From the NCBI GenBank assembly GCA_003244105.1, contig QHBK01000013.1, positions 1 to 64,000 of the forward strand: a stretch of 64,000 nt of DNA, given 5' to 3'. This DNA comes from Candidatus Eremiobacter antarcticus (GTDB lineage: Bacteria; Vulcanimicrobiota; Vulcanimicrobiia; Eremiobacterales; Eremiobacteraceae). A program made the translations under genes and the position numbers. The notes beneath the pieces are model-generated. The model worked only from the letters and a program-made list of their open reading frames with translations. It had not been told where the DNA came from and did not search any database. Positions 1 through 64,000 of this stretch are shown here, piece by piece; position 1 is the first letter of the stretch, and the number at the start of each line of letters is the position of its first letter.

Positions 1-486
1 AGCTCCGGTGGGGGTCACTCCAGATACGCCGGTATCCGTAGCGAATGCGAGCGCTCGCGATGTCCTTGATGCGCACGCGCAGCGTCTCGTTGAGCGCTTT
101 CAATCTGGCACGATAGTGCATGGACGAGCGGCAGAAGCGCAACGCCAAACAAGCACGGCGTTGGCTCACCCGATAGCGCTCTTTGAGATGGCCGACCAAG
201 ATGCGCCGCCTTGACTACTTTTTTGAGAGCACATCCTGCACATGGTTTTGTCCAAGGTGAGATCTGCGACCAGACGTTTGAGCCGCACGCTCTCTTCGCG
301 TAATTGGCTCAGCTCGCGGATCTCGGGCGTGCCAAGGTTACCGAAGCGCTTTTTCCAAAGATGAACCGTGTTCTCGTGGACGCCGACCTTGCGAGCCATT
401 TCGCTTGCAGCGATGGCGGCTTCGACTTGGCGCAAGGCAGCAGCGATCTGCTCGGGGGTGTGACGGCGACGCGCATGGCGGACCCT
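1..486 (-). pseudogene. Degenerate IS3-family transposase (orfA plus start of orfB)
   Basis: Reading leftward from about 486, the frame encodes an IS3-type OrfA: a TPEQIAAALRQVEA start, a helix-turn-helix with HENTVHLWKKRFG, and the leucine-zipper-like LRELSQLREE..LKRLVADLTLDK segment. A one-base deletion at about 240 moves the conserved QDVLSKK end into another frame. A TAG at 215-217 then separates it from an OrfB-like stretch (GHLKERYRVSQRRACLAL, later IRYGYRRI) that runs off the left edge. No start codon is visible in the OrfA frame: a TGA lies just upstream and no ATG follows it. The element is therefore dead as read. The residue pattern is closest to the IS407-type group of IS3. No inverted repeat could be fixed with confidence. 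Confidence 0.8.
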
Positions 487-758
487 CCATCATGCGGCCC
501 ATTTGCGAGCCGCTGAATGTGATCCCATTGGTCTAAGAATCGGGGAGCCGCGCACACAAACTAGCCGACGAGATCGCCTTTTTGGCGCTTCGTCTGTGGG
601 ATCGAGGCTGGGTAAGGTCGCTGTAACCTAATTGTATCCTAATTGGCCCGCAAATGAGCGCAATAAGGCGAAACTCGGCGTGCGTGGCAAAATGCGAAAG
701 GCTTATGGCTCAACGATTTGCGGTGATTCGGAGGGGATGAGTTGTGCCGCGGTTCTAA

Positions 759-803
759 CTGGGGGGCAGGAGATCGCTGGTTCAAATCCAGTCGGCCCGA
801 CCA
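759..803 (+). other. 3' half of a tRNA-Pro(GGG) gene: integration (att) scar
   Basis: The stretch folds as the 3' half of a tRNA. It has anticodon loop CTGGGGG (anticodon GGG at 761-763), 3' anticodon stem GCAGG (766-770) and variable region AGATC. The T-arm GCTGG-TTCAAAT-CCAGT spans 776-792, followed by acceptor strand CGGCCCG (793-799), discriminator A and encoded CCA (801-803). The inferred C1-G72 pair and A73 fit proline tRNA. The 5' half is missing: the bases before 759 cannot pair with GCAGG, and no matching acceptor strand CGGGCCG occurs upstream. A lone 3' half with its terminator is what tRNA-targeting integrases leave at the distal end of an island. Confidence 0.82.
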
Positions 804-808
804 AGCGA

Positions 809-843
809 AAGGCCCCGCCCTGTATAGGTTTGCGGGGCTTTTT
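809..843 (+). terminator. Rho-independent terminator behind the tRNA-Pro fragment
   Basis: A 7-bp perfect stem GCCCCGC (812-818) / GCGGGGC (832-838), extendable by A-T pairs, is followed directly by a T run (839-843). It sits six bases after the CCA end, as expected for the native terminator of the original tRNA gene. Confidence 0.85.
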
Positions 844-981
844 ACTTTCAACAATCCACTGGTCTAGTTTGTCCGCCGCCTTCCGTTGCATGGTGGGGAG
901 GACATGGCTGCAATGTGTTTAGGGTGATCGCCACGTTTGCGTGGCCCAGCATAATGATAAAGGTTGAGGTGACGTGAGACT

Positions 982-1610
982 ATGAACCTCCGAGGGAGCG
1001 GAATGTTGCAGCACGGAAAACTGTTGTTTCGACTGACCTTAACGCTTGGCGCCCTGCTCCTGCTTCAAAGCTGCGCAAGCACGCTGCACGAAAGTACTGC
1101 CAGCGCTGCGGCTAGCTCTAAGAGTACAGGCGGCCCCGTTCCGCTGAGCTGTGATAGCGCACGGTTCAGCGATGGACATGTGGCGATCATGCCGGACGAC
1201 GTGCTAAAGAGAATTGCGCGAGGCCAGGGCCTGCCGCCCTCGTACCTCGCCGCCGGCCGAGTTCCTCGGGACTTCTGCAAGCCGAAGAATGGTGTTTGGC
1301 ATTGGCCCAAATCCGGGCATCCGTTCTATGATGCTAACGCCAAGAACTACGCTGTGGAGCATCTGTCGCCCCAGGAGATTCGCACAATCGAAAAAATAAA
1401 GCGACAGGTACCCCCAGGCGAACGAGATCTTGTGAAATGGATGGTCTGGCCCGGCTACTACCATCTTTTGTGTTCCAACTTAAGCCCTACAAGAACGACT
1501 GGTTTTGGGGTTTTGCCCCCTACTACGCGTTGAACTATGGTTATGACCCGTCCCCATCTGTCCTTATCAATGCGGAAACCGGCGAACCCTGGGCGGCTCC
1601 TCCTCCCTAG
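982..1610 (+). pseudogene. Lipoprotein gene with a late frameshift
   Basis: The frame opens at 982, with an alternative ATG at 1003 preceded by GAGGGAG, which I think is the more likely start. It encodes a lipoprotein signal (hydrophobic stretch ending LLLQSC, lipobox Cys) and then a domain of unknown function rich in Trp and Tyr (NGVWHWPKSGHPFYDANAKNY). The frame closes at 1533 with residues unlike the rest. From about 1470 the +1 frame instead continues naturally (LKPYKNDWFWGFAPYYA, then INAETGEPW) to a TAG at 1608-1610. One inserted or deleted base near 1460-1475 would explain this. It could be a real mutation or a sequencing or assembly error. I do not recognise the family. Confidence 0.6.
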
Positions 1611-2717
1611 TCAGCGCTGATTCGGATAGAAGAGTCTGAAGATGCGACGCTTGAGCACGTCCTCTTGGAACGTATCGGTGTTGCTGAGCATGACGATGTC
1701 GAAACCGTCGTCAGGAAACGTTGCGTTCTCTCCGGCGAAGCCGGTCCACTCGCCTTCATGCACGATCTCGCGGTGACCGTTGACGCGATCAAGTCCAAAG
1801 CCGAAGCCGTAGCCGTACGGCCAGTCGGCTCGATGATGCGAGGGCGTGAACATCATACTCAGCGTTTCCGGCTTGACGATGTGGCCGCCGTCCAGGGCTG
1901 TATCCCACTTCACGAGGTCGAGCACCGTCGTGTTGACAGCGCCGTCCGGGAAGTCAAGTTCCGCCGCTGAGTCGTCCTTGGTATTGACCGGTTTGGCGCG
2001 CCCTTTGACCACTGTATAACCTGTCGCACCGTCGCGCATATCGAGAGGTGTTGTGCCGACTGATGTGGCTGTGAGCCCAAACGGCCGGAAGATGCGTTGC
2101 CGCACGAAATCATCGAACGGCATTGCGCTTGCCTTTTGCACGACAACGCCCAGCAAGATATAGTTGCTGTTGCTGTAGCGATACATGCTGCCGGGCTTGA
2201 AGGTCAGCCGGCTGCCTCGAATAGCGGCGAGCGCTTTTGGCATGGTCAGCGTGCTGTTGTTGAGGATGGTCAAATAGTCTGCAACGCCGGACGTGTGGTT
2301 GAGCAGCTGGCGCAACGTCACGAGACGGCCACAAGGAAGACCCGGCACATAATCCCCGACCGGATCATCAACGCGCAGTTTGCCGTCCTCTTGCAGCAGC
2401 ATCACCGCGGTTGCCGTGAACTGCTTCGTGATCGAGCCGACGTTGTAGACCGTGTGCGCCGTCGCGGGCTTGCGCTCTGCGACGTTGCGATAACCGTAAC
2501 CCTGCGCGTAGATGATTGTGCCGTTTCGCGCGATGGCAAGGGAGAATCCCGCCAGGTGCTGCGCTTTCATGGCCTCATGCGCCAGCGCATCGATCTGAGG
2601 TCGCAGGGATGAGTCAAAAGGCTTTGGACCAGATGGCTCGGCGGCGACAGCCGGCCTTGTGCCTTGAGCGCCAACGGTCACTGCAAGGCAGATAAGGCAT
2701 GACATGGTGAGCCACAT
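1611..2717 (-). CDS. Serine hydrolase, class C beta-lactamase / PBP4* family
   Basis: A secreted serine hydrolase of the beta-lactamase class C family (Pfam Beta-lactamase type), about 368 residues from the ATG at 2717. That start puts a typical export signal (MWLTMSCLICLAVTVGAQG) at the N terminus. The frame stays open upstream to 3065, but those residues look non-coding. The active-site triad is visible: S-x-x-K in GSITKQF, the Y-S-N motif in RYSNSNY, and a HEG in place of the lactamase KTG (VHEGEWTG), as in esterases and D-aminopeptidases of this family. Substrate cannot be read from sequence. It diverges from the carbonic anhydrase gene, with about 230 bp between the starts. Confidence 0.85.
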   Translation of the reverse strand: MWLTMSCLICLAVTVGAQGTRPAVAAEPSGPKPFDSSLRPQIDALAHEAMKAQHLAGFSLAIARNGTIIYAQGYGYRNVAERKPATAHTVYNVGSITKQFTATAVMLLQEDGKLRVDDPVGDYVPGLPCGRLVTLRQLLNHTSGVADYLTILNNSTLTMPKALAAIRGSRLTFKPGSMYRYSNSNYILLGVVVQKASAMPFDDFVRQRIFRPFGLTATSVGTTPLDMRDGATGYTVVKGRAKPVNTKDDSAAELDFPDGAVNTTVLDLVKWDTALDGGHIVKPETLSMMFTPSHHRADWPYGYGFGFGLDRVNGHREIVHEGEWTGFAGENATFPDDGFDIVMLSNTDTFQEDVLKRRIFRLFYPNQR

Positions 2718-2950
2718 GATAAAATGACCGATGCACTGCACCGGAGTCGTTGAATGGGCAACCGCCCCGCGCCACGCCATGGCGGTCTCGCATTCTTGCC
2801 GGGCGCCGCACCGCCCTATCGAAGGCAACCCGAACCGGACGGCAGGGCGCTGCATCGCCCGCGCGCTAATCTGCCTCGTGGAAGCGATGATCACCCGCCG
2901 AGCAGATGGGAACGGGGATTTCTTTGAGTGAGCTACGGACGGATCGCTCG

Positions 2951-3646
2951 ATGCTCGGACGAAAAACATTTCTCTTGAGCACCGGCGCAATCGTCGGTTC
3001 GGCCATCGCCATGCACGGCTCTGGAGCGGCGTTAGCCGCGAACGGTGAAGGACAAATGCAGGCATCGGATGTGCTCGCCGCGCTTAAAGCCGGCAATCAC
3101 CGCTATGCTACCGACCATTCTACCAACTGTAACAACAACTTCGACCGGCGCGCTGAGGTGAGCGAGGCACAGCAGCCCCATGCCATCGTGTTGGGGTGTT
3201 CCGATTCCCGCGTTCCGCCGGAAGTCGTCTTCGACCAGCGCCTGGGAGACATGTTCACCATCCGCATCGCGGGCAACATCGCCGATGCCCCCGCCATCGG
3301 AAGCATCGAATACGCGGTCGCTCATTTCTCTTCGCCGTTGCTCGTCGTGCTCGGCCATCAGAATTGCGGCGCGGTGAAAGCGACCATCGAAGCGATCGAA
3401 AAGCATCAATCCCTTCCCGGCAACATCGCGTCGATAGTCGCGGCCATCCGGCCCGCGGTCGAGCCGCTAATCGGCAAGCCGGGGGACGTGCTCGACCTTG
3501 CCATACACGCCAACATTCGCGCCGTCATTCAGCATCTGAAAGCCTCGTCGACAATACTGACGGACGCAGTGAAGTCGGACAAGCTGCGCATCGTCGGCGG
3601 ATATTATCGCTTGAGCGACGGCGTGGTCGAGATCCCGACGGCTTAG
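2951..3646 (+). CDS. Beta-class carbonic anhydrase, exported
   Basis: Interconverts CO2 and bicarbonate with a zinc ion. Family residues are clear: the Cys-Asp-x-Arg zinc motif in GCSDSRVPPE and the His-x2-Cys zinc pair in LGHQNCGAVKA. The N terminus carries a Tat-like signal (GRKTFLLSTG followed by a hydrophobic, Ala-rich stretch ending about AALAANG), so the enzyme probably folds in the cytoplasm and is exported. I chose ATG 2951. An in-frame ATG at 2906 adds 15 residues and keeps the same signal. Length from 2951 is 231 residues, typical once the signal is removed. Confidence 0.88.
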   Translation: MLGRKTFLLSTGAIVGSAIAMHGSGAALAANGEGQMQASDVLAALKAGNHRYATDHSTNCNNNFDRRAEVSEAQQPHAIVLGCSDSRVPPEVVFDQRLGDMFTIRIAGNIADAPAIGSIEYAVAHFSSPLLVVLGHQNCGAVKATIEAIEKHQSLPGNIASIVAAIRPAVEPLIGKPGDVLDLAIHANIRAVIQHLKASSTILTDAVKSDKLRIVGGYYRLSDGVVEIPTA

Positions 3647-3653
3647 CTTCCGT

Positions 3654-4196
3654 TCAAAGCGACGGCAACGGCGGCTGATCGAGCACGTCGTACACCACCA
3701 TGTCGCCCAGGAGCCTCGCGCACGGTGTGATTGGATGCGGCACCCGGCGGCCGCTATGGAATAAATCCAAAACCTCAACCCCGCGTGCTAAGACGGCGGC
3801 ATCGGCGATGAGACGCCGATGGCAGCGCCACCAAAGACTCTCCGAGCACATGATCGCCGAAGGCGCAGTGGATGCTCGATCGAGCACCTCGTCGAGCGCC
3901 ACCCAAAACTCGGCGGTCTGCATATAGTCGGCATAGCCGCGAAAGGCCGGATGACGCAGCCCGATGTTGGGTGAATCCGGTTTCGGCCGGCGAAAGCCGC
4001 CCAGCCTGGGCTCCCACGCATAGGTGAGCCCCGCCTCGTTGGTCCACTGTTCCATCGCCTCGCGCTCAAACTGCGGGTTGTGCCTGCTTTTCGGAACGGT
4101 ACGCACGTCGACGATAGACGCAACGTCGGCAGCGCGCACGAGGTCGACAAACGCGGCGATCGCGAGCGTCCCGTGACCCAGAGTCAACAGGCGCAT
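3654..4196 (-). CDS. DUF488 domain protein
   Basis: A DUF488-family protein of about 180 residues. Visible family features are the N-terminal TLGHG segment, the VDVRTVPKSRHNPQFE block, the LGG-F-R-P stretch (EPRLGGFRRPKPD), and the late Cys-containing motif IMCSE..WWRCHRRLIAD typical of DUF488. The biochemical role of the family is not established. The ATG at 4196 gives the normal family N terminus (MRLLTLGHG); the open frame extends further to 4289 without family similarity. It ends seven bases from the convergent carbonic anhydrase gene, and no terminator was seen between them. Confidence 0.85.
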   Translation of the reverse strand: MRLLTLGHGTLAIAAFVDLVRAADVASIVDVRTVPKSRHNPQFEREAMEQWTNEAGLTYAWEPRLGGFRRPKPDSPNIGLRHPAFRGYADYMQTAEFWVALDEVLDRASTAPSAIMCSESLWWRCHRRLIADAAVLARGVEVLDLFHSGRRVPHPITPCARLLGDMVVYDVLDQPPLPSL

Positions 4197-4423
4197 GGTT
4201 GTACGACTGGAGTGCCCTGCATTGCAGGGTCGTTTTCGACTGCGGACCAGGTTCCTCGGTCTGCGCTCTGTGCCGCAGCTGAACCGCAAGGCGCGGACCT
4301 GAGGATATCAGAACAGCCTCAAACGACGTATCCCGATGACGCCGCCGCGCCGTGACCTGCACTGTGCGAATACGTTCATAGGGTTTGTTTCGTGCCGCGT
4401 TTCAAAGAAAGATCGAGGATCAA

Positions 4424-6004
4424 ATGACTCATCCCTTGGGCGTTTCTCGCGCATGGACATCTGTCATCGCGAGTGTTATCGCGTTGAGCGTGCTTGCTCT
4501 GACGGCCATTCCGGCCGGCGCGACTGCAGTCACACAATCCAAAGGAATCGCACAAAAAGGCAGACCCGCAGCGGCGGTGCAGCATCTGGGCGGCGTCAAC
4601 AGCGCGCAGCGCCATGAGTTCAGCGTCATTCTCAAGACCAAAACCCGTGCCGACGCTGAGCTTGTGGCTGCATACTTCAAACGGTTTGGTATGCTCGCGC
4701 GCATTGCGTCGAACAACCGGTCTCTCCACGTGACCGGAACGTTCGGCTCAAGCGCGGCGGCGGCGAACGTCCGCTTCGAACGTGTGAAGATAGGCTCGGA
4801 AAGCTTCACGCGAACGACAAGTTCCCCTCAGTTCCCCCCTCAGATCGGCAGCCGCATTGCGGCGACGTCGATCAGCCCGGGCGTCAGGATGCGGTCGCTC
4901 GCCGTCCGTCCGCAGTTTCTTGTGGCGGGTCCTCAGACCGGATACGGGCCCGGCGACTTCGCGAGGATCTATGATATCCTGCCCGTCTATGCCTCAGGCA
5001 TCAACGGCCGCGGTACGACCGTGGACATCGCCGCTTGCAACAACATCGATCCCAAGGATATCCGCTTCTTCGAAGATTTCTACGGGTTGCCCCACACCAT
5101 CGTACACGTGATTCACGTCGATGGCACCACAGATCAGTTCGGCAACGTGCCGCCGTCAGATCTGGAACCGACCAACGATGTGGAGCGGGTCATCGCAACG
5201 GCCCCGGGCGCCACGGTGAATCTGTACGTTGTGCCTGATTGCTTTACGTCGCAGTTCGTCGACATGTTCGAACAGATCGCAGACGACGGACATGCTGTCT
5301 CGATGAGCGTCTCGTATGGCCTTCCCGAGGCAGATTACGCGGTTTTCGGAATTGCTGAGGACCTCTTCGGGCAGAGCAAGGCTTTGGAAGAAATCCAAGA
5401 CGAGAATATCACGTCGTTTGCTGCTTCGGGCGATAACGGCTCGTGGGGCGATTCTCTTGCCACGGGTCTTGTGAACATCCTCGACGTCTCCTACCCAGCG
5501 TCCGATCCGACGGTCCTCTCCGTCGGCGGCACGACGGTCGAACAAACGTTGCTGGGCACGCGGCTCTTCGAGTACGCCTGGGGCGGAAGCGGCGGCGGAT
5601 ACAGCGGCATCTTCCCCATACCGCCGTGGCAGTCCCACACTCCCGGCGTGGCATCAGGCCTGTTCAAAAACGTGCCGGACGTCGCGTTTGATGCCGATCC
5701 CAATACGGGGGCGGCGGTGGCGTGGATCGTCTCCTTGCCGCCGCCCATTTTCCCGGTCGGCGGCACGAGCATCTCCTCTCCCACGTGGGCGGCGATCCTT
5801 GCGCTTGTAAATCAGAATCGCCGCTCCCGTCATAGCACCGATCTGACGAACGTGCCCCGAGCGCTCTACGCTCTGCAAGGAACATCCGCATACTACGACA
5901 TCACCGTGGGTGCCAACGGCTACTTCCGCGCGAAGCCCGGTTACGACAATGTCACGGGATTAGGCGTGCCCAATGTCGCCAAGTTGGTGAAGGCTTTGCA
6001 GTAG
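4424..6004 (+). CDS. Secreted S53 (sedolisin/kumamolisin) peptidase
   Basis: An acid-acting serine-carboxyl peptidase of family S53, about 526 residues. ATG 4424 is preceded by a GAGG-like site and gives a clean signal peptide (ASVIALSVLALTAIPAGATA). A short propeptide-like region follows (KTKTRADAELVAAYFKRFG), then the catalytic domain from about residue 165. The nucleophile is Ser449 in GGTSISSPTWA. The oxyanion Asp lies in AASGDNGS, and acidic residues in DLEPTNDVERV supply the Glu/Asp pair. The C-terminal YDNVTGLGVPN is the calcium-binding loop. The propeptide looks shorter than in classical pro-kumamolisins. A strong terminator follows the gene. Confidence 0.9.
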   Translation: MTHPLGVSRAWTSVIASVIALSVLALTAIPAGATAVTQSKGIAQKGRPAAAVQHLGGVNSAQRHEFSVILKTKTRADAELVAAYFKRFGMLARIASNNRSLHVTGTFGSSAAAANVRFERVKIGSESFTRTTSSPQFPPQIGSRIAATSISPGVRMRSLAVRPQFLVAGPQTGYGPGDFARIYDILPVYASGINGRGTTVDIAACNNIDPKDIRFFEDFYGLPHTIVHVIHVDGTTDQFGNVPPSDLEPTNDVERVIATAPGATVNLYVVPDCFTSQFVDMFEQIADDGHAVSMSVSYGLPEADYAVFGIAEDLFGQSKALEEIQDENITSFAASGDNGSWGDSLATGLVNILDVSYPASDPTVLSVGGTTVEQTLLGTRLFEYAWGGSGGGYSGIFPIPPWQSHTPGVASGLFKNVPDVAFDADPNTGAAVAWIVSLPPPIFPVGGTSISSPTWAAILALVNQNRRSRHSTDLTNVPRALYALQGTSAYYDITVGANGYFRAKPGYDNVTGLGVPNVAKLVKALQ

Positions 6005-6033
6005 CAACGTTCATCGCAGCAGGTTCACAACTC

Positions 6034-6066
6034 AGGGACGGCGTCACGGCCGTCCCTGCCTTTTCT
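6034..6066 (+). terminator. Rho-independent terminator of the S53 peptidase gene
   Basis: A 9-bp stem AGGGACGGC / GCCGTCCCT with a 6-base loop spans 6034-6057, followed by TTTTCTT from 6061. It begins about 30 bases after the peptidase stop codon. Confidence 0.85.
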
Positions 6067-6086
6067 TGATCCCGAAAGCCGGTGAA

Positions 6087-6596
6087 CTAGTACGGCGTGG
6101 GGCTGACGAGCGGACCTGTTGTCGCTTCTACGGGCGGAGGAACGCGCGAATGCTGCGCGCCCTGGAAGGGCGTCTCGACGCCGCCCAAGGTGATGATCCC
6201 GAACATATCGGCAATGCCGTCGATGACGGCGTCGATCGAACCGGCAACGGCATCAGGCTTATCTGCTCGTTTCAAATCCAACTTCAAGTGAGAGCCGTCG
6301 CGCGTTCCCGTGAGGTTGAACAGCGTCTTCCTGTCGAATTGCCACGTGCCGGTGATTTTTGTGCCGACATTGACCAGCTTCATAGAGGAATACGTGATGT
6401 TGTCGCGCGTCTGCATGATCACTTGCCACGTGCCGTTCGCGACCTGTTCGACGGGCATGTAGGGCGTGGGCGGATTGGTCGGCGACGGAGAAGGCGAGGG
6501 CGCAGGTTTCGCAAGCGAGCGAGAATGCCCGGCGGGGACCGTCCAAAGGCCCACCATAAGCGCAGCCACGGTCAACATGCGAAAGAAAGTCGGCAT
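6087..6596 (-). CDS. Secreted protein of unknown function
   Basis: A 169-residue protein with an N-terminal signal (MLTVAALMVGLWTVPAG), a short Pro/Ser linker (PSPSPSPTNPPTP) and a compact C-terminal domain. The domain's alternating pattern (NGTWQVIMQTRDNITYSS, then VGTKITGTWQF) suggests a small beta-barrel or lipocalin-like fold. GGGGACA lies upstream of the ATG as a possible ribosome site. I do not recognise a family. It converges on the S53 peptidase terminator, and nothing links the two functionally. Confidence 0.65.
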   Translation of the reverse strand: MPTFFRMLTVAALMVGLWTVPAGHSRSLAKPAPSPSPSPTNPPTPYMPVEQVANGTWQVIMQTRDNITYSSMKLVNVGTKITGTWQFDRKTLFNLTGTRDGSHLKLDLKRADKPDAVAGSIDAVIDGIADMFGIITLGGVETPFQGAQHSRVPPPVEATTGPLVSPTPY

Positions 6597-6734
6597 ACAG
6601 TTGGGTGTCCCCTGAAGTTCAGACCATGCAACGGTCGAGGCGCGGCACGACCGTTCTCATAACGAATGCCACGGGCGCGAAGTTACTTACGACCCAAAGG
6701 CCAGCGCGCCCTTGCGCGTAAAGGTAGACGTCCA

Positions 6735-7154
6735 GTGCCTACTCATGCTTATACGATCTACACGGATGGGGGCTCTCGCGGGAACCCGGGGCCGGCGGCC
6801 GCGGGCGGAGTCATCGTGGGAGCCGACGGCAGCCTGCTGGCGGAGCTCGGAGAGTATCTGGGTGTCGCGACCAACAACGTGGCGGAGTACCGAGCCCTCA
6901 TACTGATGCTTCAAAAGGCGCGCGAGCTCGGTTGTGACCCGATCGAGGTGCGCATGGATTCCGAACTTGTCGTTCGGCAGCTCAACGGCTCCTACCGCGT
7001 CAAGGATGCCAAGATGATCCCGCTGCACGCGCAAGCGACGCGCTTGCTGCGCGGCTTCTCCGCGTCACACATCCGCCACGTGACGCGGAATGAGAACAAG
7101 CGAGCCGATGAGATTGTCAATGCAACGTTAGACGCTCAAGGGAGCTTGCCATGA
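6735..7154 (+). CDS. rnhA: Ribonuclease HI
   Basis: Cleaves RNA in RNA-DNA hybrids. The four acidic catalytic residues are visible: Asp in YTDGGSRGNPG, Glu in NNVAEYRAL, Asp in RMDSELVV and Asp in NKRADEIVN. The 139-residue length from the GTG at 6735 and the compact form match the single-domain type found in Gram-positives, archaea and many deep-branching bacteria. The GTG start is chosen because AAAGG lies upstream and the protein then begins at the fold's first strand. An ATG at 6666 would add an Arg/Lys-rich stretch. The stop overlaps the next gene's start by four bases (ATGA), so the two are probably co-translated. Confidence 0.9.
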   Translation: MPTHAYTIYTDGGSRGNPGPAAAGGVIVGADGSLLAELGEYLGVATNNVAEYRALILMLQKARELGCDPIEVRMDSELVVRQLNGSYRVKDAKMIPLHAQATRLLRGFSASHIRHVTRNENKRADEIVNATLDAQGSLP

Positions 7155-7639
7155 GAGAACTCAAGGGACCCAACGGCTGGGTCGTCGCGCGCGTCGATTC
7201 TTCAGGCTACGTGACGCTCGGCAACGAACCGGGTCCTGTGGTCGGCAAGGCGACGAACGGCGGCGAGGTGTATGACGACGACGGCGGCACAAATCAGGTC
7301 GGCCACGTCGACCTCGAAGGCAATATCTTCGACATGCGTTACCAAGAGCTCGGCAGAGTTGACGGCTGGGGTCGCGTGTACGACAAGTCGGGCATGCTGA
7401 TCGGCAACGTCGAGAAACCGGTCGATGCAGGCGTCTTGATGCTGCTGGTCGCTCCACCCGAGCCTGCGCGATCCGACAGTGCGGGTGATTCCGGTCAGAG
7501 CGGCTCGCTCATGAATGACGCGCTGGAACTTGCCGAAGACCACCGCTTCCCCGGGGTCAGAAGAGATTTCAAACCGCTGACGGAGAGCGATCTCTACATC
7601 GAGCGGTTGCCGCCCAAAACCGAGCGCGAGAACTTCTAA
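7151..7639 (+). CDS. Unknown protein with Gly-Val repeat units
   Basis: A 162-residue protein of unrecognised family, overlapping rnhA by ATGA. The first 95 residues repeat a short G-x-V unit (GWVVARVDSSGYVTLG, VVGKATNGGEVYDDDG, NQVGHVDLEGNIFD, GRVDGWGRVYDKSG), suggesting a small repeated beta fold. The C-terminal part is hydrophilic and predicted to be loose, with no signal peptide. Its tight coupling to RNase HI is the only clue to role, and it may be only genomic convenience. Confidence 0.7.
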   Translation: MRELKGPNGWVVARVDSSGYVTLGNEPGPVVGKATNGGEVYDDDGGTNQVGHVDLEGNIFDMRYQELGRVDGWGRVYDKSGMLIGNVEKPVDAGVLMLLVAPPEPARSDSAGDSGQSGSLMNDALELAEDHRFPGVRRDFKPLTESDLYIERLPPKTERENF

Positions 7640-7753
7640 AACTTCCTGCGCCGTCGCGAACCACCGCTCTGGGCGCATGAGGAGACATGCGCGGAATCCA
7701 CGTACACGCCGCAGCCTAGGATGGGTGCAAATCCGGAACGAACGCAACGCGGC

Positions 7754-8596
7754 ATGCCAAATGCCCCGCGTGCGGCTTCCGTACTTATCTCAAGCGACAT
7801 GGAAGGGTGCGCAACTCTCGTGCACTGGGATGAAGTGCGCCCCGGCAGTGCGCCTGAGTACGTGCGCGCCCGCCGCATCCTGACCGACGAGGTCAACGCG
7901 GCCGCCGCAGGCGCGTTCGCAGCCGGCGCAAACCGCGTCGTGGTGAACGATTCCCACTCCACGATGCGCAATATCGACCTTGAGCGGGCAGACCCGCGCG
8001 TCGAGGTGATCAGCGGTCACTTCAAGCCCCACTACATGCTGCAGGGAATCGCGCAAGGCTTTGCAGCCGCATACTTCATCGGCTATCATGGTGGCATCGG
8101 CAGCCAAGACGCCGTCATGGGGCACACCTACAGCCCCCACGCGATCTTCGAGTGCCGTCTCAACGGTGAGGTCGCAAGCGAATTGACGCTGAACGCGGCG
8201 CTTGCCGGCCACTTCGCGGTTCCGGTCGTGCTGGTCTCGGGGGATGCGACGACCGTCGCAGAATCCAAGCGCAACCTTCCGTGGGCTCAGACGGTAGAGA
8301 CCAAGAGAAGTCTGAGCTACTACTCGGCGGACTGTGCATCGCCGCAACGCGTCAGCGAAGCGGTGCGCGCTGCGGCAGCAACGGCCCTTGAACGCATAGG
8401 GGAAGCGAAGCTGTTCTCCGCGAGCGTCCCGGTGAGGCTTGAGATCGATACTTTAAAGACCTACCACTCCGACGCCATCGCCTGGATGCCTGGTTTTTCT
8501 CGCCCCGGGCCGCGTACGGTATCCTTCACCGGCACGGACATGTTGCAGGCATACCGCGCCCTCATGGCCGCGATCTACGTCGCGACGGCGGCCTAG
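7754..8596 (+). CDS. M55 family D-aminopeptidase (DppA-like)
   Basis: A zinc peptidase of family M55, related to Bacillus DppA, which removes D-amino acids from short peptides such as cell-wall fragments. Family markers are the N-terminal SSDMEG metal motif, NDSHSTMRN, the YFIGYHG segment and ECRLNGEV with the catalytic-site Glu. ATG 7754 begins just ahead of the first strand; an in-frame ATG at 7721 would add 11 residues. The next gene starts two bases after the stop, so they form an operon. With the NodB deacetylase two genes on, a cell-wall recycling or modification role is plausible but is inference. Confidence 0.88.
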   Translation: MPNAPRAASVLISSDMEGCATLVHWDEVRPGSAPEYVRARRILTDEVNAAAAGAFAAGANRVVVNDSHSTMRNIDLERADPRVEVISGHFKPHYMLQGIAQGFAAAYFIGYHGGIGSQDAVMGHTYSPHAIFECRLNGEVASELTLNAALAGHFAVPVVLVSGDATTVAESKRNLPWAQTVETKRSLSYYSADCASPQRVSEAVRAAAATALERIGEAKLFSASVPVRLEIDTLKTYHSDAIAWMPGFSRPGPRTVSFTGTDMLQAYRALMAAIYVATAA

Positions 8597-8598
8597 CC

Positions 8599-9300
8599 TT
8601 GAGCGAGAGCGGGCGCTCGTGGCTCGTCATCGCGACCTGCTTGGCGTTGGCCATCGCGGGTTATCTGTTCTTCCTCAAACCGTACATGCGAGATGCGTCG
8701 AAGATCGACGAGGTCTTGAATGCGCGCAGCACGTGGGAGGTGAGCATGCAGGCCTACCTGCTGCACGGACCGATCGCGTCTGAGACGTACCGCATCAGCA
8801 ACAACAACGGTGCAGTGAAGTTCTTCTTCTCCGCTACGGATCGAGACGGAACGCTGACCAAGCAGTTCGACGTGCCGCTCAGCGGGCCGAGTGGCACCTT
8901 CTTGTTCGAGCAGCTGCGCGCGGACGGCATCTGGGAACTTGATGACAAGGCGATGTTGCCGGAACCGCGCGAAGAGTATGTCGTCGAGGTCGCTCAGACG
9001 CTCGGCAACGAAGGGGGAAGCCGTGCGTTCGGCTTCTCCGACCCGCATTATTGGGCCACCACCAAGTCGGAAGAATTCCAGCTGCGCATGCCGGCCAAAT
9101 CGATGAAGAAGCTCAACGTCTCCAGAGTGGGATCGTCGGGGCGTACGCTGCGAGACCCGCGCTACCTCAAGGTTGTCAGCGAGATCAAAGGGTTTGGTCC
9201 GCAAAGCGTTTTGCAAGCCGAAGAGCTGATCCGCTCGGAGCTTTCAGCGCCTCGCAAACGCCCGCCGGCAACGCCCAAGAGCAGCAGCGGCGGCGAGTGA
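8599..9300 (+). CDS. Membrane-anchored protein of unknown function
   Basis: A 233-residue protein starting at TTG 8599, immediately after the M55 stop. One N-terminal transmembrane segment (SWLVIATCLALAIAGYLFFLK) is followed by an extracytoplasmic domain with mixed strand and helix, and a Lys/Pro/Ser-rich tail (APRKRPPATPKSSSGGE). No family recognised. The stop overlaps the GTG start of the deacetylase gene (GTGA), so it belongs to the same operon. Confidence 0.75.
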   Translation: MSESGRSWLVIATCLALAIAGYLFFLKPYMRDASKIDEVLNARSTWEVSMQAYLLHGPIASETYRISNNNGAVKFFFSATDRDGTLTKQFDVPLSGPSGTFLFEQLRADGIWELDDKAMLPEPREEYVVEVAQTLGNEGGSRAFGFSDPHYWATTKSEEFQLRMPAKSMKKLNVSRVGSSGRTLRDPRYLKVVSEIKGFGPQSVLQAEELIRSELSAPRKRPPATPKSSSGGE

Positions 9301-10106
9301 GCCGTCGGGCCTTCGCATCACCAGCGGACCGCGAGGAGCTGCGCAAGAAGCGGCTGCGCTTGGCGGTCATCGCGGTCATCGGAGCCGCCGTCATCTTCAC
9401 CGCGTTGTGGTACACGCTGGAGAACCCGTTCAGCCAGACGTTCGGCACGACGGTGACCCAAGTCCCATTGCAGCAAAAGGTGGTTGCGTTGACGTTCGAC
9501 GACGGCCCCAACCCGCCGTACACGGATCGCATCGTCGAGTACTTGCACAGCCAGCACGTCGTCGCAACCTTCTTCGTCGTAGGGATGGCCGTCGCTGCGC
9601 ACCCGGACATCGTCCGCAAAGAAGTGGCGTATGACGACGCGCTCGGCAATCATACGTGGGATCACGCCCATCTCGTTTTGGAGCGCTCGGCGCACATAGA
9701 ACGTGAGATCGCGCAGACCGACGCGATCATCTTCCGCACCACCGGGGTGCATTCGCGGATCTTTCGCCCGCCGTTCGGAGCTCGCGACTTCGCAGTGTTG
9801 AAGGTCGCGCATCGCATGGGCTACACCGTCGTCATGTGGTCGGTGCCCTTGCCTGGCGACTGGAAACATCCCGCTCCAGCCTTGATCAGCCGGCGCGTGC
9901 TCAAGTATGTGAGCGACGGATCCATCATCGTCTTGCACGACGGCAACCGGGGCCGCGGCGGAAACCGCGAGAGCACCGTGGCGGCCACGCAGCTCATCGT
10001 CACCGCCTTGAAGCACGACGGCTATCGCTTCGTCACGGTGCCCGAACTGTTGGCGATGGGTTACGGAAAGGGCAAGAGGCAGCCGCTTGGGGAGCCGTAT
10101 GAATAG
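9297..10106 (+). CDS. Polysaccharide deacetylase (NodB/CE4 family), membrane anchored
   Basis: A metal-dependent deacetylase acting on N-acetylated glycans such as peptidoglycan. The NodB domain is complete: motif 1 TFDDGPNPP with the catalytic and metal Asp pair, motif 2 GNHTWDH with the two metal His, motif 3 FRPPFGARD, and a late IIVLHDGN. One transmembrane helix (LAVIAVIGAAVIFTALWYTL) anchors it with the domain outside. I chose GTG 9297, which overlaps the upstream stop. The same frame stays open upstream to 9051, but there it runs under the previous gene. Length is 269 residues. Confidence 0.9.
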   Translation: MSRRAFASPADREELRKKRLRLAVIAVIGAAVIFTALWYTLENPFSQTFGTTVTQVPLQQKVVALTFDDGPNPPYTDRIVEYLHSQHVVATFFVVGMAVAAHPDIVRKEVAYDDALGNHTWDHAHLVLERSAHIEREIAQTDAIIFRTTGVHSRIFRPPFGARDFAVLKVAHRMGYTVVMWSVPLPGDWKHPAPALISRRVLKYVSDGSIIVLHDGNRGRGGNRESTVAATQLIVTALKHDGYRFVTVPELLAMGYGKGKRQPLGEPYE

Positions 10107-10146
10107 CGTTGAACCGCGGGCGATGGGTTTCGAGGCGAAAGAACCG

Positions 10147-11133
10147 CTAGGCGCCGGCCGGCGCGAGCGCGCGTTCATCCTCCTGCGGGATTGCCGGCTC
10201 TTCGATGCGATCGCATAGCTGCCGGAAATTGCAGCTGCGGCACAAGACCCGGTTCTCGGTCATCGGAAAGCGCGCGATGTCCCCGGCCTCGTTGGCAACC
10301 GCATCGGTGAGCCTGCTCGAGACATCCGCGACGTAGGTCGCGATCTCTCGGCGCGCCTCTTCCATTCCTTCGGCGATGTTCGCGATCGTCTCATGGCCGC
10401 CGGCCGTGACATACACCAGATGTGCGGTCATGCGCTCGAGGGGTTGACCAAATTTCTCCTGCACGAACAAGCCGTAGATGGCAAGCTGCGCCAGATCGGG
10501 CTTGAATGGCTTGCCGGTCTTCCAGTCGATGATGTGAAGACCGCCGCGCTCGTCCTCGACCACGAGGTCCGGCGAGGCGTACAAGACCAGACCGTTCAGG
10601 CTCACTCGTCCGTCCGCGACATCTTTTGGGTCGATGAAGCGCAGGCGCTCCTTGGGCACGGCGAACACGCGCCGTCCGAAGCCGCTGTGGGCCAGCCCCG
10701 TTGCGCACGTGCGCAGGGCGGCAATCGCTTCGGCCTGCATCTGCTCGCTCACGCCGCTCTGATAATAGTCCTCGAACAGGATGGCATACCGCTTGACGTC
10801 GGCATGGCGTTGCCAGTCCGCATTGCGAGATTCGCGCAAGCGCTTGAGGAGGCGGCGCTCCATGTCGTCTGCCAACTGACCGGCGGGAACCCCAGCCGCT
10901 CGCTCGCTGCGACGCCGCAGAATCTCACTCAGCTCTTCGTGAAAGGTCTCACCCACGAGCATCGCCAGGTTCTTCATCTGCTTGAGGCGGTAGGCGAGCG
11001 CAGCCTGATCGGGAGCATCCTCGCGCCAGCCGTTCCACGATCCGTAATACTGCCAGTACAACTGCCGCGGACAGCGATAGAACACGCGATGCCGGGACCA
11101 AGAAAAGGCGAATTCGTTCGTCAGATCAGGCAT
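10147..11133 (-). CDS. PD-(D/E)XK nuclease with Fe-S cysteines (RecB/Cas4-like)
   Basis: A stand-alone nuclease domain of the RecB/AddB-C/Cas4 type, 328 residues. The catalytic core is DLVVEDERGGLHIIDWKTGK (motifs D, then D-x-K). One Cys near the N terminus (FYRCPRQLYW) and three near the C terminus (VLCRSCNFRQLC) form the C...C-x2-C-x5-C pattern that holds a 4Fe-4S cluster in AddB and Cas4. No CRISPR repeats or helicase gene lie next to it, so it is not an evident Cas4. A DNA repair or recombination role is likely. Confidence 0.82.
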   Translation of the reverse strand: MPDLTNEFAFSWSRHRVFYRCPRQLYWQYYGSWNGWREDAPDQAALAYRLKQMKNLAMLVGETFHEELSEILRRRSERAAGVPAGQLADDMERRLLKRLRESRNADWQRHADVKRYAILFEDYYQSGVSEQMQAEAIAALRTCATGLAHSGFGRRVFAVPKERLRFIDPKDVADGRVSLNGLVLYASPDLVVEDERGGLHIIDWKTGKPFKPDLAQLAIYGLFVQEKFGQPLERMTAHLVYVTAGGHETIANIAEGMEEARREIATYVADVSSRLTDAVANEAGDIARFPMTENRVLCRSCNFRQLCDRIEEPAIPQEDERALAPAGA

Positions 11134-11164
11134 GGACGAGCGCCAAGAGGTCGATCACATCCTG

Positions 11165-11602
11165 TCAGCCGCGTCCAAAAAACGGCACAGCGATATCGGA
11201 GTTGCGAAAGAAGAAGTAACCGCAGTTCCCGGCTTGCGACAAGGCCGCCGTCACCGGGATCAGCAAGACGTCAGCCTGCAAGAGGTCCGCTGCTTCTGCG
11301 ACCGGCACGAAGCGCGCCTCGCGCACCGCGGCGTCGGCGGGCCGTGGCGCCGCGTCGTCCCGAGCCTGGACGTGGAAGGTGAAGTTGACCACGTGCAGAT
11401 CTGCCTGGTCGTCGAGCGATTCGCTGACATACGCGAGCTGCCCGACCCGCACGTGCAGCGACGTCTCTTCTAAGAACTCTCGTGCCACCGCCTCGGCGAT
11501 GGTCTCGTCGGGCTGCTGACGCCCGCCTGGCAAAGTCCACAGCGCCTGGGCTTCGCCCGGGTAATCCGACTGAACGAGCAACAGCGTGTCCGCCCTGCGC
11601 AA
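11165..11602 (-). CDS. NUDIX hydrolase
   Basis: A small (145-residue) hydrolase of nucleoside diphosphate derivatives. The Nudix box is intact: GG-x5-E-x7-REFLEET in GGRQQPDETIAEAVAREFLEE, just after LWTLPGG. The start is uncertain. TTG 11602 is the first start codon in the frame near the expected N terminus, but upstream codons (HLCTGIL) could also belong. Substrate cannot be deduced. It lies 31 bases upstream of the Fe-S nuclease gene and could be co-transcribed with it. Confidence 0.82.
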   Translation of the reverse strand: MRRADTLLLVQSDYPGEAQALWTLPGGRQQPDETIAEAVAREFLEETSLHVRVGQLAYVSESLDDQADLHVVNFTFHVQARDDAAPRPADAAVREARFVPVAEAADLLQADVLLIPVTAALSQAGNCGYFFFRNSDIAVPFFGRG

Positions 11603-11642
11603 GATCCCCGTGCACAGGTGGATGGTGGCTGCGAGCCCCGAT

Positions 11643-11888
11643 TTAGCCGTCCTTGTTCTCGCGGGCGGCGGAATCGCCCGGTTCCTGCGCCGGCGTCTTG
11701 GCGCCGCCCTCTCCCTCGTCTTCGCCCATGCCCGGCCGCTCTTCGTACCCGGGCGCTACATGACGGCTGCCCGGTGCTCGGGGCTTGGGCTCCCGGGAGC
11801 GCTCCGGCGTCGGTTTTTCGCGCTCCGCTTCCGTACGGTTGCGCTCGTCCTGCGGGTCTTGACTGCCTGAAGTGCGTTCCTGTTCCAT
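11643..11888 (-). CDS. Small, highly charged, disordered protein
   Basis: An 81-residue protein made almost only of Glu, Arg, Lys, Pro, Gly and Ser (DERNRTEAEREKPTPERSRE), with no hydrophobic core and no family I can name. It is accepted because AGGAGATGAG precedes the ATG, one of the strongest ribosome sites in the window. The opposite strand has an ORF of similar length (11586-11870), but its content is Arg/Leu-rich shadow. Such proteins are often desiccation or stress related; that is only a guess here. Confidence 0.55.
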   Translation of the reverse strand: MEQERTSGSQDPQDERNRTEAEREKPTPERSREPKPRAPGSRHVAPGYEERPGMGEDEGEGGAKTPAQEPGDSAARENKDG

Positions 11889-11936
11889 CTCATCTCCTCA
11901 TGGGATGCGGTGCCGGCAGATTGAACTGACCTTCGA

Positions 11937-12419
11937 TCAGCGGTGGAAGGCGCGCAGTGAGGGCTTGAGCACCATCAGCGCGACCGCCACCAGCGGCGTC
12001 ACCAAAGCGATGATGCCCGCGACGTTCCAACGCGCGGAAAGCCGTTCGTACTCATCCCAATCCAAAGCTCCCGCGGCGACGCCCTCGCGAGCGACCGAAA
12101 GCAACGACCGCTGAGTTCTTGAAATCGGTCCGAACGCTATCCCCGCGATGACGAACATGATGAGCGCCCACAGGATCCATCCCGTGCCGAGGACAGGCAT
12201 GTGGCCGATGGCAGCGGTTCCGAATCCCGCGATGAGCAGCAGGATGACGGCCGGCACGGTGAACCAGCGGTCGGCCTCGATAATGCCGGCCATCGTGTGT
12301 GCGATGATGCGCGCATCGCGCGTGCGGTCGGCCAGGGCCTTCCACAAAATCCCGACGGTGATGTTGCCGACGAACATGATGACCGCAAAGACGTGGATGA
12401 GCTTGAGAACGAGATACAT
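11937..12419 (-). CDS. DUF2269-like integral membrane protein
   Basis: About 160 residues with four hydrophobic segments (LIHVFAVIMFVGNITVGILW, VPAVILLLIAGFG, GWILWALIMFVIAGIAFG, IIALVTPLVAVALMVL). The order, with an early His (LKLIHVFAVIMFVGN), resembles the DUF2269 family. ATG 12419 is chosen because GAGG lies eight bases upstream. The start is eight bases beyond the stop of the upstream DUF885 gene, so the two form a transcription unit. Function is unknown. Confidence 0.78.
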   Translation of the reverse strand: MYLVLKLIHVFAVIMFVGNITVGILWKALADRTRDARIIAHTMAGIIEADRWFTVPAVILLLIAGFGTAAIGHMPVLGTGWILWALIMFVIAGIAFGPISRTQRSLLSVAREGVAAGALDWDEYERLSARWNVAGIIALVTPLVAVALMVLKPSLRAFHR

Positions 12420-12427
12420 GAGCCTCG

Positions 12428-14038
12428 TCAGCGCCAAAAAGTCGGCTCGATCAGCGCAACCGGTATCGTGCCGTATGACAGCAAGCGGTCGTGGAACGAG
12501 CGCAGGTCGAATGCATGGTTCAGGCGCGATTTCTCCCGCTCGCGCAATTGCATGATCTGATGCTTGCCGACCAGGTACGACATGGGCTGCGTCGGTGACT
12601 GCGTGTAGCGGCGCACTTCGCCGACGGCATTGGGCCGTTCCAGATGCGCCTCGTTGACCAGCATGTCCACCGCCTGCTCGAATGTCATGGCGCCGGTGCT
12701 CAATTTGACGTCGATGACCACGCGACAGGCGCGCCACATCTGGTCTTTCAACTGGAACAAGCGCACGCGGGCGTCGTCGGTGAGACCTTCGTCAAGCATG
12801 AGCTGCTCGCAATACAGCGCCCAGCCTTCGCAAAACACGGTGTTGGACAACACCTTTCGGACGGGCGACTCGACACCGTTGGAAAGCACGAGCTGCAGGT
12901 GGTGGCCCGGGTAGCCCTCGTGGACGTTGGTCAAGAGCATGCCGAAACGATTGTGACCGAGCATCTGCTCGCGACGCTCGGCTAGCGGAAGATCTTGGTT
13001 GACCGGCGTGACGTAGTACAGGCCTTCTTGGCGCGCGTCGAATGCGCCGGCCGGCATGTACGCCGCATACGGAATGGTCGGCCGCATGAACGTCGGCGTC
13101 TCGACGACTTGGAGAGATTCGCCCTTCGGTATCGACACGAGCCCGCGATCCACCACGAACTGGCGCGTATCGGCGACGCCGCGGCGGTAGTGCTCCATCA
13201 GCGAGTCTTCGGGCGGCAGCTCGCGGCTGAATGTCTCCACGAGTTGCGCCCAACTGCGGCCCGGCTCGATGCGTTCGGCGGTTTCGATCAGCTGCGCTTG
13301 CGTCTGCGCCATTGCCTGTTCGCCGAAGGCCAGCAACGCGGCGCAATCCATGTCCAACAGATGTTCGCGGCGCAGCTTGAAATCGAAGAGCTCCCGCCCG
13401 ATGGCGAACGGCATCCCGTTGCGGTGGGCGTGCTCCTCGCTTAAGAATGACCGGTACTCCTCACAGGCTGCGAGCGCCGCGTCGAGCGCCGAGCGCAAGC
13501 GCGGATGCTCGTCGCTGACGGCGCCCACCGTGTCGTGCAGAAATGCGGCCGCGCCTGCCGTCTCCTCAAGGGCGATGTCAGTCCAGATCTTGGGTGAGCG
13601 CTCGAGGTTGCGGCGCGCGGCAGCGAAGACGTCCGGCACTTGTTTGAGCCGCGACTCGAGCGCGGGCAAGCGATCGGCAAGCGGGGCGTAGTCGCGAGCG
13701 AGCAGCGAGTAGACGCCGGACATCGCGATGTTGGGATAGAGCGAGGGGTCGTGCTTGTGAGGCTCGAGCTCGTCTGTCTCACGCACCTGCACTTCAAAGC
13801 GCGAGCACAGCATATGCCAATCGATGCGCTCTTGCGGCGGGAGCTGTTCAGGCTCCCATCGCCGTAGATCGGCGGCATGCTTTTTGGCGGCGGTTTGCCT
13901 ATGGCTGAAGCCTTCCTCGGAAACGTCGGGCATGTCGGCATCGTACCGGTGCACGCCGGCCCAGGTGGCGGTGATGGGGTCGTCTTTGAGGATGTCATCG
14001 ACGACCGATTTGGCCTGTGTCGCAAAGTCACGTTCCAT
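12428..14038 (-). CDS. DUF885 family protein, probable metallopeptidase
   Basis: A 536-residue cytoplasmic DUF885 protein. The key C-terminal blocks are HEGYPGHHLQ, a metallopeptidase-like zinc motif (H-E-x3-H-H), and FCEGWALYCEQLM, whose Glu would complete the site as in gluzincin-like folds. The N-terminal two thirds is largely helical. ATG 14038 follows GAAGG; a TTG at 14053 is the alternative. No signal peptide is seen, although some relatives are exported. It diverges from the imuA promoter with about 90 bp between start codons. Confidence 0.82.
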   Translation of the reverse strand: MERDFATQAKSVVDDILKDDPITATWAGVHRYDADMPDVSEEGFSHRQTAAKKHAADLRRWEPEQLPPQERIDWHMLCSRFEVQVRETDELEPHKHDPSLYPNIAMSGVYSLLARDYAPLADRLPALESRLKQVPDVFAAARRNLERSPKIWTDIALEETAGAAAFLHDTVGAVSDEHPRLRSALDAALAACEEYRSFLSEEHAHRNGMPFAIGRELFDFKLRREHLLDMDCAALLAFGEQAMAQTQAQLIETAERIEPGRSWAQLVETFSRELPPEDSLMEHYRRGVADTRQFVVDRGLVSIPKGESLQVVETPTFMRPTIPYAAYMPAGAFDARQEGLYYVTPVNQDLPLAERREQMLGHNRFGMLLTNVHEGYPGHHLQLVLSNGVESPVRKVLSNTVFCEGWALYCEQLMLDEGLTDDARVRLFQLKDQMWRACRVVIDVKLSTGAMTFEQAVDMLVNEAHLERPNAVGEVRRYTQSPTQPMSYLVGKHQIMQLREREKSRLNHAFDLRSFHDRLLSYGTIPVALIEPTFWR

Positions 14039-14071
14039 GATGCGGGCCTTCAAAAAGTGAGCATCGGCCCC

Positions 14072-14100
14072 TTGTCATCGAACGTGTGTTCGATTATACT
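14072..14100 (+). promoter_or_regulatory. Promoter of the imuA-imuB-dnaE2 operon
   Basis: A near-consensus vegetative promoter: -35 TTGTCA (14072-14077), exactly 17 bases of spacer, and -10 TATACT (14095-14100). Transcription would start near 14107 and the message would carry AAAGG (about 14118-14122) just ahead of the ATGATG at 14130. Confidence 0.8.
14079..14092 (+). promoter_or_regulatory. LexA (SOS) operator in the imuA promoter spacer
   Basis: CGAACGTGTGTTCG is a full match to the Bacillus/actinobacterial LexA box CGAAC-RNRY-GTTCG and has perfect palindromic arms. It sits between the -35 and -10 elements, where bound LexA would block RNA polymerase. The operon should be derepressed after DNA damage. 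Confidence 0.87.
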
Positions 14101-14129
14101 GGCACTCCACTCCTCTCCAAAGGCCGGCC

Positions 14130-14936
14130 ATGATGACATCCGCCCAGCAGAAGTCTCGCTCGACGCTCCTTCGGGGTCTCCTGGAAAGCCGGTGGCATGG
14201 CCCTTGCGCGCATGGGCCCATCACATCGACCTCGGGTTGGCCGACCGGCATCCCGGCTCTGGATCACGCGCTTGCACCCGCGGGGTTTCCTCAGGGCCGT
14301 TTGATCGAGATTTTCGGAGAGCGCTCGTGCGGCAAGACCACGGTCGCATATGCCTTGTTGGCCACTTGCACCGCCGCAGAGCGCGTCTGCGCCTATGTGG
14401 ATCCGGAGCATGGCTTTTTCGCGCCAGCTGCGCGCCGCGCCGGCATTGCGCTCGAGCAGATCATCGTGGTGCGGCCGCGCGACCCGGCTGCCCTGCGCCG
14501 CTCGGCTGATGCGCTCGTGCGCAGCGGCGCGTGCGCGGTGGTGGTGCTCGACGGCCGCAGCGTCAGCGAGCTGCAGACGCATCACTGCGCCCGATTGATA
14601 GCACAAGCCGAAAAGACGGGCACGACGCTGGTCGCGCTTTCGCGCGGCGAAAATTCCGCGCTCGCCTCTTTTGCGACGCTGCGCTTATGGATGCGCGGCT
14701 TGTGCGCCCTCTGGCAACCAGGCGCCGACGGCGGCGACAGGCTGTCCGGTTATGGCATCGACGTGGAGATCGTCAAAGCGCGCAGCGCAGCGGCGGGCAA
14801 ATGCGTTTCGTTTGCTTCACCGCTGAGTGACGTCGCGGGCACGTGGCCGCTTGCGGATTCCAACGATGCGCCGTCCGCTGCCGTCAGCGCGGCGGCATCG
14901 AACGTCGTTTTGACTGCGGTCGCAGCCGGATCGTAA
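14130..14936 (+). CDS. imuA: ImuA, RecA-like mutagenesis accessory protein
   Basis: First gene of the SOS mutagenesis cassette. ImuA proteins are RecA/SulA-like ATPases that act with ImuB and DnaE2 in error-prone translesion synthesis. The 268-residue protein has a Walker A motif G63-ERSCGKTT, preceded by the typical GIPALDHAL segment, and a RecA-like Walker B strand (ACAVVVLDGRSVSE). A second in-frame ATG lies at 14133. imuB begins five bases after the stop. Transcription is from a LexA-controlled promoter directly upstream. Confidence 0.9.
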   Translation: MMTSAQQKSRSTLLRGLLESRWHGPCAHGPITSTSGWPTGIPALDHALAPAGFPQGRLIEIFGERSCGKTTVAYALLATCTAAERVCAYVDPEHGFFAPAARRAGIALEQIIVVRPRDPAALRRSADALVRSGACAVVVLDGRSVSELQTHHCARLIAQAEKTGTTLVALSRGENSALASFATLRLWMRGLCALWQPGADGGDRLSGYGIDVEIVKARSAAAGKCVSFASPLSDVAGTWPLADSNDAPSAAVSAAASNVVLTAVAAGS

Positions 14937-14941
14937 GCGCA

Positions 14942-16510
14942 ATGCGTCAGCGGATAGCGTGTCTCTTGATCCCGCGTTTTGCAACCGCTGTCTGCGCGCT
15001 GGCGCAACCCGCGCTTGCCGGCCGCCCCTTTGCGGTCGCCGAGGGCTCGTCACATCGCAGCATCATCGCCGCCAACGAACGAGCGCGCGGCGTCTGCGCG
15101 GGCATGACCGCAAAGCAGGCGTGCTGCGCATGCCCCGACTTGACCGTCGTCACGCACGATGAAGCGGCTGAACGAAAGGCGTCGCACGCATTGCTCGACG
15201 CTTTGGAAAGCTGCAGCCCGCAGGTCGAAGGCGCTGAGCCCGGGACATATTTTTTCTCCGCTCGCGGATTGCCGCGAGGCGAGCGCGACGCGCTGGCTGC
15301 CGCTTCCGACCTTGCATCAGCGCTCGGCTTTGCGGCTCACACCGCCGTCGCCGACGACAGATTCACCGCGCGCTGCGCCGCGCTCACCAGAGGCAGCTGC
15401 AGCATCGCGCCCGCACAGGGAAGCTATATCGTGCCGGCAGGCGGCAGCGCTGGCTTTCTCGCGCCGCTCCCTATGACGGTGCTGCCGCTGGCAGCGGGCG
15501 ACGGGCAGCGCTTCGAGCTTTTGGGCTTGCGCACGCTGGGGCAGATCGCCGCGTTGCCGCAGGCGCCCTTGGCGGCGCGTTTCGGCGAGCGCGCGCGCGT
15601 GTACGCCGCCTTGGCCGCCGGCAAAGACGAAACGCCCTTGCGACCGCGCCATGCGGTGACGGTGCATGAAGATCGTTTCGCCTTTGACGGAGCGGTCGTC
15701 ATGTTGGAGCCGTTGCTGTTCGCATTGCGCGGCTGCATCACAAACGTCGCGGCGCGGCTCGCCGGTGCAGCGCAAGTTTGCGATCGCGTCACCATCCAGC
15801 TGCTGTTCGACGCACCATCCGGCGCTGCGGAAGGCGGGGCACAGCGTGGCGATGCTGGTCTTCACATCCCGGTTTCGTTGGCCGAACCCACCGCATGCGC
15901 CAGCACGATGTTCGAGCTGGCGCGCATCGCGCTCGAATCGCGAAACGATTTGCGGCCGGTCGAAGCGGTTGTCGTCCACGCGGTTCCTGCAGGCGAACCC
16001 GCACCGCAGCCCGCGCTGTTCGAGCGCTCGGGCCGCTCGCAGCGCGCGGCGTTGGCCGCCACACTGGCGCGCCTGCATGCAGCCCTCGATCCAGCCGATG
16101 TCGTCACCGTGCAGCCGCAGCTCGCTGCTTCACGGCTGCCGGAGCGGATGCAGCGCGCCACGCCCATCGATTCGCCGCGCCAGTTCGAACGACAACCCAA
16201 CAACAACAAGAACAAGAAGAAGAAGAAGAAGGCCGAAGCTGACGCAGGCTCTCCATTCGATGCGCGCTCGGTTGGCGGAGCCGTAGCCGCCCGCGGCGCC
16301 GCAGCGCTGCGGCTGCTCGTTCCGCCCCAGCCCATGCCGGCGCCGGATGAGCATGCGAGGCGCGCAGGTCCCTTCCGCCTGAGCGAAAGCTGGTGGGAGC
16401 GCCCTGCCGACCGCGATTACTATCAGATGGTCGACCCAAGCGGTGCTCTCGTGCTCGCCTTCCGCGACGTGCGCGACGATCGCTGGTACGTGCAAGGCGT
16501 CTTTGATTGA
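14942..16510 (+). CDS. imuB: ImuB, Y-family polymerase-like protein
   Basis: The bridging subunit that links DnaE2 to the damaged site. It has a Y-family polymerase fold, but the catalytic acidic triad is lost: the first motif reads CLLIPRFATAVCAL where active polymerases have Asp followed by a Phe/Tyr pair, so it should be inactive. The C terminus has the ImuB signature (SWWERPADRDYYQMVDPSGALVLAFRD, then WYVQGVFD). ATG 14942 is the natural start; the frame is open further upstream under imuA. An Asn/Lys run (NNKNKKKKKK) sits in the linker at about residues 420-430. The stop overlaps the dnaE2 start (TTGA). Confidence 0.9.
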   Translation: MRQRIACLLIPRFATAVCALAQPALAGRPFAVAEGSSHRSIIAANERARGVCAGMTAKQACCACPDLTVVTHDEAAERKASHALLDALESCSPQVEGAEPGTYFFSARGLPRGERDALAAASDLASALGFAAHTAVADDRFTARCAALTRGSCSIAPAQGSYIVPAGGSAGFLAPLPMTVLPLAAGDGQRFELLGLRTLGQIAALPQAPLAARFGERARVYAALAAGKDETPLRPRHAVTVHEDRFAFDGAVVMLEPLLFALRGCITNVAARLAGAAQVCDRVTIQLLFDAPSGAAEGGAQRGDAGLHIPVSLAEPTACASTMFELARIALESRNDLRPVEAVVVHAVPAGEPAPQPALFERSGRSQRAALAATLARLHAALDPADVVTVQPQLAASRLPERMQRATPIDSPRQFERQPNNNKNKKKKKKAEADAGSPFDARSVGGAVAARGAAALRLLVPPQPMPAPDEHARRAGPFRLSESWWERPADRDYYQMVDPSGALVLAFRDVRDDRWYVQGVFD

Positions 16511-19500
16511 GGCCGCCGGCTCTGCGTTCATCTGCGGAGAGGCCGCGCAAGAACGCACCGTCATACGCCGAGCTGCACGCGCATTCCAACTTCACGCTTT
16601 TGGACGGCGCCTCGCATCCTGAGGAACTCGTCCACCGCGCCAAGGAGTTGGAGCTGTGCGGCATCGCGCTCACCGATCGCGATGCGCTGTACGGCGCAGT
16701 GCGTTTTGCTCAAGCCGGCCGCGACGAAGACATTCCCGCCATCATCGGCGCCGAACTCACGCTCGACGACGGCAGCCACCTGGTGCTGCTGGCTGAGAAC
16801 ACGAGCGGATATGCGAACCTTTCGCAGCTGATCAGCCGAGCGCGCTTGGATCACCCGCGCGGCCAACCGTGCACCTCGTACGACCTGCTCGCTCGTCATG
16901 CAGGTGGTCTGATCGCGCTCTCCGGCTGCGGCCAGAGCGCCGTGGCGCAGCGGCTGGAGGGCGGAGATTTCCGCAGCGCATGCAAGGCCGCGGCGCGGCT
17001 GCGCGACATCTTCGGATGGGGCAATTTCTGGATCGAGCTGCAGCGCCATCTCCTGCCTGAAGATGGTCCTCGCATCCGCGCCTTGTGCTCGCTGGCCCAG
17101 ACGTTGGAGTTGGGCATCGTCGCCACCGGCGGCGTCCACTATGCAGTACCGGATGATCGAGAGCTGGCAGATGTGCTGGCATGCATTCGTCTCAAGACCA
17201 CCTTGGACGAGGCGGGCACCCGCCTGCGACCCAACGGTGAATACTATCTGCGCTCGCCGTTTGAGACGGCGCGCCTGTTCGCCGAGCATCCACGCGCGGT
17301 CGCCAACAGCGCCGCCATCGCGCAGCGCTGCGCCTTTCGCCTGCAGCGGCTGCAGAACGAGTTCCCGGACTTTCCCTTGCCGGCCGATGAGACCGCGTTT
17401 TCTTATCTCTATAAAGTGGTGCACGAAGGCGTGCAGCGGCGCTATCAGCCGGTCACGCCCGCAGTCAGCGCTCAGATCGCGCACGAGCTGGCGGTGATCG
17501 AAAAACTCGATCTGGCGGGCTACTTCCTCATCGTCTGGGATATCGTGCGCTTCGCGCGCGAGCGCGGCATCCTCGTGCAAGGGCGCGGCTCGGCCGCCAA
17601 TTCCGCCGTCTGCTATGCGCTGCAGATCACAAGCGTCGATCCGGTCGGGCTGAAGCTTTTGTTCGAGCGTTTCCTTTCAGAAGAGCGCGACGAGCCTCCG
17701 GACATCGACCTGGATACGCCCTCAGGCGATCAGCGCGAGCAGCTCATCCAGTACATCTATCAGCGCTACGGGCGCGAGCACGCCGGCATGGTGGCGGAGG
17801 TCATCACCTATCAAGCGCGCAGCGCGGTGCGCGACATCGGCAAGGCGCTGGGTCTCTCGCTCGATCAAGTCGACGCGCTCGCGAAATCGCTGGATGCAAG
17901 CTCGGCCGCGAACGTGGCGGATGAGGTGCAGGACATCGCAGGCGCGCAAGAGGTGTCCCTCCACGAACGGTCGAGCGTCAGCAAGCACGGTGAAAGGCTG
18001 CCCTTGTCGGCGGCCCACGTCGAAGCGGCGATGGAGGAGCTGCCGAAGCCGCTGCAGGTGGATCTGCGCGGCCACACCGCCCGGCGATTGTACGACTTAT
18101 GCCGGCGCATCGACGGCTTCCCGCGCCATCTGAGCCAGCACGTGGGTGGGATGGTCATCACCCGCTCTCCGCTCATCGAGCTTGCGCCGCTGGAACCGGC
18201 GGCCATGCCCGGCCGCACCATCCTGTGCTGGGATAAGGACGATTGCGCGGTGCTGGGACTCATCAAGATCGACGTGCTGGGCTTAGGGATGCTCGACTGC
18301 ATCGAGCTGGCCCTGGCTGAAATAGAACGCAGCCGCGGCGTCAAGATCGACCTTGCAGATCTGCGCGCCTGCGACGACGAGCGCATCTACGAGATGCTGT
18401 GCGAAGCGGACACGGTGGGGCTGTTCCAAGTCGAATCGCGCGCCCAGATGGCGACGCTGCCGCGCCTGCAGCCGCGCTGCTTTTACGACATCGTCGTGCA
18501 GGTGGCCATCATCCGCCCCGGCCCCATCCAAGGCGACATGGTGCATCCGTACATCAGGCGCCGGCGCGGCTTGGAGCCGGTCACCTATCCGCACCCCAAG
18601 CTGCAGCCGGTGCTGGAGCGCACGCTCGGCGTGCCGCTTTTCCAAGAGCAGGGCATGCGCATGGCCATCGAAGCGGCCGGCTTCACGCCGGGCCAGGCGG
18701 ACGAGCTGCGCCGCGCGATGGGTCACAAGCGCTCGCGCGAGAAGATGCAGAGACTGCATGGGCGGCTGCTTGAAGGCATGGAGCGCAACGGCATCGCGCG
18801 CGACCTCGCCGACCGCCTGTTCCAGATGCTCAGCGCATTCGCGGACTACGGCTTTCCAGAATCGCATGCGGCGTCGTTTGCCTTGATCGTCTATATCTCG
18901 GCCTACCTCAAGCGCTTGTATGCGCCTGAGTTCTATGCGTCGCTGCTCAACGCGCAGCCGATGGGTTTTTATTCACCATCGACGATCATCGGCGATGCCC
19001 GCCGCCACAACGTCACCATCGTGCCGCCCGACGTGAACGCCTCGCGCTTCGCGTGCACGATCGAGCCGCTTCCGTCGGACCCACCTGCGCAGCCGCACGC
19101 GCAGCAGACCATCAGCCACCGTTGGAAGCATCCGGTCGCAGTGAGGATCGGCCTCAATCAGGTGCGTGGCATCGGCGAGAAACACAAGGCGATGCTCGAC
19201 GTCGAGCGGCAACGCGGCGACTATGCGGACCTGCGTGATTTCGTCTTGCGCACGCGGCTGCCGAAAGACATCCTGGAATCGCTGGCCGCCGTCGGCGCAT
19301 TTGGGTGTTTCAGGCTTGCGCGCCGCAGCGCGTTTTGGGATGTCCAGCGTCTGGCTGATTTGAGTGCTGCGGGCGCCCTGGAGCAAGGCATGACCGTCGA
19401 CGAGCAAGCCGCCGCCTTGCCAGCCATGACGAAGCGAGAAGAAGCGGCCGCGGATTACTGGGGGCTTGGACTATCGACGCGCTATCAGATCATGGAGTTC

Positions 19501-19848
19501 TATCGGGGACGCTTGAACGACCTCGGCATCCGGCGCGCGTGCGAACTGGCGGCATTGCCCAATCGCCTGGTGCTCAAAGTCGCGGGCATCGTCACGACCC
19601 GTCAGCGTCCCGGCACCGCCAAGGGCTTTGTGTTCACCACCATGGAGGATGAGACAGGGCTCGTCAACGTGATCATCCGTCCGGATATCTATCAGCGCTA
19701 CCGGCCCATAGCCCGCGACGAGCCGACCGTCATCGTGGAAGGCGTCTTGCAAAAGCAAGACGGCCACGTCAACGTGTTGGCGCGCCGTTTTTGGAAGCTG
19801 GATAACTCAGGGTTGGCGGATGGTTTGCAGTCGCGGAATTTTCACTAG
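16507..19848 (+). CDS. dnaE2: Error-prone DNA polymerase DnaE2
   Basis: The C-family polymerase that performs SOS mutagenesis with ImuA and ImuB. Length is 1113 residues, as usual for DnaE2. The N-terminal PHP domain has metal His24 and His26 (ELHAHSNFTLLDG) and TDRDALYG. The polymerase palm carries P398-DIDLD403, two of the three catalytic Asp, with a GRGSAANSAV block ahead of it. The finger region has the LFQEQGMRMA and DELRRAMGHKRS blocks, and an OB fold follows near the C terminus (VTTRQRPGTAKGFVFTTMEDETG). TTG 16507 overlaps the imuB stop by four bases, so translation is coupled. Confidence 0.95.
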   Translation: MRPPALRSSAERPRKNAPSYAELHAHSNFTLLDGASHPEELVHRAKELELCGIALTDRDALYGAVRFAQAGRDEDIPAIIGAELTLDDGSHLVLLAENTSGYANLSQLISRARLDHPRGQPCTSYDLLARHAGGLIALSGCGQSAVAQRLEGGDFRSACKAAARLRDIFGWGNFWIELQRHLLPEDGPRIRALCSLAQTLELGIVATGGVHYAVPDDRELADVLACIRLKTTLDEAGTRLRPNGEYYLRSPFETARLFAEHPRAVANSAAIAQRCAFRLQRLQNEFPDFPLPADETAFSYLYKVVHEGVQRRYQPVTPAVSAQIAHELAVIEKLDLAGYFLIVWDIVRFARERGILVQGRGSAANSAVCYALQITSVDPVGLKLLFERFLSEERDEPPDIDLDTPSGDQREQLIQYIYQRYGREHAGMVAEVITYQARSAVRDIGKALGLSLDQVDALAKSLDASSAANVADEVQDIAGAQEVSLHERSSVSKHGERLPLSAAHVEAAMEELPKPLQVDLRGHTARRLYDLCRRIDGFPRHLSQHVGGMVITRSPLIELAPLEPAAMPGRTILCWDKDDCAVLGLIKIDVLGLGMLDCIELALAEIERSRGVKIDLADLRACDDERIYEMLCEADTVGLFQVESRAQMATLPRLQPRCFYDIVVQVAIIRPGPIQGDMVHPYIRRRRGLEPVTYPHPKLQPVLERTLGVPLFQEQGMRMAIEAAGFTPGQADELRRAMGHKRSREKMQRLHGRLLEGMERNGIARDLADRLFQMLSAFADYGFPESHAASFALIVYISAYLKRLYAPEFYASLLNAQPMGFYSPSTIIGDARRHNVTIVPPDVNASRFACTIEPLPSDPPAQPHAQQTISHRWKHPVAVRIGLNQVRGIGEKHKAMLDVERQRGDYADLRDFVLRTRLPKDILESLAAVGAFGCFRLARRSAFWDVQRLADLSAAGALEQGMTVDEQAAALPAMTKREEAAADYWGLGLSTRYQIMEFYRGRLNDLGIRRACELAALPNRLVLKVAGIVTTRQRPGTAKGFVFTTMEDETGLVNVIIRPDIYQRYRPIARDEPTVIVEGVLQKQDGHVNVLARRFWKLDNSGLADGLQSRNFH

Positions 19849-19854
19849 TCGCTG

Positions 19855-20139
19855 TCAGGTCTTGCCGCTGCGCGACTTCCGAAGCTCAGGATCGAACTGG
19901 GCGCGGTGGGCGTCCATCCTGTTCTGGTGCTCGTCTACGAGCGTGTAATGGTCCTTTTCGTCCTCAGAAAGCTTTCGGCTCACGAGGCTGTTGGTTTGTT
20001 TGCGCATAGTTTCTTTTTTGTTTGCGCCGGTGACGAGGACGAACGCGATGTAAGCGGCGATCACGCCCGCCGCGGCCAGCCAACCGAAACGCACGTACGC
20101 AAAGCCCGCAACCGCGAGAAGGATGACGATTTGCAGCAT
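19855..20139 (-). CDS. Small membrane protein of unknown function
   Basis: A 94-residue protein with two N-terminal hydrophobic segments (LQIVILLAVAGFAYV, WLAAAGVIAAYIAFVLVTG) and a charged tail (KETMRKQTNSLVSRKLSEDEKDHYTLVDEHQ). ATG 20139 is fixed by a GGAGG seven bases upstream. It converges on dnaE2, with six bases between the stops and no terminator seen. No family recognised. Confidence 0.7.
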   Translation of the reverse strand: MLQIVILLAVAGFAYVRFGWLAAAGVIAAYIAFVLVTGANKKETMRKQTNSLVSRKLSEDEKDHYTLVDEHQNRMDAHRAQFDPELRKSRSGKT

Positions 20140-20204
20140 GCTTGAGCCTCCGCTTTCAGTTATCGGCCGTTTCAACACGACGCGCTCGCAGGGCCGGGCC
20201 GGCG

Positions 20205-20759
20205 TTAAGGCCTGGAGACCGAACCCGTGAATGGGTTGAGGATCACATGAGCGCTCTGTTCCGTTCCATCCCTCGGCCCGAGACTGAAATCGATCGGGCC
20301 GTGCGGGTCCGCCATCGCGCCGTCGACCTGATATTGCGCGCTGCCGTTGCCTGCGAACAATAACGGGGTGGACGCATTGATAGGCCCGGCGACCGCCACG
20401 TGGGCGAAGGTGCGCCGAAGGATGAGCCCTTGCAGATGCGAGTTGGGATCGAGGGATTGTGGCCTGCCGCGGTAGCACGAATAACTGAGCGGACTATTCG
20501 AAGTGAGCCAAAGCGTGGCGCCTTCATCGCGGGCGCCGTTTTGAGCGCTCCGTTCCAACAGTGCGATGTCTTCGGCGAGCGTCGTCGCCGCATCGCGCAC
20601 CTGCCGCGACGCCATGTACTGCCGGTAGTTCGGGATGACCACCAACGCCGTAAGCACTGCGATCAAGGCTAATACAACCAGCAGCTCGATATAAGCTGCG
20701 CCTCGCACGCGGACGCTCAGGGGAGAAAACCGGCGGAGCCGGCGTTGCCGTCGGACCAC
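20205..20759 (-). CDS. Pseudopilin-like protein (GspH/FimT type)
   Basis: A type II secretion or type IV pilus minor pilin. The prepilin site is RG-AAYIELLVVLALIAVLTALVV: cleavage after Gly, Glu at +5, and a long hydrophobic helix. The rest is a small globular domain. A GTG at 20759 gives a 184-residue frame that overlaps the previous gene by about 43 bases. A GTG at 20708 would give a three-residue leader right before the cleavage site and avoid the overlap. It is the last gene of a three-gene set, and no assembly ATPase or prepilin peptidase lies in the window. Confidence 0.78.
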   Translation of the reverse strand: MVRRQRRLRRFSPLSVRVRGAAYIELLVVLALIAVLTALVVIPNYRQYMASRQVRDAATTLAEDIALLERSAQNGARDEGATLWLTSNSPLSYSCYRGRPQSLDPNSHLQGLILRRTFAHVAVAGPINASTPLLFAGNGSAQYQVDGAMADPHGPIDFSLGPRDGTEQSAHVILNPFTGSVSRP

Positions 20760-21421
20760 TCCGCCCGCTCGAAGTCGTCAGCGCTTTTGTTGCCCCCGGC
20801 TCCCTGCTCGACGAAGGCTCGGATGCGCAGGTCCGTCGCATTCGCAGCGCCGATCTGACCGGCAGGGTCTCCCGGACTGTCCACCGATTCCGGCCCCCCG
20901 TTGTCGATCGCGCCGACCGTCTCCGAATACGGCGAGACACGGAACGTGCGAAGCAGCGTCGTCACCGTCCGAGTGGCCACCACCACGCCATTGACCGCGA
21001 TGCTTGCGGTCGCGACGACTTGCAAAGGCGTTTCAGCGATGGTGGGGTTATGCTGCAGCTCGACGTCGACATGGTCAGCACCGGCCGATGAGCCGGGCAT
21101 CTGCAAGCTGACGAGGACGGACCCGCTGGCGTTGGAATCGATCGGCATCCCGAGCGTGCTGTGCGAGCGCGCGAGGTCGGCAAGCGACGCGACCACATCG
21201 CCTTTGTGTTTGAGAAGCAGCCCTCTTACCCAGCCGGTGCCCGCGTCTGCGGCAGCCAGCGCCTGCAGCGAGCGCAGCTCTTCCGTACTGCGGCGCAGAC
21301 GGACGGTGCCGACGTTCACCATGACAGCGAGAAGCGTCATCAACAAAACGACCGAGAGCAGTACGGCCACGAGCGCGATGCCGCGCTGCCGCCGCGCCGT
21401 CGGGTGCGCCTTCGGCTTCAT
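20717..21421 (-). CDS. Pilin-assembly accessory protein (PilX/GspK-like)
   Basis: A 234-residue protein starting KPKAHPTARRQRG-IALVAVLLSVVLLMTLLAVMV. The RG-IALV..LL pattern matches PilX/GspK N termini, which lack the +5 Glu of major pilins. The body contains the expected helix (RLRRSTEELRSLQALAAADAG) before a beta-rich domain. Its ATG overlaps the stop of the upstream fusion gene (ATGA), so it is co-translated with it. Confidence 0.75.
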   Translation of the reverse strand: MKPKAHPTARRQRGIALVAVLLSVVLLMTLLAVMVNVGTVRLRRSTEELRSLQALAAADAGTGWVRGLLLKHKGDVVASLADLARSHSTLGMPIDSNASGSVLVSLQMPGSSAGADHVDVELQHNPTIAETPLQVVATASIAVNGVVVATRTVTTLLRTFRVSPYSETVGAIDNGGPESVDSPGDPAGQIGAANATDLRIRAFVEQGAGGNKSADDFERAEWSDGNAGSAGFLP

Positions 21422-22932
21422 CCGCCTGAGCCCGGCGGTGGACTTGCAGGCGGGGCGACAGGCGGACCCAGCAGCGTCACGAGCTTGGCCAAGACATGTC
21501 CGTCTTGATCCCTCACGGACACGCTGACGTCGTGGGCTCCGGTCAGGGAAGAGGGCGCCACGCCGATCGACAAGTCCATCCCGTCAACGGCGAACGTCGC
21601 GGACCCGTCGTCGATGCGGCCGCCGTACTCCAAGGCCGCGGCTTCATCCACCATCGCATTGGAGGCGATCTGCACCGCGAGTTGCCGCTGGTCTGCGAGC
21701 CGATCCGCCCTCGCCAACACGAAGAGCATCGGAAAGACCGCGCCCACGACGACGATGGTGAAGACGGCCGTCGCGACCAGAGCTTCCACCAAGGTGAATC
21801 CCGGCCGTCGAGTGCGCGCCAGAAGCGGAACAGAAGCGCGGCCGCGGTCCAGTTTCCGGAAGAGCACCACCGCGTGCGGCACGCCGGGAGCGCTGATGCG
21901 GATGAACATGGGCGAGGAGTGGATCGTCGTCAGCCGGTTGTAGAAAGCGGCTCCCGCTTTGTAGCGCCGGTTCTCGAAAAGCAAGTATCCCTCGGGCGTG
22001 ACGAACGGCGTGCTGCCCTCGAAACGCCAGCCACGCGGATCCTCGCTACGCGTCCGGCAGATGCGTTGGACCAGTGCGTCGCGGCGCGTCCAGGCAATCG
22101 CCAGCAACGCCAGCAGCAGCAGCGCAAACGCCGTGCCGTACTGCCGCCAAGGAAACGGCGCAGAAGCGGCGGCCGGATTTGTGATGAGCGCAACGCCGTT
22201 CGGTCTGAGTTGCGCCGGGACCGCGAAGCCGCGGTTGAGCGAGCTTGGACGCGTAGTATCGGCGGGCGTCCACCCCACGTCGTAGCGGTCTACGACGAAG
22301 GCGCCGGTTTGTGCGCCTCCTTGCAAGCGCACGAGCGACTGAGGCACGCGCAGGCCGTTGACCGTCGTCCAATGGCCGAAGGAGAACGCTAACCGCTGAG
22401 GAGAGAGCCGGTCGACCGCGCCCGTCATTTCGCCGGAGACGCGATCGACGTAGAGCAACAAGCCATCGCCTGACGCAAGCGAGACATCCGAGGGTCCGGG
22501 TTGCACGCCGGCCGCGGACATCGAGCACAGCACGATCGCCCACGGATTGGCCAGCGCCGCGACCGCGAGCGGGTCGTCGAACGCCAACGTGCGCGAGCCC
22601 GTGCGCAGCCATGATGAGGTCTCATCGGCATGTAGCCAAACCGCCGCGGAATGCTCGTCCATCGTCCAGCGGCGGTTCGCGATCTCGAGCGAGCCCTCGA
22701 CCGTCTCGCCAATACCATCCCCGAGCCGGTGCCCGCTGTAGCGGATCTGCCCGCGGAAATCGCGGGCGTTCGCGATAGCGATCGGCAGCGCGGTTTGGCC
22801 GCCCGCTGAAGCCGCGACGACCGCCGGTGAGGCTGCGCGCAGGCCGAGAGCATGCGACGGCATCGCAGCGACGCACGTAAACACTGATGCGAAACCGGCC
22901 GCGGCGATGAAGCGCAGCCTGCTAAGGCGCAC
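21418..22932 (-). CDS. Periplasmic-domain/pseudopilin fusion protein
   Basis: A 504-residue frame with two unrelated halves. Residues 1-28 look like a signal peptide and about 29-262 form a secreted beta-rich domain I cannot name. A transmembrane helix follows (YGTAFALLLLALLAIAW, about 265-285), then roughly 90 cytoplasmic residues. At G378-F379 a canonical prepilin motif appears (RRPGFTLVEALVATAVF, Glu383 at +5) with a full pilin helix and a PilV/GspI-like head. The topology is self-consistent, because the cleavage site would face the cytoplasm. Alternatively the pilin is a separate gene starting at an internal ATG at 21909, although no ribosome site is visible there. The start used is GTG 22932. 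Confidence 0.68.
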   Translation of the reverse strand: MRLSRLRFIAAAGFASVFTCVAAMPSHALGLRAASPAVVAASAGGQTALPIAIANARDFRGQIRYSGHRLGDGIGETVEGSLEIANRRWTMDEHSAAVWLHADETSSWLRTGSRTLAFDDPLAVAALANPWAIVLCSMSAAGVQPGPSDVSLASGDGLLLYVDRVSGEMTGAVDRLSPQRLAFSFGHWTTVNGLRVPQSLVRLQGGAQTGAFVVDRYDVGWTPADTTRPSSLNRGFAVPAQLRPNGVALITNPAAASAPFPWRQYGTAFALLLLALLAIAWTRRDALVQRICRTRSEDPRGWRFEGSTPFVTPEGYLLFENRRYKAGAAFYNRLTTIHSSPMFIRISAPGVPHAVVLFRKLDRGRASVPLLARTRRPGFTLVEALVATAVFTIVVVGAVFPMLFVLARADRLADQRQLAVQIASNAMVDEAAALEYGGRIDDGSATFAVDGMDLSIGVAPSSLTGAHDVSVSVRDQDGHVLAKLVTLLGPPVAPPASPPPGSGG

Positions 22933-23185
22933 GATCAGGTTGCGAACGAATGGCGAGACCTCGAAACGAAATGGCGCCGTGAGGGCCGCACGAAGAGCAT
23001 CATCCTAACGTGGCGGCTACGGCCTGTCAACGGCGAGAAGTTCTAAAAGCGCGCTTGCTGGTAACTACTCTCACTCGCGAAAGGCGCGCGTCAAGAGGGC
23101 GCGATCATATGAAAAGGTATGAAGCGTTTGAGAAGAATAGAATGACAAAAACTGGCCGGGCATCAATCGCCGGCCCGGAGGCGGA
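22933..23185. other. Divergent intergenic region before clpB
   Basis: This 253-base gap separates the pilin-fusion gene from clpB. I looked for CIRCE (TTAGCACTC-N9-GAGTGCTAA) and HAIR-type heat-shock operators and found neither. No convincing -35/-10 pair could be fixed. GGAGGCGGA just before 23186 is the clpB ribosome site. Confidence 0.5.
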
Positions 23186-25810
<2,625 letters not shown>

Positions 25811-25846
25811 GATCCGCCGCGCAAATCGTGACGGTCCGTCGCGCGA

Positions 25847-26347
25847 CTACGAGCGCTTGCGCCGGACGCTGTGGTTCAAGAGGATGGTCGTCTTGTCACC
25901 CGACTGCGTGATCATCACGCTGCGCTCGTCCGGGTCGCTGCGCTTGCCCAGCACGAAGGACGCCACGGAGCCGCCAGGGGAATCCATGTGAGCCTGCTCC
26001 GAACCCGCCGGCATGCGCGCCTTGTACCATTGATAGACTTCGTCAAAGCGGTCTTTGGTATTCATCGAAACGATTTGCGACGTCTCGATCTTGCTGTGGG
26101 TCGTGAGTGCGCCCGTCTCCGTCTCGATCGCGCTCGGATAGATCGGAAGGCCCAAATCCTTTGGATCGACTGCCTTTCGGCCAAGGATGGCAGTTGGCCG
26201 GATGATGCGGTGCAGCGCCTTGGCGATGGCGTGTTCCTGAGGAGTGCGGCTGGTCGCGGTCTGGGGACGGGCGCTCCTTTCCGGGCCGCTGCAAGCCGCC
26301 AAAGCCAAAACGAGAACACACGGAAGAATCAGCGGATGGAAGCGCAT
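25847..26347 (-). CDS. Lipoprotein of unknown function
   Basis: A 166-residue lipoprotein: signal LILPCVLVLALAACSG with lipobox LAAC. The mature part includes LGLPIYPSA and a VYQWYKARMP segment, a pattern seen in small uncharacterised envelope proteins. Start ATG 26347 gives the signal at the N terminus. It converges on clpB. The lpdA stop lies 18 bases upstream, so it could be read through from the oxoglutarate dehydrogenase operon. Confidence 0.72.
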   Translation of the reverse strand: MRFHPLILPCVLVLALAACSGPERSARPQTATSRTPQEHAIAKALHRIIRPTAILGRKAVDPKDLGLPIYPSAIETETGALTTHSKIETSQIVSMNTKDRFDEVYQWYKARMPAGSEQAHMDSPGGSVASFVLGKRSDPDERSVMITQSGDKTTILLNHSVRRKRS

Positions 26348-26364
26348 TGACTGCAGTGCGCCGC

Positions 26365-27741
26365 TCAAGACAAATAGGGGGCGACGCGTTCGCCCTGCTG
26401 CGCGGCATCCATCACCATCTCGCTCACCGTGGGATGCGCATGGATGATGGAGCCCAGCTCATCCATGGTGAGGCCGTCCGACATCGCGACGGCGATCTCG
26501 TGGATCATCTCCACGGCATGGATGCCGATGATCGTGGCCCCGAGAATCCGGTCCGTCTTGGCGTCGGCCACGATGTTTGCGTATCCGTCGGGCTCGCCTT
26601 CCGCGAGCGCCTTGCCCGAGCCCAGGAACCTCGCCTGCCCGGCTCTCACCTCAAAACCACCGGTCTTCGCGGCGTCGGCGTTGAGGCCGACCATGGCGAT
26701 CTCCGGATGCGTGTAGATGCAACTGGGCACGACCGTCCAATCCATCGGCGCGACGTCGTGCCCCAAAGCGTTCTCTGCGGCGCGCCCGCCTTCGGCGGAC
26801 GCCTTGTGCGCGAGCTGCAGACCGCCGATGCAGTCTCCGACCGCGTACATTTTCGGATTGCCGGTTCGCAGGTGATCGTCGACGATGATGTTGCCGCGCT
26901 CGTCTATTTCGGCGCCGGCTTGCTCCAGTCCAATGCCGCGCGTCTGCGGCGTGCGACCGATCGAGATGAGCAGCTTGTCCGCCGCCAGGGTCGTGCCGTC
27001 GTCGAGGCGTGCGCGCAGCGGCGCGCCATCCTTGCCGTAGTCGAGGATGGCGTCCAGGCGACGTGTCGTCATGATCTCGACGCCGTCTTTGCGCAGGAAC
27101 TGCTGGAAGTAGTCGGCGGCCCGCTGATCGAGCGGCGCGAGGATGCGCGGCAGCACCTCGACGATCGTCACCTTCGTGCCGAGCGCAGCGAACAGACTCG
27201 CGTACTCGCAGCCGATCACGCCGCCTCCCAGGATCAGCATATCGCGGGGCAGAGCAGCAAGCCGCAAGACGCCGTTCGAGGTCAAGACATTCGGGTGGGT
27301 CATGTCGATGCCGGGGAGAGCTGACGGTTCGGTGCCGACGGCTGCGATGCAGACGTCGAACTCGTGACGAGCGCCCGCGACCACGACGGCATCGCCCTCG
27401 ATCGTGCCCTCGCCCCTGACCACCGTCACATGCTTGCGTTTGCAGGCGGCCTCCACGCCGTTGCGCTGCTTGACGACGATCTCTTCTTTGCGCGCCATCA
27501 TCCGCGTGAAATCGATCTTGGGCTCCGGGATATCGATGCCGAAGTCCGCCGCGTGCCGCATTTTGCGCAGCAGATCCGCGCCCGCCAGCAAGGATTTGGT
27601 CGGTATGCATCCCCAGTTCAGGCACGTGCCGCCCAAGTGCGCCCGCTCGACCAGTGTGACCTCCGCGCCAAGCTGCGCGGCCCGAAGCGCTGCCACGTCC
27701 CCGGCCGGCCCGCCACCGAGGACCACGACGCGTCGCGCCAC
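26365..27741 (-). CDS. lpdA: Dihydrolipoyl dehydrogenase (E3)
   Basis: The FAD enzyme that reoxidises the lipoyl arm of 2-oxo acid dehydrogenases. The 458-residue protein has the N-terminal FAD motif VVLGGGPAGDVAA, the redox disulfide C40-LNWG-C45 (GGTCLNWGCIPTK), an NAD motif (LILGGGVIGCEYA), the VGDCIGG FAD-binding block, and the C-terminal HAHPTVSE with the catalytic His-Glu. GTG 27741 begins only five bases after the stop of the E2-E1 fusion, so the two genes are one operon and together supply E1, E2 and E3. Confidence 0.93.
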   Translation of the reverse strand: MARRVVVLGGGPAGDVAALRAAQLGAEVTLVERAHLGGTCLNWGCIPTKSLLAGADLLRKMRHAADFGIDIPEPKIDFTRMMARKEEIVVKQRNGVEAACKRKHVTVVRGEGTIEGDAVVVAGARHEFDVCIAAVGTEPSALPGIDMTHPNVLTSNGVLRLAALPRDMLILGGGVIGCEYASLFAALGTKVTIVEVLPRILAPLDQRAADYFQQFLRKDGVEIMTTRRLDAILDYGKDGAPLRARLDDGTTLAADKLLISIGRTPQTRGIGLEQAGAEIDERGNIIVDDHLRTGNPKMYAVGDCIGGLQLAHKASAEGGRAAENALGHDVAPMDWTVVPSCIYTHPEIAMVGLNADAAKTGGFEVRAGQARFLGSGKALAEGEPDGYANIVADAKTDRILGATIIGIHAVEMIHEIAVAMSDGLTMDELGSIIHAHPTVSEMVMDAAQQGERVAPYLS

Positions 27742-27746
27742 CCTCT

Positions 27747-30700
27747 TTATGTCGCCTCGAGACCGAGCGCTTCGCGGACGATGCGTTCCTGCTCGGCAGC
27801 GTGCGCACCAGGATAGCCTTCGCTCGGGCTTGCCCGGTCGGGTCGGCCGACGTATCCAAACGCGATGCCCTTGGGGATGAGGCGCTCGCGCAACCGGCGC
27901 GACACGAACGCGCGCGCGCCCATGTTTTTCGGCTCTTCCTGCACCCAGGTGACGCTACGGACGTTGGGATAGGAGGCCACCAACGACAGCACGTCGTCGA
28001 ACGGGAACGGTTCGAGCAGTTCCACTCGCGCGATTGCCAAGTCGGCGGCTGCGCTTCGCTTCGGGTTGGCCGTCAGGTCGTAGTAGATCTTGCCGCTGCA
28101 CAGGTTCAGCCTCGAGATCCGCTGGCGATCCACAAGTGACGGGTCGTCCAGCACCGGTACGAAAACCGCATCGGTCAAGTCGCCGATCGCGGAGCCGGCC
28201 GCGCGCAAACGCAAGAGGCTCTTGGGAGTCATGATAACAAGCGGGCGAGCTTTGGACGCTTTGGCTTGATCGCGCAGGAGGTGGAAGTACTGGCCCGGAG
28301 TCGTGCAATTCGCCACCCGGAAGTTGCCCTCGGCCGCCAATTGCAAAAAGCGTTCAAGCCGGGCGCTCGAATGTTCCGGGCCAGCGCCTTCGTAGCCGTG
28401 CGGCAACAGCAGCGTCAGGCGTGAGCGCTCGTCCCATTTGGCTCTACCGGCGGCGATGAACTGGTCGATGATGATCTGGCCGCCATTGTTGAAATCGCCG
28501 AACTGCGCTTCCCACAGCACGAGCGCTTCCGGCGCCGTCGCGCTATAGCCATACTCGAACCCCATGCAGGCGTATTCGGAAAGCGGACTATTGTAAATCT
28601 CGAACGAGGCATGGGCGTCCGCGAGATGCTGCAGAGGCGTCCAGGTCGCGCCGGTGTTGACGTCGTGCAACACGAGATGGCGGTGGCTGAATGTGCCTCG
28701 TTCGGTGTCTTGACCCGTGAGCCGGATGGGAACCCCTTCGTCAAGCAGGCTCGCGAAGGCCAGCGCCTCGCCGAGGCCCCAGTCGATCTCGCCCTGACGA
28801 TCGAGCGCGTCTTTACGCCGCTCGAATTGGCGCAACAGCTTTGGATGAACCGCAAACCCATCCGGCACGCGCGTGAGATGCTGGTTCAGCCGGCGCAGCA
28901 TGTCGGCAGGGACTCGCGTGTTGACCGCGGTGGCAGCCGGCAGCTCCGCCGGTTGGGGCGTCTCCGGCATCTGCCACTGCGTCCCATGGGCTTTGACGGA
29001 TTCGTGCGCTTGCGCAACTCGGCTCGTGGCCCGCTCTTCGCTTTCCTTCACCTCGGCCTCGCTGACGGTGCCCTCTTCGATCAGGCGCCGCGCGAACAAC
29101 TCGCGAGCGGTCGGATGATCCGCGATGCGCGCATACATGAGCGGCTGCGTGTAGGCCGGCTCGTCGGCTTCGTTATGTCCGAAGCGGCGGTACCCGACGA
29201 GATCGATGAGCGCGTCACGATGAAAGCGGCGCCTATACGCGACGGCCAAATCGACGGCTGCGATGCATGCCTCAAGGTCGTCGGCATTGACGTGGACGAT
29301 GGGCACGTCAAAGCCCTTCGCCAGGTCGCTGGCGTAGCGCGTCGAGCGCCCCGCTTTGGGAAGCGTCGTGAAGCCGAGCTGGTTGTTGGCGATGAGATGC
29401 AGCGTGCCGCCCGTCGTGTAGCCGGCCAAGCTTTGCAGGTTGAAGACCTCAGCGACCGTGCCTTGACCGTTGAAGGCGGCATCTCCATGGATGAGGATGG
29501 CTGCCGCTTTTGAAGGGTCAAGCCCCGCGATTGGTGTTTTCCGGTCGGTTTGAAGGGCGCGGGTCTGTCCTTCGACGACGCTGTCCACGGCCTCGAGATG
29601 CGAAGGGTTGTTCGCGAGCACCACGGTGACGCGCTGGCCGGACGGCGTCGTGTACGTGCCGGTTGCGCCTTGATGGTACTTGACGTCACCCGTCACGTCG
29701 CCTTCGCGATGGATCAACCCTCGCAGCTGCGCTTGTTCGAATTCGAAAAGGATCTCTTCATAGGGGCGGTCCACGACGTGCGTGATGACGGCGAGGCGTC
29801 CCCGGTGCGCCATGCCGATGCGGACGTCGAACGTGCCGTCCTCGGCGAGCATCACGAGCATCTCCTCGAGCATGGGGACCATCGCGTCGAGGCCTTCGAT
29901 CGAAAACGTCTTCTGGCCCAAGAACGCCTTGCGTAGGTAGCGCTCGAACGACTCGACGCGCGTGAGCCTCTCGAGCAGTTCCAGCTTGCGCTCGCGCGAA
30001 AAGGAGCGGCGCTGCGCGTTAGATTCGATCTGCTGCCGCAGCCAGGAGCGCTGCTCGTGGTTGCTCATGTGCTCGACCTCGTACGCAATCGTCGAGCAAT
30101 AGGTGTCTTTCAGCTGCGCAACCACTTCCCTCAATGTTGATCCCGGAGCGTACACCCGCAAGGCGTTGGCGGGAAGCTGCGCCATCGTGCCTTCATCTAA
30201 TGAGAGCGTCGCCGGGTCGAGTGCGGGATCGGGCGACGGGCGGTCGCTCAAAGGATCGAGGTTCGCCGCGTTGATGCCGTGCGTTCGATAGCGCGTGATG
30301 AGCGCCATGGCCGCGGCTGCCGCGCGCGTGATGTCACCGATGGATCCGGCGGACGCTTGAGCGGCAGAGGTGTCCGCCCGCTGCTCGAAGCGACGCCCGA
30401 CGGGAGGTGCTTGTGTCGGCTTGAGGCCCAAGCTCGCGAAGACTGATCCATAGAAGTCGTCGGCGCCGCCGATCAACTGCTCGATGCGGCGCAAGAACTC
30501 GCCGGACTCCGCGCCTTGGATGACGCGGTGATCGTACGTGCTTGTCAGCGTCATGACTTTGCTGACGCCCATGCTGCGCAGCGCATCTTCTGACGCCGTC
30601 CCGAGGCCCGGGGGATAGCCGATGGCGCCGGCCGCTACGATCGTGCCCTGCCCGGACATGAGACGGGGGACGGATGCGACCGTGCCTATGCCGCCCGGGT

Positions 30701-31808
30701 TTGTCAGCGTCATGGTGGCGCCGGACATGTCGCTCGACCCGAGCGTTCCGGCGCGCGCCTTGTTCACAAGCGCCTCGTAACGCCGGTGGAATTCCGCGAA
30801 CTCCAACCGGTCGGCGTCGCGGATGACCGGAACGAGCAGCACGCGCGAGCCGTCGCCCTTTTGCAGATCGACGGCCAATCCCAGATGCAAGCCAGCGGAG
30901 ACGCGTTCCGGGCCTCCCGCCGAACGGCGGAAAACCGTGCACATGACTGGGAACGTCTTGGCGGCCTGCGCGATGGCGAACGCCAGCAGGTGAGTGAAGG
31001 AGATCTTCTCGCTCCGGCCGGCTTCCTTGAGCGCGGCGTTCAGAGATCGCCGCTGCGCATCGAGCTCGTCCACCGAAATGGTCCGGAAGCTCGTCGCGGT
31101 CGGCACCGTTAAGCTTTGCTCCATATGCCCGACCAGAGAGGCGGCTGCTCCGCGCAGCGGCGTCACCTGCTCTGCCGCAGCGGTCGGCGGGCGGGGGCCG
31201 GTGCTCGCGGCGCCTTGAGAGCCGTCTGTCGCCGCGGCTTTCTTGCCGTCGACGGCCGGCTTGGCAGCGTCCGTGCGCACTGCGCCCCCAGAGCCGGGAG
31301 CGTCGCCTGAAGCCTGCGCACCGCGGGCCGCTCTCCGCCGCGCTATGGGTGATGGGCCGGTATATACCTCGGCGCTTGGGAAGAACACCGCCCGCTGATG
31401 TTCGGCTGGCTGCGCGTTGCCCGCGGCGATTTTGCCTGCGGTCGCGCCCGTCGCCGCAGCGTCCTTTCGTTCTCGCGAGGTCGCGGCAGAGCCGCTCGCC
31501 GGCTTGCCGGCAGCTGTTGGTGCATCGGCGGCTTTGGGGATCGCGCCGACATCCGGCTTGGCCGCAGTGTCGATCTCCGCGAGCGCGGCGCCCACAGAAA
31601 CGGTCGCGCCCTCTTGCGAGATGATGCGCGTGAGCTTGCCCGCAGCAGGTGCGGGCACTTCGACATCCACTTTGTCGGTCGTGACATCCACGAGCGCTTC
31701 GCCTGCGGTCACGAAGTCGCCGGGTCGCTTTCGCCAACCGGTTATCGACCCTTCGCTAACCGACTCTCCCATTTCCGGAAGGACGACTCGCACTAAGGTT
31801 TCTGGCAT
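27747..31808 (-). CDS. kgd: Lipoyl-E2-E1 fused 2-oxoglutarate dehydrogenase
   Basis: A TCA-cycle enzyme converting 2-oxoglutarate to succinyl-CoA, 1353 residues from ATG 31808 (the frame is open to 31832). Residues 1-80 are a lipoyl domain with Lys46 (TDKVDVE). An Ala/Pro-rich linker (about 80-230) follows, containing a degenerate subunit-binding-like stretch (SPIARRRAARG). The E2 succinyltransferase domain carries YDHRVIQGAESG, the same form as actinobacterial Kgd/OdhA. The C-terminal 850 residues are a SucA-type thiamine E1 (GMAHRGRLAVI, GDAAFNGQGTVAE, RFGHNEADEP). Actinobacterial homologues, as I know them, lack their own lipoyl domain. With lpdA the whole complex would be two polypeptides. 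Confidence 0.9.
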   Translation of the reverse strand: MPETLVRVVLPEMGESVSEGSITGWRKRPGDFVTAGEALVDVTTDKVDVEVPAPAAGKLTRIISQEGATVSVGAALAEIDTAAKPDVGAIPKAADAPTAAGKPASGSAATSRERKDAAATGATAGKIAAGNAQPAEHQRAVFFPSAEVYTGPSPIARRRAARGAQASGDAPGSGGAVRTDAAKPAVDGKKAAATDGSQGAASTGPRPPTAAAEQVTPLRGAAASLVGHMEQSLTVPTATSFRTISVDELDAQRRSLNAALKEAGRSEKISFTHLLAFAIAQAAKTFPVMCTVFRRSAGGPERVSAGLHLGLAVDLQKGDGSRVLLVPVIRDADRLEFAEFHRRYEALVNKARAGTLGSSDMSGATMTLTNPGGIGTVASVPRLMSGQGTIVAAGAIGYPPGLGTASEDALRSMGVSKVMTLTSTYDHRVIQGAESGEFLRRIEQLIGGADDFYGSVFASLGLKPTQAPPVGRRFEQRADTSAAQASAGSIGDITRAAAAAMALITRYRTHGINAANLDPLSDRPSPDPALDPATLSLDEGTMAQLPANALRVYAPGSTLREVVAQLKDTYCSTIAYEVEHMSNHEQRSWLRQQIESNAQRRSFSRERKLELLERLTRVESFERYLRKAFLGQKTFSIEGLDAMVPMLEEMLVMLAEDGTFDVRIGMAHRGRLAVITHVVDRPYEEILFEFEQAQLRGLIHREGDVTGDVKYHQGATGTYTTPSGQRVTVVLANNPSHLEAVDSVVEGQTRALQTDRKTPIAGLDPSKAAAILIHGDAAFNGQGTVAEVFNLQSLAGYTTGGTLHLIANNQLGFTTLPKAGRSTRYASDLAKGFDVPIVHVNADDLEACIAAVDLAVAYRRRFHRDALIDLVGYRRFGHNEADEPAYTQPLMYARIADHPTARELFARRLIEEGTVSEAEVKESEERATSRVAQAHESVKAHGTQWQMPETPQPAELPAATAVNTRVPADMLRRLNQHLTRVPDGFAVHPKLLRQFERRKDALDRQGEIDWGLGEALAFASLLDEGVPIRLTGQDTERGTFSHRHLVLHDVNTGATWTPLQHLADAHASFEIYNSPLSEYACMGFEYGYSATAPEALVLWEAQFGDFNNGGQIIIDQFIAAGRAKWDERSRLTLLLPHGYEGAGPEHSSARLERFLQLAAEGNFRVANCTTPGQYFHLLRDQAKASKARPLVIMTPKSLLRLRAAGSAIGDLTDAVFVPVLDDPSLVDRQRISRLNLCSGKIYYDLTANPKRSAAADLAIARVELLEPFPFDDVLSLVASYPNVRSVTWVQEEPKNMGARAFVSRRLRERLIPKGIAFGYVGRPDRASPSEGYPGAHAAEQERIVREALGLEAT

Positions 31809-31892
31809 ACGTTCGCTGTTTCGCTTCAGCACCTGGCGCGCACCGCCCTGGCTGCTCGTGCCTTCAAGCCGCGCTGCGTCTGCCGCGCGATG

Positions 31893-32663
31893 CTATCGCA
31901 CGTACGAGCCGCCGTTGAGATCGATGGTCGCCCCGTTCGCGTACGCAGCCAGCGGCGAAGCGAGAAACGTGATGACGTTTGCGATGTCTTGCGGATCGCC
32001 GACGCGCCCCAAGGGTATTTCCGCTTCGATTTGCGTGCGCCGGGCCGGAATCGACAGATCAGCTGCGGCCATGTCGGTGTCGACCCAGCCGGGGGCGACG
32101 GCGACCGCCGTGATTCCGTCTTTGGCGCAGGCGCGAGCGATCGACTTCGTGAGGTTGATCAGCGCAGCTTTGCTGGCGCCGTAGTCCGCGAAGGTAAGTT
32201 CTCCTCGATGCCCTGCGCGCGAAGCGACGTTGATGATCCGCCCGCCGCGACCTTGACGCCGCATGCGCTGCATCGCAAGCCAGGCGATGTTGGCGGCGCC
32301 GAACAGATTGGCATCGAAGGTACGTTGCCAGCCGCGCCGCCACGACGCGTAGTCGTCGCCTTCGAACGGGTTCTCCGCGAAGACGGCTGCGTTGTTGACG
32401 ACGATGTTGATGCCGCCGAAACGGTCGATGCACTGTTCGACAATGCCCGGCAATGATTCCGCATCGCCAAGATCGCAGCGCGCGAAGGCTGCCCGCTCGC
32501 CCAGTTGCGCAGCCAGGGTCGACGCCCGCTCCGCACGCGAGAAGAAGGTGAAGAACACGGACGCTCCGGCTTCGTGCAGATTGCGGACTGCCGCCGCGCC
32601 GATTCCGCTCGATCCGCCGGTCACGAGCGCGACTGCGCCGCTCAGGTCGATGTTCACGCTCAC
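31893..32663 (-). CDS. Short-chain dehydrogenase/reductase
   Basis: An NAD(P)-dependent oxidoreductase of 256 residues in the FabG-like classical SDR group. Visible motifs are the dinucleotide site TGGSSGIGAA, NNAAVF, the catalytic Ser in NVASRAG, and Y-x3-K in YGASKAAL. The start GTG at 32663 overlaps the stop of the upstream hydrolase gene (GTGA). It closes a three-gene overlapping operon (34434 to 31893). The substrate is not predictable. Confidence 0.9.
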   Translation of the reverse strand: MSVNIDLSGAVALVTGGSSGIGAAAVRNLHEAGASVFFTFFSRAERASTLAAQLGERAAFARCDLGDAESLPGIVEQCIDRFGGINIVVNNAAVFAENPFEGDDYASWRRGWQRTFDANLFGAANIAWLAMQRMRRQGRGGRIINVASRAGHRGELTFADYGASKAALINLTKSIARACAKDGITAVAVAPGWVDTDMAAADLSIPARRTQIEAEIPLGRVGDPQDIANVITFLASPLAAYANGATIDLNGGSYVR

Positions 32664-33481
32664 AGCGTGGCTCGCACGGTGCGCATCCAGCGCGTCATGG
32701 CGGCGTTGGAAGCCTCTGCGGCATTTGCGGTCGTATCCGGCTCGAACTCCGTGTACAAGACGATTACAGAACGCCGTCCCTCGGGAGTGACGAGTATCCC
32801 GGCATCGTGGCTGAGGTCCGACGTCTCGCCGGTCTTGTGCATGAACCGGTCCCCCGGCGCAAGGCCCGGCCCGAGTTTCCGGTTCTCTTTACAGCGGTTC
32901 AGGATCGCGCGTTGCTGCGCAGCCCCCACAATCCGATCGTCGGCGATCAGCGCCAGCAGCCTGCCGATTTCCGCAGGCGGCAGCCGATTGCGCCCCGTCA
33001 TCTCCGGATCTTCGATCAACGGCTCAGAGCCGGACAACTTTCGCCCGAGCACAAACGTGGGCAGACCGAGCTCGTGCATGTAGTCCGTCACCCGCTCCCG
33101 ACGCAGGACGTCCATGAGCTGGTTGGTCGCGACGTTGTCGGACAGCGTGATCATCAATTCGACCAGTTCGCGGGCCGTGGCAAGGTAGCCGGTCACAAGC
33201 GGCGTCGGCTGATCCGTCGTCGTCTGGTTGGACTCGGTGATGACGACATGCGCATCCGGTGACAAGACTCCGGCGTCGTACTGGCGGTACGCTTCAGCCA
33301 TGATCGGCACTTTGATGACGCTGGCCGGATAGACGTTCTCGTCCGATCGCCATTGCCCGAAGCGCCCACGGTCGAGGTCGCACACGTACGCGTAGGCGGT
33401 TTCCCGGATACCCGCGTCGGTCAGGGCGTCGACGATGCCCGCGGTGATGGCCTCGTCCGCGGTCGCCGTCAACGCTCTCAT
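32660..33481 (-). CDS. Class A beta-lactamase-like serine hydrolase
   Basis: A penicillin-recognising-fold protein of 273 residues. The three fold motifs are present: S54-VIK57, S114-DN116 and K216-TG. The omega-loop Glu motif E-x2-L-N that true class A lactamases use for deacylation is not evident (the region reads LIEDPEMTGRNRLPP). I also see no signal peptide: the ATG at 33481, which overlaps the upstream stop (ATGA), is followed by a polar start. It may act on a cytoplasmic ester or amide, or be exported another way. The frame stays open to 33517, overlapping the previous gene without adding a signal. Confidence 0.82.
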   Translation of the reverse strand: MRALTATADEAITAGIVDALTDAGIRETAYAYVCDLDRGRFGQWRSDENVYPASVIKVPIMAEAYRQYDAGVLSPDAHVVITESNQTTTDQPTPLVTGYLATARELVELMITLSDNVATNQLMDVLRRERVTDYMHELGLPTFVLGRKLSGSEPLIEDPEMTGRNRLPPAEIGRLLALIADDRIVGAAQQRAILNRCKENRKLGPGLAPGDRFMHKTGETSDLSHDAGILVTPEGRRSVIVLYTEFEPDTTANAAEASNAAMTRWMRTVRATL

Positions 33482-34434
33482 CGCTGAGCCTTGGCCGGCG
33501 CGTTTTGGAGCGCCCAAGGCGTCGCGTCGTACGTCTCGTCAATAGAGAGACCCAAGTGCGCCCCCAATATCGCGGTGTTCCACTGCGTGCTGCCGGTGTA
33601 ATGCTGATGTTGGGGCACGCCGCTGGTCGCGTCGAATTCGGCGATGCCTTTGAACGCCATCGTGGCCGTCTTGAAACCGCGCGCTTGCAGGTCCTTGACG
33701 ACATCCATGCGGCCTGTGGCTTGAACGTCGAGCACGGCGATGCGATGGTCTCCACGCTGTTCGACGCGCACGAGCCGATCGACGTACGTGACTTCGCCTG
33801 CGGCCAATTCCCGTTCCAAGCGCGATCGGCGGCTGAAGGTCCACGAGTCACCCACCTTGATCGGCCCCGCGGGGAACTCGGCGAGCGCCGCATCGCCAGG
33901 GTCTTCGTACAGCTGCGCCTGCCCGTCCTTGGCAGCCGCGCAGGTCACATAGGCCGCAGCGGCGGCTTGCGTTGAGGTCGCCGCTGGGGACGGGCTTGCG
34001 CCGGCCTCTTCATCTTGTGAGCCGCAAGAAAAGCCCACAGGACTGAAGCGGCTCGCGGCTTGGGCGGGCACGAGCTCCCGATGCGAGCGCTTCTTGACGG
34101 AAGCGTCTTTGGGGTGTTCGCCCCCGTAGCGCCTGAGGATGACCTCGGCGACGTAGACACCGTCACCGTTCGAACGCGCGTCCAACGTTCGGTTCCGCTG
34201 CTCGAGGATCGTCACCGGATCCGCTCGCGAGCCCGCCAAGCGTCGCAAGACTCCGTTCATCTGATACGAGACCGTGCGCGACGCGTTCGATTGCGCGACG
34301 TACTGCTGACTTGGGGCAGGCAGTCGCCACGCCAATGTGACGTCCTGCGACGGAACGATTGCAACGGCCAGCAGCGCAAGCGGGAGCACGGAGACCCGCC
34401 AGGTTTGGCCAAAGGTAGATGAGACGTGCGGCAT
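33478..34434 (-). CDS. Secreted protein of unknown function (paralogue A)
   Basis: A 318-residue protein with a signal (VSVLPLALLAVAIVPSQ), a region rich in Ala/Ser/Pro, and a C-terminal domain containing VGDSWTFSRRSRLERE..GEVTYVDRLVRVE. The same layout ([27 protein letters not shown]) occurs in the protein at 36740-37546, so the two look like paralogues. Its ATG at 34434 overlaps by nine bases the GTG start of the divergent gene at 34426. One of the two starts is probably further in. First gene of the overlapping operon with the hydrolase and SDR. Confidence 0.65.
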   Translation of the reverse strand: MPHVSSTFGQTWRVSVLPLALLAVAIVPSQDVTLAWRLPAPSQQYVAQSNASRTVSYQMNGVLRRLAGSRADPVTILEQRNRTLDARSNGDGVYVAEVILRRYGGEHPKDASVKKRSHRELVPAQAASRFSPVGFSCGSQDEEAGASPSPAATSTQAAAAAYVTCAAAKDGQAQLYEDPGDAALAEFPAGPIKVGDSWTFSRRSRLERELAAGEVTYVDRLVRVEQRGDHRIAVLDVQATGRMDVVKDLQARGFKTATMAFKGIAEFDATSGVPQHQHYTGSTQWNTAILGAHLGLSIDETYDATPWALQNAPAKAQR

Positions 34435-36717
34435 CTGAAACGCGATTCGACGGCGCAGCGAGTCTTGTCATTCCAAATCGTGCTGTTCGTATCGGCTTTG
34501 AGCGCTGGGGCGCTTCCCTTGAGTTGGCCAGAGCGTGCGGTTTGTGCGTCATTGCCATCCCCAGCCACGACGCAAACATTTCCACAGCCCGCCGCCTGGC
34601 CGGTGATAACGCGCGCAGGGCTGATCAGCCGGGACCCGTTGGGACCCGGAGTGCAGTACGAGCGTTGGACGCTGGCGACGACCGCAGGGCCGCTCGCACT
34701 GTCGATTGCCACGATCGACTTGCGCAACCCGTACGTGTCGTTCAAGGTCGCGACCCAAGGCGACCGCGTCATGGGCCGCGGCGAGAAACTATCGTCCATG
34801 GCTGACCGGGTGCAAGCAGAGCTCGGCATCAACGCGGACTACTTCGACATCAACGAGACCGGCGCGCCGCTCAACGCGGTGGTCGAGGAAGGCACCCTCG
34901 TGCACAATGCCGATGCGGCCGCAGCGGTCGCGATCGATCGCAACAACAACGTGGTCTTTGGCCCGCTCCGCACGAGCGTCGAAGTCGTCGCCGCGAACGG
35001 CGCGGTGCGCTCGATCTCGTCGCTGAACGAATGGTCGGCTGCCACGCCGCTCACGGTTTTGAACGATCAGCTGGGTTCGACGCACGGTCTCGGCGGCGCG
35101 GAGGTCATCGTGGGTCCCGGCGATGCATCCGGCGCATTCACGGTGCGCAGCGTTGTCGGCGGGCTGTCGGACCTGCTGCCCTTGCGCGCTGGCGAACTGG
35201 CATTGGCAGGACATGGAGAGGAAGCTCAAGCGCTGCTTCGCGATTTTGCGGTGGGCGACACGGTAGCCGTGACGTTCAACGTGCGATCGGCGCTGAACGA
35301 CGTCTTCAATGCGGTGGGCGGCGGGCCGCTGCTCATGCAGGACGGCAAGACCGTCAACGATGCGAACGCTCCCTCGGCCGACGAGACGAACGTGCGCAAT
35401 CCCGTGACCGCGGCAGGCGTATCGGCCGACGGCAATCGCCTCTGGCTGGTCGTCGTCGACGGGCGCGCCCCCGGCTACTCCGTCGGTCTGACCCGCCCGC
35501 AACTCGCCTCGCTGCTGCAAGCGCTCGGCGCGCGCGACGGGATCGCGTTCGACAGCGGCGGCTCTTCGGAAATGGTCGTGCGCGATGAGGGCGAGCTCAG
35601 CGTACGCGTCGCCGGCTCACCGTCCGATGGCAGAGAACGAGCCGTGGCGGACGGATTGTTCGTCGTCAACTCCGCGCCGCCAAGCGAGGCGAGCCGCCTC
35701 ATCCTGAGGGCAGACTATGGCGCGGTGCTGATCGGCAGCCATCTCACATTGCGCGCGCGCGCGATTGATGCGCATGACCAGCCGGTCGACATCAGCGCCG
35801 ATCCTGTTGAATTTCACGTCTCGCCGGAACGGGCCGGCTCAGTTGACCGAAGCCGCGCGTTCTCGGCGCAATCGCCCGGCATGGTTTCGATCTCGGTTGA
35901 AGGGGCAGGCGCTCGCGGCCTGCTGCAGGTGGATGTCGTGCCCTCCGTCGACACGCTTGCGATCGGCGGCTGGCAGGATCCCGTGCCGGCGGGCGGCCGC
36001 AGAACGCTCACCGTGCGCGCGTTTTCCGGCGGCCTGGAAGCAGCAGTCGATTCGAGCGCCATTCGCTGGAGCTCGCGGGGCCAGGGAGGCCGAGTGTTCA
36101 GCGACGGAACGTTTACCGCCGGCGCGGGCGCGGCTAAAACAGTGGTGTCAGCGCGGGTCGGAGAGAGACAAGTTTTCGCGACGGTTCTTTCCGGCGAGCA
36201 TGAAACTCAACTCGCGGCTCAGCTCGGTTCGGGCAGCGGCCCTCGGCAATGGCATTTCCTAGGGCGACCGGCAAGCCTGCCTGGGAGCGTCGACAATGTC
36301 AGCGCACCGGACGCATCGCAGGCCTTGCGCTTGTCCTACGATTTTTCAGGCTCAGCCGGCGTGCGAGCCGCCTATGCTGAGTCCAAGTGGACGCTGTGCG
36401 GACAGCCGCTCGGGGTCGCGATCGATGTCTACGGCGACAGCAACGGTGAGTGGCTGCGCGGCGGTTATCGCAATGCCGATGGCAACAACGAGAGCGTCAC
36501 GATCGCGCGGCACATTGACTGGCAGGGGTGGAGAAGGTTGCGCGTGCCGATCCCCAAGCAGGCCGCCTGGCCCATCGTTTGGACGCGCTTGTATGTCGTC
36601 GAGCGCTCGGGAACGGCTTCCGAACGCGGTTCCATCTGGCTGCGCAACTTCACCGCATTCTATCCCGGTCCGGCGCAAGGCGACCCATGCGGTGCTCCGG
36701 CGCGCACGCCGATGTAG
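34426..36717 (+). CDS. Secreted phosphodiester glycosidase (NAGPA-domain) protein
   Basis: A 763-residue exported protein. After a signal (FQIVLFVSALSAGALPLSW) comes a NAGPA domain, the fold of the lysosomal uncovering enzyme. Its markers are INADYFDINETGAPLN, the GGGPLLMQDGK block, RNPVTAAGVSADG, LVVVDGRAPGYSVG, DGIAFDSGGSSEMVV and VADGLFVVN. Residues about 400-600 hold Ig-like repeats (one reads AIRWSSRGQGGRVFSDGTF), and the end is a beta-sandwich that may bind carbohydrate. Bacterial members are thought to act on exopolysaccharide or wall polymers. The GTG start at 34426 is uncertain because of the overlap with the opposite gene. Confidence 0.83.
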   Translation: MRHLKRDSTAQRVLSFQIVLFVSALSAGALPLSWPERAVCASLPSPATTQTFPQPAAWPVITRAGLISRDPLGPGVQYERWTLATTAGPLALSIATIDLRNPYVSFKVATQGDRVMGRGEKLSSMADRVQAELGINADYFDINETGAPLNAVVEEGTLVHNADAAAAVAIDRNNNVVFGPLRTSVEVVAANGAVRSISSLNEWSAATPLTVLNDQLGSTHGLGGAEVIVGPGDASGAFTVRSVVGGLSDLLPLRAGELALAGHGEEAQALLRDFAVGDTVAVTFNVRSALNDVFNAVGGGPLLMQDGKTVNDANAPSADETNVRNPVTAAGVSADGNRLWLVVVDGRAPGYSVGLTRPQLASLLQALGARDGIAFDSGGSSEMVVRDEGELSVRVAGSPSDGRERAVADGLFVVNSAPPSEASRLILRADYGAVLIGSHLTLRARAIDAHDQPVDISADPVEFHVSPERAGSVDRSRAFSAQSPGMVSISVEGAGARGLLQVDVVPSVDTLAIGGWQDPVPAGGRRTLTVRAFSGGLEAAVDSSAIRWSSRGQGGRVFSDGTFTAGAGAAKTVVSARVGERQVFATVLSGEHETQLAAQLGSGSGPRQWHFLGRPASLPGSVDNVSAPDASQALRLSYDFSGSAGVRAAYAESKWTLCGQPLGVAIDVYGDSNGEWLRGGYRNADGNNESVTIARHIDWQGWRRLRVPIPKQAAWPIVWTRLYVVERSGTASERGSIWLRNFTAFYPGPAQGDPCGAPARTPM

Positions 36718-36739
36718 ATAATCCTTTCCGACCGGGCCG

Positions 36740-37546
36740 TCAGGGCGAGGGCTGACGCAGCAGTCGAGTGTCCACTGCGACCTCGAGCTTTTCCTCAAAT
36801 CCGATCGTCTCGGCGCCGTCAGGTTTCAACAGCCGGTTGTCGATCGCGTAGCGCTCGCGCGTTATCAGCTTCGATGATGGATCGTACCAGGCGAAGCCAT
36901 CGATGCTCATAGAGCCGGGCAGCAGCTTGGGAAGTTTGTATTCGACGCCCGTGATAGCGCCGCCGCCGTGGACTCGGATCTTGAGAAGCTTTCCCGCCGA
37001 GACCAGCGTGTGCGTGAGAGTCGCTTCGCCGCTTCCGAGCGTCGTGAGCACGGTTTCGCGAGTCGTCCAAGAGTGGCCGATGGGCAGCGGCTCCGGCGGC
37101 AGTTGAACCATCGCCGCTTCCTGCAGACTGTAGCTTCGACCGGCGGCGCGGGTGTTGCCGGCGTCGATCATCATGCTGAAAGGCGACTGCACGGTCGTCC
37201 TGAGGTTGCGTGGAATGTCGAGCGTCTCAAGCGACGCGCTGCCGTGCAGGCTGGCTTGATGCGCCGTCGCTGCAACGACGACCGCGCGCGCTTGCGTCGT
37301 CGTGCGGTGCTCTTCGTCGATCACGATGCCCGAGCGGCGGAAGTCTTCGAGCCGCCGTTTGGGAAGCTTCCACTCGACCCGGTCATCCTCTACGGTTGTC
37401 TCCGTGATGCGGTCGCCGCGGCTCAGGACGAGCGTCAGCGAGTATCGCAGCGGCGCGCTCGAAGCCGCCGGCTTCTCAAACCCAACGGCCAGGGCAGACG
37501 CCAACAAGACGAGCGCTGCAGCGCAGCAGAGGCGGTTGCCGTTCAT
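36740..37546 (-). CDS. Secreted protein of unknown function (paralogue B)
   Basis: A 268-residue protein with a signal peptide ([19 protein letters not shown]) and a beta-rich mature domain including [26 protein letters not shown]. This core resembles the one in the protein at 33478-34434, with matching positions for G-x-SWT and G-E-x-T. ATG 37546 is the start that exposes the signal; the frame is open far upstream under the SEC-C gene. It ends 22 bases from the convergent glycosidase gene. No named family recognised. Confidence 0.65.
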
Positions 37547-37606
37547 GGAATAGCTATCGGCGCACGCAGCGGAAGATTCTCCGGCGGCGAGCCGAAAGCA
37601 CGTCGG

Positions 37607-38350
37607 ATGAGCAAAGCGGGAAGAAACGACCCGTGCCCTTGCGGCAGCGGCAAAAAGTACAAGCGCTGCTGTCTCGGAAAAGAGACTGCGCGTGAAGCCT
37701 TGCGTAAAGAAATCGCGTCGACCGGTGTGCCGCTGCTCCGCCGGCTCGCCGCCTACGCTGCCGATCGCGCGGGAGTGGCGCCGGAAAAAATCGCTGCACA
37801 GCGCTTCCCCTTTTGGCGCCCGCTGTTGAGCAAAGCGCAAACCTCGCGGCTGCTCGACTATCTCGTCTTCGATCATCACCCCGCGGGGCACAGCCGCCCA
37901 GCGGCGGCCCAGTTCCGCATCGACCAAAGCACGACGCTCCCGCCGGCTTGGCACGAACTGTTGCAGCGCTGGGAAGGCACGCCAACGGGCTTGTATGAGT
38001 TGGAGTCGTGGTCCGGGGAGTTCGCGCGTTGCCGCGACGCGCTCGGCGACGCCGGCTCGATCGAGGTCGTGCCGCTGGAACGCAGCAGCCCGCGCGTCTC
38101 CAACCACATGGCCATCGCACTGCGTCCTCTTCCTTTGAATTCGGGCTTTATGCATCCGGCAGCGCTAACGGTGTTCGAAGGGCGTGCTGTGGGAGAGATC
38201 GCGGATGCGGTGCGCTCCCGTCATCATGCCTTCGTGCGCTCCACGCGGATCGTGAGTTTGGCCGACTTTCTAGCGCTCGCGCCGACGGTGTTGGACGAAG
38301 AAGCGGCAGTCTCGCCTTTGGGATCGCGCATCGTGCTGCCGGGCAGCTGA
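37607..38350 (+). CDS. SEC-C zinc-motif protein
   Basis: A 247-residue protein opening with a SEC-C motif ([18 protein letters not shown]), the Cys-x-Cys-x8-Cys-Cys zinc knuckle also found at the end of SecA and in many stand-alone proteins. The remainder is a mixed helical domain with no family I can assign. Start ATG 37607 places the motif at residue 8. The next gene begins four bases after its stop, so they are likely co-transcribed. Confidence 0.85.
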
Positions 38351-38354
38351 CGGA

Positions 38355-39980
38355 TTGCAGCCCACCGGCAGCCGGCCCCCGGCCCGCGCGAGCAATGGCA
38401 TGGTGACCGCGCCTCATGCGTTAGCTGCGCAAGGCGGTTTGCAGATGCTGGCCGCAGGCGGAAACGCGGCCGACGCAGCCATTGCCACGGCGGCTGCCCT
38501 CAGCGTCGTCTATCCGCACATGACGGGATTAGGCGGCGATGCTTTTTGGCTGTACTACGACGCCAAGACCGGCGACGTCAGCGCTTACAACGGCTCGGGC
38601 GCGGCCGCCCAGCTTGCGACCATGGATCATTACCAAGCTCGCGAAGCGCACGCCGTTCCGGAAACTGGCGCGTTGGCAGCACTCACGGTGCCAGGTGCGG
38701 TCGACGCCTGGTTTGCGCTCCACGAGCGCTTTGGATCTTTTTCGATGGAGCGTCTGCTGGCGGCGGCCGTGCGCTACGCGGTGGATGGGGCACCCGTCGC
38801 GCGCAGCCTGCACGGCGCGCTCCAGCAAAAGCGGGATCAGCTGCTGCGCGATGAGGGCGCTGCGTCTCTGTATGCCTGCGAGCGCGTTGCTCCCATCGGG
38901 TCGCGTCTGCGCCAGCCGCAGCTTGGTGCATCGCTGCGATCGATCGCGCAGTTCGGCCGCGCTTGGTTCTACGAGGGAGAGGGTGCCGAGCGAATCGGGC
39001 GGTATTGCGAGCGCATCGGCAGCCCGTTGCGCGCCGCAGACTTCGCAGCGCACGCCGGCCTGAGCTGCTCACCCGCAGCCGGAACGTTTTTGGGATGCGA
39101 CTCGCTGACGATGCCGCCCAACTCGCAAGGCATCACCTTGTTGGCAGCACAGGCGATCTACGAACGTCACCGGGGGGCGCACCAAGCGGAGGGCGGCGCT
39201 GCTCGCGGCAGCGTCGACGACGATGTTTCGGCGCTGCACGCCGCCATTGAATCCATCCGCCTCGCTTTTGAGACGCGCGACGAGTATGTTCGCGATCCAC
39301 GCATGGCCGCCGACTGGCGCGAGGCGTTGGCGTCCGAGCGGATTGCGGCTTTAGCCGCGCGCATCGATCGGGATGTCGCCGCGCCTTCCTCGGACGAACG
39401 GGCGGACCGTGGCGATACCACCTACTTCGCCTGCACCGATGGCGACGGCAACGCCGTCTCGTTCATCCAGTCGCTGTTCCACGGGTTTGGAGCGGCGGTT
39501 GCGGTGCCAGAGCTGGGAATCGTCCTCAACAATCGCGGCAGCGCCTTTCAACTGTCTCCGGGTCATCGCAGCCTCAGCCCCGGCGTTCGCCCGTTCCACA
39601 CCTTGATGCCCTGCATGCTGATGAGCGATGGAAAGCCGTGGCTCGTCTATGGGTCGATGGGCGGGGAGGGACAACCGCAGACCGCGCTGCTGCTGTCAAT
39701 ACGGATCGCACAGGAAGGCATGGATGTGCAAGCGGCGATCGAAGCGCCTCGGTTTCGGTACGGGAAGACGTGGATCGAAGAACCGGCGCGGCTCAATCTG
39801 GAAGCGCGCTTCGATCCGGCCAGCATCGCCGGCTTACGAGCCCGCGGCCACGCCGTCAACGTTCTGGGGGATTGGGAAGAGTCGATGGGGCACGCAGGCG
39901 CGATCCTCTTCGAGCGCGCTTGTGGCTTCATGTCGGGCGGGGCGGATCCGCGTGGGGACGGGGCGGCAGTCGGCTTTTAG
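38355..39980 (+). CDS. Gamma-glutamyltransferase-family N-terminal nucleophile hydrolase
   Basis: A 541-residue member of the gamma-glutamyltranspeptidase family. It carries the early ASNGMVTAPHALAA and GGNAADAAIATA blocks, the VPGAVDAWFALHERFG segment, and the self-cleavage nucleophile Thr in DTTYFACTDGDGNAVS, followed by GSMGGEGQPQ. No signal peptide is visible, so it is probably cytoplasmic, unlike GGTs that act on external glutathione. The oxamate amidohydrolase branch of the family is an alternative. TTG 38355 is used because it sits right behind the upstream stop. Confidence 0.86.
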   Translation: MQPTGSRPPARASNGMVTAPHALAAQGGLQMLAAGGNAADAAIATAAALSVVYPHMTGLGGDAFWLYYDAKTGDVSAYNGSGAAAQLATMDHYQAREAHAVPETGALAALTVPGAVDAWFALHERFGSFSMERLLAAAVRYAVDGAPVARSLHGALQQKRDQLLRDEGAASLYACERVAPIGSRLRQPQLGASLRSIAQFGRAWFYEGEGAERIGRYCERIGSPLRAADFAAHAGLSCSPAAGTFLGCDSLTMPPNSQGITLLAAQAIYERHRGAHQAEGGAARGSVDDDVSALHAAIESIRLAFETRDEYVRDPRMAADWREALASERIAALAARIDRDVAAPSSDERADRGDTTYFACTDGDGNAVSFIQSLFHGFGAAVAVPELGIVLNNRGSAFQLSPGHRSLSPGVRPFHTLMPCMLMSDGKPWLVYGSMGGEGQPQTALLLSIRIAQEGMDVQAAIEAPRFRYGKTWIEEPARLNLEARFDPASIAGLRARGHAVNVLGDWEESMGHAGAILFERACGFMSGGADPRGDGAAVGF

Positions 39981-40001
39981 AAGAAGACGCTGCCTTTCAG
40001 A

Positions 40002-40907
40002 CTACTTGGGAAGACCCGTGGCCTTGCGGCCCTCAGCGTTGCGAACGATGGCATCCTTCGTGATGTGCACGCCGTGTCCGGCTAGGACGCTGATGTTGCG
40101 GCCCGGCATGAAGACTTGCACGCTGCCTGAGAAGACGGTCAAATCGGTGGCAGCGTTGCGGGCGCTCACGGAGAAGGCGGTTCCGGTGGGAACGAACGTC
40201 GCTTGGTCGGTGGCGACATGGATGGGCGAGACGTCGCGGTGCAAGATCTCGTTGACCTTGAGCGTTCCGCGCAACAGTGAAAGATAGATCGCGTCGGCTG
40301 CGCCGGTGTTCACATCGCGGTGAAGCTTGCGGACTTGCACTTGAGCGCCGCTTTGCAGCGTCAAAGCCAGATGCGGCGTGATGGCGACGATGGCCGAAGC
40401 GGCCCCCACTGGGCTCAGCATTTCGCCGGTGGAAAGCGGTGTATCCGCTTCCGCAACTTCGCGGCCCTTATTGTCTGGGGCGATCGCGTGTAGGCTGCCT
40501 TGCACGGATGCGGTGATCGTCTGGTCGTCTGGGCGGATGGTCGCGTTGTGCGTCAGCACACCGTGCACGATGAAGAACACTGCGAACACAGCTGCCATTG
40601 CGCCGCCGAATGCGTATGCCGGACGGAAACGTTGCCAGAGGAGAGCGGGCCGGTGGACCTTGAGCAGCACGTTCCCCGTATGGGCATTGCTGTGCAAGAC
40701 TCGCTCGATGACGCGGGTCTCCAAGCCTTTGGGGGTCATGAGCTGAGGAACATGGGAGATCAGCTCTTGGAAGCGCTGAGCCTTGGCCAACGTGCCGGCG
40801 CACGCGAAACACGTGCGGCGATGGCCGTTCAGCAGCGCTGCTTCAGCCGGCGTTATCTGCCCGTCAAAAGATTCGTAAAAAAGATCGAGCGCTTCAGAGC
40901 ATTCCAC
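40002..40907 (-). CDS. Anti-sigma factor with zinc-binding N terminus and FecR domain
   Basis: A 301-residue membrane regulator paired with the ECF sigma gene just upstream. The N terminus has a ZAS-type motif H-x3-C-x2-C (GHRRTCFAC) that would hold the sigma factor. A single transmembrane helix follows (YAFGGAMAAVFAVFFIVHGVL). The outer part is FecR-like, with the typical SLLRGTLKVNE and VPTGTAFSVSARN..TDLTVFSGSVQV. The signal sensed is unknown. No TonB-dependent receptor adjoins it, unlike the classical FecIR-FecA arrangement. Confidence 0.85.
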   Translation of the reverse strand: MECSEALDLFYESFDGQITPAEAALLNGHRRTCFACAGTLAKAQRFQELISHVPQLMTPKGLETRVIERVLHSNAHTGNVLLKVHRPALLWQRFRPAYAFGGAMAAVFAVFFIVHGVLTHNATIRPDDQTITASVQGSLHAIAPDNKGREVAEADTPLSTGEMLSPVGAASAIVAITPHLALTLQSGAQVQVRKLHRDVNTGAADAIYLSLLRGTLKVNEILHRDVSPIHVATDQATFVPTGTAFSVSARNAATDLTVFSGSVQVFMPGRNISVLAGHGVHITKDAIVRNAEGRKATGLPK

Positions 40908-40920
40908 GATTGCTATACTC

Positions 40921-41532
40921 TCACGTCAGCAGTGGATCGAGCCAGATCTGCAGCCGGCGCTTGGCGCGGCAGAGGTTGGTTCGCGCGGCTTGCTCGTTCA
41001 TGCCGAGCGCGTCGGAGATCTCTCCGTACGATAATCCCTGCAGTTCGCGCAGAATGAACACCATGCGCTGCTGGCTCGGCAATCCCCGCAAACCCTCTTC
41101 GAGGTGCCGGAAGGTCTCGCCGCGCTGCGCCATGACTTCCGGCCGTTCGTCCTCGCGGATGAGCAACTCGGCTTCGTTGACGTCGTCGATGTCCATCATC
41201 GGAGCGCCGGAGCGGCTCTGATAGGTCAGACAGACATTCACGCAGATGCGGTAGAGCCACGACGAAACCTTGCTGCGGCCCGAGAAGGTCCGCGCATGCT
41301 GAAAGGCCCGGAGAAACGTCTCCTGGACCAGATCTTCCGCCGCCGAGGCGTTGTAGCGATAGGCGACATTGTAGAGCATTCTCGTGTAACGTTTGACTAA
41401 CTCCGCAAAAGCTTCACCGTCACCCTGCGCCACGCTCGTCATGAGCACGACGTCTTCTGTGGACGGAACCGGTTCCAGATGGTTAGACCGGACCGCCCCA
41501 GGGATTGTTACAGGGAGCAAAAATAGGAGCAT
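40921..41532 (-). CDS. ECF RNA polymerase sigma factor
   Basis: A sigma-70-family ECF factor. Region 2 is clear (GDGEAFAELVKRYTRMLYNVAYRY, then AEDLVQETFLRAFQHA), as is region 4 (LPSQQRMVFILRELQGLSYGEISDALGM with the helix-turn-helix NEQAARTNLCRAKRRL). ATG 41532 gives 203 residues, but the first 28 or so do not look like a sigma factor. A start at ATG 41442 (MTSVAQGD) is possible and would leave room for a promoter at 41485-41512. The anti-sigma ATG lies 13 bases downstream of the stop. Confidence 0.9.
   Translation of the reverse strand: MLLFLLPVTIPGAVRSNHLEPVPSTEDVVLMTSVAQGDGEAFAELVKRYTRMLYNVAYRYNASAAEDLVQETFLRAFQHARTFSGRSKVSSWLYRICVNVCLTYQSRSGAPMMDIDDVNEAELLIREDERPEVMAQRGETFRHLEEGLRGLPSQQRMVFILRELQGLSYGEISDALGMNEQAARTNLCRAKRRLQIWLDPLLT
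41485..41512 (-). promoter_or_regulatory. Possible ECF-type autoregulatory promoter
   Basis: On the minus strand, TGTAAC (41512-41507) and CGGTCT (41490-41485) are separated by 16 bases. This is the element pair and spacing of ECF-dependent promoters. It would start transcription near 41478, upstream of the ATG at 41442 of the sigma gene. This is inference from pattern only. Confidence 0.35.
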
Positions 41533-41726
41533 TTACGTGTGTTTCACCGAACTTTAGATGCACCGTGTGACGATTGCCACAACCGGCGCACAAAAGTCGC
41601 CGGCGAACGAGTATGGTCGCCATTATCAAATATCGGAGCATTCGGGGGCCAAAGTTACCGTTGGCCTGCAGTATGAGCTATCGCACCCCCATCTTGTGTC
41701 CCAAGGGAGGCTGCTGACGGTCCGCC

Positions 41727-42947
41727 GTGCGTAACTTCATCTTAGAAGAGATCGCCGAAGCCTTCGACGACCGCAGCGGCCAGTTCCGGTACTTCTTCAA
41801 GACCTCGTCCGGCCGGGTGGAACCATACGCATCAGATGATCCGGCAGCGATGCACCTGGCAGGCCGTCCTGACGCATATGCCATCAGGCCCCTGTCGTAC
41901 GCGGAGTCTCATCAGATGACGGCCGACTTCGTCGCAACGCTTGCCGATGAAGCGCTGGCGGCCAAATTGCAAGCTGCAGTCGGCGAATCAGGAGCAGGCA
42001 AGGGCTTTCTGCAGGTGTTGCGCGCGTATCCGCGGGCGCGCCGCTCTTGGCTTTCCTACCGTCAAAGGCGTCTGGAGGCGCTTGCCCTGCAATGGCTGCG
42101 GGAGCACGGCATCGATCTTGCCCGTTTCGGCCTTGACCGCCCAACGCGAGCGCAAGAAGACGCCGCCGGATTGCGCTTCAACGCTGCTTTGGACGAGCGG
42201 ATGGACGCCGTGCGGGAGCGGGTCGCTCGCTTCAACGCCCAACCCCACGCCGCGGCCGCCAGAGCGGCCTGCCGGCACTCGATGCGAACCGCGGAGATCT
42301 TCCATTCCAACGCCGTGCGCGGCAATCGTTTGAACCTGGAGCAGACGGAAGAGCTGCTCTCCCGGGGCACCTCCGTCGGCGGGCTCACGCTGCGAGAGCA
42401 CTTGGAGGCGGTCAATTTGAACCGTGCTCTCGACCGTTCCGAAGTGCTGGCGCTGAGCGACGCGCCCTTGACGGAACACGGCATTCGCGAGCTGCATGCG
42501 CTGCTGTTCGCCTCGATCGACGACGAGAACGCCGGATTGTACCGGCGCATCGATACGCGCATCGTCGGACGAGATTACTTGCCGCCCGAGAGCGTGCTCG
42601 TGCCGGCGTTGCTTCGAGAATTCACTGAGTGGCTTGAGGAGGCGCCCGCCGACACGCTCGCGCGAGCGACCGCAGCTCAAGCCAAAATCGCCAACATCTC
42701 GCCGTTCTTGGACGGCAATGGCCGGGTCGGCCGCCTGCTCTCCAACCTCATCCTCTGTTCGGCTCAGTATCCGCCGGCCATCGTCCGCGTGGACGACGCG
42801 AAGCCATACTACGAAGGCCTTCGTCAGGCCGATGCGGGCGACATGAGCATGTTGTTGACGCTGATGGTCGAGCGAGTGGAAGACGGCCTGGGCGTGTTGG
42901 AGCACGCGGTACGCACGCTCCCGACTGCAAAGGTGAGCACTCCATAG
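41727..42947 (+). CDS. UPF0158-Fic fusion protein, Fic motif without the catalytic His
   Basis: A 406-residue protein from GTG 41727. Residues 1 to about 130 resemble UPF0158 (FILEEIAEAFDD..FRYFFKTSSGRVE). The rest is a Fic domain with the helical inhibitory region and core. The Fic motif reads S325-PFLDGNGRVGRL, where active AMP transferases have His at the first position. The inhibitory helix reads S194-NAVRGN200, with Arg198 where class II Fic proteins have Glu. So both catalytic and autoinhibitory residues are changed while the GNGR loop that binds nucleotide phosphates is kept. It might be inactive, bind nucleotide only, or use another chemistry. The Fic fold is certain, the activity is not. 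Confidence 0.83.
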   Translation: MRNFILEEIAEAFDDRSGQFRYFFKTSSGRVEPYASDDPAAMHLAGRPDAYAIRPLSYAESHQMTADFVATLADEALAAKLQAAVGESGAGKGFLQVLRAYPRARRSWLSYRQRRLEALALQWLREHGIDLARFGLDRPTRAQEDAAGLRFNAALDERMDAVRERVARFNAQPHAAAARAACRHSMRTAEIFHSNAVRGNRLNLEQTEELLSRGTSVGGLTLREHLEAVNLNRALDRSEVLALSDAPLTEHGIRELHALLFASIDDENAGLYRRIDTRIVGRDYLPPESVLVPALLREFTEWLEEAPADTLARATAAQAKIANISPFLDGNGRVGRLLSNLILCSAQYPPAIVRVDDAKPYYEGLRQADAGDMSMLLTLMVERVEDGLGVLEHAVRTLPTAKVSTP

Positions 42948-42964
42948 TCAGCGCCGACCTGGAG

Positions 42965-45049
42965 GTGGCAGCGGCCCGCCGCGCGGCGGTGTGGGGCGGC
43001 TTGCTGCAAGCATCTCCGGATCGCGCTGAGCTGCGCAACTCGTGCGTCCGGCCACCCGAGAACGACACGCTTCTTGTCGACGACCTGGCGGCATTGCTGA
43101 ACCGCTGCGACGCAGCTTCCGTCTCGGAGGCGGCGCTTGCATGTGCCGCAGCGGGCAGTGGCGACGGCTTGGCGCTGGTCGCCGCGGCGCTCTACGCGGC
43201 CCGTCTGCATCTGCAGGCTGCGGGTCTCGGCGTTGAACAACGCCCGGCTCAGGAGTCCATGCTGCAGGTCAAAGAAAGGCCAAGGCGCGCTGTCTTTGCG
43301 ACGACGCACGCTGCGCTCGCGGCTTTGGAGCAGCTCGGCAAGACGACGGTGTTCGCATCGCGCGCGCTCTTGGCGGCTTTGGACGATCTGGACGACGACA
43401 GCGCCACGGCCGCGGTGCGACGGTTCTTGGTTGCCGCCTATCTCTCTGATGGCGGGGAGCATTTCGTGCGGGCGTTGGCGGGCGCGCCGTATCGAGTCGA
43501 TCCCATTCATCTGCGGCTGGCGGCACGGTGCCTCGAGAACGATGGCAAGACGCGCCCGCCTGCGGCCGCCATGAGTGTGCGTAGCGCCACAGCCCTTGCC
43601 GTGGCCCAAGCGTCCGTGCGAGAGACGGCGGTGGCAGCGGCCGCTGACATGGATCGTGCCGCCGCACTGGCAAACGACCCCGGATTTTCCCTGGCGCGAG
43701 CGCTCGAGCAGGCACAGGGCGAAGTGTGCGGACGCAGCGCCGCCTTACAAGACGAACGATTTTCGCTTCTGTCCGCGGCAGCGGCGTGCGACCGGGTTTG
43801 GTCGGCCACAGCCGCAGCGCCGGCGGCTGCGTTGCGGATCGCCGCCTTCCTCGAGGCTGTGGACTCGCGCCGGGTTTCGCCGGCTCTGACCGCTGTCGCC
43901 CGTCCTGCACATGCGTCTTCTCAGCCGTCCGCCTCGCTGCGCTTGCGCGATGAGGGAGCGTCGCCCGTCGTCGTCGATGCTTTCCTCGCAAGCTTGGAGC
44001 TTGACGAGAAGGGCACCAGCGCTTTTGTGGCCGAGCCCGTCGACATGGTTGCCACAATCGACGCCTCATTGCGTGCGGCGGCGGCAGACAGCGGGCTCGA
44101 AGCACCGGCGCCGGCGCCGTGGACGTGGCCCCAGCCGGAAGCAGCCGCACAGCTGACGGCCGCAGGCATGACGTTTTCTGCGTCTCGCTTGAACGCATTC
44201 GTCAAGTGCCCGCGCCGCTGGTACTACGAGTACCTGTGCGGGGTGCTGGACGATTCGACATCGATGCAGTCGTCGTACGGGCGTGTGATGCACGCAGCGC
44301 TGGAAGCGCTCCACCGCGATTTCCGGATTCCGTCCGACCACGAGCCGGTCGCGACGCTTGAACGTCTCTTGCTCGAGCTCGACTTGGCGTTCGGCAGCGC
44401 GCGTTACGATTTCGCATCGCAGCTGGAATACGAGGTCGCTCGTTCGCGGGCGCGCCGCATGGCGGCCCAGTACGTGCGCTGGCTGGACGCCCAGGCCCGC
44501 AAAGCACCGCTTGAGATCCTCCACGTCGAATCGCTGCATCGCTTCAGGCTGGGTGGCCACCAGTTCGTCGGCTATATCGACCGGATCGACCGCCCGCTTT
44601 CCGGCGGCCCAGTCACCATCTTCGACTACAAGACGGGCCGCATCGACAGCGACGCGATCGAGTACCTGAAGCGAGTTCGCCGCGGAGAGGAAGCGCAGCT
44701 CGCGCTCTATTACGCGATGCGCAAGGATCAAGGCGACGACATCGCGAGAATCGCGTTGATATCGCTGCGCGATCCACGCGACGAGGTGTGGATTTTGGCT
44801 CTCGACATCACGAACGACGACGGGAGCGCGGTCATCGAGCGTAATGCCGAAGACGGCGTCTTGCGCGCGGCGTGCTCGCGGCTGGATTTGGCCGCGTCCT
44901 TAGATGCGTTGCTGGCGCGCTGCGACCAACTGACCTCTACGGGCTTTGAACACTTTCCGGCGGGCGTCGATCCGCCGTGCGACTTCTGCGAATATGCACG
45001 GGCATGCCGTGACCGCCCGGTTGCGGGAGAGCGCATCTTTGCACGCTGA
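42965..45049 (+). CDS. AddB-type Fe-S PD-(D/E)XK nuclease subunit
   Basis: A 694-residue protein whose C-terminal 270 residues match the nuclease domain of AddB and related helicase-nucleases. They contain FVKCPRRWYYEYLCG, the GRVMHAALEAL block, the catalytic VGYIDRIDR and IFDYKTGR (D...D-x-K), and a closing C-x2-C-x5-C cluster motif (DPPCDFCEYARAC). The first 400 residues are Ala-rich and helical, with no Walker A and no family I can name. Start GTG 42965 is tentative. The stop overlaps the TTG start of the helicase-like gene, so the two are translated together and probably form a complex for DNA end processing. Confidence 0.8.
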   Translation: MAAARRAAVWGGLLQASPDRAELRNSCVRPPENDTLLVDDLAALLNRCDAASVSEAALACAAAGSGDGLALVAAALYAARLHLQAAGLGVEQRPAQESMLQVKERPRRAVFATTHAALAALEQLGKTTVFASRALLAALDDLDDDSATAAVRRFLVAAYLSDGGEHFVRALAGAPYRVDPIHLRLAARCLENDGKTRPPAAAMSVRSATALAVAQASVRETAVAAAADMDRAAALANDPGFSLARALEQAQGEVCGRSAALQDERFSLLSAAAACDRVWSATAAAPAAALRIAAFLEAVDSRRVSPALTAVARPAHASSQPSASLRLRDEGASPVVVDAFLASLELDEKGTSAFVAEPVDMVATIDASLRAAAADSGLEAPAPAPWTWPQPEAAAQLTAAGMTFSASRLNAFVKCPRRWYYEYLCGVLDDSTSMQSSYGRVMHAALEALHRDFRIPSDHEPVATLERLLLELDLAFGSARYDFASQLEYEVARSRARRMAAQYVRWLDAQARKAPLEILHVESLHRFRLGGHQFVGYIDRIDRPLSGGPVTIFDYKTGRIDSDAIEYLKRVRRGEEAQLALYYAMRKDQGDDIARIALISLRDPRDEVWILALDITNDDGSAVIERNAEDGVLRAACSRLDLAASLDALLARCDQLTSTGFEHFPAGVDPPCDFCEYARACRDRPVAGERIFAR

Positions 45050-47297
45050 CGCCGGCAGGCTGCGGCTGAGCCAGGCGCAGGCGCCGGTGCTGACCGTATG
45101 CGGCGCTGAGATTGTCGTGGTCACCGGGCCGCCGGGGTCCGGCAAGACCACGGCGCTTGCGGCCTATGCCCAGCAGTGCGAACGCGAGGGCCGCAACACC
45201 GTCGTGGTGTGCGCGCATGAAGAAGGCGTGAGTGAGTTGCGGGATGCGCTCGAGCAGATGCGCGAAGACTGGGACCCGCAAGCGGCAGAGACAAGCCCTG
45301 CCGCCGCTGCGACGATGACTGCCGTGGGGATGCTGGCCGACCATGCAGCGGCGTGGATGCGCCGGTCGTACGTCTCTGCGCGCGTCGCGCCGGATCTGTG
45401 CGTCGGGCCGCCGGCTGCCGCCGAGGCGATCGTCGCTCGCGCGGCCCGGGGTCTGCTGGACATGAGCTGGCCCATCTTCGCGAGCGGCGCGTTCAATCTT
45501 GACCTGCCCCACCTCAGCCGTCCCGACGCATTCTTGCGCGAAGCGGCGTCCCTGTTCACCCTGCTGCAGCGCTCGCGCGTCTCGCCTGAAGAGTTCGAAG
45601 CCGGCTGCGCTTCAGGCATGACCGCCTTTTACGGGCGCGACGTCGAGAGAGCGGCCATTCTGCTGCAGGACCCGCAGTTGAGGGAGCGGCTCAGCAAGAG
45701 AGGCCGGGAAGCCTGCCGTGCTTCCAACGCGGCGCTTGGCGTTCAGCGCGCGGCCGAACGAGACGTCGCTGCAATTCTCGCGCAGCTCTACCGTGAGTAT
45801 CTGACTGTGGCAACGGCTGCGCCCATCCGCACGGCCGAGGACATCCTCGACGCCGCGCTGCGGTGGCTGAACCAAAGCGAAGACGCGGCCGCGAGCGTGC
45901 GCCGTCGCGTCGATTGCATGCTGGTCGACGACGCGGAAGACGCAGAACCGGCGCTGGGCGCGATTGTCGCGGCCTTACGCAGGCCGGCTGATCTCACAGT
46001 CGTGCTCGCAGGGTGGGAGCCCGCGGCCGTCGCGGGTTTCGAGGGACGCCGAAGCGCACTGGAGATGACGAGCATCAGCCGGCGCATCCAACTGCCGCCG
46101 CGCGAGGCAGCGAGCGCCCCGCGGGTTGCGCGCCTGGACGACGAACGAACCGAAGTCGAGTGGTTGGCGAAGGAGATCGGCGCCTTGCTTGACGCGGGAG
46201 AGCGTCCGGAAACAATCGCGCTGCTCTGCCGCACGGAAGATGCCGCCTTCTCATACGCTCGAAGTCTGCGCGCGTACGGCTTGCCGGTGTCGGTGCCGCC
46301 GGACGCGTTTGAAGATCAGGCCGAGCTCTTGGATCTGCTCTCGCTCTGTGCGATCGTGGAAGATCCTCTCGACCCCGAACATTTGTTGCGCGTCGCAGCG
46401 TCGCCGCTGCTGGGTCTGAGCGACGCGACGATCTCGCGACTTTGCCGCGAGCCCGCGGACGGCAGACAGCTGACGCTGCCTATCGCTGATGCGCAGGCCG
46501 ACCTCAACGCAGGCAAGAGCGCTCATCCGATGACATTCGCCAAGAATCTGCTGCTCGGTGAGGCAGACGGGTTCGTGTCCGAGGAGACCGCCGACGTGCT
46601 CGGGCGCTTCCGCCTCAAGCTGGCCGCTTGGCGGATGGACTGCGCGGCGTCCGCGCCGGTTGGAAAGTTTGCTCACCTCATGAAAGCGGGCGGCTTTCAC
46701 GAGCGTTGGCAGCAGTCGCCCGCTCATTATCGCAGCCGCCTCCTCGATGACGCAAACCGAGTGGCGGAGACGCTCGTAAGCGCAACGCGCGGCGACGAGG
46801 CGTTGCCGATCCGCGACATCATTATGAAGTTGGAGGAGGAATCGTTGCCCATGCGTCGCGCTCGCCGGACCTCCGGCGCGGTCGCGACTGACGGCATCGC
46901 ACAGGCAAAAGGCTGCCGCTGGAGGCATGTCTTCGTCGCCGGCGTCGCGCACGAACGGTTCCCGCGCATCTATGCATCTCATGCGATGGCGTTTTCGCGC
47001 GCGTTCGGCCTGATCATACGAGAGAACGTAGCCCGGGGCGCGGCCCAGACCGCGAAATTCGCGTGGTACTACGCCAAGTTCGGCGCGAAAGCGATGTACC
47101 TCGAAGAGGAGCGGCGTGCGCTGCGTTACGGGCTGTCGCGCGGAGTGGCCGGTTCGGCCGCGAGCGGGTTCGGTTCGGCCCCACGCTGGGCAAGCGATCA
47201 GGATCTTCTGGCGTCGCTGGCACGCGAGCACGATGGCGGCGAGGCTTCAACGGCCAACGCCCCGATCGAAGCCTCAGCGGCCGGCGGAAGCGGGTAG
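45039..47297 (+). CDS. Degenerate UvrD/AddB-like helicase subunit
   Basis: An SF1-like protein of about 750 residues, starting at TTG 45039 inside the end of the nuclease gene. Motif I is intact (VVTGPPGSGKTTALAAYA). Later motifs are altered: motif II reads LVDDAEDAEP for the usual V-DE-x-QD, motif III reads VVLAGWEPAAVAGFEG without the D-x2-Q, and motif VI reads RYGLSRGVAGSAASG where active enzymes have YVALTRA. Motifs IV (IALLCRT) and V (QAKGCRWRHVFVAGV) are recognisable. AddB shows a similar state, with an ATP site kept and unwinding motifs lost. It is likely a structural or DNA-scanning partner of the nuclease. Confidence 0.75.
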   Translation: MHADAGRLRLSQAQAPVLTVCGAEIVVVTGPPGSGKTTALAAYAQQCEREGRNTVVVCAHEEGVSELRDALEQMREDWDPQAAETSPAAAATMTAVGMLADHAAAWMRRSYVSARVAPDLCVGPPAAAEAIVARAARGLLDMSWPIFASGAFNLDLPHLSRPDAFLREAASLFTLLQRSRVSPEEFEAGCASGMTAFYGRDVERAAILLQDPQLRERLSKRGREACRASNAALGVQRAAERDVAAILAQLYREYLTVATAAPIRTAEDILDAALRWLNQSEDAAASVRRRVDCMLVDDAEDAEPALGAIVAALRRPADLTVVLAGWEPAAVAGFEGRRSALEMTSISRRIQLPPREAASAPRVARLDDERTEVEWLAKEIGALLDAGERPETIALLCRTEDAAFSYARSLRAYGLPVSVPPDAFEDQAELLDLLSLCAIVEDPLDPEHLLRVAASPLLGLSDATISRLCREPADGRQLTLPIADAQADLNAGKSAHPMTFAKNLLLGEADGFVSEETADVLGRFRLKLAAWRMDCAASAPVGKFAHLMKAGGFHERWQQSPAHYRSRLLDDANRVAETLVSATRGDEALPIRDIIMKLEEESLPMRRARRTSGAVATDGIAQAKGCRWRHVFVAGVAHERFPRIYASHAMAFSRAFGLIIRENVARGAAQTAKFAWYYAKFGAKAMYLEEERRALRYGLSRGVAGSAASGFGSAPRWASDQDLLASLAREHDGGEASTANAPIEASAAGGSG

Positions 47298-47300
47298 CCT

Positions 47301-48092
47301 GTGCGCGCTCGCGCGGCCGGCATAGCGGCCGTCCTTGTTCTGTTCTTCTGGAGCGCCGGTGCCGCAGCATCCGGCTCGCTGGCCGGCGTGACGCTGGGTC
47401 AATCCGTGCTGTCCGTGACCGCGTCGTTGGGTCCGCCCGATCTGGTGCAAAGCACGGATGATGGCCAAGAGTGGCGCTGGTTCGACGCGAGGGGCATCGA
47501 CATCGATCTGCTGGCCGACGACGCGCTGTTCGTTCACCAGGTCTTGATCGCTCGACCGCAATCACAGGGCCGTCCTGCCCCGCTCGTGCAGCCGAAGGAG
47601 TGGGCCCTGCTCGCGAGCGCCCGCGGCCACGCCGAGAGAACCCTTGCGGCGGCCGGCGCGAAGCGGGAACCGGAGCCGGAAAGGGCGATCAGCGCGTGGC
47701 GCTTAGGATCGCAACTCCTCGTGCTCGAGTTCTCAGCCGAGGCGGTGGCGAAGATCTTGCTGCTCGACGATGCATCGGCGCGCCGGTTCGGCTACCTGGG
47801 TGCGCACGCGTTAAGCGCGTACCGGGCTCCGCGTCTCGTGCGCCAAGCCGCCGTCGAGTATCCGAAAGGGGCCATCCGCGACCGGGCGCAGGGCGTCGTC
47901 GTCGTGCGCGTCGTGGTCAGCAGCGCAGGCGCGGTGAAGGATGCGCGCATCATCCTGTCATCGGGCAACGCCGACATCGACGCAGCTGAGACTCAAAGCA
48001 TGCGGCAATCGACGTTTAGGCCCGCGCACTGCGACGGTATGCTCTGTGAAGGCGTTTTCTTGGACCGTGAGGATTACTCGCTGGACGGCTGA
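47301..48092 (+). CDS. TonB C-terminal domain protein
   Basis: A 263-residue protein beginning with one hydrophobic segment (AAGIAAVLVLFFWSAGAAASG) that could be a signal or a membrane anchor. The middle contains a repeated small domain (SLAGVTLGQSVLSVTASLGPPD). The C terminus is a TonB domain: YPKGAIRDRAQGVVVVRVVVSSAGAVKDARIILSSG and FRPAHCDG. TonB links inner-membrane proton energy to outer-membrane receptors, and the B12 receptor of this window is an obvious candidate partner. The usual Pro-rich spacer is missing and no exbB/exbD lie nearby, so the energising role is inferred. Confidence 0.75.
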   Translation: MRARAAGIAAVLVLFFWSAGAAASGSLAGVTLGQSVLSVTASLGPPDLVQSTDDGQEWRWFDARGIDIDLLADDALFVHQVLIARPQSQGRPAPLVQPKEWALLASARGHAERTLAAAGAKREPEPERAISAWRLGSQLLVLEFSAEAVAKILLLDDASARRFGYLGAHALSAYRAPRLVRQAAVEYPKGAIRDRAQGVVVVRVVVSSAGAVKDARIILSSGNADIDAAETQSMRQSTFRPAHCDGMLCEGVFLDREDYSLDG

Positions 48093-48103
48093 CCCTCAGG
48101 GCA

Positions 48104-50365
48104 TCAAATCGCGTTGATGGCCCGCCAAACCCGCTCCGGGGTCATCGGCGTCTTGTGCGGCACGGCGCCCACCGCATCGCGAATGGCGTTGCCGATGGCT
48201 CCCGCCGGCGTGGTGACAGGCGGCTCGCCGACGCCTTTCATACCGTGCGGGCCTTCGCTGGAAGGCGACTCTACGATGATCGCCTCGATGGCCGGCGCGT
48301 CGACGGCGGTCGGCAACAGATAATCTTTGAGGCCCGTGTTGACGATGCCGGACTCGTCGAACTGCAGCTCTTCCGTCAGGCCATAGCCGAGTCCCTGAAC
48401 TGCGCCCCCTTCGATCTGTCCGACGACGCCGGTCGGATTGATCGCGAAGCCGGCATCCTGGGCCGTGACGATCTTGAGAACTTTCACGCAGCCGGTCTGC
48501 GGGTCCACATCGACCTCCGCCGCGCTGGTCGTGAACGATGGAGCCATCCAGGCTGCGAAGTCGTGCGATTGCACAAGCTCCGGATCAAACTCTGGGTCTT
48601 CGATTTCGCGTGCGCCGCCTTCACCGGTAATCGTGCCGCCCGCCGCCTCCGCCAGGTTCGCAAAGGCCACGGCATGATCCGGAAAGCCGCGCACCCGCGC
48701 GAAGCCGCCGCTCAACTCTATGTCGTCGACGCGCGCTTCCAGTGACTCCTCGGCGCTCGCGAGCAGTTGCCGCCTGACGTCGAGCGCGGCGGCTTCGACC
48801 GCCTGTCCGGCAGAAAAGGTGGCCGTGCTTCCATGCACGCCGCCGTCATACGTGCGGGTTGCTGTATCCGCAAGCGTCAAGCGGACCTGCGAGGGATCGA
48901 TGCCCAAGTGATCGGCGACCAGAATCGGCAAGGCGCCCGCGGCCGACCCGGTGCCGATCTCGGGATTGCCCGAGACGACATGCACCGATCCGTCGGATCG
49001 TACTTCCACCTTGGCTTCCGAGCGTCCGCATGATGAGAACCACCACGAGCAGCTAAGACCCCGCCCGCGGTTAGGGGGCAGCTTTTCTCCCCAACCGATA
49101 GCGGCGGCGCTTTTCTGCAGCGTCTCCCGCGCGCTGACCGACGTCAACTTTTGTCCGGTCGGGCTTTCGTCGCCATCCACCCATGCGTTCTTGAGTCGCA
49201 GCTCGAGCGGATCCACGGACAACGCGCGCGCGACTTCGTCGATGTGCAGCTCCTTGCAATATGTCGCCTCAGGACCACCCGGGGCGCGCACCGGACCGGC
49301 GACCTGTTTGTGCGTATAGACGAGCTTGGCTTCCAGATCGAGGGCAGGAATACGGTAGGGGGCTGACGCCAGCATGGTTGCGATGAGCGCCGTGCCGGAT
49401 CCGTAGCCGAGGTACGCGCCGGTGTCGAATGCGAACGACGCGCGCATGCCGAGCAGCGTGCCGTCCTGCGCAGCGCCTGTGCGGAAACTCGCGCGGCCGC
49501 CGTGCCGCGGAAAGACGTGCAACCCGTCCTCGTGGCGCGACCAGATCATGCGCACGGTGCGCTCACAGTTGAGCGCGAGCGCCGCCACGAACCACTCGAC
49601 GGCCATCAGTATCTTGCCGCCGAACGCGCCGCCGACGAACTGGTTCACGAAGCGCACGCGCTCTACGTCCAGATCGAAGAACTCAGCCAGCTCCTCGCGG
49701 TTTCCGTACGGCGACTGCGAGCCGCACCATACGGTCAGCCCCCCGTCCGGCTCTTTGCGGGCAGCGGCGGACCGGGGCTCCACATAGCCCGGGATGCCGT
49801 GCGAAAGCTCGAAGCTGGAATCGATGACCACATGCGCGCGCTCGAATGCCTTTTCGACATCGCCGCGGCGGATGCGGTTGCGACCGCAGACGTTCCCCCG
49901 CATGAAGCGCGTCGCCGACTTCTCGTATGCTTTCCACCGCGGGTGCACGAGCTGCGCGCCGTCGCGAAGCGCGTCGTCGATGGTCATGACCGGCTCGAGC
50001 GCTTCATACTTGACGTCTATGGCGGCCGCCGCTGCATGCGCTTGCGCTTCCGTTTCCGCCGCGACGGCAGCGACGGGCTCGCCCTTGTAGCGCACGTACT
50101 CCTGCGGGAACAGGTGCTGATCTTTGATGCTGAAGTCGAACGGCTTGCGCGGCGTATTGCCGCTGAAGACCACTGCCACGACTCCCGGCATACCCTGCGC
50201 GCGGGCGACGTCGATCGCGCGGATGCGCGCGAAGGGATGCGGGGAACGCAACACGACGCCGCTCGCCGCTCGCTCGAACGCGAGGTCGGCGGTGTACACG
50301 GCCTGACCCGTTGCTTTGGCGGCCGCATCCGCTCTGGTGCGAGCGGTGCCGATGATCGCACTCAT
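48104..50365 (-). CDS. Xanthine dehydrogenase-family molybdopterin subunit
   Basis: The large catalytic subunit (753 residues) of a molybdenum hydroxylase. Family blocks: the N-terminal GKATGQAVYTADLAF-like start, FVGGAFGGK (molybdopterin contact), the GPVRAPGGPEATYCKE block, PEIGTGSA, and the C-terminal GVGEPPVTTPAGAIGNAIRDA with the catalytic Glu. The CO dehydrogenase active-site loop AYRCSFR is not seen, so xanthine, aldehyde or another aromatic substrate is more likely than CO. It follows the 2Fe-2S gene by five bases and completes the FAD / Fe-S / Mo order of this operon. Confidence 0.88.
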   Translation of the reverse strand: MSAIIGTARTRADAAAKATGQAVYTADLAFERAASGVVLRSPHPFARIRAIDVARAQGMPGVVAVVFSGNTPRKPFDFSIKDQHLFPQEYVRYKGEPVAAVAAETEAQAHAAAAAIDVKYEALEPVMTIDDALRDGAQLVHPRWKAYEKSATRFMRGNVCGRNRIRRGDVEKAFERAHVVIDSSFELSHGIPGYVEPRSAAARKEPDGGLTVWCGSQSPYGNREELAEFFDLDVERVRFVNQFVGGAFGGKILMAVEWFVAALALNCERTVRMIWSRHEDGLHVFPRHGGRASFRTGAAQDGTLLGMRASFAFDTGAYLGYGSGTALIATMLASAPYRIPALDLEAKLVYTHKQVAGPVRAPGGPEATYCKELHIDEVARALSVDPLELRLKNAWVDGDESPTGQKLTSVSARETLQKSAAAIGWGEKLPPNRGRGLSCSWWFSSCGRSEAKVEVRSDGSVHVVSGNPEIGTGSAAGALPILVADHLGIDPSQVRLTLADTATRTYDGGVHGSTATFSAGQAVEAAALDVRRQLLASAEESLEARVDDIELSGGFARVRGFPDHAVAFANLAEAAGGTITGEGGAREIEDPEFDPELVQSHDFAAWMAPSFTTSAAEVDVDPQTGCVKVLKIVTAQDAGFAINPTGVVGQIEGGAVQGLGYGLTEELQFDESGIVNTGLKDYLLPTAVDAPAIEAIIVESPSSEGPHGMKGVGEPPVTTPAGAIGNAIRDAVGAVPHKTPMTPERVWRAINAI

Positions 50366-50370
50366 CGCTT

Positions 50371-50895
50371 CTATGCTCGCGAGCGTGACCGCGGCGACGG
50401 CTCCGGTTGTGTCTGCCTCTCGTGTTGCGCCATCCGAGCGGCGGCGAGCATGACCGATGCGACGATCGACTGGTATCCCGTGCAGCGGCAGATGTTCCCG
50501 GAAAGCGCGGAACGCACGTCATCTTCCGCCGGGGAAGGATCACTCGCCAACAGCGCCGCGGCGGACATGATCATGCCCGGCGTGCAGTACCCGCATTGCA
50601 GACCGCTGCACTCGATAAATGCCGCCGGCAACGCTTGCGGGCTCCCGTCGGGCGCGCGCATGGCTTCGATAGTGCGGACGTGGCGATGATCGGCGTCCAC
50701 TGCGAAATACAAACACGCATTGACGGCCGCGTCCTCCACCAAGACGGTGCATGCCCCGCAGTAGCCGGTGCCGCAGCCCTCTTTGGTTCCGGTCAGGTGA
50801 AGATCATCGCGCAGCACCTGCAGCAGAGAACGCGACGGGTGCACCAACAGCTCGTACGGCGTTCCGTTGACCATAAGATTCACCGGCTGCATCAT
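50371..50895 (-). CDS. 2Fe-2S subunit of the molybdenum hydroxylase
   Basis: A 174-residue ferredoxin-like subunit that carries electrons from molybdenum to FAD. Both cluster motifs are complete: plant-type C-x4-C-x2-C (EGCGTGYCGAC) and the C-terminal-domain C-x2-C plus C-x-C (LQCGYCTPGM, GNICRCTGY). ATG 50895 overlaps the stop of the FAD subunit gene (ATGA). The tail (QTQPEPSPRSRSRA) is a short charged extension. The frame is open upstream under the previous gene. Confidence 0.92.
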   Translation of the reverse strand: MMQPVNLMVNGTPYELLVHPSRSLLQVLRDDLHLTGTKEGCGTGYCGACTVLVEDAAVNACLYFAVDADHRHVRTIEAMRAPDGSPQALPAAFIECSGLQCGYCTPGMIMSAAALLASDPSPAEDDVRSALSGNICRCTGYQSIVASVMLAAARMAQHERQTQPEPSPRSRSRA

Positions 50896-51761
50896 AGGTT
50901 TGATCTCGCCGATGTCGGGGAGGACGACATCGAGAGCAGCGCCCGTTGCGTCAGCACCGACACGAGGTGGCGCCGGTACTCGGCGCCGGCTCGGTGATCG
51001 GTGACGGGTTTTGCGTCGTGGACGGCCGCCACGCGGCCGGCCTCTGTTGCGGTGGCTTCGTCCAACCGCCTGCCACGCAGCCATGCTTCGGCGCCGGCAG
51101 CTCGCAGCGGTGTCTCGCCTGCACCCGCCAACGCGATATGGACGTCGTTCAGCGTATCGCCTTCCAGACGGCAGCGCGCAGCCACGGCCACTAACGCCAT
51201 CTCGAAGGCGCGGCGAGTCATGACTTTCTCGTACGCACACCGATGCTCGCCGATCGGGATCTCCACGGCCACGAGCAGTTCGCCGGAGGCCAAGATGGGA
51301 GCGCGCTTTGATAAGAGCTGCTCGATAGCGACGATGCGCGATTGCTCCTGCGATGATGCAACCTCGCAGCGCGCGTCATATGCCAGCAATGCGGCGCTCA
51401 GGTCGGAAGCCGGATCGCCCGAGCAGATGTTGCCGCCGACGGTCGCGACATTGCGCAGCTGCACCGCGCCGAGGCTCTCGGCCGCCCGGACCAAAAGAGG
51501 CGCAAAGGTTCGCGCTTGCTCGTCAGCGGTCAATGCCGCCGCCGTCGCCAGCGCGCCGACGCGCAAGAAGGCCCCGGCTCTTTGGATGCCGCGCATGTCC
51601 GAGATGCGTTTCACGTTGACGAGGGCGATCTTTTCCGCTTCGTCGCCGGGATGGAGCGCAAAGCGCAGCCGCGTTCCGCCTGCGAGCACTCGCGCGTCCG
51701 GGCCGAAGCGGTCGAGCAGCACGAGCGCTTCATCGACGAAATTGGGCTCGAAGTAAAGCAT
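50892..51761 (-). CDS. FAD-binding subunit of the molybdenum hydroxylase
   Basis: The medium (CoxM/XdhB-type) subunit of about 289 residues, first gene of the operon. Flavin-binding blocks are VLAGGTRL near the N terminus and AVQLRNVATVGGNICSGDPASDL, followed by the CO-dehydrogenase-flavoprotein C-terminal domain. ATG 51761 gives the usual family start (MLYFEPNFVDEALVLL); the frame stays open to 52037, overlapping the opposite-strand riboswitch. Transcription must therefore begin in the same 300-base region that holds the B12 leader on the other strand. Confidence 0.9.
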   Translation of the reverse strand: MLYFEPNFVDEALVLLDRFGPDARVLAGGTRLRFALHPGDEAEKIALVNVKRISDMRGIQRAGAFLRVGALATAAALTADEQARTFAPLLVRAAESLGAVQLRNVATVGGNICSGDPASDLSAALLAYDARCEVASSQEQSRIVAIEQLLSKRAPILASGELLVAVEIPIGEHRCAYEKVMTRRAFEMALVAVAARCRLEGDTLNDVHIALAGAGETPLRAAGAEAWLRGRRLDEATATEAGRVAAVHDAKPVTDHRAGAEYRRHLVSVLTQRALLSMSSSPTSARSNL

Positions 51762-51870
51762 GGGACAGGCGCGATTCTGGACGGATATGGCCGCCGACCT
51801 TTCGGCGTCACCGCGCGCGGCGCTGAGGAAGGGCGGCCTCGACGCGCGTGCGAACGGGCGACAGGAGCTA

Positions 51871-52010
51871 TCGGGCGCGAGGGAAGCCGGTGATGAATCC
51901 GGCGCGGTCGCGCCACTGTGACCGGGGAGCCGCCGGGCCGCCACTATCAATCGATGATGGGAAGGCGCCGGCATACAGGCGATGATCCGGAAGCCAGGAG
52001 ACCTGCCCGA
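51871..52010 (+). ncRNA. Cobalamin (adenosylcobalamin-type) riboswitch
   Basis: The leader of the B12 transport operon contains the conserved cobalamin aptamer. The P1 strands TCGGGC (51871-51876) and GCCCGA (52005-52010) close it. Inside are GGGAAGCCGGTG-AATCCGGC, GCGGTCGCGCCACTGTGACCG and the B12 box AAGCCAGGAGACCTGCC at 51991-52007. Binding of cobalamin should repress the downstream transporter genes. Confidence 0.93.
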
Positions 52011-52042
52011 TGGCGCAGTGCAGCGGCGACGCCGCACTCCAA

Positions 52043-52061
52043 CCTCTTCGCGTCAAAGAGG
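52043..52061 (+). promoter_or_regulatory. Ribosome-site-sequestering hairpin of the B12 riboswitch
   Basis: CCTCTT (52043-52048) pairs with AAGAGG (52056-52061), burying the AGAGGAG ribosome site that lies seven bases before ATG 52069. There is no T run, so control is probably at translation initiation, not termination. Confidence 0.7.
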
Positions 52062-52068
52062 AGACTGC

Positions 52069-53142
52069 ATGATAGGCCCGCGCCCCGCGTTTCAGCCCGC
52101 TGACGCACATCCGTCCTCGGCCGCCCCGCTTGACGAGCGCGCTCCGGCCAAGCATCCGATCGCATCACGCTCCGGCAAAGCGACGATCGTGGCAACGCTG
52201 ATCCCGGTCGTGGTGTTGTTCGCGCTGTGCGTGGGCAGCAGTCATCTTCAGGTTGGCGCGGTGATCCACTCGCTGGTGCATCCCGGCGAGCGCGGCATCG
52301 CGCAGACGATCGTGTGGCAGTTGCGCATGCCGCGCATCGTGCTGGCGCTGCTCGTCGGAGGCGGATTGGGCGTTGCGGGCGCCGCCCTGCAATCACTGTT
52401 CCGCAATGCGCTGGTCGACCCGTACATCACCGGCGTTTCCGGTGGCGCCGCGCTGGCTGCGGCCGCGGGTTTCTCGCTCGGCGCGCCTTTCGTGCTTATA
52501 CCGGCTGCTGCGTTCGGCGGGGGACTGGCCTGTGCGGCCATCGTCGCGCTCGTGGCCGGCAATGAAGCGGCCAACGGCAACTTACGCATTGTGTTGGTGG
52601 GCGTCGCTCTGTCGGCTCTGTGCAGCGCCGTCGTGACGCTCGTCCTCTTGCACGGCGGCCCCAACGGCGGCCTTTCTCTGCTGGCGTGGCTGGCCGGCGG
52701 CATCAACGGGCGCAGCTGGGCCGACGTGGGTTGGTGCGCTGCGTACCTGGGCGCCGGCGTGGCGGCTCTTTTGACGCAGGTGCACGCGTTGAACGCGCTG
52801 CGCCTGGGAACCGTGGCGGCAGCCGGCTTCGGCCTGCGAGTGGAACCTGCGCGCTGGAAAATACTCGCCTCAACGGCCACCGTAACGGCTGCCTGTGTTG
52901 CGGTGAGCGGGGTCGTCGGCTTCGTCGGCTTGATGGTGCCCCACGCCGCCCGCAAGCTTGTCGGCGGGGACGCGCGTTGGCTTTTGACCGCAAGCGCGCT
53001 GTGCGGAGCGGTGCTCGTCGTCATCGCAGATACGGCTGCGCGCACGGTGATGGCGCCTGCCGAGGTCCCGCTCGGAGTGCTGCTCGCCTTCGTCGGCATC
53101 CCGTTTTTCTTGTGGCTCACCCGCCGGCCGGTGGCAGTCTAG
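52069..53142 (+). CDS. btuC: Vitamin B12 ABC transporter permease (FecCD/BtuC family)
   Basis: An inner-membrane permease of about 357 residues with the many hydrophobic segments of FecCD proteins and family blocks RMPRIVLALLVGGGLGVAGAA, ALVDPYITGVSGGAALAA, SGVVGFVGLMVPHAARKLVG and AEVPLGVLLAFVGIPFFLWL. ATG 52069 is fixed by the AGAGGAG ribosome site. Cobalamin as substrate follows from the riboswitch directly upstream, since the family also serves siderophores and heme. The ATPase gene starts two bases after its stop. Confidence 0.9.
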   Translation: MIGPRPAFQPADAHPSSAAPLDERAPAKHPIASRSGKATIVATLIPVVVLFALCVGSSHLQVGAVIHSLVHPGERGIAQTIVWQLRMPRIVLALLVGGGLGVAGAALQSLFRNALVDPYITGVSGGAALAAAAGFSLGAPFVLIPAAAFGGGLACAAIVALVAGNEAANGNLRIVLVGVALSALCSAVVTLVLLHGGPNGGLSLLAWLAGGINGRSWADVGWCAAYLGAGVAALLTQVHALNALRLGTVAAAGFGLRVEPARWKILASTATVTAACVAVSGVVGFVGLMVPHAARKLVGGDARWLLTASALCGAVLVVIADTAARTVMAPAEVPLGVLLAFVGIPFFLWLTRRPVAV

Positions 53143-53143
53143 C

Positions 53144-53917
53144 ATGAAGCCCGCCGCCGCTCTCCATCCGGCCGAGGCGTCGCATCCGATCGCCTTGCGT
53201 GGGCAGCGCCTGCGAGTCGCCTACGATGGCCGGCTCGTGTTCCATGAGGTGGACATAGCGATACCCCGCGGCCATCTCGTCGCCCTCATCGGACCAAACG
53301 GAAGTGGAAAGTCATCTTTGCTGCGCGTGCTGGCCGGCGTGCAAAAGCCCGCCAGCGGCGTGGTGGACGCTTTGAGCCGGGTCGCGCTGATCGTGCCGGC
53401 TGACGCGCCGCCTGGCGACCTGACGCCGACAGACCTGGCGGGCTATGCGTGTTCGGTGAAGCGCAAATGGTGGCAGTGGTCGTTGCCGCCGCACGAGCGC
53501 CGGCTGATCGAGCGCGCGCTGGGCCGCTGCCGGCTCGAGGATCGAGCGAACGAGCCGGTCTGGCGCTTGAGCGCGGGAGAAGTGCAGCGCGCCTGGATGG
53601 CGGCCGCCTTGGCTTGCTCGGCGGAGACGCTCTTGATCGACGAACCCACGACCCATCTCGATTTGCGCTTTCAGATGGAGATTCTGCGCACGTTGCGGGA
53701 GCTCGCAGGCTGCGGGCTGACGATTGTCATGTCGTTGCACGACCTCACGCTTGCCGCGCGCTTCGCCGATTCGATCGCACTTTTGGCGGGCGGACAGCTG
53801 AGCTGCGGAGCGCCGCAGCACATCCTCACCGAAGACTCCCTTGCCCGCGCGTTTGACGTGAGCGTCACGACGTTTCCGCACCCCGCCCAGGGCTACACCA
53901 TATGCGTGCCGTCATGA
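53144..53917 (+). CDS. btuD: Vitamin B12 ABC transporter ATPase
   Basis: A 257-residue ATPase that drives the permease. Walker A is GPNGSGKSSLL and Walker B is ETLLIDEPTTHLD. The signature reads LSAGEVQ in place of LSGGQ, a common change in FecE/BtuD-type ATPases, and the switch His is in VMSLHDLTLAARFAD. It lies between the permease and the receptor in the riboswitch operon, and its stop overlaps an ATG of the receptor gene (ATGA at 53914). Confidence 0.9.
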   Translation: MKPAAALHPAEASHPIALRGQRLRVAYDGRLVFHEVDIAIPRGHLVALIGPNGSGKSSLLRVLAGVQKPASGVVDALSRVALIVPADAPPGDLTPTDLAGYACSVKRKWWQWSLPPHERRLIERALGRCRLEDRANEPVWRLSAGEVQRAWMAAALACSAETLLIDEPTTHLDLRFQMEILRTLRELAGCGLTIVMSLHDLTLAARFADSIALLAGGQLSCGAPQHILTEDSLARAFDVSVTTFPHPAQGYTICVPS

Positions 53918-55917
53918 AGGCGACGTGCGATGGAGCGGGGACCGGCGTCCGCAACGCGCTCCTGGCATGCATCAGCGTCGCTATCCTCATAGCTTCGCAG
54001 CCTGCCCGCGCAGCCGGTGCTCCCAGCGGGGCGCGGCCGCAGCCGAGCGCAACAGCAACGGCGCAACCGTCGCCTGCACCAACGCCCGCTCCGAAGGCGA
54101 CGGTGCTGAAGAAGATCGACTCCATCGTGGTGACGGCGCAACGGCACCCGACCGCACTTTCCGACACGCCGCGCGAGAACTACCTGCTCCTCGAGGCGGA
54201 CCTCGAGCGGGTGGGAGCCCGCACGGCTGCGGACGCGTTGCGGTTCATACCGGCAGCGGTCGTGCAGCAGTATGGAGCCGCGGGTTCCCTGCAAACGGCA
54301 GCTCTGCGCGGGGCTAGCTCAGCCCAGACCCTCGTGCTGATCGACGGGCGCCCTGCGAACGAAGCGGACACCGGTCTCTTCGACTTTTCATCCATCCCCG
54401 CGGATTCCGTCCAGCGGCTCGAAATCGTCGAGGGCGGATCCTCGACGCTCTATGGAAGCGCGGCCATCGGTGGCGTCATCAACATCCTCACCAAGCAGCC
54501 CGGCGCCACGACACACGTGGACAGCGGCATGGAGCTCGGATACCGCGGCGCATTCACGCGTCGAATAGCTTTGGATCTCGGACGGCGCAATGGAGTCGCC
54601 GCGCGCGTCGATGGGTCTGCCGTCTCTGCGGACGACGCGTTCGACTATCCGGCGCTTCCCGGTTTGGAGGCCGCAGGCACGAGGAGCAATGACGACGCCA
54701 AGATCCGGCACGCCGGCCTCACAGTGAGCGGTCCGCTCGGTGCCATGTCGGCGACGGCCGCGTTCGGCGTTGACACAAGCGCTGTCGGATCTCCAGGCAG
54801 CGTCTTCTTCGCAAGCTCCCTCGCTAGACAGCAGCGCGTGTACCAACGATCGGCCCTCGATCTCTCGGCGCCGGCTTGGCGCGGCACCGTGAGCCTGCAA
54901 CTGTATGCGGACGGAAAGCGCCTGCATTTCTACGACCCGACGCAGCCGTTTGCGCTCGACACGCTGGCGACCGGCATCACGCGCGGCGCAGGCATTCGCA
55001 CGACCCAGGCGCTCGACCGTCGCAATCTGCTGACGGCCGGGTTCGACAGCAGAGCGGACGTCGCGACGTTTTCATCAGCGTTCTCCGGAGCTCCAGCCGC
55101 ACCGGCCGCCGTGGTGCGCGATGCGACGGACGCATGGTACGTACAAGACGAGATGCACGCGCCGCAAGCGCCCTTCACCGCGACCCTCGGCTGGCGCCAC
55201 GAAAGCATCCAAGGCACCAGCGGCGCGACCGTTCCGTCTGTGGGCCTGCTCGAGCGGCTGGGACCGCACGCGGATGCCCAGGCGAATTACGCGCGCGCCT
55301 TCCACACGCCGTCGTTGGACGACCGCTACTATCCGGGATTTGGCGACCCGTCGCTGCAGCCCGAGTACAGCGCCACGTTCGACGTCGGCTTGCGCAGTCA
55401 CCGCGACAACAGGACGGCGTCTTTGACCTACTTCGGCTCGGACACGAACAATCTCATCGTGAACGTGCCGATCGACTCGTTCGGCGATTTAAAACCGTAT
55501 AACGTGAATAGGGCCAGAGTCCGCGGCGTGAGCGCCGCTCTCGAGGCGACTGTCGGCGGGGTGTGCGCCAACATAAGCTACAGCGACTACCTGACGGCTG
55601 CCGACCTCACTGCTGGGAAGCCGATGCGCCTTGCGTACCGGCCGACGGCGACAGCGAGCGCCCAGCTGTCGCAACGGCTCGGTGGCCTTGAGTACGGTCT
55701 GACCGGCGCCTTCGTCGGCAAGCGGTTCGCCGACGCCGCCAACACGCGGCTGTTGCCTGCCTATCTTCTCGGCGGCGCGTATGTGCGGGCGGCCATGCGC
55801 ACGCTGAGCATAACACTGCGAGCCGAAAATCTCGGCAACAACCATCACGCGGAAGACGTCTTCGGCTATCCGGTCGTCGGCTCGTCGCTTTCTGTTCGCA
55901 TCTCAACAGTCCCATGA
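53902..55917 (+). CDS. TonB-dependent outer-membrane receptor (BtuB-like)
   Basis: A 671-residue outer-membrane transporter. A signal (NALLACISVAILIASQPARA) and a Pro/Ala linker are followed by a TonB-box-like stretch (KIDSIVVTAQRHP). The plug domain has RTAADALRFIPAAVVQQ, VLIDGRPANEAD and VEGGSSTLYGSAAIGGVINILTK, and a beta-barrel runs to the end. Position in the cobalamin-riboswitch operon points to B12 or a cobamide as cargo. The start may be ATG 53902 or ATG 53914; the latter overlaps the ATPase stop by four bases. Together with btuC/D/F it gives a complete import route through both membranes. Confidence 0.9.
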   Translation: MRAVMKATCDGAGTGVRNALLACISVAILIASQPARAAGAPSGARPQPSATATAQPSPAPTPAPKATVLKKIDSIVVTAQRHPTALSDTPRENYLLLEADLERVGARTAADALRFIPAAVVQQYGAAGSLQTAALRGASSAQTLVLIDGRPANEADTGLFDFSSIPADSVQRLEIVEGGSSTLYGSAAIGGVINILTKQPGATTHVDSGMELGYRGAFTRRIALDLGRRNGVAARVDGSAVSADDAFDYPALPGLEAAGTRSNDDAKIRHAGLTVSGPLGAMSATAAFGVDTSAVGSPGSVFFASSLARQQRVYQRSALDLSAPAWRGTVSLQLYADGKRLHFYDPTQPFALDTLATGITRGAGIRTTQALDRRNLLTAGFDSRADVATFSSAFSGAPAAPAAVVRDATDAWYVQDEMHAPQAPFTATLGWRHESIQGTSGATVPSVGLLERLGPHADAQANYARAFHTPSLDDRYYPGFGDPSLQPEYSATFDVGLRSHRDNRTASLTYFGSDTNNLIVNVPIDSFGDLKPYNVNRARVRGVSAALEATVGGVCANISYSDYLTAADLTAGKPMRLAYRPTATASAQLSQRLGGLEYGLTGAFVGKRFADAANTRLLPAYLLGGAYVRAAMRTLSITLRAENLGNNHHAEDVFGYPVVGSSLSVRISTVP

Positions 55918-56798
55918 TGGCTGTCCGCCGCCTGCGCACGAAGCGCGCGCCTCGCGCAAGAAGCGTTGCGGTCGGCGTATGCCTGCTCGCGCTTACAGCC
56001 TGTGTCGTGTGCCGGCTCCCGGCGCTCGCGAAGCGACTGGAGCCTTCCGCCCGAATCGTATCGCTTGCGCCGTCCCTCACCGAGATCGCTTTCGCCATCG
56101 GCTGCGGACCGCAGCTCGTCGCCGACACGATCTACGACGACTACCCCGAGCAGGCGCGCAGGCTGCCTCACGTCGCGGATCTGGTCCAGGCGGACCTCGA
56201 GGCGATCGCCGCTCTTCACCCGACGGTCGTGTTGGCTCTGCACGACCAAGAGCAGGAAGCGGAGCCTATCCGCGCGCGCTTGCAGATCGGCGTTGAGTAC
56301 CTGCCAAACCGCCGGCTGGATGACCTCTTCATCGATATCGACCGCGTTGGCCGCGCGTGCAGCCGGACAGACGCGGCGCACGCCCTGGCGCAGTCCTTGC
56401 GAGTTAAGCTGCGAGCAGTCGCGGCGCGCACGAGCCACACGCAGCACCGGCCGCGCGTCTTCTTTCTATTGGATCTGCCGGGGTTCACGGCGGGCCGGGG
56501 CAGCTTCATCGGTGATCTGATCAGCCTGGCCGGCGGCGTCAACGTCGCCGGCGGCATCGCTCAGCCGTACCCCAATGTCACTGCCGAGTGGCTGTTGCAG
56601 GCGGATCCCGACATCATCATCGTCTCGCGCGCCACGCCGTTTGGGCCCGACGTCCGCAACTCGGCGCCGTGGAAGAGCACGCACGCCGTGCAACAGGGCC
56701 GCGTGTTCAGGCCGCCAAGCGACGACGTCCTGCAGCGCAACGGCCCGCGCATCGTCTCAGGCTTGGCGTGGCTTGCTTCGGCCTTCCGCTCGCGCTAA
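55914..56798 (+). CDS. btuF: Periplasmic cobalamin-binding protein (BtuF-like)
   Basis: A 294-residue binding protein with an Arg-rich start, a signal (VAVGVCLLALTACVVCRLPALA) and the two-lobed type III fold seen in BtuF. Family blocks are RIVSLAPSLTEIAFAIG, HPTVVLALHDQEQEAEPI, LAGGVNVAGG and LLQADPDIIIVS. The ATGATG start at 55914 overlaps the receptor stop. It is the last gene of the riboswitch operon and should pass cobalamin to BtuCD. Confidence 0.88.
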   Translation: MMAVRRLRTKRAPRARSVAVGVCLLALTACVVCRLPALAKRLEPSARIVSLAPSLTEIAFAIGCGPQLVADTIYDDYPEQARRLPHVADLVQADLEAIAALHPTVVLALHDQEQEAEPIRARLQIGVEYLPNRRLDDLFIDIDRVGRACSRTDAAHALAQSLRVKLRAVAARTSHTQHRPRVFFLLDLPGFTAGRGSFIGDLISLAGGVNVAGGIAQPYPNVTAEWLLQADPDIIIVSRATPFGPDVRNSAPWKSTHAVQQGRVFRPPSDDVLQRNGPRIVSGLAWLASAFRSR

Positions 56799-56831
56799 GG
56801 CGGGCCGGCGCGGGTTCGTCAAGGAGTGAGC

Positions 56832-57179
56832 TCACGACCGCGGTAAATGGCTGCCGCGCTTTCCGTGCTTTGGCGGATGGACGGGCGGCGCGTCTTCGTG
56901 CACGGTGAGATCCTCCAGCCGAAAAAAGACGATGCGCGAGCCGTCATCGAAGCCGACCTTCACGAGCGGGTTCGCGCGCAAGGACCCCGGGACGATCGCA
57001 TGAACGCGCCCCGTCTTGCCGGCGCATGTGTGATGGATCGCCTGGAAGTACGACGGTGCCGGTTCCTTGTCGATCACGCTGACCGTGCGGCCGACCAGCG
57101 CGCGTGAACCGGCCTGCGCGGTCTGCGCCTCCACACCGGTCCGTGACTTTTTACGTTGAGAGGTGTCCTCGGAATCCAT
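56832..57179 (-). CDS. Unknown small protein
   Basis: A 115-residue hydrophilic protein with a basic, probably loose N terminus (DTSQRKKSRTG) and a central beta-rich part (GKTGRVHAIVPG..LVKVGFDDGSRIVFFRLEDLTV) that resembles small SH3-like barrels. No family recognised. Its ATG at 57179 shares bases with the divergent ATG at 57178, so one of the starts is probably internal; GTG within TGVEAQ is an option here. Confidence 0.55.
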   Translation of the reverse strand: MDSEDTSQRKKSRTGVEAQTAQAGSRALVGRTVSVIDKEPAPSYFQAIHHTCAGKTGRVHAIVPGSLRANPLVKVGFDDGSRIVFFRLEDLTVHEDAPPVHPPKHGKRGSHLPRS

Positions 57180-57777
57180 GACCGCACACTTACATCCGGC
57201 GGTTGAGCAACCTTTGAGCTCAGTCTCAGACGGCGTGATCGGTTGTATCTACCAACAGGAAGATCAGCTCGTCGCGGCCGTCAACGCGCTCGCGGAGCGC
57301 TCGGTGCCGTTCAGCGCGATGCGGATCGGGCCCTCGCACAACCCGGCAGCGCAAAGGGTCGCGCAGCGAACGGGCATCCAGCCCGATCTCGACGGGTCCG
57401 ATCCCTTGCGGGGCCTTGCAGGGTTGCGGGCTGAAGGCGACAGCCGAATGGCGGTCGATCGCGGCGGATTGCTCGGGGCCGGCATCGGCGCCTTGGCCGG
57501 CATGGCGGCGTCTTTGACACCGCTGCGCTCGCTGGTCCCGGTGGCGCAGGGCCAAGCGCTCGCAGACATCCTGATTTGTTTTGTCTTGGGTGCCATCGTC
57601 GGTTCGATTTGGGGCAGCGCGCTCTGCGCTCAATCGTCGACGCATGCTGGATTCCGGCTCATCGACGGGATGCAAGAGGGCGGCCTTGCGATCGTCGTGC
57701 AAGCGCCGCGGGCGCGCATGGGCGAGATCGAGGCGATGTTGCAGTCGGCTGGCGGCGCGGGCATGACGCGCGCATGA
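57178..57777 (+). CDS. Membrane protein of unknown function
   Basis: A protein of 199 residues with a small N-terminal domain (VIGCIYQQEDQLVAAVNALAERSVPFSAMRIG) resembling regulatory ferredoxin-like folds, and two central hydrophobic segments (LLGAGIGALAGMAASL, LADILICFVLGAIVGSIWGSAL). The C terminus looks like a second copy of the small fold (GGLAIVVQAPRARMGEIEAMLQSAG). This order occurs in general-stress-type membrane proteins. Name and role are not established. Start ATG 57178 overlaps the opposite gene's start; an ATG at 57163 is also in frame. Confidence 0.62.
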   Translation: MTAHLHPAVEQPLSSVSDGVIGCIYQQEDQLVAAVNALAERSVPFSAMRIGPSHNPAAQRVAQRTGIQPDLDGSDPLRGLAGLRAEGDSRMAVDRGGLLGAGIGALAGMAASLTPLRSLVPVAQGQALADILICFVLGAIVGSIWGSALCAQSSTHAGFRLIDGMQEGGLAIVVQAPRARMGEIEAMLQSAGGAGMTRA

Positions 57778-57850
57778 GCGCGATCGTCGCGGCAGGATTG
57801 AAGGCGCGCAGCGGGTAACGGGCGGACACCATTTTGGGGAGGAGACAAGC

Positions 57851-58315
57851 GTGAAACATGTGACGGCTGTTCTTAGCGTGCTCATCGCGTCGGCATTGTT
57901 GGTTGCCGCATGCTCCAAGAACAATCAAGAGTCGTCGAGCACGACGACGTCGGAATCGCCCGGGCCGACAGCTGCAGCGATGTCGGAGTCTCCGCCCGCG
58001 GAGTCACCCAGGGCCGCCACTCATGGAGTGGCGCTTCCAATTCCGCCCTCCAAGCTTCCGAACGCAAGCGTGCCCGCCGGCAACGCGAGCGCCGGATCGA
58101 AAGTATTTTCCGCCAACTGTGCGAGTTGCCACGGCGAAGGCGGCAAGAACGGTCAAGTAGGCCCGACCCTGTACGGCACCGGATTGAAAGCTGGTCAAGT
58201 CGCGTACATGGTGCGCAACCCGCAAGGCGTCGACAAGAGTTCGGGCATGCCCAAACTTCCCTTGACCGCGAAAGAGGTAGCGGACGTCTCGGCCTACGTC
58301 GCCTCTCTGAAGTAA
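57851..58315 (+). CDS. Cytochrome c lipoprotein
   Basis: A 154-residue monoheme cytochrome. The signal ends in a lipobox (LIASALLVAACSK), so the mature protein is lipid anchored. A Ser/Thr/Pro-rich linker of about 50 residues follows, then a class I cytochrome c domain with the heme motif CASCH (CxxCH) and the distal Met in GMPKLPL, closing with EVADVSAYVASL. GTG 57851 is supported by GGAGGAG nine bases upstream. Likely an electron carrier on the periplasmic face. No oxidase genes adjoin it. Confidence 0.9.
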   Translation: MKHVTAVLSVLIASALLVAACSKNNQESSSTTTSESPGPTAAAMSESPPAESPRAATHGVALPIPPSKLPNASVPAGNASAGSKVFSANCASCHGEGGKNGQVGPTLYGTGLKAGQVAYMVRNPQGVDKSSGMPKLPLTAKEVADVSAYVASLK

Positions 58316-58418
58316 GATCGCAACGGCACATACTTTTTTTCACGCGGGCGCGACGTTGCGCGAGCGGCGCGTCCGTGCGTTCACCGTGGGCTTCACTTCT
58401 CAACGGCAGTAGGCGGCG

Positions 58419-59849
58419 ATGGCCGTCAACCTCATCTGGTTTCGCCGCGATCTGCGGCTTCATGACCATCCGGCTCTGACCGCAGCCCGCGCGCGCGGCG
58501 CGCAAGTGTACGCGGTGTTTTGCTTGTCAGAACTCGACGCGCTCAACGCGCGTCAGCGCGCCTTTGTGATCGCGACCCTGCGGCTGCTTCGCCAGACCCT
58601 CGACCGTCTCGACGCCTCGCTCACGCTGCTCCCCGGGGACGCTCCGGTTGCCCTGAGCGCAGCCGCGCTGCGGCTCGGCGCTTCTCACGTGTACTGCACG
58701 AGCGCCGGCGGCCGAGAGCGGATCGCCCAAGACCGTGCCGCCCAAGCCTTGCGTCTGAAGGGCATCCGGCTGTGCACGGAAAGCGGTTCGCTCGTGCACG
58801 ATCCGGATGCGGTGGCCGACCGCAAGCAAGCCGCCGGAGAAGGCTATCGCATCTTTCCGCCGTTCTACGACGCTTGGAAAGCGCTCCCGGTCGTCCGCCC
58901 ATTGCCGCAGACCGCTCCCAACGCTCGCGACGCCGATCCTGGCCCTTTGCCGTCCGGCGCGCTCGCAAACATCGGAGTCGGTGAGAGCCACGCTTGGGAT
59001 TTGCTGCAGCGTTTCTTGGCGGGGCGCGCTGCCGACTATGCGACCAACAGCGAATATCCGGGAAGGCCGGCTACCTCGGAACTGGCGCCCTATCTGCGCT
59101 TCGGCGTGTTGAGTTCGCGTGCCGTCTACCACGCCGTCGCCGAGCGCATGAGCCGCTCATGGACGCTTGCGCAGGAGCGCTCGTCCATGGAGGCGTTTTT
59201 GCGCCGGCTGGCCCAGCGAGATTTTTTCGCTCAGTTGGCGCATTACGCGCCGCGCATGCACGACGAGCCGTTGCAAGCCAAGATGCGCGGTTTTTCTTGG
59301 TCGCATGATGCGCACTTCGTCCGAGCATGGGAAACCGGCATGACCGGCTACCCGTTCGTGGACGCTGCCATGCGGCAGCTCCAGGCGGAGGGTCACGTCC
59401 ATCAACGGGCCGCGGTGTGTGCCGCCTCGTTTTGCGTCTGCGATCTCGGGCTCGATTGGCGAATCGGGCGCGATATCTGGATGCGCGAGCTGCTGGAAGC
59501 CGACGATGCGCAGTGCGACGGAAATTGGCAGCATATCGCGGGCATCGGATCAGACCAAGCCGCGTATCCTCGTATCTATAACCCTGTTCGGCAAGCGCAG
59601 ATCTTCGACTCGCAGGCCACTTACGTGCGGCGCTATTGCCGTGAGTTGTCGCGTTTGCCCACGCAGGCGGCCTTGGCGCCCTGGCGGCTCGAACGCCAGC
59701 AGCAGACAGAACTGGGCTTTTTCACCCCGGACCAGTATCCGGCGCCGATCGTCGATCACAACCTCGTAGCGCGCGGTTTCTTAGCGCGGTATCAGGCCTA
59801 CCGCAATCGCTCCGAGCAGGCCGGAGCACGCGCAGCAGAGTCAGGTTGA
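58419..59849 (+). CDS. phrB: Deoxyribodipyrimidine photolyase
   Basis: A light-driven repair enzyme for UV-induced pyrimidine dimers, 476 residues. The N-terminal antenna-binding domain starts LIWFRRDLRLHDHPAL. The C-terminal FAD domain shows TSELAPYLRFGVLSSR, the TGYPFVDAAMRQL block, and NWQHIAGIGSDQAAYPRIYNP. These match class I CPD photolyase/cryptochromes. I cannot exclude a cryptochrome function. It lies 103 bases behind the cytochrome gene, and no LexA box is seen in that gap. Confidence 0.92.
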   Translation: MAVNLIWFRRDLRLHDHPALTAARARGAQVYAVFCLSELDALNARQRAFVIATLRLLRQTLDRLDASLTLLPGDAPVALSAAALRLGASHVYCTSAGGRERIAQDRAAQALRLKGIRLCTESGSLVHDPDAVADRKQAAGEGYRIFPPFYDAWKALPVVRPLPQTAPNARDADPGPLPSGALANIGVGESHAWDLLQRFLAGRAADYATNSEYPGRPATSELAPYLRFGVLSSRAVYHAVAERMSRSWTLAQERSSMEAFLRRLAQRDFFAQLAHYAPRMHDEPLQAKMRGFSWSHDAHFVRAWETGMTGYPFVDAAMRQLQAEGHVHQRAAVCAASFCVCDLGLDWRIGRDIWMRELLEADDAQCDGNWQHIAGIGSDQAAYPRIYNPVRQAQIFDSQATYVRRYCRELSRLPTQAALAPWRLERQQQTELGFFTPDQYPAPIVDHNLVARGFLARYQAYRNRSEQAGARAAESG

Positions 59850-59862
59850 GGGTTTTGATCCT

Positions 59863-60501
59863 CTACGTGTCGGCATAGCGTCGCGCATACTCGGCGGCCA
59901 AGGGCACTCGCGTCATGTGACCGCCGTACGCTCGCACGGCCAGATACAGATCCAGGATGAACCACGCCGGCAAGAGCAGCGGCAGCACGAGACCGCTCTG
60001 CCAGCCTACCACGGGCAACGCTGCTGCGCCAGAGTAGACGATGTAGGCCGCCACCCCCAACGCGTTGACGAACAAGGCCTGCAACGCGTGGTAACGCACG
60101 AACTGCGGATGTTTCCCGCGCAGGACGAGAAGCAAGAGGGCGAGAGGCCACAGCGGATAGCACAGCGCTGACAGCAGCCGGTCCTCGCTCGGCGGATCTA
60201 CGGCAGGCTCAGCCGCCGCCTGCGTAACGCTCGCGCTGTTGTTCGCGTGCGAGGCTCCGTTGCTGACCGTCGAAGCCGTTGCGGTGGCAGCGCCCGTGAA
60301 ACGATCGCTTGCAAAGCGCCCCGCGGATTGCGACTGCGAGCCCGCGGTCTCGACCTTGACCTCCAACGGCCCTCGTCGCATCGCGCGGCCGAGCCTGCAG
60401 CCGGGGCACAAAGAGTCGACGGCGCATGTCGCACAGATCTCGTGGCCGCAGTCGGTGCAGCGCGTCAGCGTCGGAACTTTCGGATGATAGTAGCAACTCA
60501 T
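59863..60501 (-). CDS. Zinc-ribbon membrane protein (B-box-like plus DUF4870-like)
   Basis: A 212-residue protein. Its N terminus binds metal through paired Cys and His residues (YYHPKVPTLTRCTDCGHEICATCA, then LCPGCRLG), similar to B-box zinc fingers found in bacterial membrane proteins. A Ser/Ala linker leads to a membrane domain (PLWPLALLLLVL, HALQALFVNALGVAAYIVY, LVLPLLLPAWFILDLYLAVRAY). The segment H-PQFVRYHALQALF is typical of DUF4870-type proteins. AAAGGTG precedes the ATG. Function is unknown. It diverges from the ABC exporter. Confidence 0.78.
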   Translation of the reverse strand: MSCYYHPKVPTLTRCTDCGHEICATCAVDSLCPGCRLGRAMRRGPLEVKVETAGSQSQSAGRFASDRFTGAATATASTVSNGASHANNSASVTQAAAEPAVDPPSEDRLLSALCYPLWPLALLLLVLRGKHPQFVRYHALQALFVNALGVAAYIVYSGAAALPVVGWQSGLVLPLLLPAWFILDLYLAVRAYGGHMTRVPLAAEYARRYADT

Positions 60502-60648
60502 CTTTTTTCACCTTTCGGCCGGGCGACCGCCGATCGACGGACTGCTCGCCGCGGTCATGGGGGAGTACCGGCATCGCGGCGCCTTTGTTTCACGCGCATG
60601 GCGCGCCGGGGGATTTCATATCCGGCGGGGGAAACTACGAGCGCGCCC

Positions 60649-62379
60649 ATGGTTTACCGCAGGCTCTTGACGTACGCTCGTCCCTTGTTGGTCCGGATGA
60701 TCGCAGGCGTCTGCCTGACCGGCATCGCCTCGCTCGCGACTGTCGGCTACGCGGGCGCCGTCAAATGGCTTATCACGGCCGTACAGCAGCACAGCCTGCG
60801 CACCCTCGAGCTTGCGCTTCTGGGCGGTGTGGCGCTCAACATCATCAAGAATCTCGCGCAATACGCGGGCGGTTATACGATGACCACCGTGGGTCAAAAA
60901 GTGGTTGCGAGACTGCGCGGCGACCTCTTCACGCGCATCCAGTACTTGCCGCTTCAGGTCTTCGACCGCTGGCGCAGCGGCGAACTGATGTCTCGCTTCG
61001 ACAACGACGTCGGCTTGATGGTCGTCGGAGTGACCCAGCTTCCGCTGCTCACGAGCGCCGTGCTCACCCTGGTCGCGGCGCTCGGCTACATGTTCTACCT
61101 GGACTGGCTGTTGACGCTGTTCACTATCGCCGTGGCGCCGCTGGTCTCCCTTGCCGTGCTGCGATTCTCGCTCATCATGCGACGCGTCACCAAGACGTCG
61201 CTCTCTCGCATCGCCGACGTCAACGCGCGGCTGCAAGAATCGCTGGAATCGATGCGCATCATCAAGGCGTTCGCCCGCGAACCCTATGAAGTTCAGCGTT
61301 TTTTGGAGCGCAACGACGCCTATCTCGGCGCTTCGATGAAGCTTGCGCAAATCGCGATGACTCAGTCACCGGTGGTGGACTTTTTGGTCACGCTCGGGCT
61401 CTTGGTTCTGGCCGGCGTTTCGTTCTACGAGCTCGTGATCGGCCGCAAGTCGCCGGCAGAACTCGCGGCTTTTCTGACGCTCGCGATCGCGGCCAGCAAT
61501 CCGATCAACCAGCTCACGAACTATTTCGGCGATCTCAACAAAGCGCTCGTCGGCGCGCGCCGGACGTTCGAGATATTGGATCTGCCCGTCGAAGTGCCCG
61601 ACGCCCCGGGCGCATTGAGGCTGAGCGAAGTGCGCGGAGCAGTCGAATTTCGAGATGTCCACTTCTCGTACGATGGCCATACCGAGGTGCTCCGCGGCGT
61701 TTCCGCGAGGGTGCAGCCCGGCGAGATCATCGCGCTCGTGGGGCCGTCCGGCGCGGGCAAAACGACACTCGTGAACCTGATCCCCCGGTTCTATGTGCCC
61801 ACGCTCGGCAGCGTCTTCGTGGACGGCCACGACATCCGCGACCTCGCCCTGGCAGGGCTGCGCGCTTCCATCGCGATCGTGCCGCAAGATCCGCAGCTCT
61901 TCTCCGATTCCATCGAGGAAAACATCCGGTACGGGCGCCTGGATGCGACCCGCCAAGAGGTCGAGCGAGCCGCGGAGCTCGCCAACGCGCACAAGTTCAT
62001 CGCCGGCTTCGCGGAAGGGTATAGCACGAGAGTCGGCGCGCGCGGCATCCGGCTCTCCGGCGGGGAGCGTCAACGGATCGCGATCGCGCGAGCCATTTTG
62101 CGCGATCCCAGGATCTTGATCCTCGACGAAGCGACCTCTTCACTCGACGCTCAGTCGGAAGCGCTGATCAACGAAGCGCTGTCGAGGCTGCTGGTTGGCC
62201 GCACGACTTTCATCATCGCGCACCGGTTGTCGACCATTCGCCGGGCGACAGCGATTTTGGTGTTGTCAGGCGGCTCGGTCGTCGAGTACGGGAAACATGA
62301 AGACCTGCTTTCGCGGGGTGGCGTTTACTCGGCCCTGTACCACACGCAGATGCTGCAGCCGACGGCCAGCAGTTTTTGA
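60649..62379 (+). CDS. ABC exporter half-transporter (MsbA-like)
   Basis: A 576-residue fused membrane/ATPase half-transporter that should act as a homodimer. Six transmembrane helices occupy about residues 10-300 with the coupling block RSGELMSRFDNDV. The ATPase domain has Walker A GPSGAGKTTLV, signature LSGGERQR, Walker B RILILDEATSSLDAQSE and the switch His in IIAHRLSTIRRA. The family exports lipids, lipid A precursors or drugs. The start at ATG 60649 matches family N termini; the frame is open upstream to 60247 under the opposite gene. A glycosyltransferase follows, so an envelope glycolipid is a possible cargo (inference). Confidence 0.9.
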   Translation: MVYRRLLTYARPLLVRMIAGVCLTGIASLATVGYAGAVKWLITAVQQHSLRTLELALLGGVALNIIKNLAQYAGGYTMTTVGQKVVARLRGDLFTRIQYLPLQVFDRWRSGELMSRFDNDVGLMVVGVTQLPLLTSAVLTLVAALGYMFYLDWLLTLFTIAVAPLVSLAVLRFSLIMRRVTKTSLSRIADVNARLQESLESMRIIKAFAREPYEVQRFLERNDAYLGASMKLAQIAMTQSPVVDFLVTLGLLVLAGVSFYELVIGRKSPAELAAFLTLAIAASNPINQLTNYFGDLNKALVGARRTFEILDLPVEVPDAPGALRLSEVRGAVEFRDVHFSYDGHTEVLRGVSARVQPGEIIALVGPSGAGKTTLVNLIPRFYVPTLGSVFVDGHDIRDLALAGLRASIAIVPQDPQLFSDSIEENIRYGRLDATRQEVERAAELANAHKFIAGFAEGYSTRVGARGIRLSGGERQRIAIARAILRDPRILILDEATSSLDAQSEALINEALSRLLVGRTTFIIAHRLSTIRRATAILVLSGGSVVEYGKHEDLLSRGGVYSALYHTQMLQPTASSF

Positions 62380-62424
62380 TCGCGGCCGCCGGGCTCTTCG
62401 GCCGCGCCCGAGCGGTGTGAAGGC

Positions 62425-63519
62425 GTGCGCGTCCTCTTCGTCACCCGGCCGGATGCCTCGACGCGGTTCGGCGGTGATACCGTGCTGGCGCGCCAGACCC
62501 TGGATACGGTGCGAGAATGCGGCATCGAGGCGGACTTCGTCGAGACGGCCGATCCTCAAGCTCGCGGCTACGATATCGCGCACATCTTCAATGTCGGCCA
62601 ACCCGAGGTTTGCAGGCGACAAATAGACGCCTGCGCCGCTGCGGGCGTTCCGGTCGCCTTGTCGCCCGTGTGGCTCGACCTCACCGAGTACTTCGGTCGC
62701 GCGCACGCGCAAGAGCGCGCGTTTTTCGGCAGCAGAACCGCTCCTGCCGCGCTGGCCGCGTTGCAGCGGATCTCCAAATCCAGCGACGCGGCGCTGCTCA
62801 ACCCAAAGGATCGCAAGATGCTGGCCGAGCGGCACGCGCAGCAAAGCGATCTGCTGCGGGCGGCGTGCGTCTTGTTGCCCAACAGCGCCATCGAAGGGCG
62901 CGATTGCTTGGTGAAGCTGGGCGTGCGCGAAGTTCCGTTGGTGATCGTGCCGATTCCGGCCGACTTGGAACCTGCGACCGCCTGGCAGGAAGAGCGCAAA
63001 GGCTTGCTCACGGTCGGCAGAGTTGAAACCCGCAAGAACCAAGCCGGATTGCTCTTCGCGCTCCGTGACGAGCCGTGCAGCATCGACATCGTCGGCGCCG
63101 CGTATCAGGCGGATCTCGTCGGCGTTTGCCGGCGGTTTTGCCCACGAGCGGTCTTCCACGGCCGCTTGCCCAGGCAGCAAGTGCTCGAGCGGCTCGGCCG
63201 CGCCGAAGTGCACGCTCTCGTGTCCTGGTGCGAGACGGCCGGCATCGCGAGTCTCGAGGCTGCAGCGGCAGGCGCGAAGATCGTGGTCGGCGATCGCGGC
63301 GCGGAGGTCGAATATTTCGGGGACGACGCCGAATATGCCGACCCGGCCGATTCCGAATCCATCCGAGCGGCGGTCAGGCGGGCTTTCGCACGTCCGGCGA
63401 GATTTCGCGGCGACTCGCTGGATCAGCGCATCCGGCGCATCACGTGGCGGCAATCGGCGCAAGAAGTGCTGCGAGCGTATCAAAGAGGCCTTGGCCGACA
63501 GGAACGAGGCATGAACTGA
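62425..63519 (+). CDS. Glycosyltransferase (GT-B fold, GT4-like)
   Basis: A 364-residue GT-B glycosyltransferase. The N terminus (MRVLFVTRPDASTRFGGDT) is the acceptor-lobe start. The C-terminal donor lobe has GLLTVGRVETRKNQ, HGRLPRQQVLERLGRAEV and the sugar-nucleotide Glu motif ALVSWCETAGIASLEAAAAGA (E-x7-E). GTG 62425 is used. It follows the ABC exporter by 45 bases and precedes another gene in the same direction, suggesting an envelope polysaccharide or glycolipid cluster continuing beyond the window. Confidence 0.88.
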   Translation: MRVLFVTRPDASTRFGGDTVLARQTLDTVRECGIEADFVETADPQARGYDIAHIFNVGQPEVCRRQIDACAAAGVPVALSPVWLDLTEYFGRAHAQERAFFGSRTAPAALAALQRISKSSDAALLNPKDRKMLAERHAQQSDLLRAACVLLPNSAIEGRDCLVKLGVREVPLVIVPIPADLEPATAWQEERKGLLTVGRVETRKNQAGLLFALRDEPCSIDIVGAAYQADLVGVCRRFCPRAVFHGRLPRQQVLERLGRAEVHALVSWCETAGIASLEAAAAGAKIVVGDRGAEVEYFGDDAEYADPADSESIRAAVRRAFARPARFRGDSLDQRIRRITWRQSAQEVLRAYQRGLGRQERGMN

Positions 63520-63602
63520 GCTGTCAGGCCGGTGCCTGAAAACTCGAGCCGGCTTGGAAAAGCGCTGATAAGCGTTGTGGCGAACAGCGACGTCCGAAGA
63601 CG

Positions 63603-64000
63603 ATGAGCGATTCCTTAGATGTGGAAGAAGCCTTAGAACGAATTCGCGAACGCGCTCGCCTGCGACAATCCGGAGGCGGCAATGCACGGGACGGGGGGAA
63701 TCCACCCCTCTCTCTCTTTCAGCGCCTCAAGCGGCTGGGACAAATGCTCACGCGACAGGGCGATCGGTTCCAAGGTTCGGTCACGAGCAGGCTCGTGATG
63801 GCCAGAGAGGTTGACAGCCTCGTGCATTCGCACAAGGAGCTTGCGCGGCGGCTTGGAGATCTGGAGACGCGCATGAACGGCGCCAATAAGAATGTCCAAG
63901 CGCCAGTTGCGCAAGCCCTGGCGCTTGCTGATTCGCATCTGGGGCCCAAAGCGGCCGAAGGCCTTTGGTTCAACGAGCCCATCGTTCTCCGGTATGATGA
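63603..64000 (+). CDS. Unknown protein, cut by the right window edge
   Basis: An open frame begins at ATG 63603 and is still open at 64000 (132 codons visible). The start is acidic and helical (SLDVEEALERIRERARLRQ), followed by a basic coil-prone stretch (SLFQRLKRLGQMLTRQGDRFQ and LARRLGDLETRMNGA). The last visible residues are AEGLWFNEPIVLRYD. N termini of this type precede methyltransferase or glycosyltransferase domains in polysaccharide clusters, but nothing visible proves a function. It follows the glycosyltransferase by about 80 bases. Confidence 0.65.
   Translation, partial: MSDSLDVEEALERIRERARLRQSGGGNARDGGNPPLSLFQRLKRLGQMLTRQGDRFQGSVTSRLVMAREVDSLVHSHKELARRLGDLETRMNGANKNVQAPVAQALALADSHLGPKAAEGLWFNEPIVLRYD

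Follow-up and report, generated by a model that had tools for sequence, protein, structure and literature searches.

Two neighbouring genes of an Eremiobacteria genome raise the question of how a helicase-nuclease comes to be encoded nuclease first. They lie in a stretch of DNA of 64,000 nucleotides, here called the window, and encode an apparently complete nuclease and, behind it, a helicase-like protein with worn motor motifs. In the initial annotation they were read as one AddB/AdnA-like gene, split in two with its halves exchanged. Gene order, conservation, ancestry and the repair genes of the class were examined for what they say about the origin and the likely role of this pair.

Locus and gene order

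The window lies on contig C13; the genome, 2.64 Mb in size and 95.8% complete, belongs to Candidatus Eremiobacterota (now Vulcanimicrobiota), class Eremiobacteria, a class of soil bacteria. The nuclease gene comes first and the helicase-like gene second, and the two overlap, as initially annotated (Table 1). The overlap, put there at a few bases, amounts to 56 nt when the second gene is read from its likely start, ATG 44994, or to 104 nt from TTG 44946, where its open reading frame opens upstream. Among the relatives of the nuclease that carry a name in the genome collection, the best 80 were Eremiobacterota records or metagenome-assembled genomes with non-committal or doubtful labels, two of these 80 being labelled Proteobacteria or Rhodospirillales.

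Table 1. Features of the nuclease and helicase-like genes (positions in the window).
Feature	Position	Strand	Remarks
Nuclease gene P0001	42965..45049	+	694 aa, predicted start GTG 42965; helical remnant N-terminal, PD-(D/E)XK nuclease with Fe-S cysteines C-terminal
Putative weak 2A/2B remnant of an AdnA-like helicase in P0001	43319..43840	+	residues 119-292
PDDEXK_1 nuclease domain of P0001	44171..45010	+	
Cys415, first Fe-S cluster cysteine of P0001	44207..44209	+	invariant 40/40
Catalytic residues of P0001		+	H443 (44291), D539 (44579), D554 (44624), K556 (44630), Q578 (44696)
Cys672, Cys675, Cys681 of P0001 (CxxCx5C)	44978..45007	+	AdnA-like (gene 1) spacing
Helicase-like gene P0002	44994..47297	+	767 aa from ATG 44994; UvrD fold
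Walker A (GPPGSGKT) of P0002	45120..45149	+	intact in the window copy
Motif II of P0002	45924..45941	+	DDAED in place of DExQD
Motif III region of P0002	46002..46040	+	GDxxQ lost (AGWEPAAVAGF)
Motif V of P0002	46881..46922	+	altered: TDGIAQAKGCRW vs TxHxxKGLE
Motif VI of P0002	47103..47147	+	largely retained: EERRALRYGLSRG

The nuclease gene

P0001 was matched to the Pfam family PDDEXK_1 over residues 403-682 (E=3.6e-32) and carries every element of a RecB-family PD-(D/E)XK nuclease, namely the histidine, the aspartate, the D-x-K motif, the glutamine and four cluster cysteines (C415, C672, C675 and C681). The catalytic residues and the four cysteines are invariant in 40/40 homologues, which confirms the earlier description of the nuclease as intact. 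A fifth cysteine, residue 425 (window 44237-44239, YLCG), is likewise invariant in 40/40 homologues. No motor motifs were found in P0001 by Pfam domain search, a phmmer search against the PDB returned chance matches only, and nothing convincing was matched in the A2 profile search. The nuclease domain was also matched by TIGR03623, 'probable DNA repair protein' (1.3e-14), but TIGR03623 is an 876-position single-chain model with a 300-bit cut-off, against which P0001 scores 53.

The helicase-like gene

P0002 was matched in Pfam to UvrD_C (2.2e-10) and to the UvrD N-domain (UvrD-helicase, 6.5e-6); the same domain search found no C-terminal nuclease domain. The AlphaFold2 model is a confident UvrD-type fold (pLDDT 88, pTM 0.87). 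The complete SF1A (UvrD family) motif set I-VI is not present among the split helicases, as the homologues of P0002 are called here: motif I is kept in 38/40, motif VI is largely retained, and motifs II, III and V are altered. The two losses of the Walker A lysine are in G002 and G012. In motif II the first aspartate is present in 41/41 and Asp-Asp replaces DE, with the catalytic glutamate changed to aspartate, in 37/41; the glutamine of motif III and the TxH of motif V are absent in nearly all, the GD of motif III being retained in many copies of family f2. Arg732 of motif VI (EERR...SR) is present in 38/38. The initial annotation was therefore right on Walker A in the window copy and on the changes in motifs II and III; it also listed motif VI as altered, although this motif is largely retained, and left out the alteration of motif V (TxHxxKG). 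The f2 split helicases mostly retain Walker A, an acidic residue following the motif II aspartate and the motif VI arginine, and a slow ATPase activity is possible for them.

Conservation in the class

The sample comprised 61 Eremiobacteria genomes, most of them metagenome-assembled. Matches to the helicase query were found in 60/61 and to the nuclease query in 61/61, a few of these genomes (e.g. G013) being matched through an intact pair only (see below). In 58/61 genomes the nuclease gene precedes the helicase gene and lies on the same strand; the genes are directly adjacent on one strand in 57, and the 58th (G042) has an insertion of 1.5 kb. The other three are uninformative on order: G013 is 72% complete, G015 has a contig break and G049 lacks the helicase. 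The open reading frames overlap or abut at 39 of the 40 loci measured, the remaining locus being the one with the insert. An assembly-broken single gene is ruled out by the recurrence of the split in 58/61 genomes. Single-chain order in close relatives, named in the initial annotation as evidence against its own reading, was looked for, and no fused gene was found at the locus of the pair in any relative among the 61 class genomes. A distinct and conserved pair related to AddB/AdnA, nuclease first and helicase second, was correctly recognised. In G042 the insertion consists of a 443-aa Big_2/pilus-domain open reading frame (L101:9220-10551) between the nuclease and helicase genes.

Pairwise dN/dS values for both genes were 0.10-0.33, so both are under purifying selection. 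The highest scores of the split-helicase profile were 910 bits in the class and 156 bits in the other classes of the phylum, where the matches are judged to reflect generic UvrD/AdnB similarity; on these profile scores the helicase-like subunit appears restricted to the class, as far as the phylum goes.

The neighbourhood is fixed in each of two families. In f1, to which the genome of the window belongs, it consists of a sigma/anti-sigma factor, Fic, the pair, a TonB-like and a xanthine dehydrogenase-like gene; in its sister family f2 it is different, with UbiX-like, the pair and GNAT, followed on the opposite strand by DinB, endonuclease IV, ScpB and ScpA (except for Fic, TonB and GNAT, the names were assigned by reading the sequences, without a search). 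The conserved-neighbour analysis found no gene linking the pair to recombination in f1; DinB, endonuclease IV and ScpAB in f2 are at most suggestive of such a link. In most f1 genomes the pair is directly preceded by a Fic-domain gene of the same strand (window 41727-42947), which perhaps belongs to one operon with it. In most f2 genomes a GNAT (Acetyltransf_9) gene, e.g. L085:7443-8393, lies 3' of the helicase gene.

The intact pair and the ancestry of the two parts

The initial remark that no AddA/RecB-like motor is present holds for the window and not for the genome: contig C14 (133387-139703, L065) carries two full UvrD+PDDEXK genes in tandem with intact motor motifs. This intact pair is written (hel1-nuc1)(hel2-nuc2) for gene 1 and gene 2, and the label 'AdnAB-like' rests on its architecture and order. 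It supplied the nearest relatives found for both split parts, but differs from them in its full-length genes, undamaged motors and two nucleases. Nearly all rows of gene 1, gene 2 and UvrD have undamaged motifs II and V, and most have an undamaged motif III; no split-helicase row has any of these three intact. The intact pair is patchy in the class, occurring in 19/61 genomes and being absent from 42/61 (40/45 in f2, plus G002 and G012 in f1). AdnAB was confined to Actinobacteria in a 2019 survey (PMC6452273), and given that survey an AdnAB-like intact pair in Vulcanimicrobiota is notable in itself. A third PD-(D/E)XK nuclease, stand-alone and 328 aa long, is encoded inside the same window as the split pair (10210-11106, minus strand, L003; PDDEXK_1 1e-20, cluster-type cysteines).

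With a split-nuclease HMM, scores were 54-133 bits for gene-1 nucleases and about 19-28 bits for those of gene 2. Split and gene-1 nucleases grouped with support 97/95, and placement of the split nucleases with gene 2 was rejected by the AU test (p-AU 0.011). The cysteine spacing is CxxCx5C in 24/24 split and 18/18 gene-1 nucleases, as against CxxCx6C in 16/16 gene-2 nucleases. These sequence comparisons all trace the split nuclease to nuc1 of gene 1. The split-helicase HMM scored 173-264 bits with full-length gene-2 helicases and 72-123 bits with gene-1 helicases; in the tree the split helicases, a long branch, grouped with gene 2 (95/91), and the alternative with gene 1 had a p-AU of 0.125, above rejection. 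Descent of the split helicase from hel2 is thereby moderately supported. Residues 119-292 of P0001 were aligned by hhalign to residues ~421-591 of hel1. The E values for hel1, hel2 and UvrD were 9.4e-4, 0.24 and 0.53 for the f1 stub and 5.5e-6, 8e-4 and 0.012 for the f2 stub, the alignments to hel1 being weak (hhalign probability 22% and 86%), and the identity of the P0001 N-terminus as a hel1 stub is moderately supported. The length of the stub falls from ~390 to ~21 aa across families.

Most simply, an AdnAB operon would have been duplicated and one copy cut back from either side until (nuc1)(hel2) remained. With the nuclease from gene 1 and the helicase from gene 2, the order would require no swap, just loss of the outer halves, and would look swapped because these halves are gone; trimming an operon from both ends is a simple route to a seemingly 'swapped' domain order. 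In G075 (C42, L220:4906-7602) an intact-type gene 2 ends after the motor, without a C-terminal nuclease, and is followed by unrelated genes. This genome is a fragmented metagenome assembly; the gene is a possible natural intermediate of such trimming and suggests that loss of nuc2 can occur.

Comparison with known systems

Mycobacterial AdnAB (PDB 6PPJ, 6PPR, 6PPU, 9NP6) resembles the pair in structure: AdnA chains were the top Foldseek matches of the predicted P0001 structure, and AdnB chains gave the highest TM-scores among the PDB matches listed for the P0002 model (6ppr_B 0.65/0.65). Also shared are the order, AdnA-like then AdnB-like genes side by side (on the above supports of 97/95 and 95/91, with p-AU 0.125 for the helicase with gene 1), a PD-(D/E)XK nuclease, here with the gene-1 spacing CxxCx5C, and one motor without detected ATPase, which in AdnAB is AdnA (PMC13309787). 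Each AdnAB subunit, however, combines a motor with a nuclease, whereas here the nuclease (with its stub) and the damaged motor are on separate chains; an AdnAB would be expected to have a full set of SF1A motifs in one motor or both, and motifs II, III and V are damaged family-wide. The damaged motor is moreover the AdnB-like one, AdnB being the working motor in mycobacteria.

In AddB and RecC a dead helicase fold is re-used for holding and scanning single-stranded DNA (PMC4824097), and the pair is similar in having kept a helicase fold while losing motifs. AddB differs in that a single chain carries first the helicase and then the nuclease and works alongside an active AddA motor; in all informative genomes the parts found here are separate genes in the reverse order. 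No AddA-like partner adjoins the pair (conserved-neighbour analysis, 41 loci), and most species are without any AddA-like partner. No report of the nuclease-helicase pair was found in the literature searched, in which subscription journals were sparsely covered.

Origin of the pair and alternative explanations

The explanation favoured here, at somewhat better than even, derives the pair from a helicase-nuclease of AdnAB type and takes it as a form peculiar to the class, a trimmed duplicate in which the nuclease would be assisted by a DNA-holding, non-motor partner. The duplication of an AdnAB-like operon, (hel1-nuc1)(hel2-nuc2), would date from the origin of the class or earlier, and one of the two copies would have lost the hel1 motor at its 5' end and nuc2 at its 3' end. 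The remainder, (hel1 stub-nuc1)(hel2), would be a pair of genes that overlap and are probably coupled in translation. Their products most likely assemble into a heterodimer of AdnAB shape, in which one subunit is an active Fe-S PD-(D/E)XK nuclease and the other has an SF1A helicase fold. The fold would still bind DNA, and ATP in most species, with processive motor activity gone. Because the dead folds of AddB/RecC hold single-stranded DNA and no ATPase of AdnA is detected, the helicase part is, by analogy, probably an ATP-binding DNA clamp and not a processive motor. Between G002 and G012, which have lost the Walker A lysine, dN/dS of the helicase gene is 0.14; its role in these two should therefore be independent of ATP hydrolysis at this site.

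The exchange of halves proposed initially, by which the helicase and nuclease parts of a single AddB/AdnA-like gene were separated and traded positions, agrees with the identity of the two domains and with their order, and placement of the helicase with gene 1 survives the AU test; it is nonetheless quite unlikely, and probably wrong, since the nuclease is nearest to gene 1 and the helicase to gene 2, that is, to different parent genes, since a hel1-like remnant precedes the nuclease, which is unexpected after a clean swap, and since the loss of two outer halves requires no rearrangement. If the helicase half were a divergent working motor, the pair would be a genuine two-gene, ATP-driven helicase-nuclease. 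The near-constant Walker A lysine, the constant motif II aspartate and motif VI arginine and the GD kept in many f2 copies speak for this, but the glutamate-to-aspartate change in motif II, the loss of the motif III glutamine and motif V TxH in nearly all copies, and the selection maintained in the two species without the lysine make it unlikely.

A defence system of the nuclease-plus-UvrD kind, such as Gabija (GajA/GajB), would likewise encode a nuclease and a UvrD-fold protein together, and weak matches to GajB and Cas4 models were obtained. Such a role is very improbable and unsupported by context or distribution: the pair is near-universal in the class, its neighbourhoods are fixed family-wide, no match was found in phages (nuclease query) or plasmids (helicase query), and the weak GajB matches amount to generic UvrD similarity, far below those of the intact pair. 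The nuclease family differs as well, GajA being of the OLD/TOPRIM family; no GajA match was found in PADLOC, and the nuclease here is PDDEXK_1. That the genes are decaying, functionless leftovers of a duplicated operon would fit the progressive loss of motor motifs and the shrinking of the stub between families, but is hardly credible given the dN/dS range, by which a pseudogene is ruled out, the invariance of every catalytic residue and the retention of the pair class-wide, genomes without the intact pair included. A mobile or viral origin was also rejected, the helicase having no match among plasmids and the nuclease none among phages; viral contigs gave weak nuclease-domain matches only, at 22-43% identity.

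DNA repair gene set and proposed role

In 32/45 genomes of f2, the largest family, the split nuclease is the single match of a PDDEXK_1 search. RecJ, searched with one family model (TIGR00644), was found in 0/61 class genomes, the same search being positive in 13/14 controls; RecO was found in 59/61 and Ku in 53/61, and a UvrD-like gene (open frames mostly 714-960 aa) in nearly all 61. In G014, which is one contig of 3,508,363 bp, the split pair supplies the only PDDEXK_1 match, so that incomplete genomes alone do not explain why AddAB, RecBCD and AdnAB are missing.

Because 42/61 genomes are without the intact pair and RecJ was found in none, the split nuclease may be the main DNA-end nuclease of these 42. 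The missing intact pair, the lone PDDEXK_1 match, the lack of a RecJ match and the presence of RecO and Ku point to end-processing in recombination as the most likely role. In recombinational repair the trimmed complex would probably hold broken or gapped DNA ends and pass them to its nuclease, the strands being separated by a different helicase, for instance UvrD; this step would lie upstream of RecO-dependent RecA loading. We infer heterodimer, substrate and pathway, and the distinct end-processing machine of the initial annotation is, as a reading of function, probably right.

A broader proposal is offered tentatively, as possible but doubtful: the whole class would resect breaks mainly by a motor-less or motor-poor machine made of the inner halves of AdnAB, which in most species would replace RecBCD/AddAB/AdnAB and RecJ, with a helicase acting in trans. 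In helicase-nucleases that resect breaks, linkage of the nuclease to a powerful motor is thought necessary; if the proposal is true, a class-wide, selected version with a worn motor and a separate nuclease would test how much motor suffices. The pair would be the only RecB-family nuclease in most hosts, with RecJ not found either. A cultured host with a closed genome, Vulcanimicrobium alpinus WC8-2 (PMC9758169), makes the question directly testable. With no RecJ match in any genome and RecO and Ku in most, the class has an unusual DNA-repair gene set.
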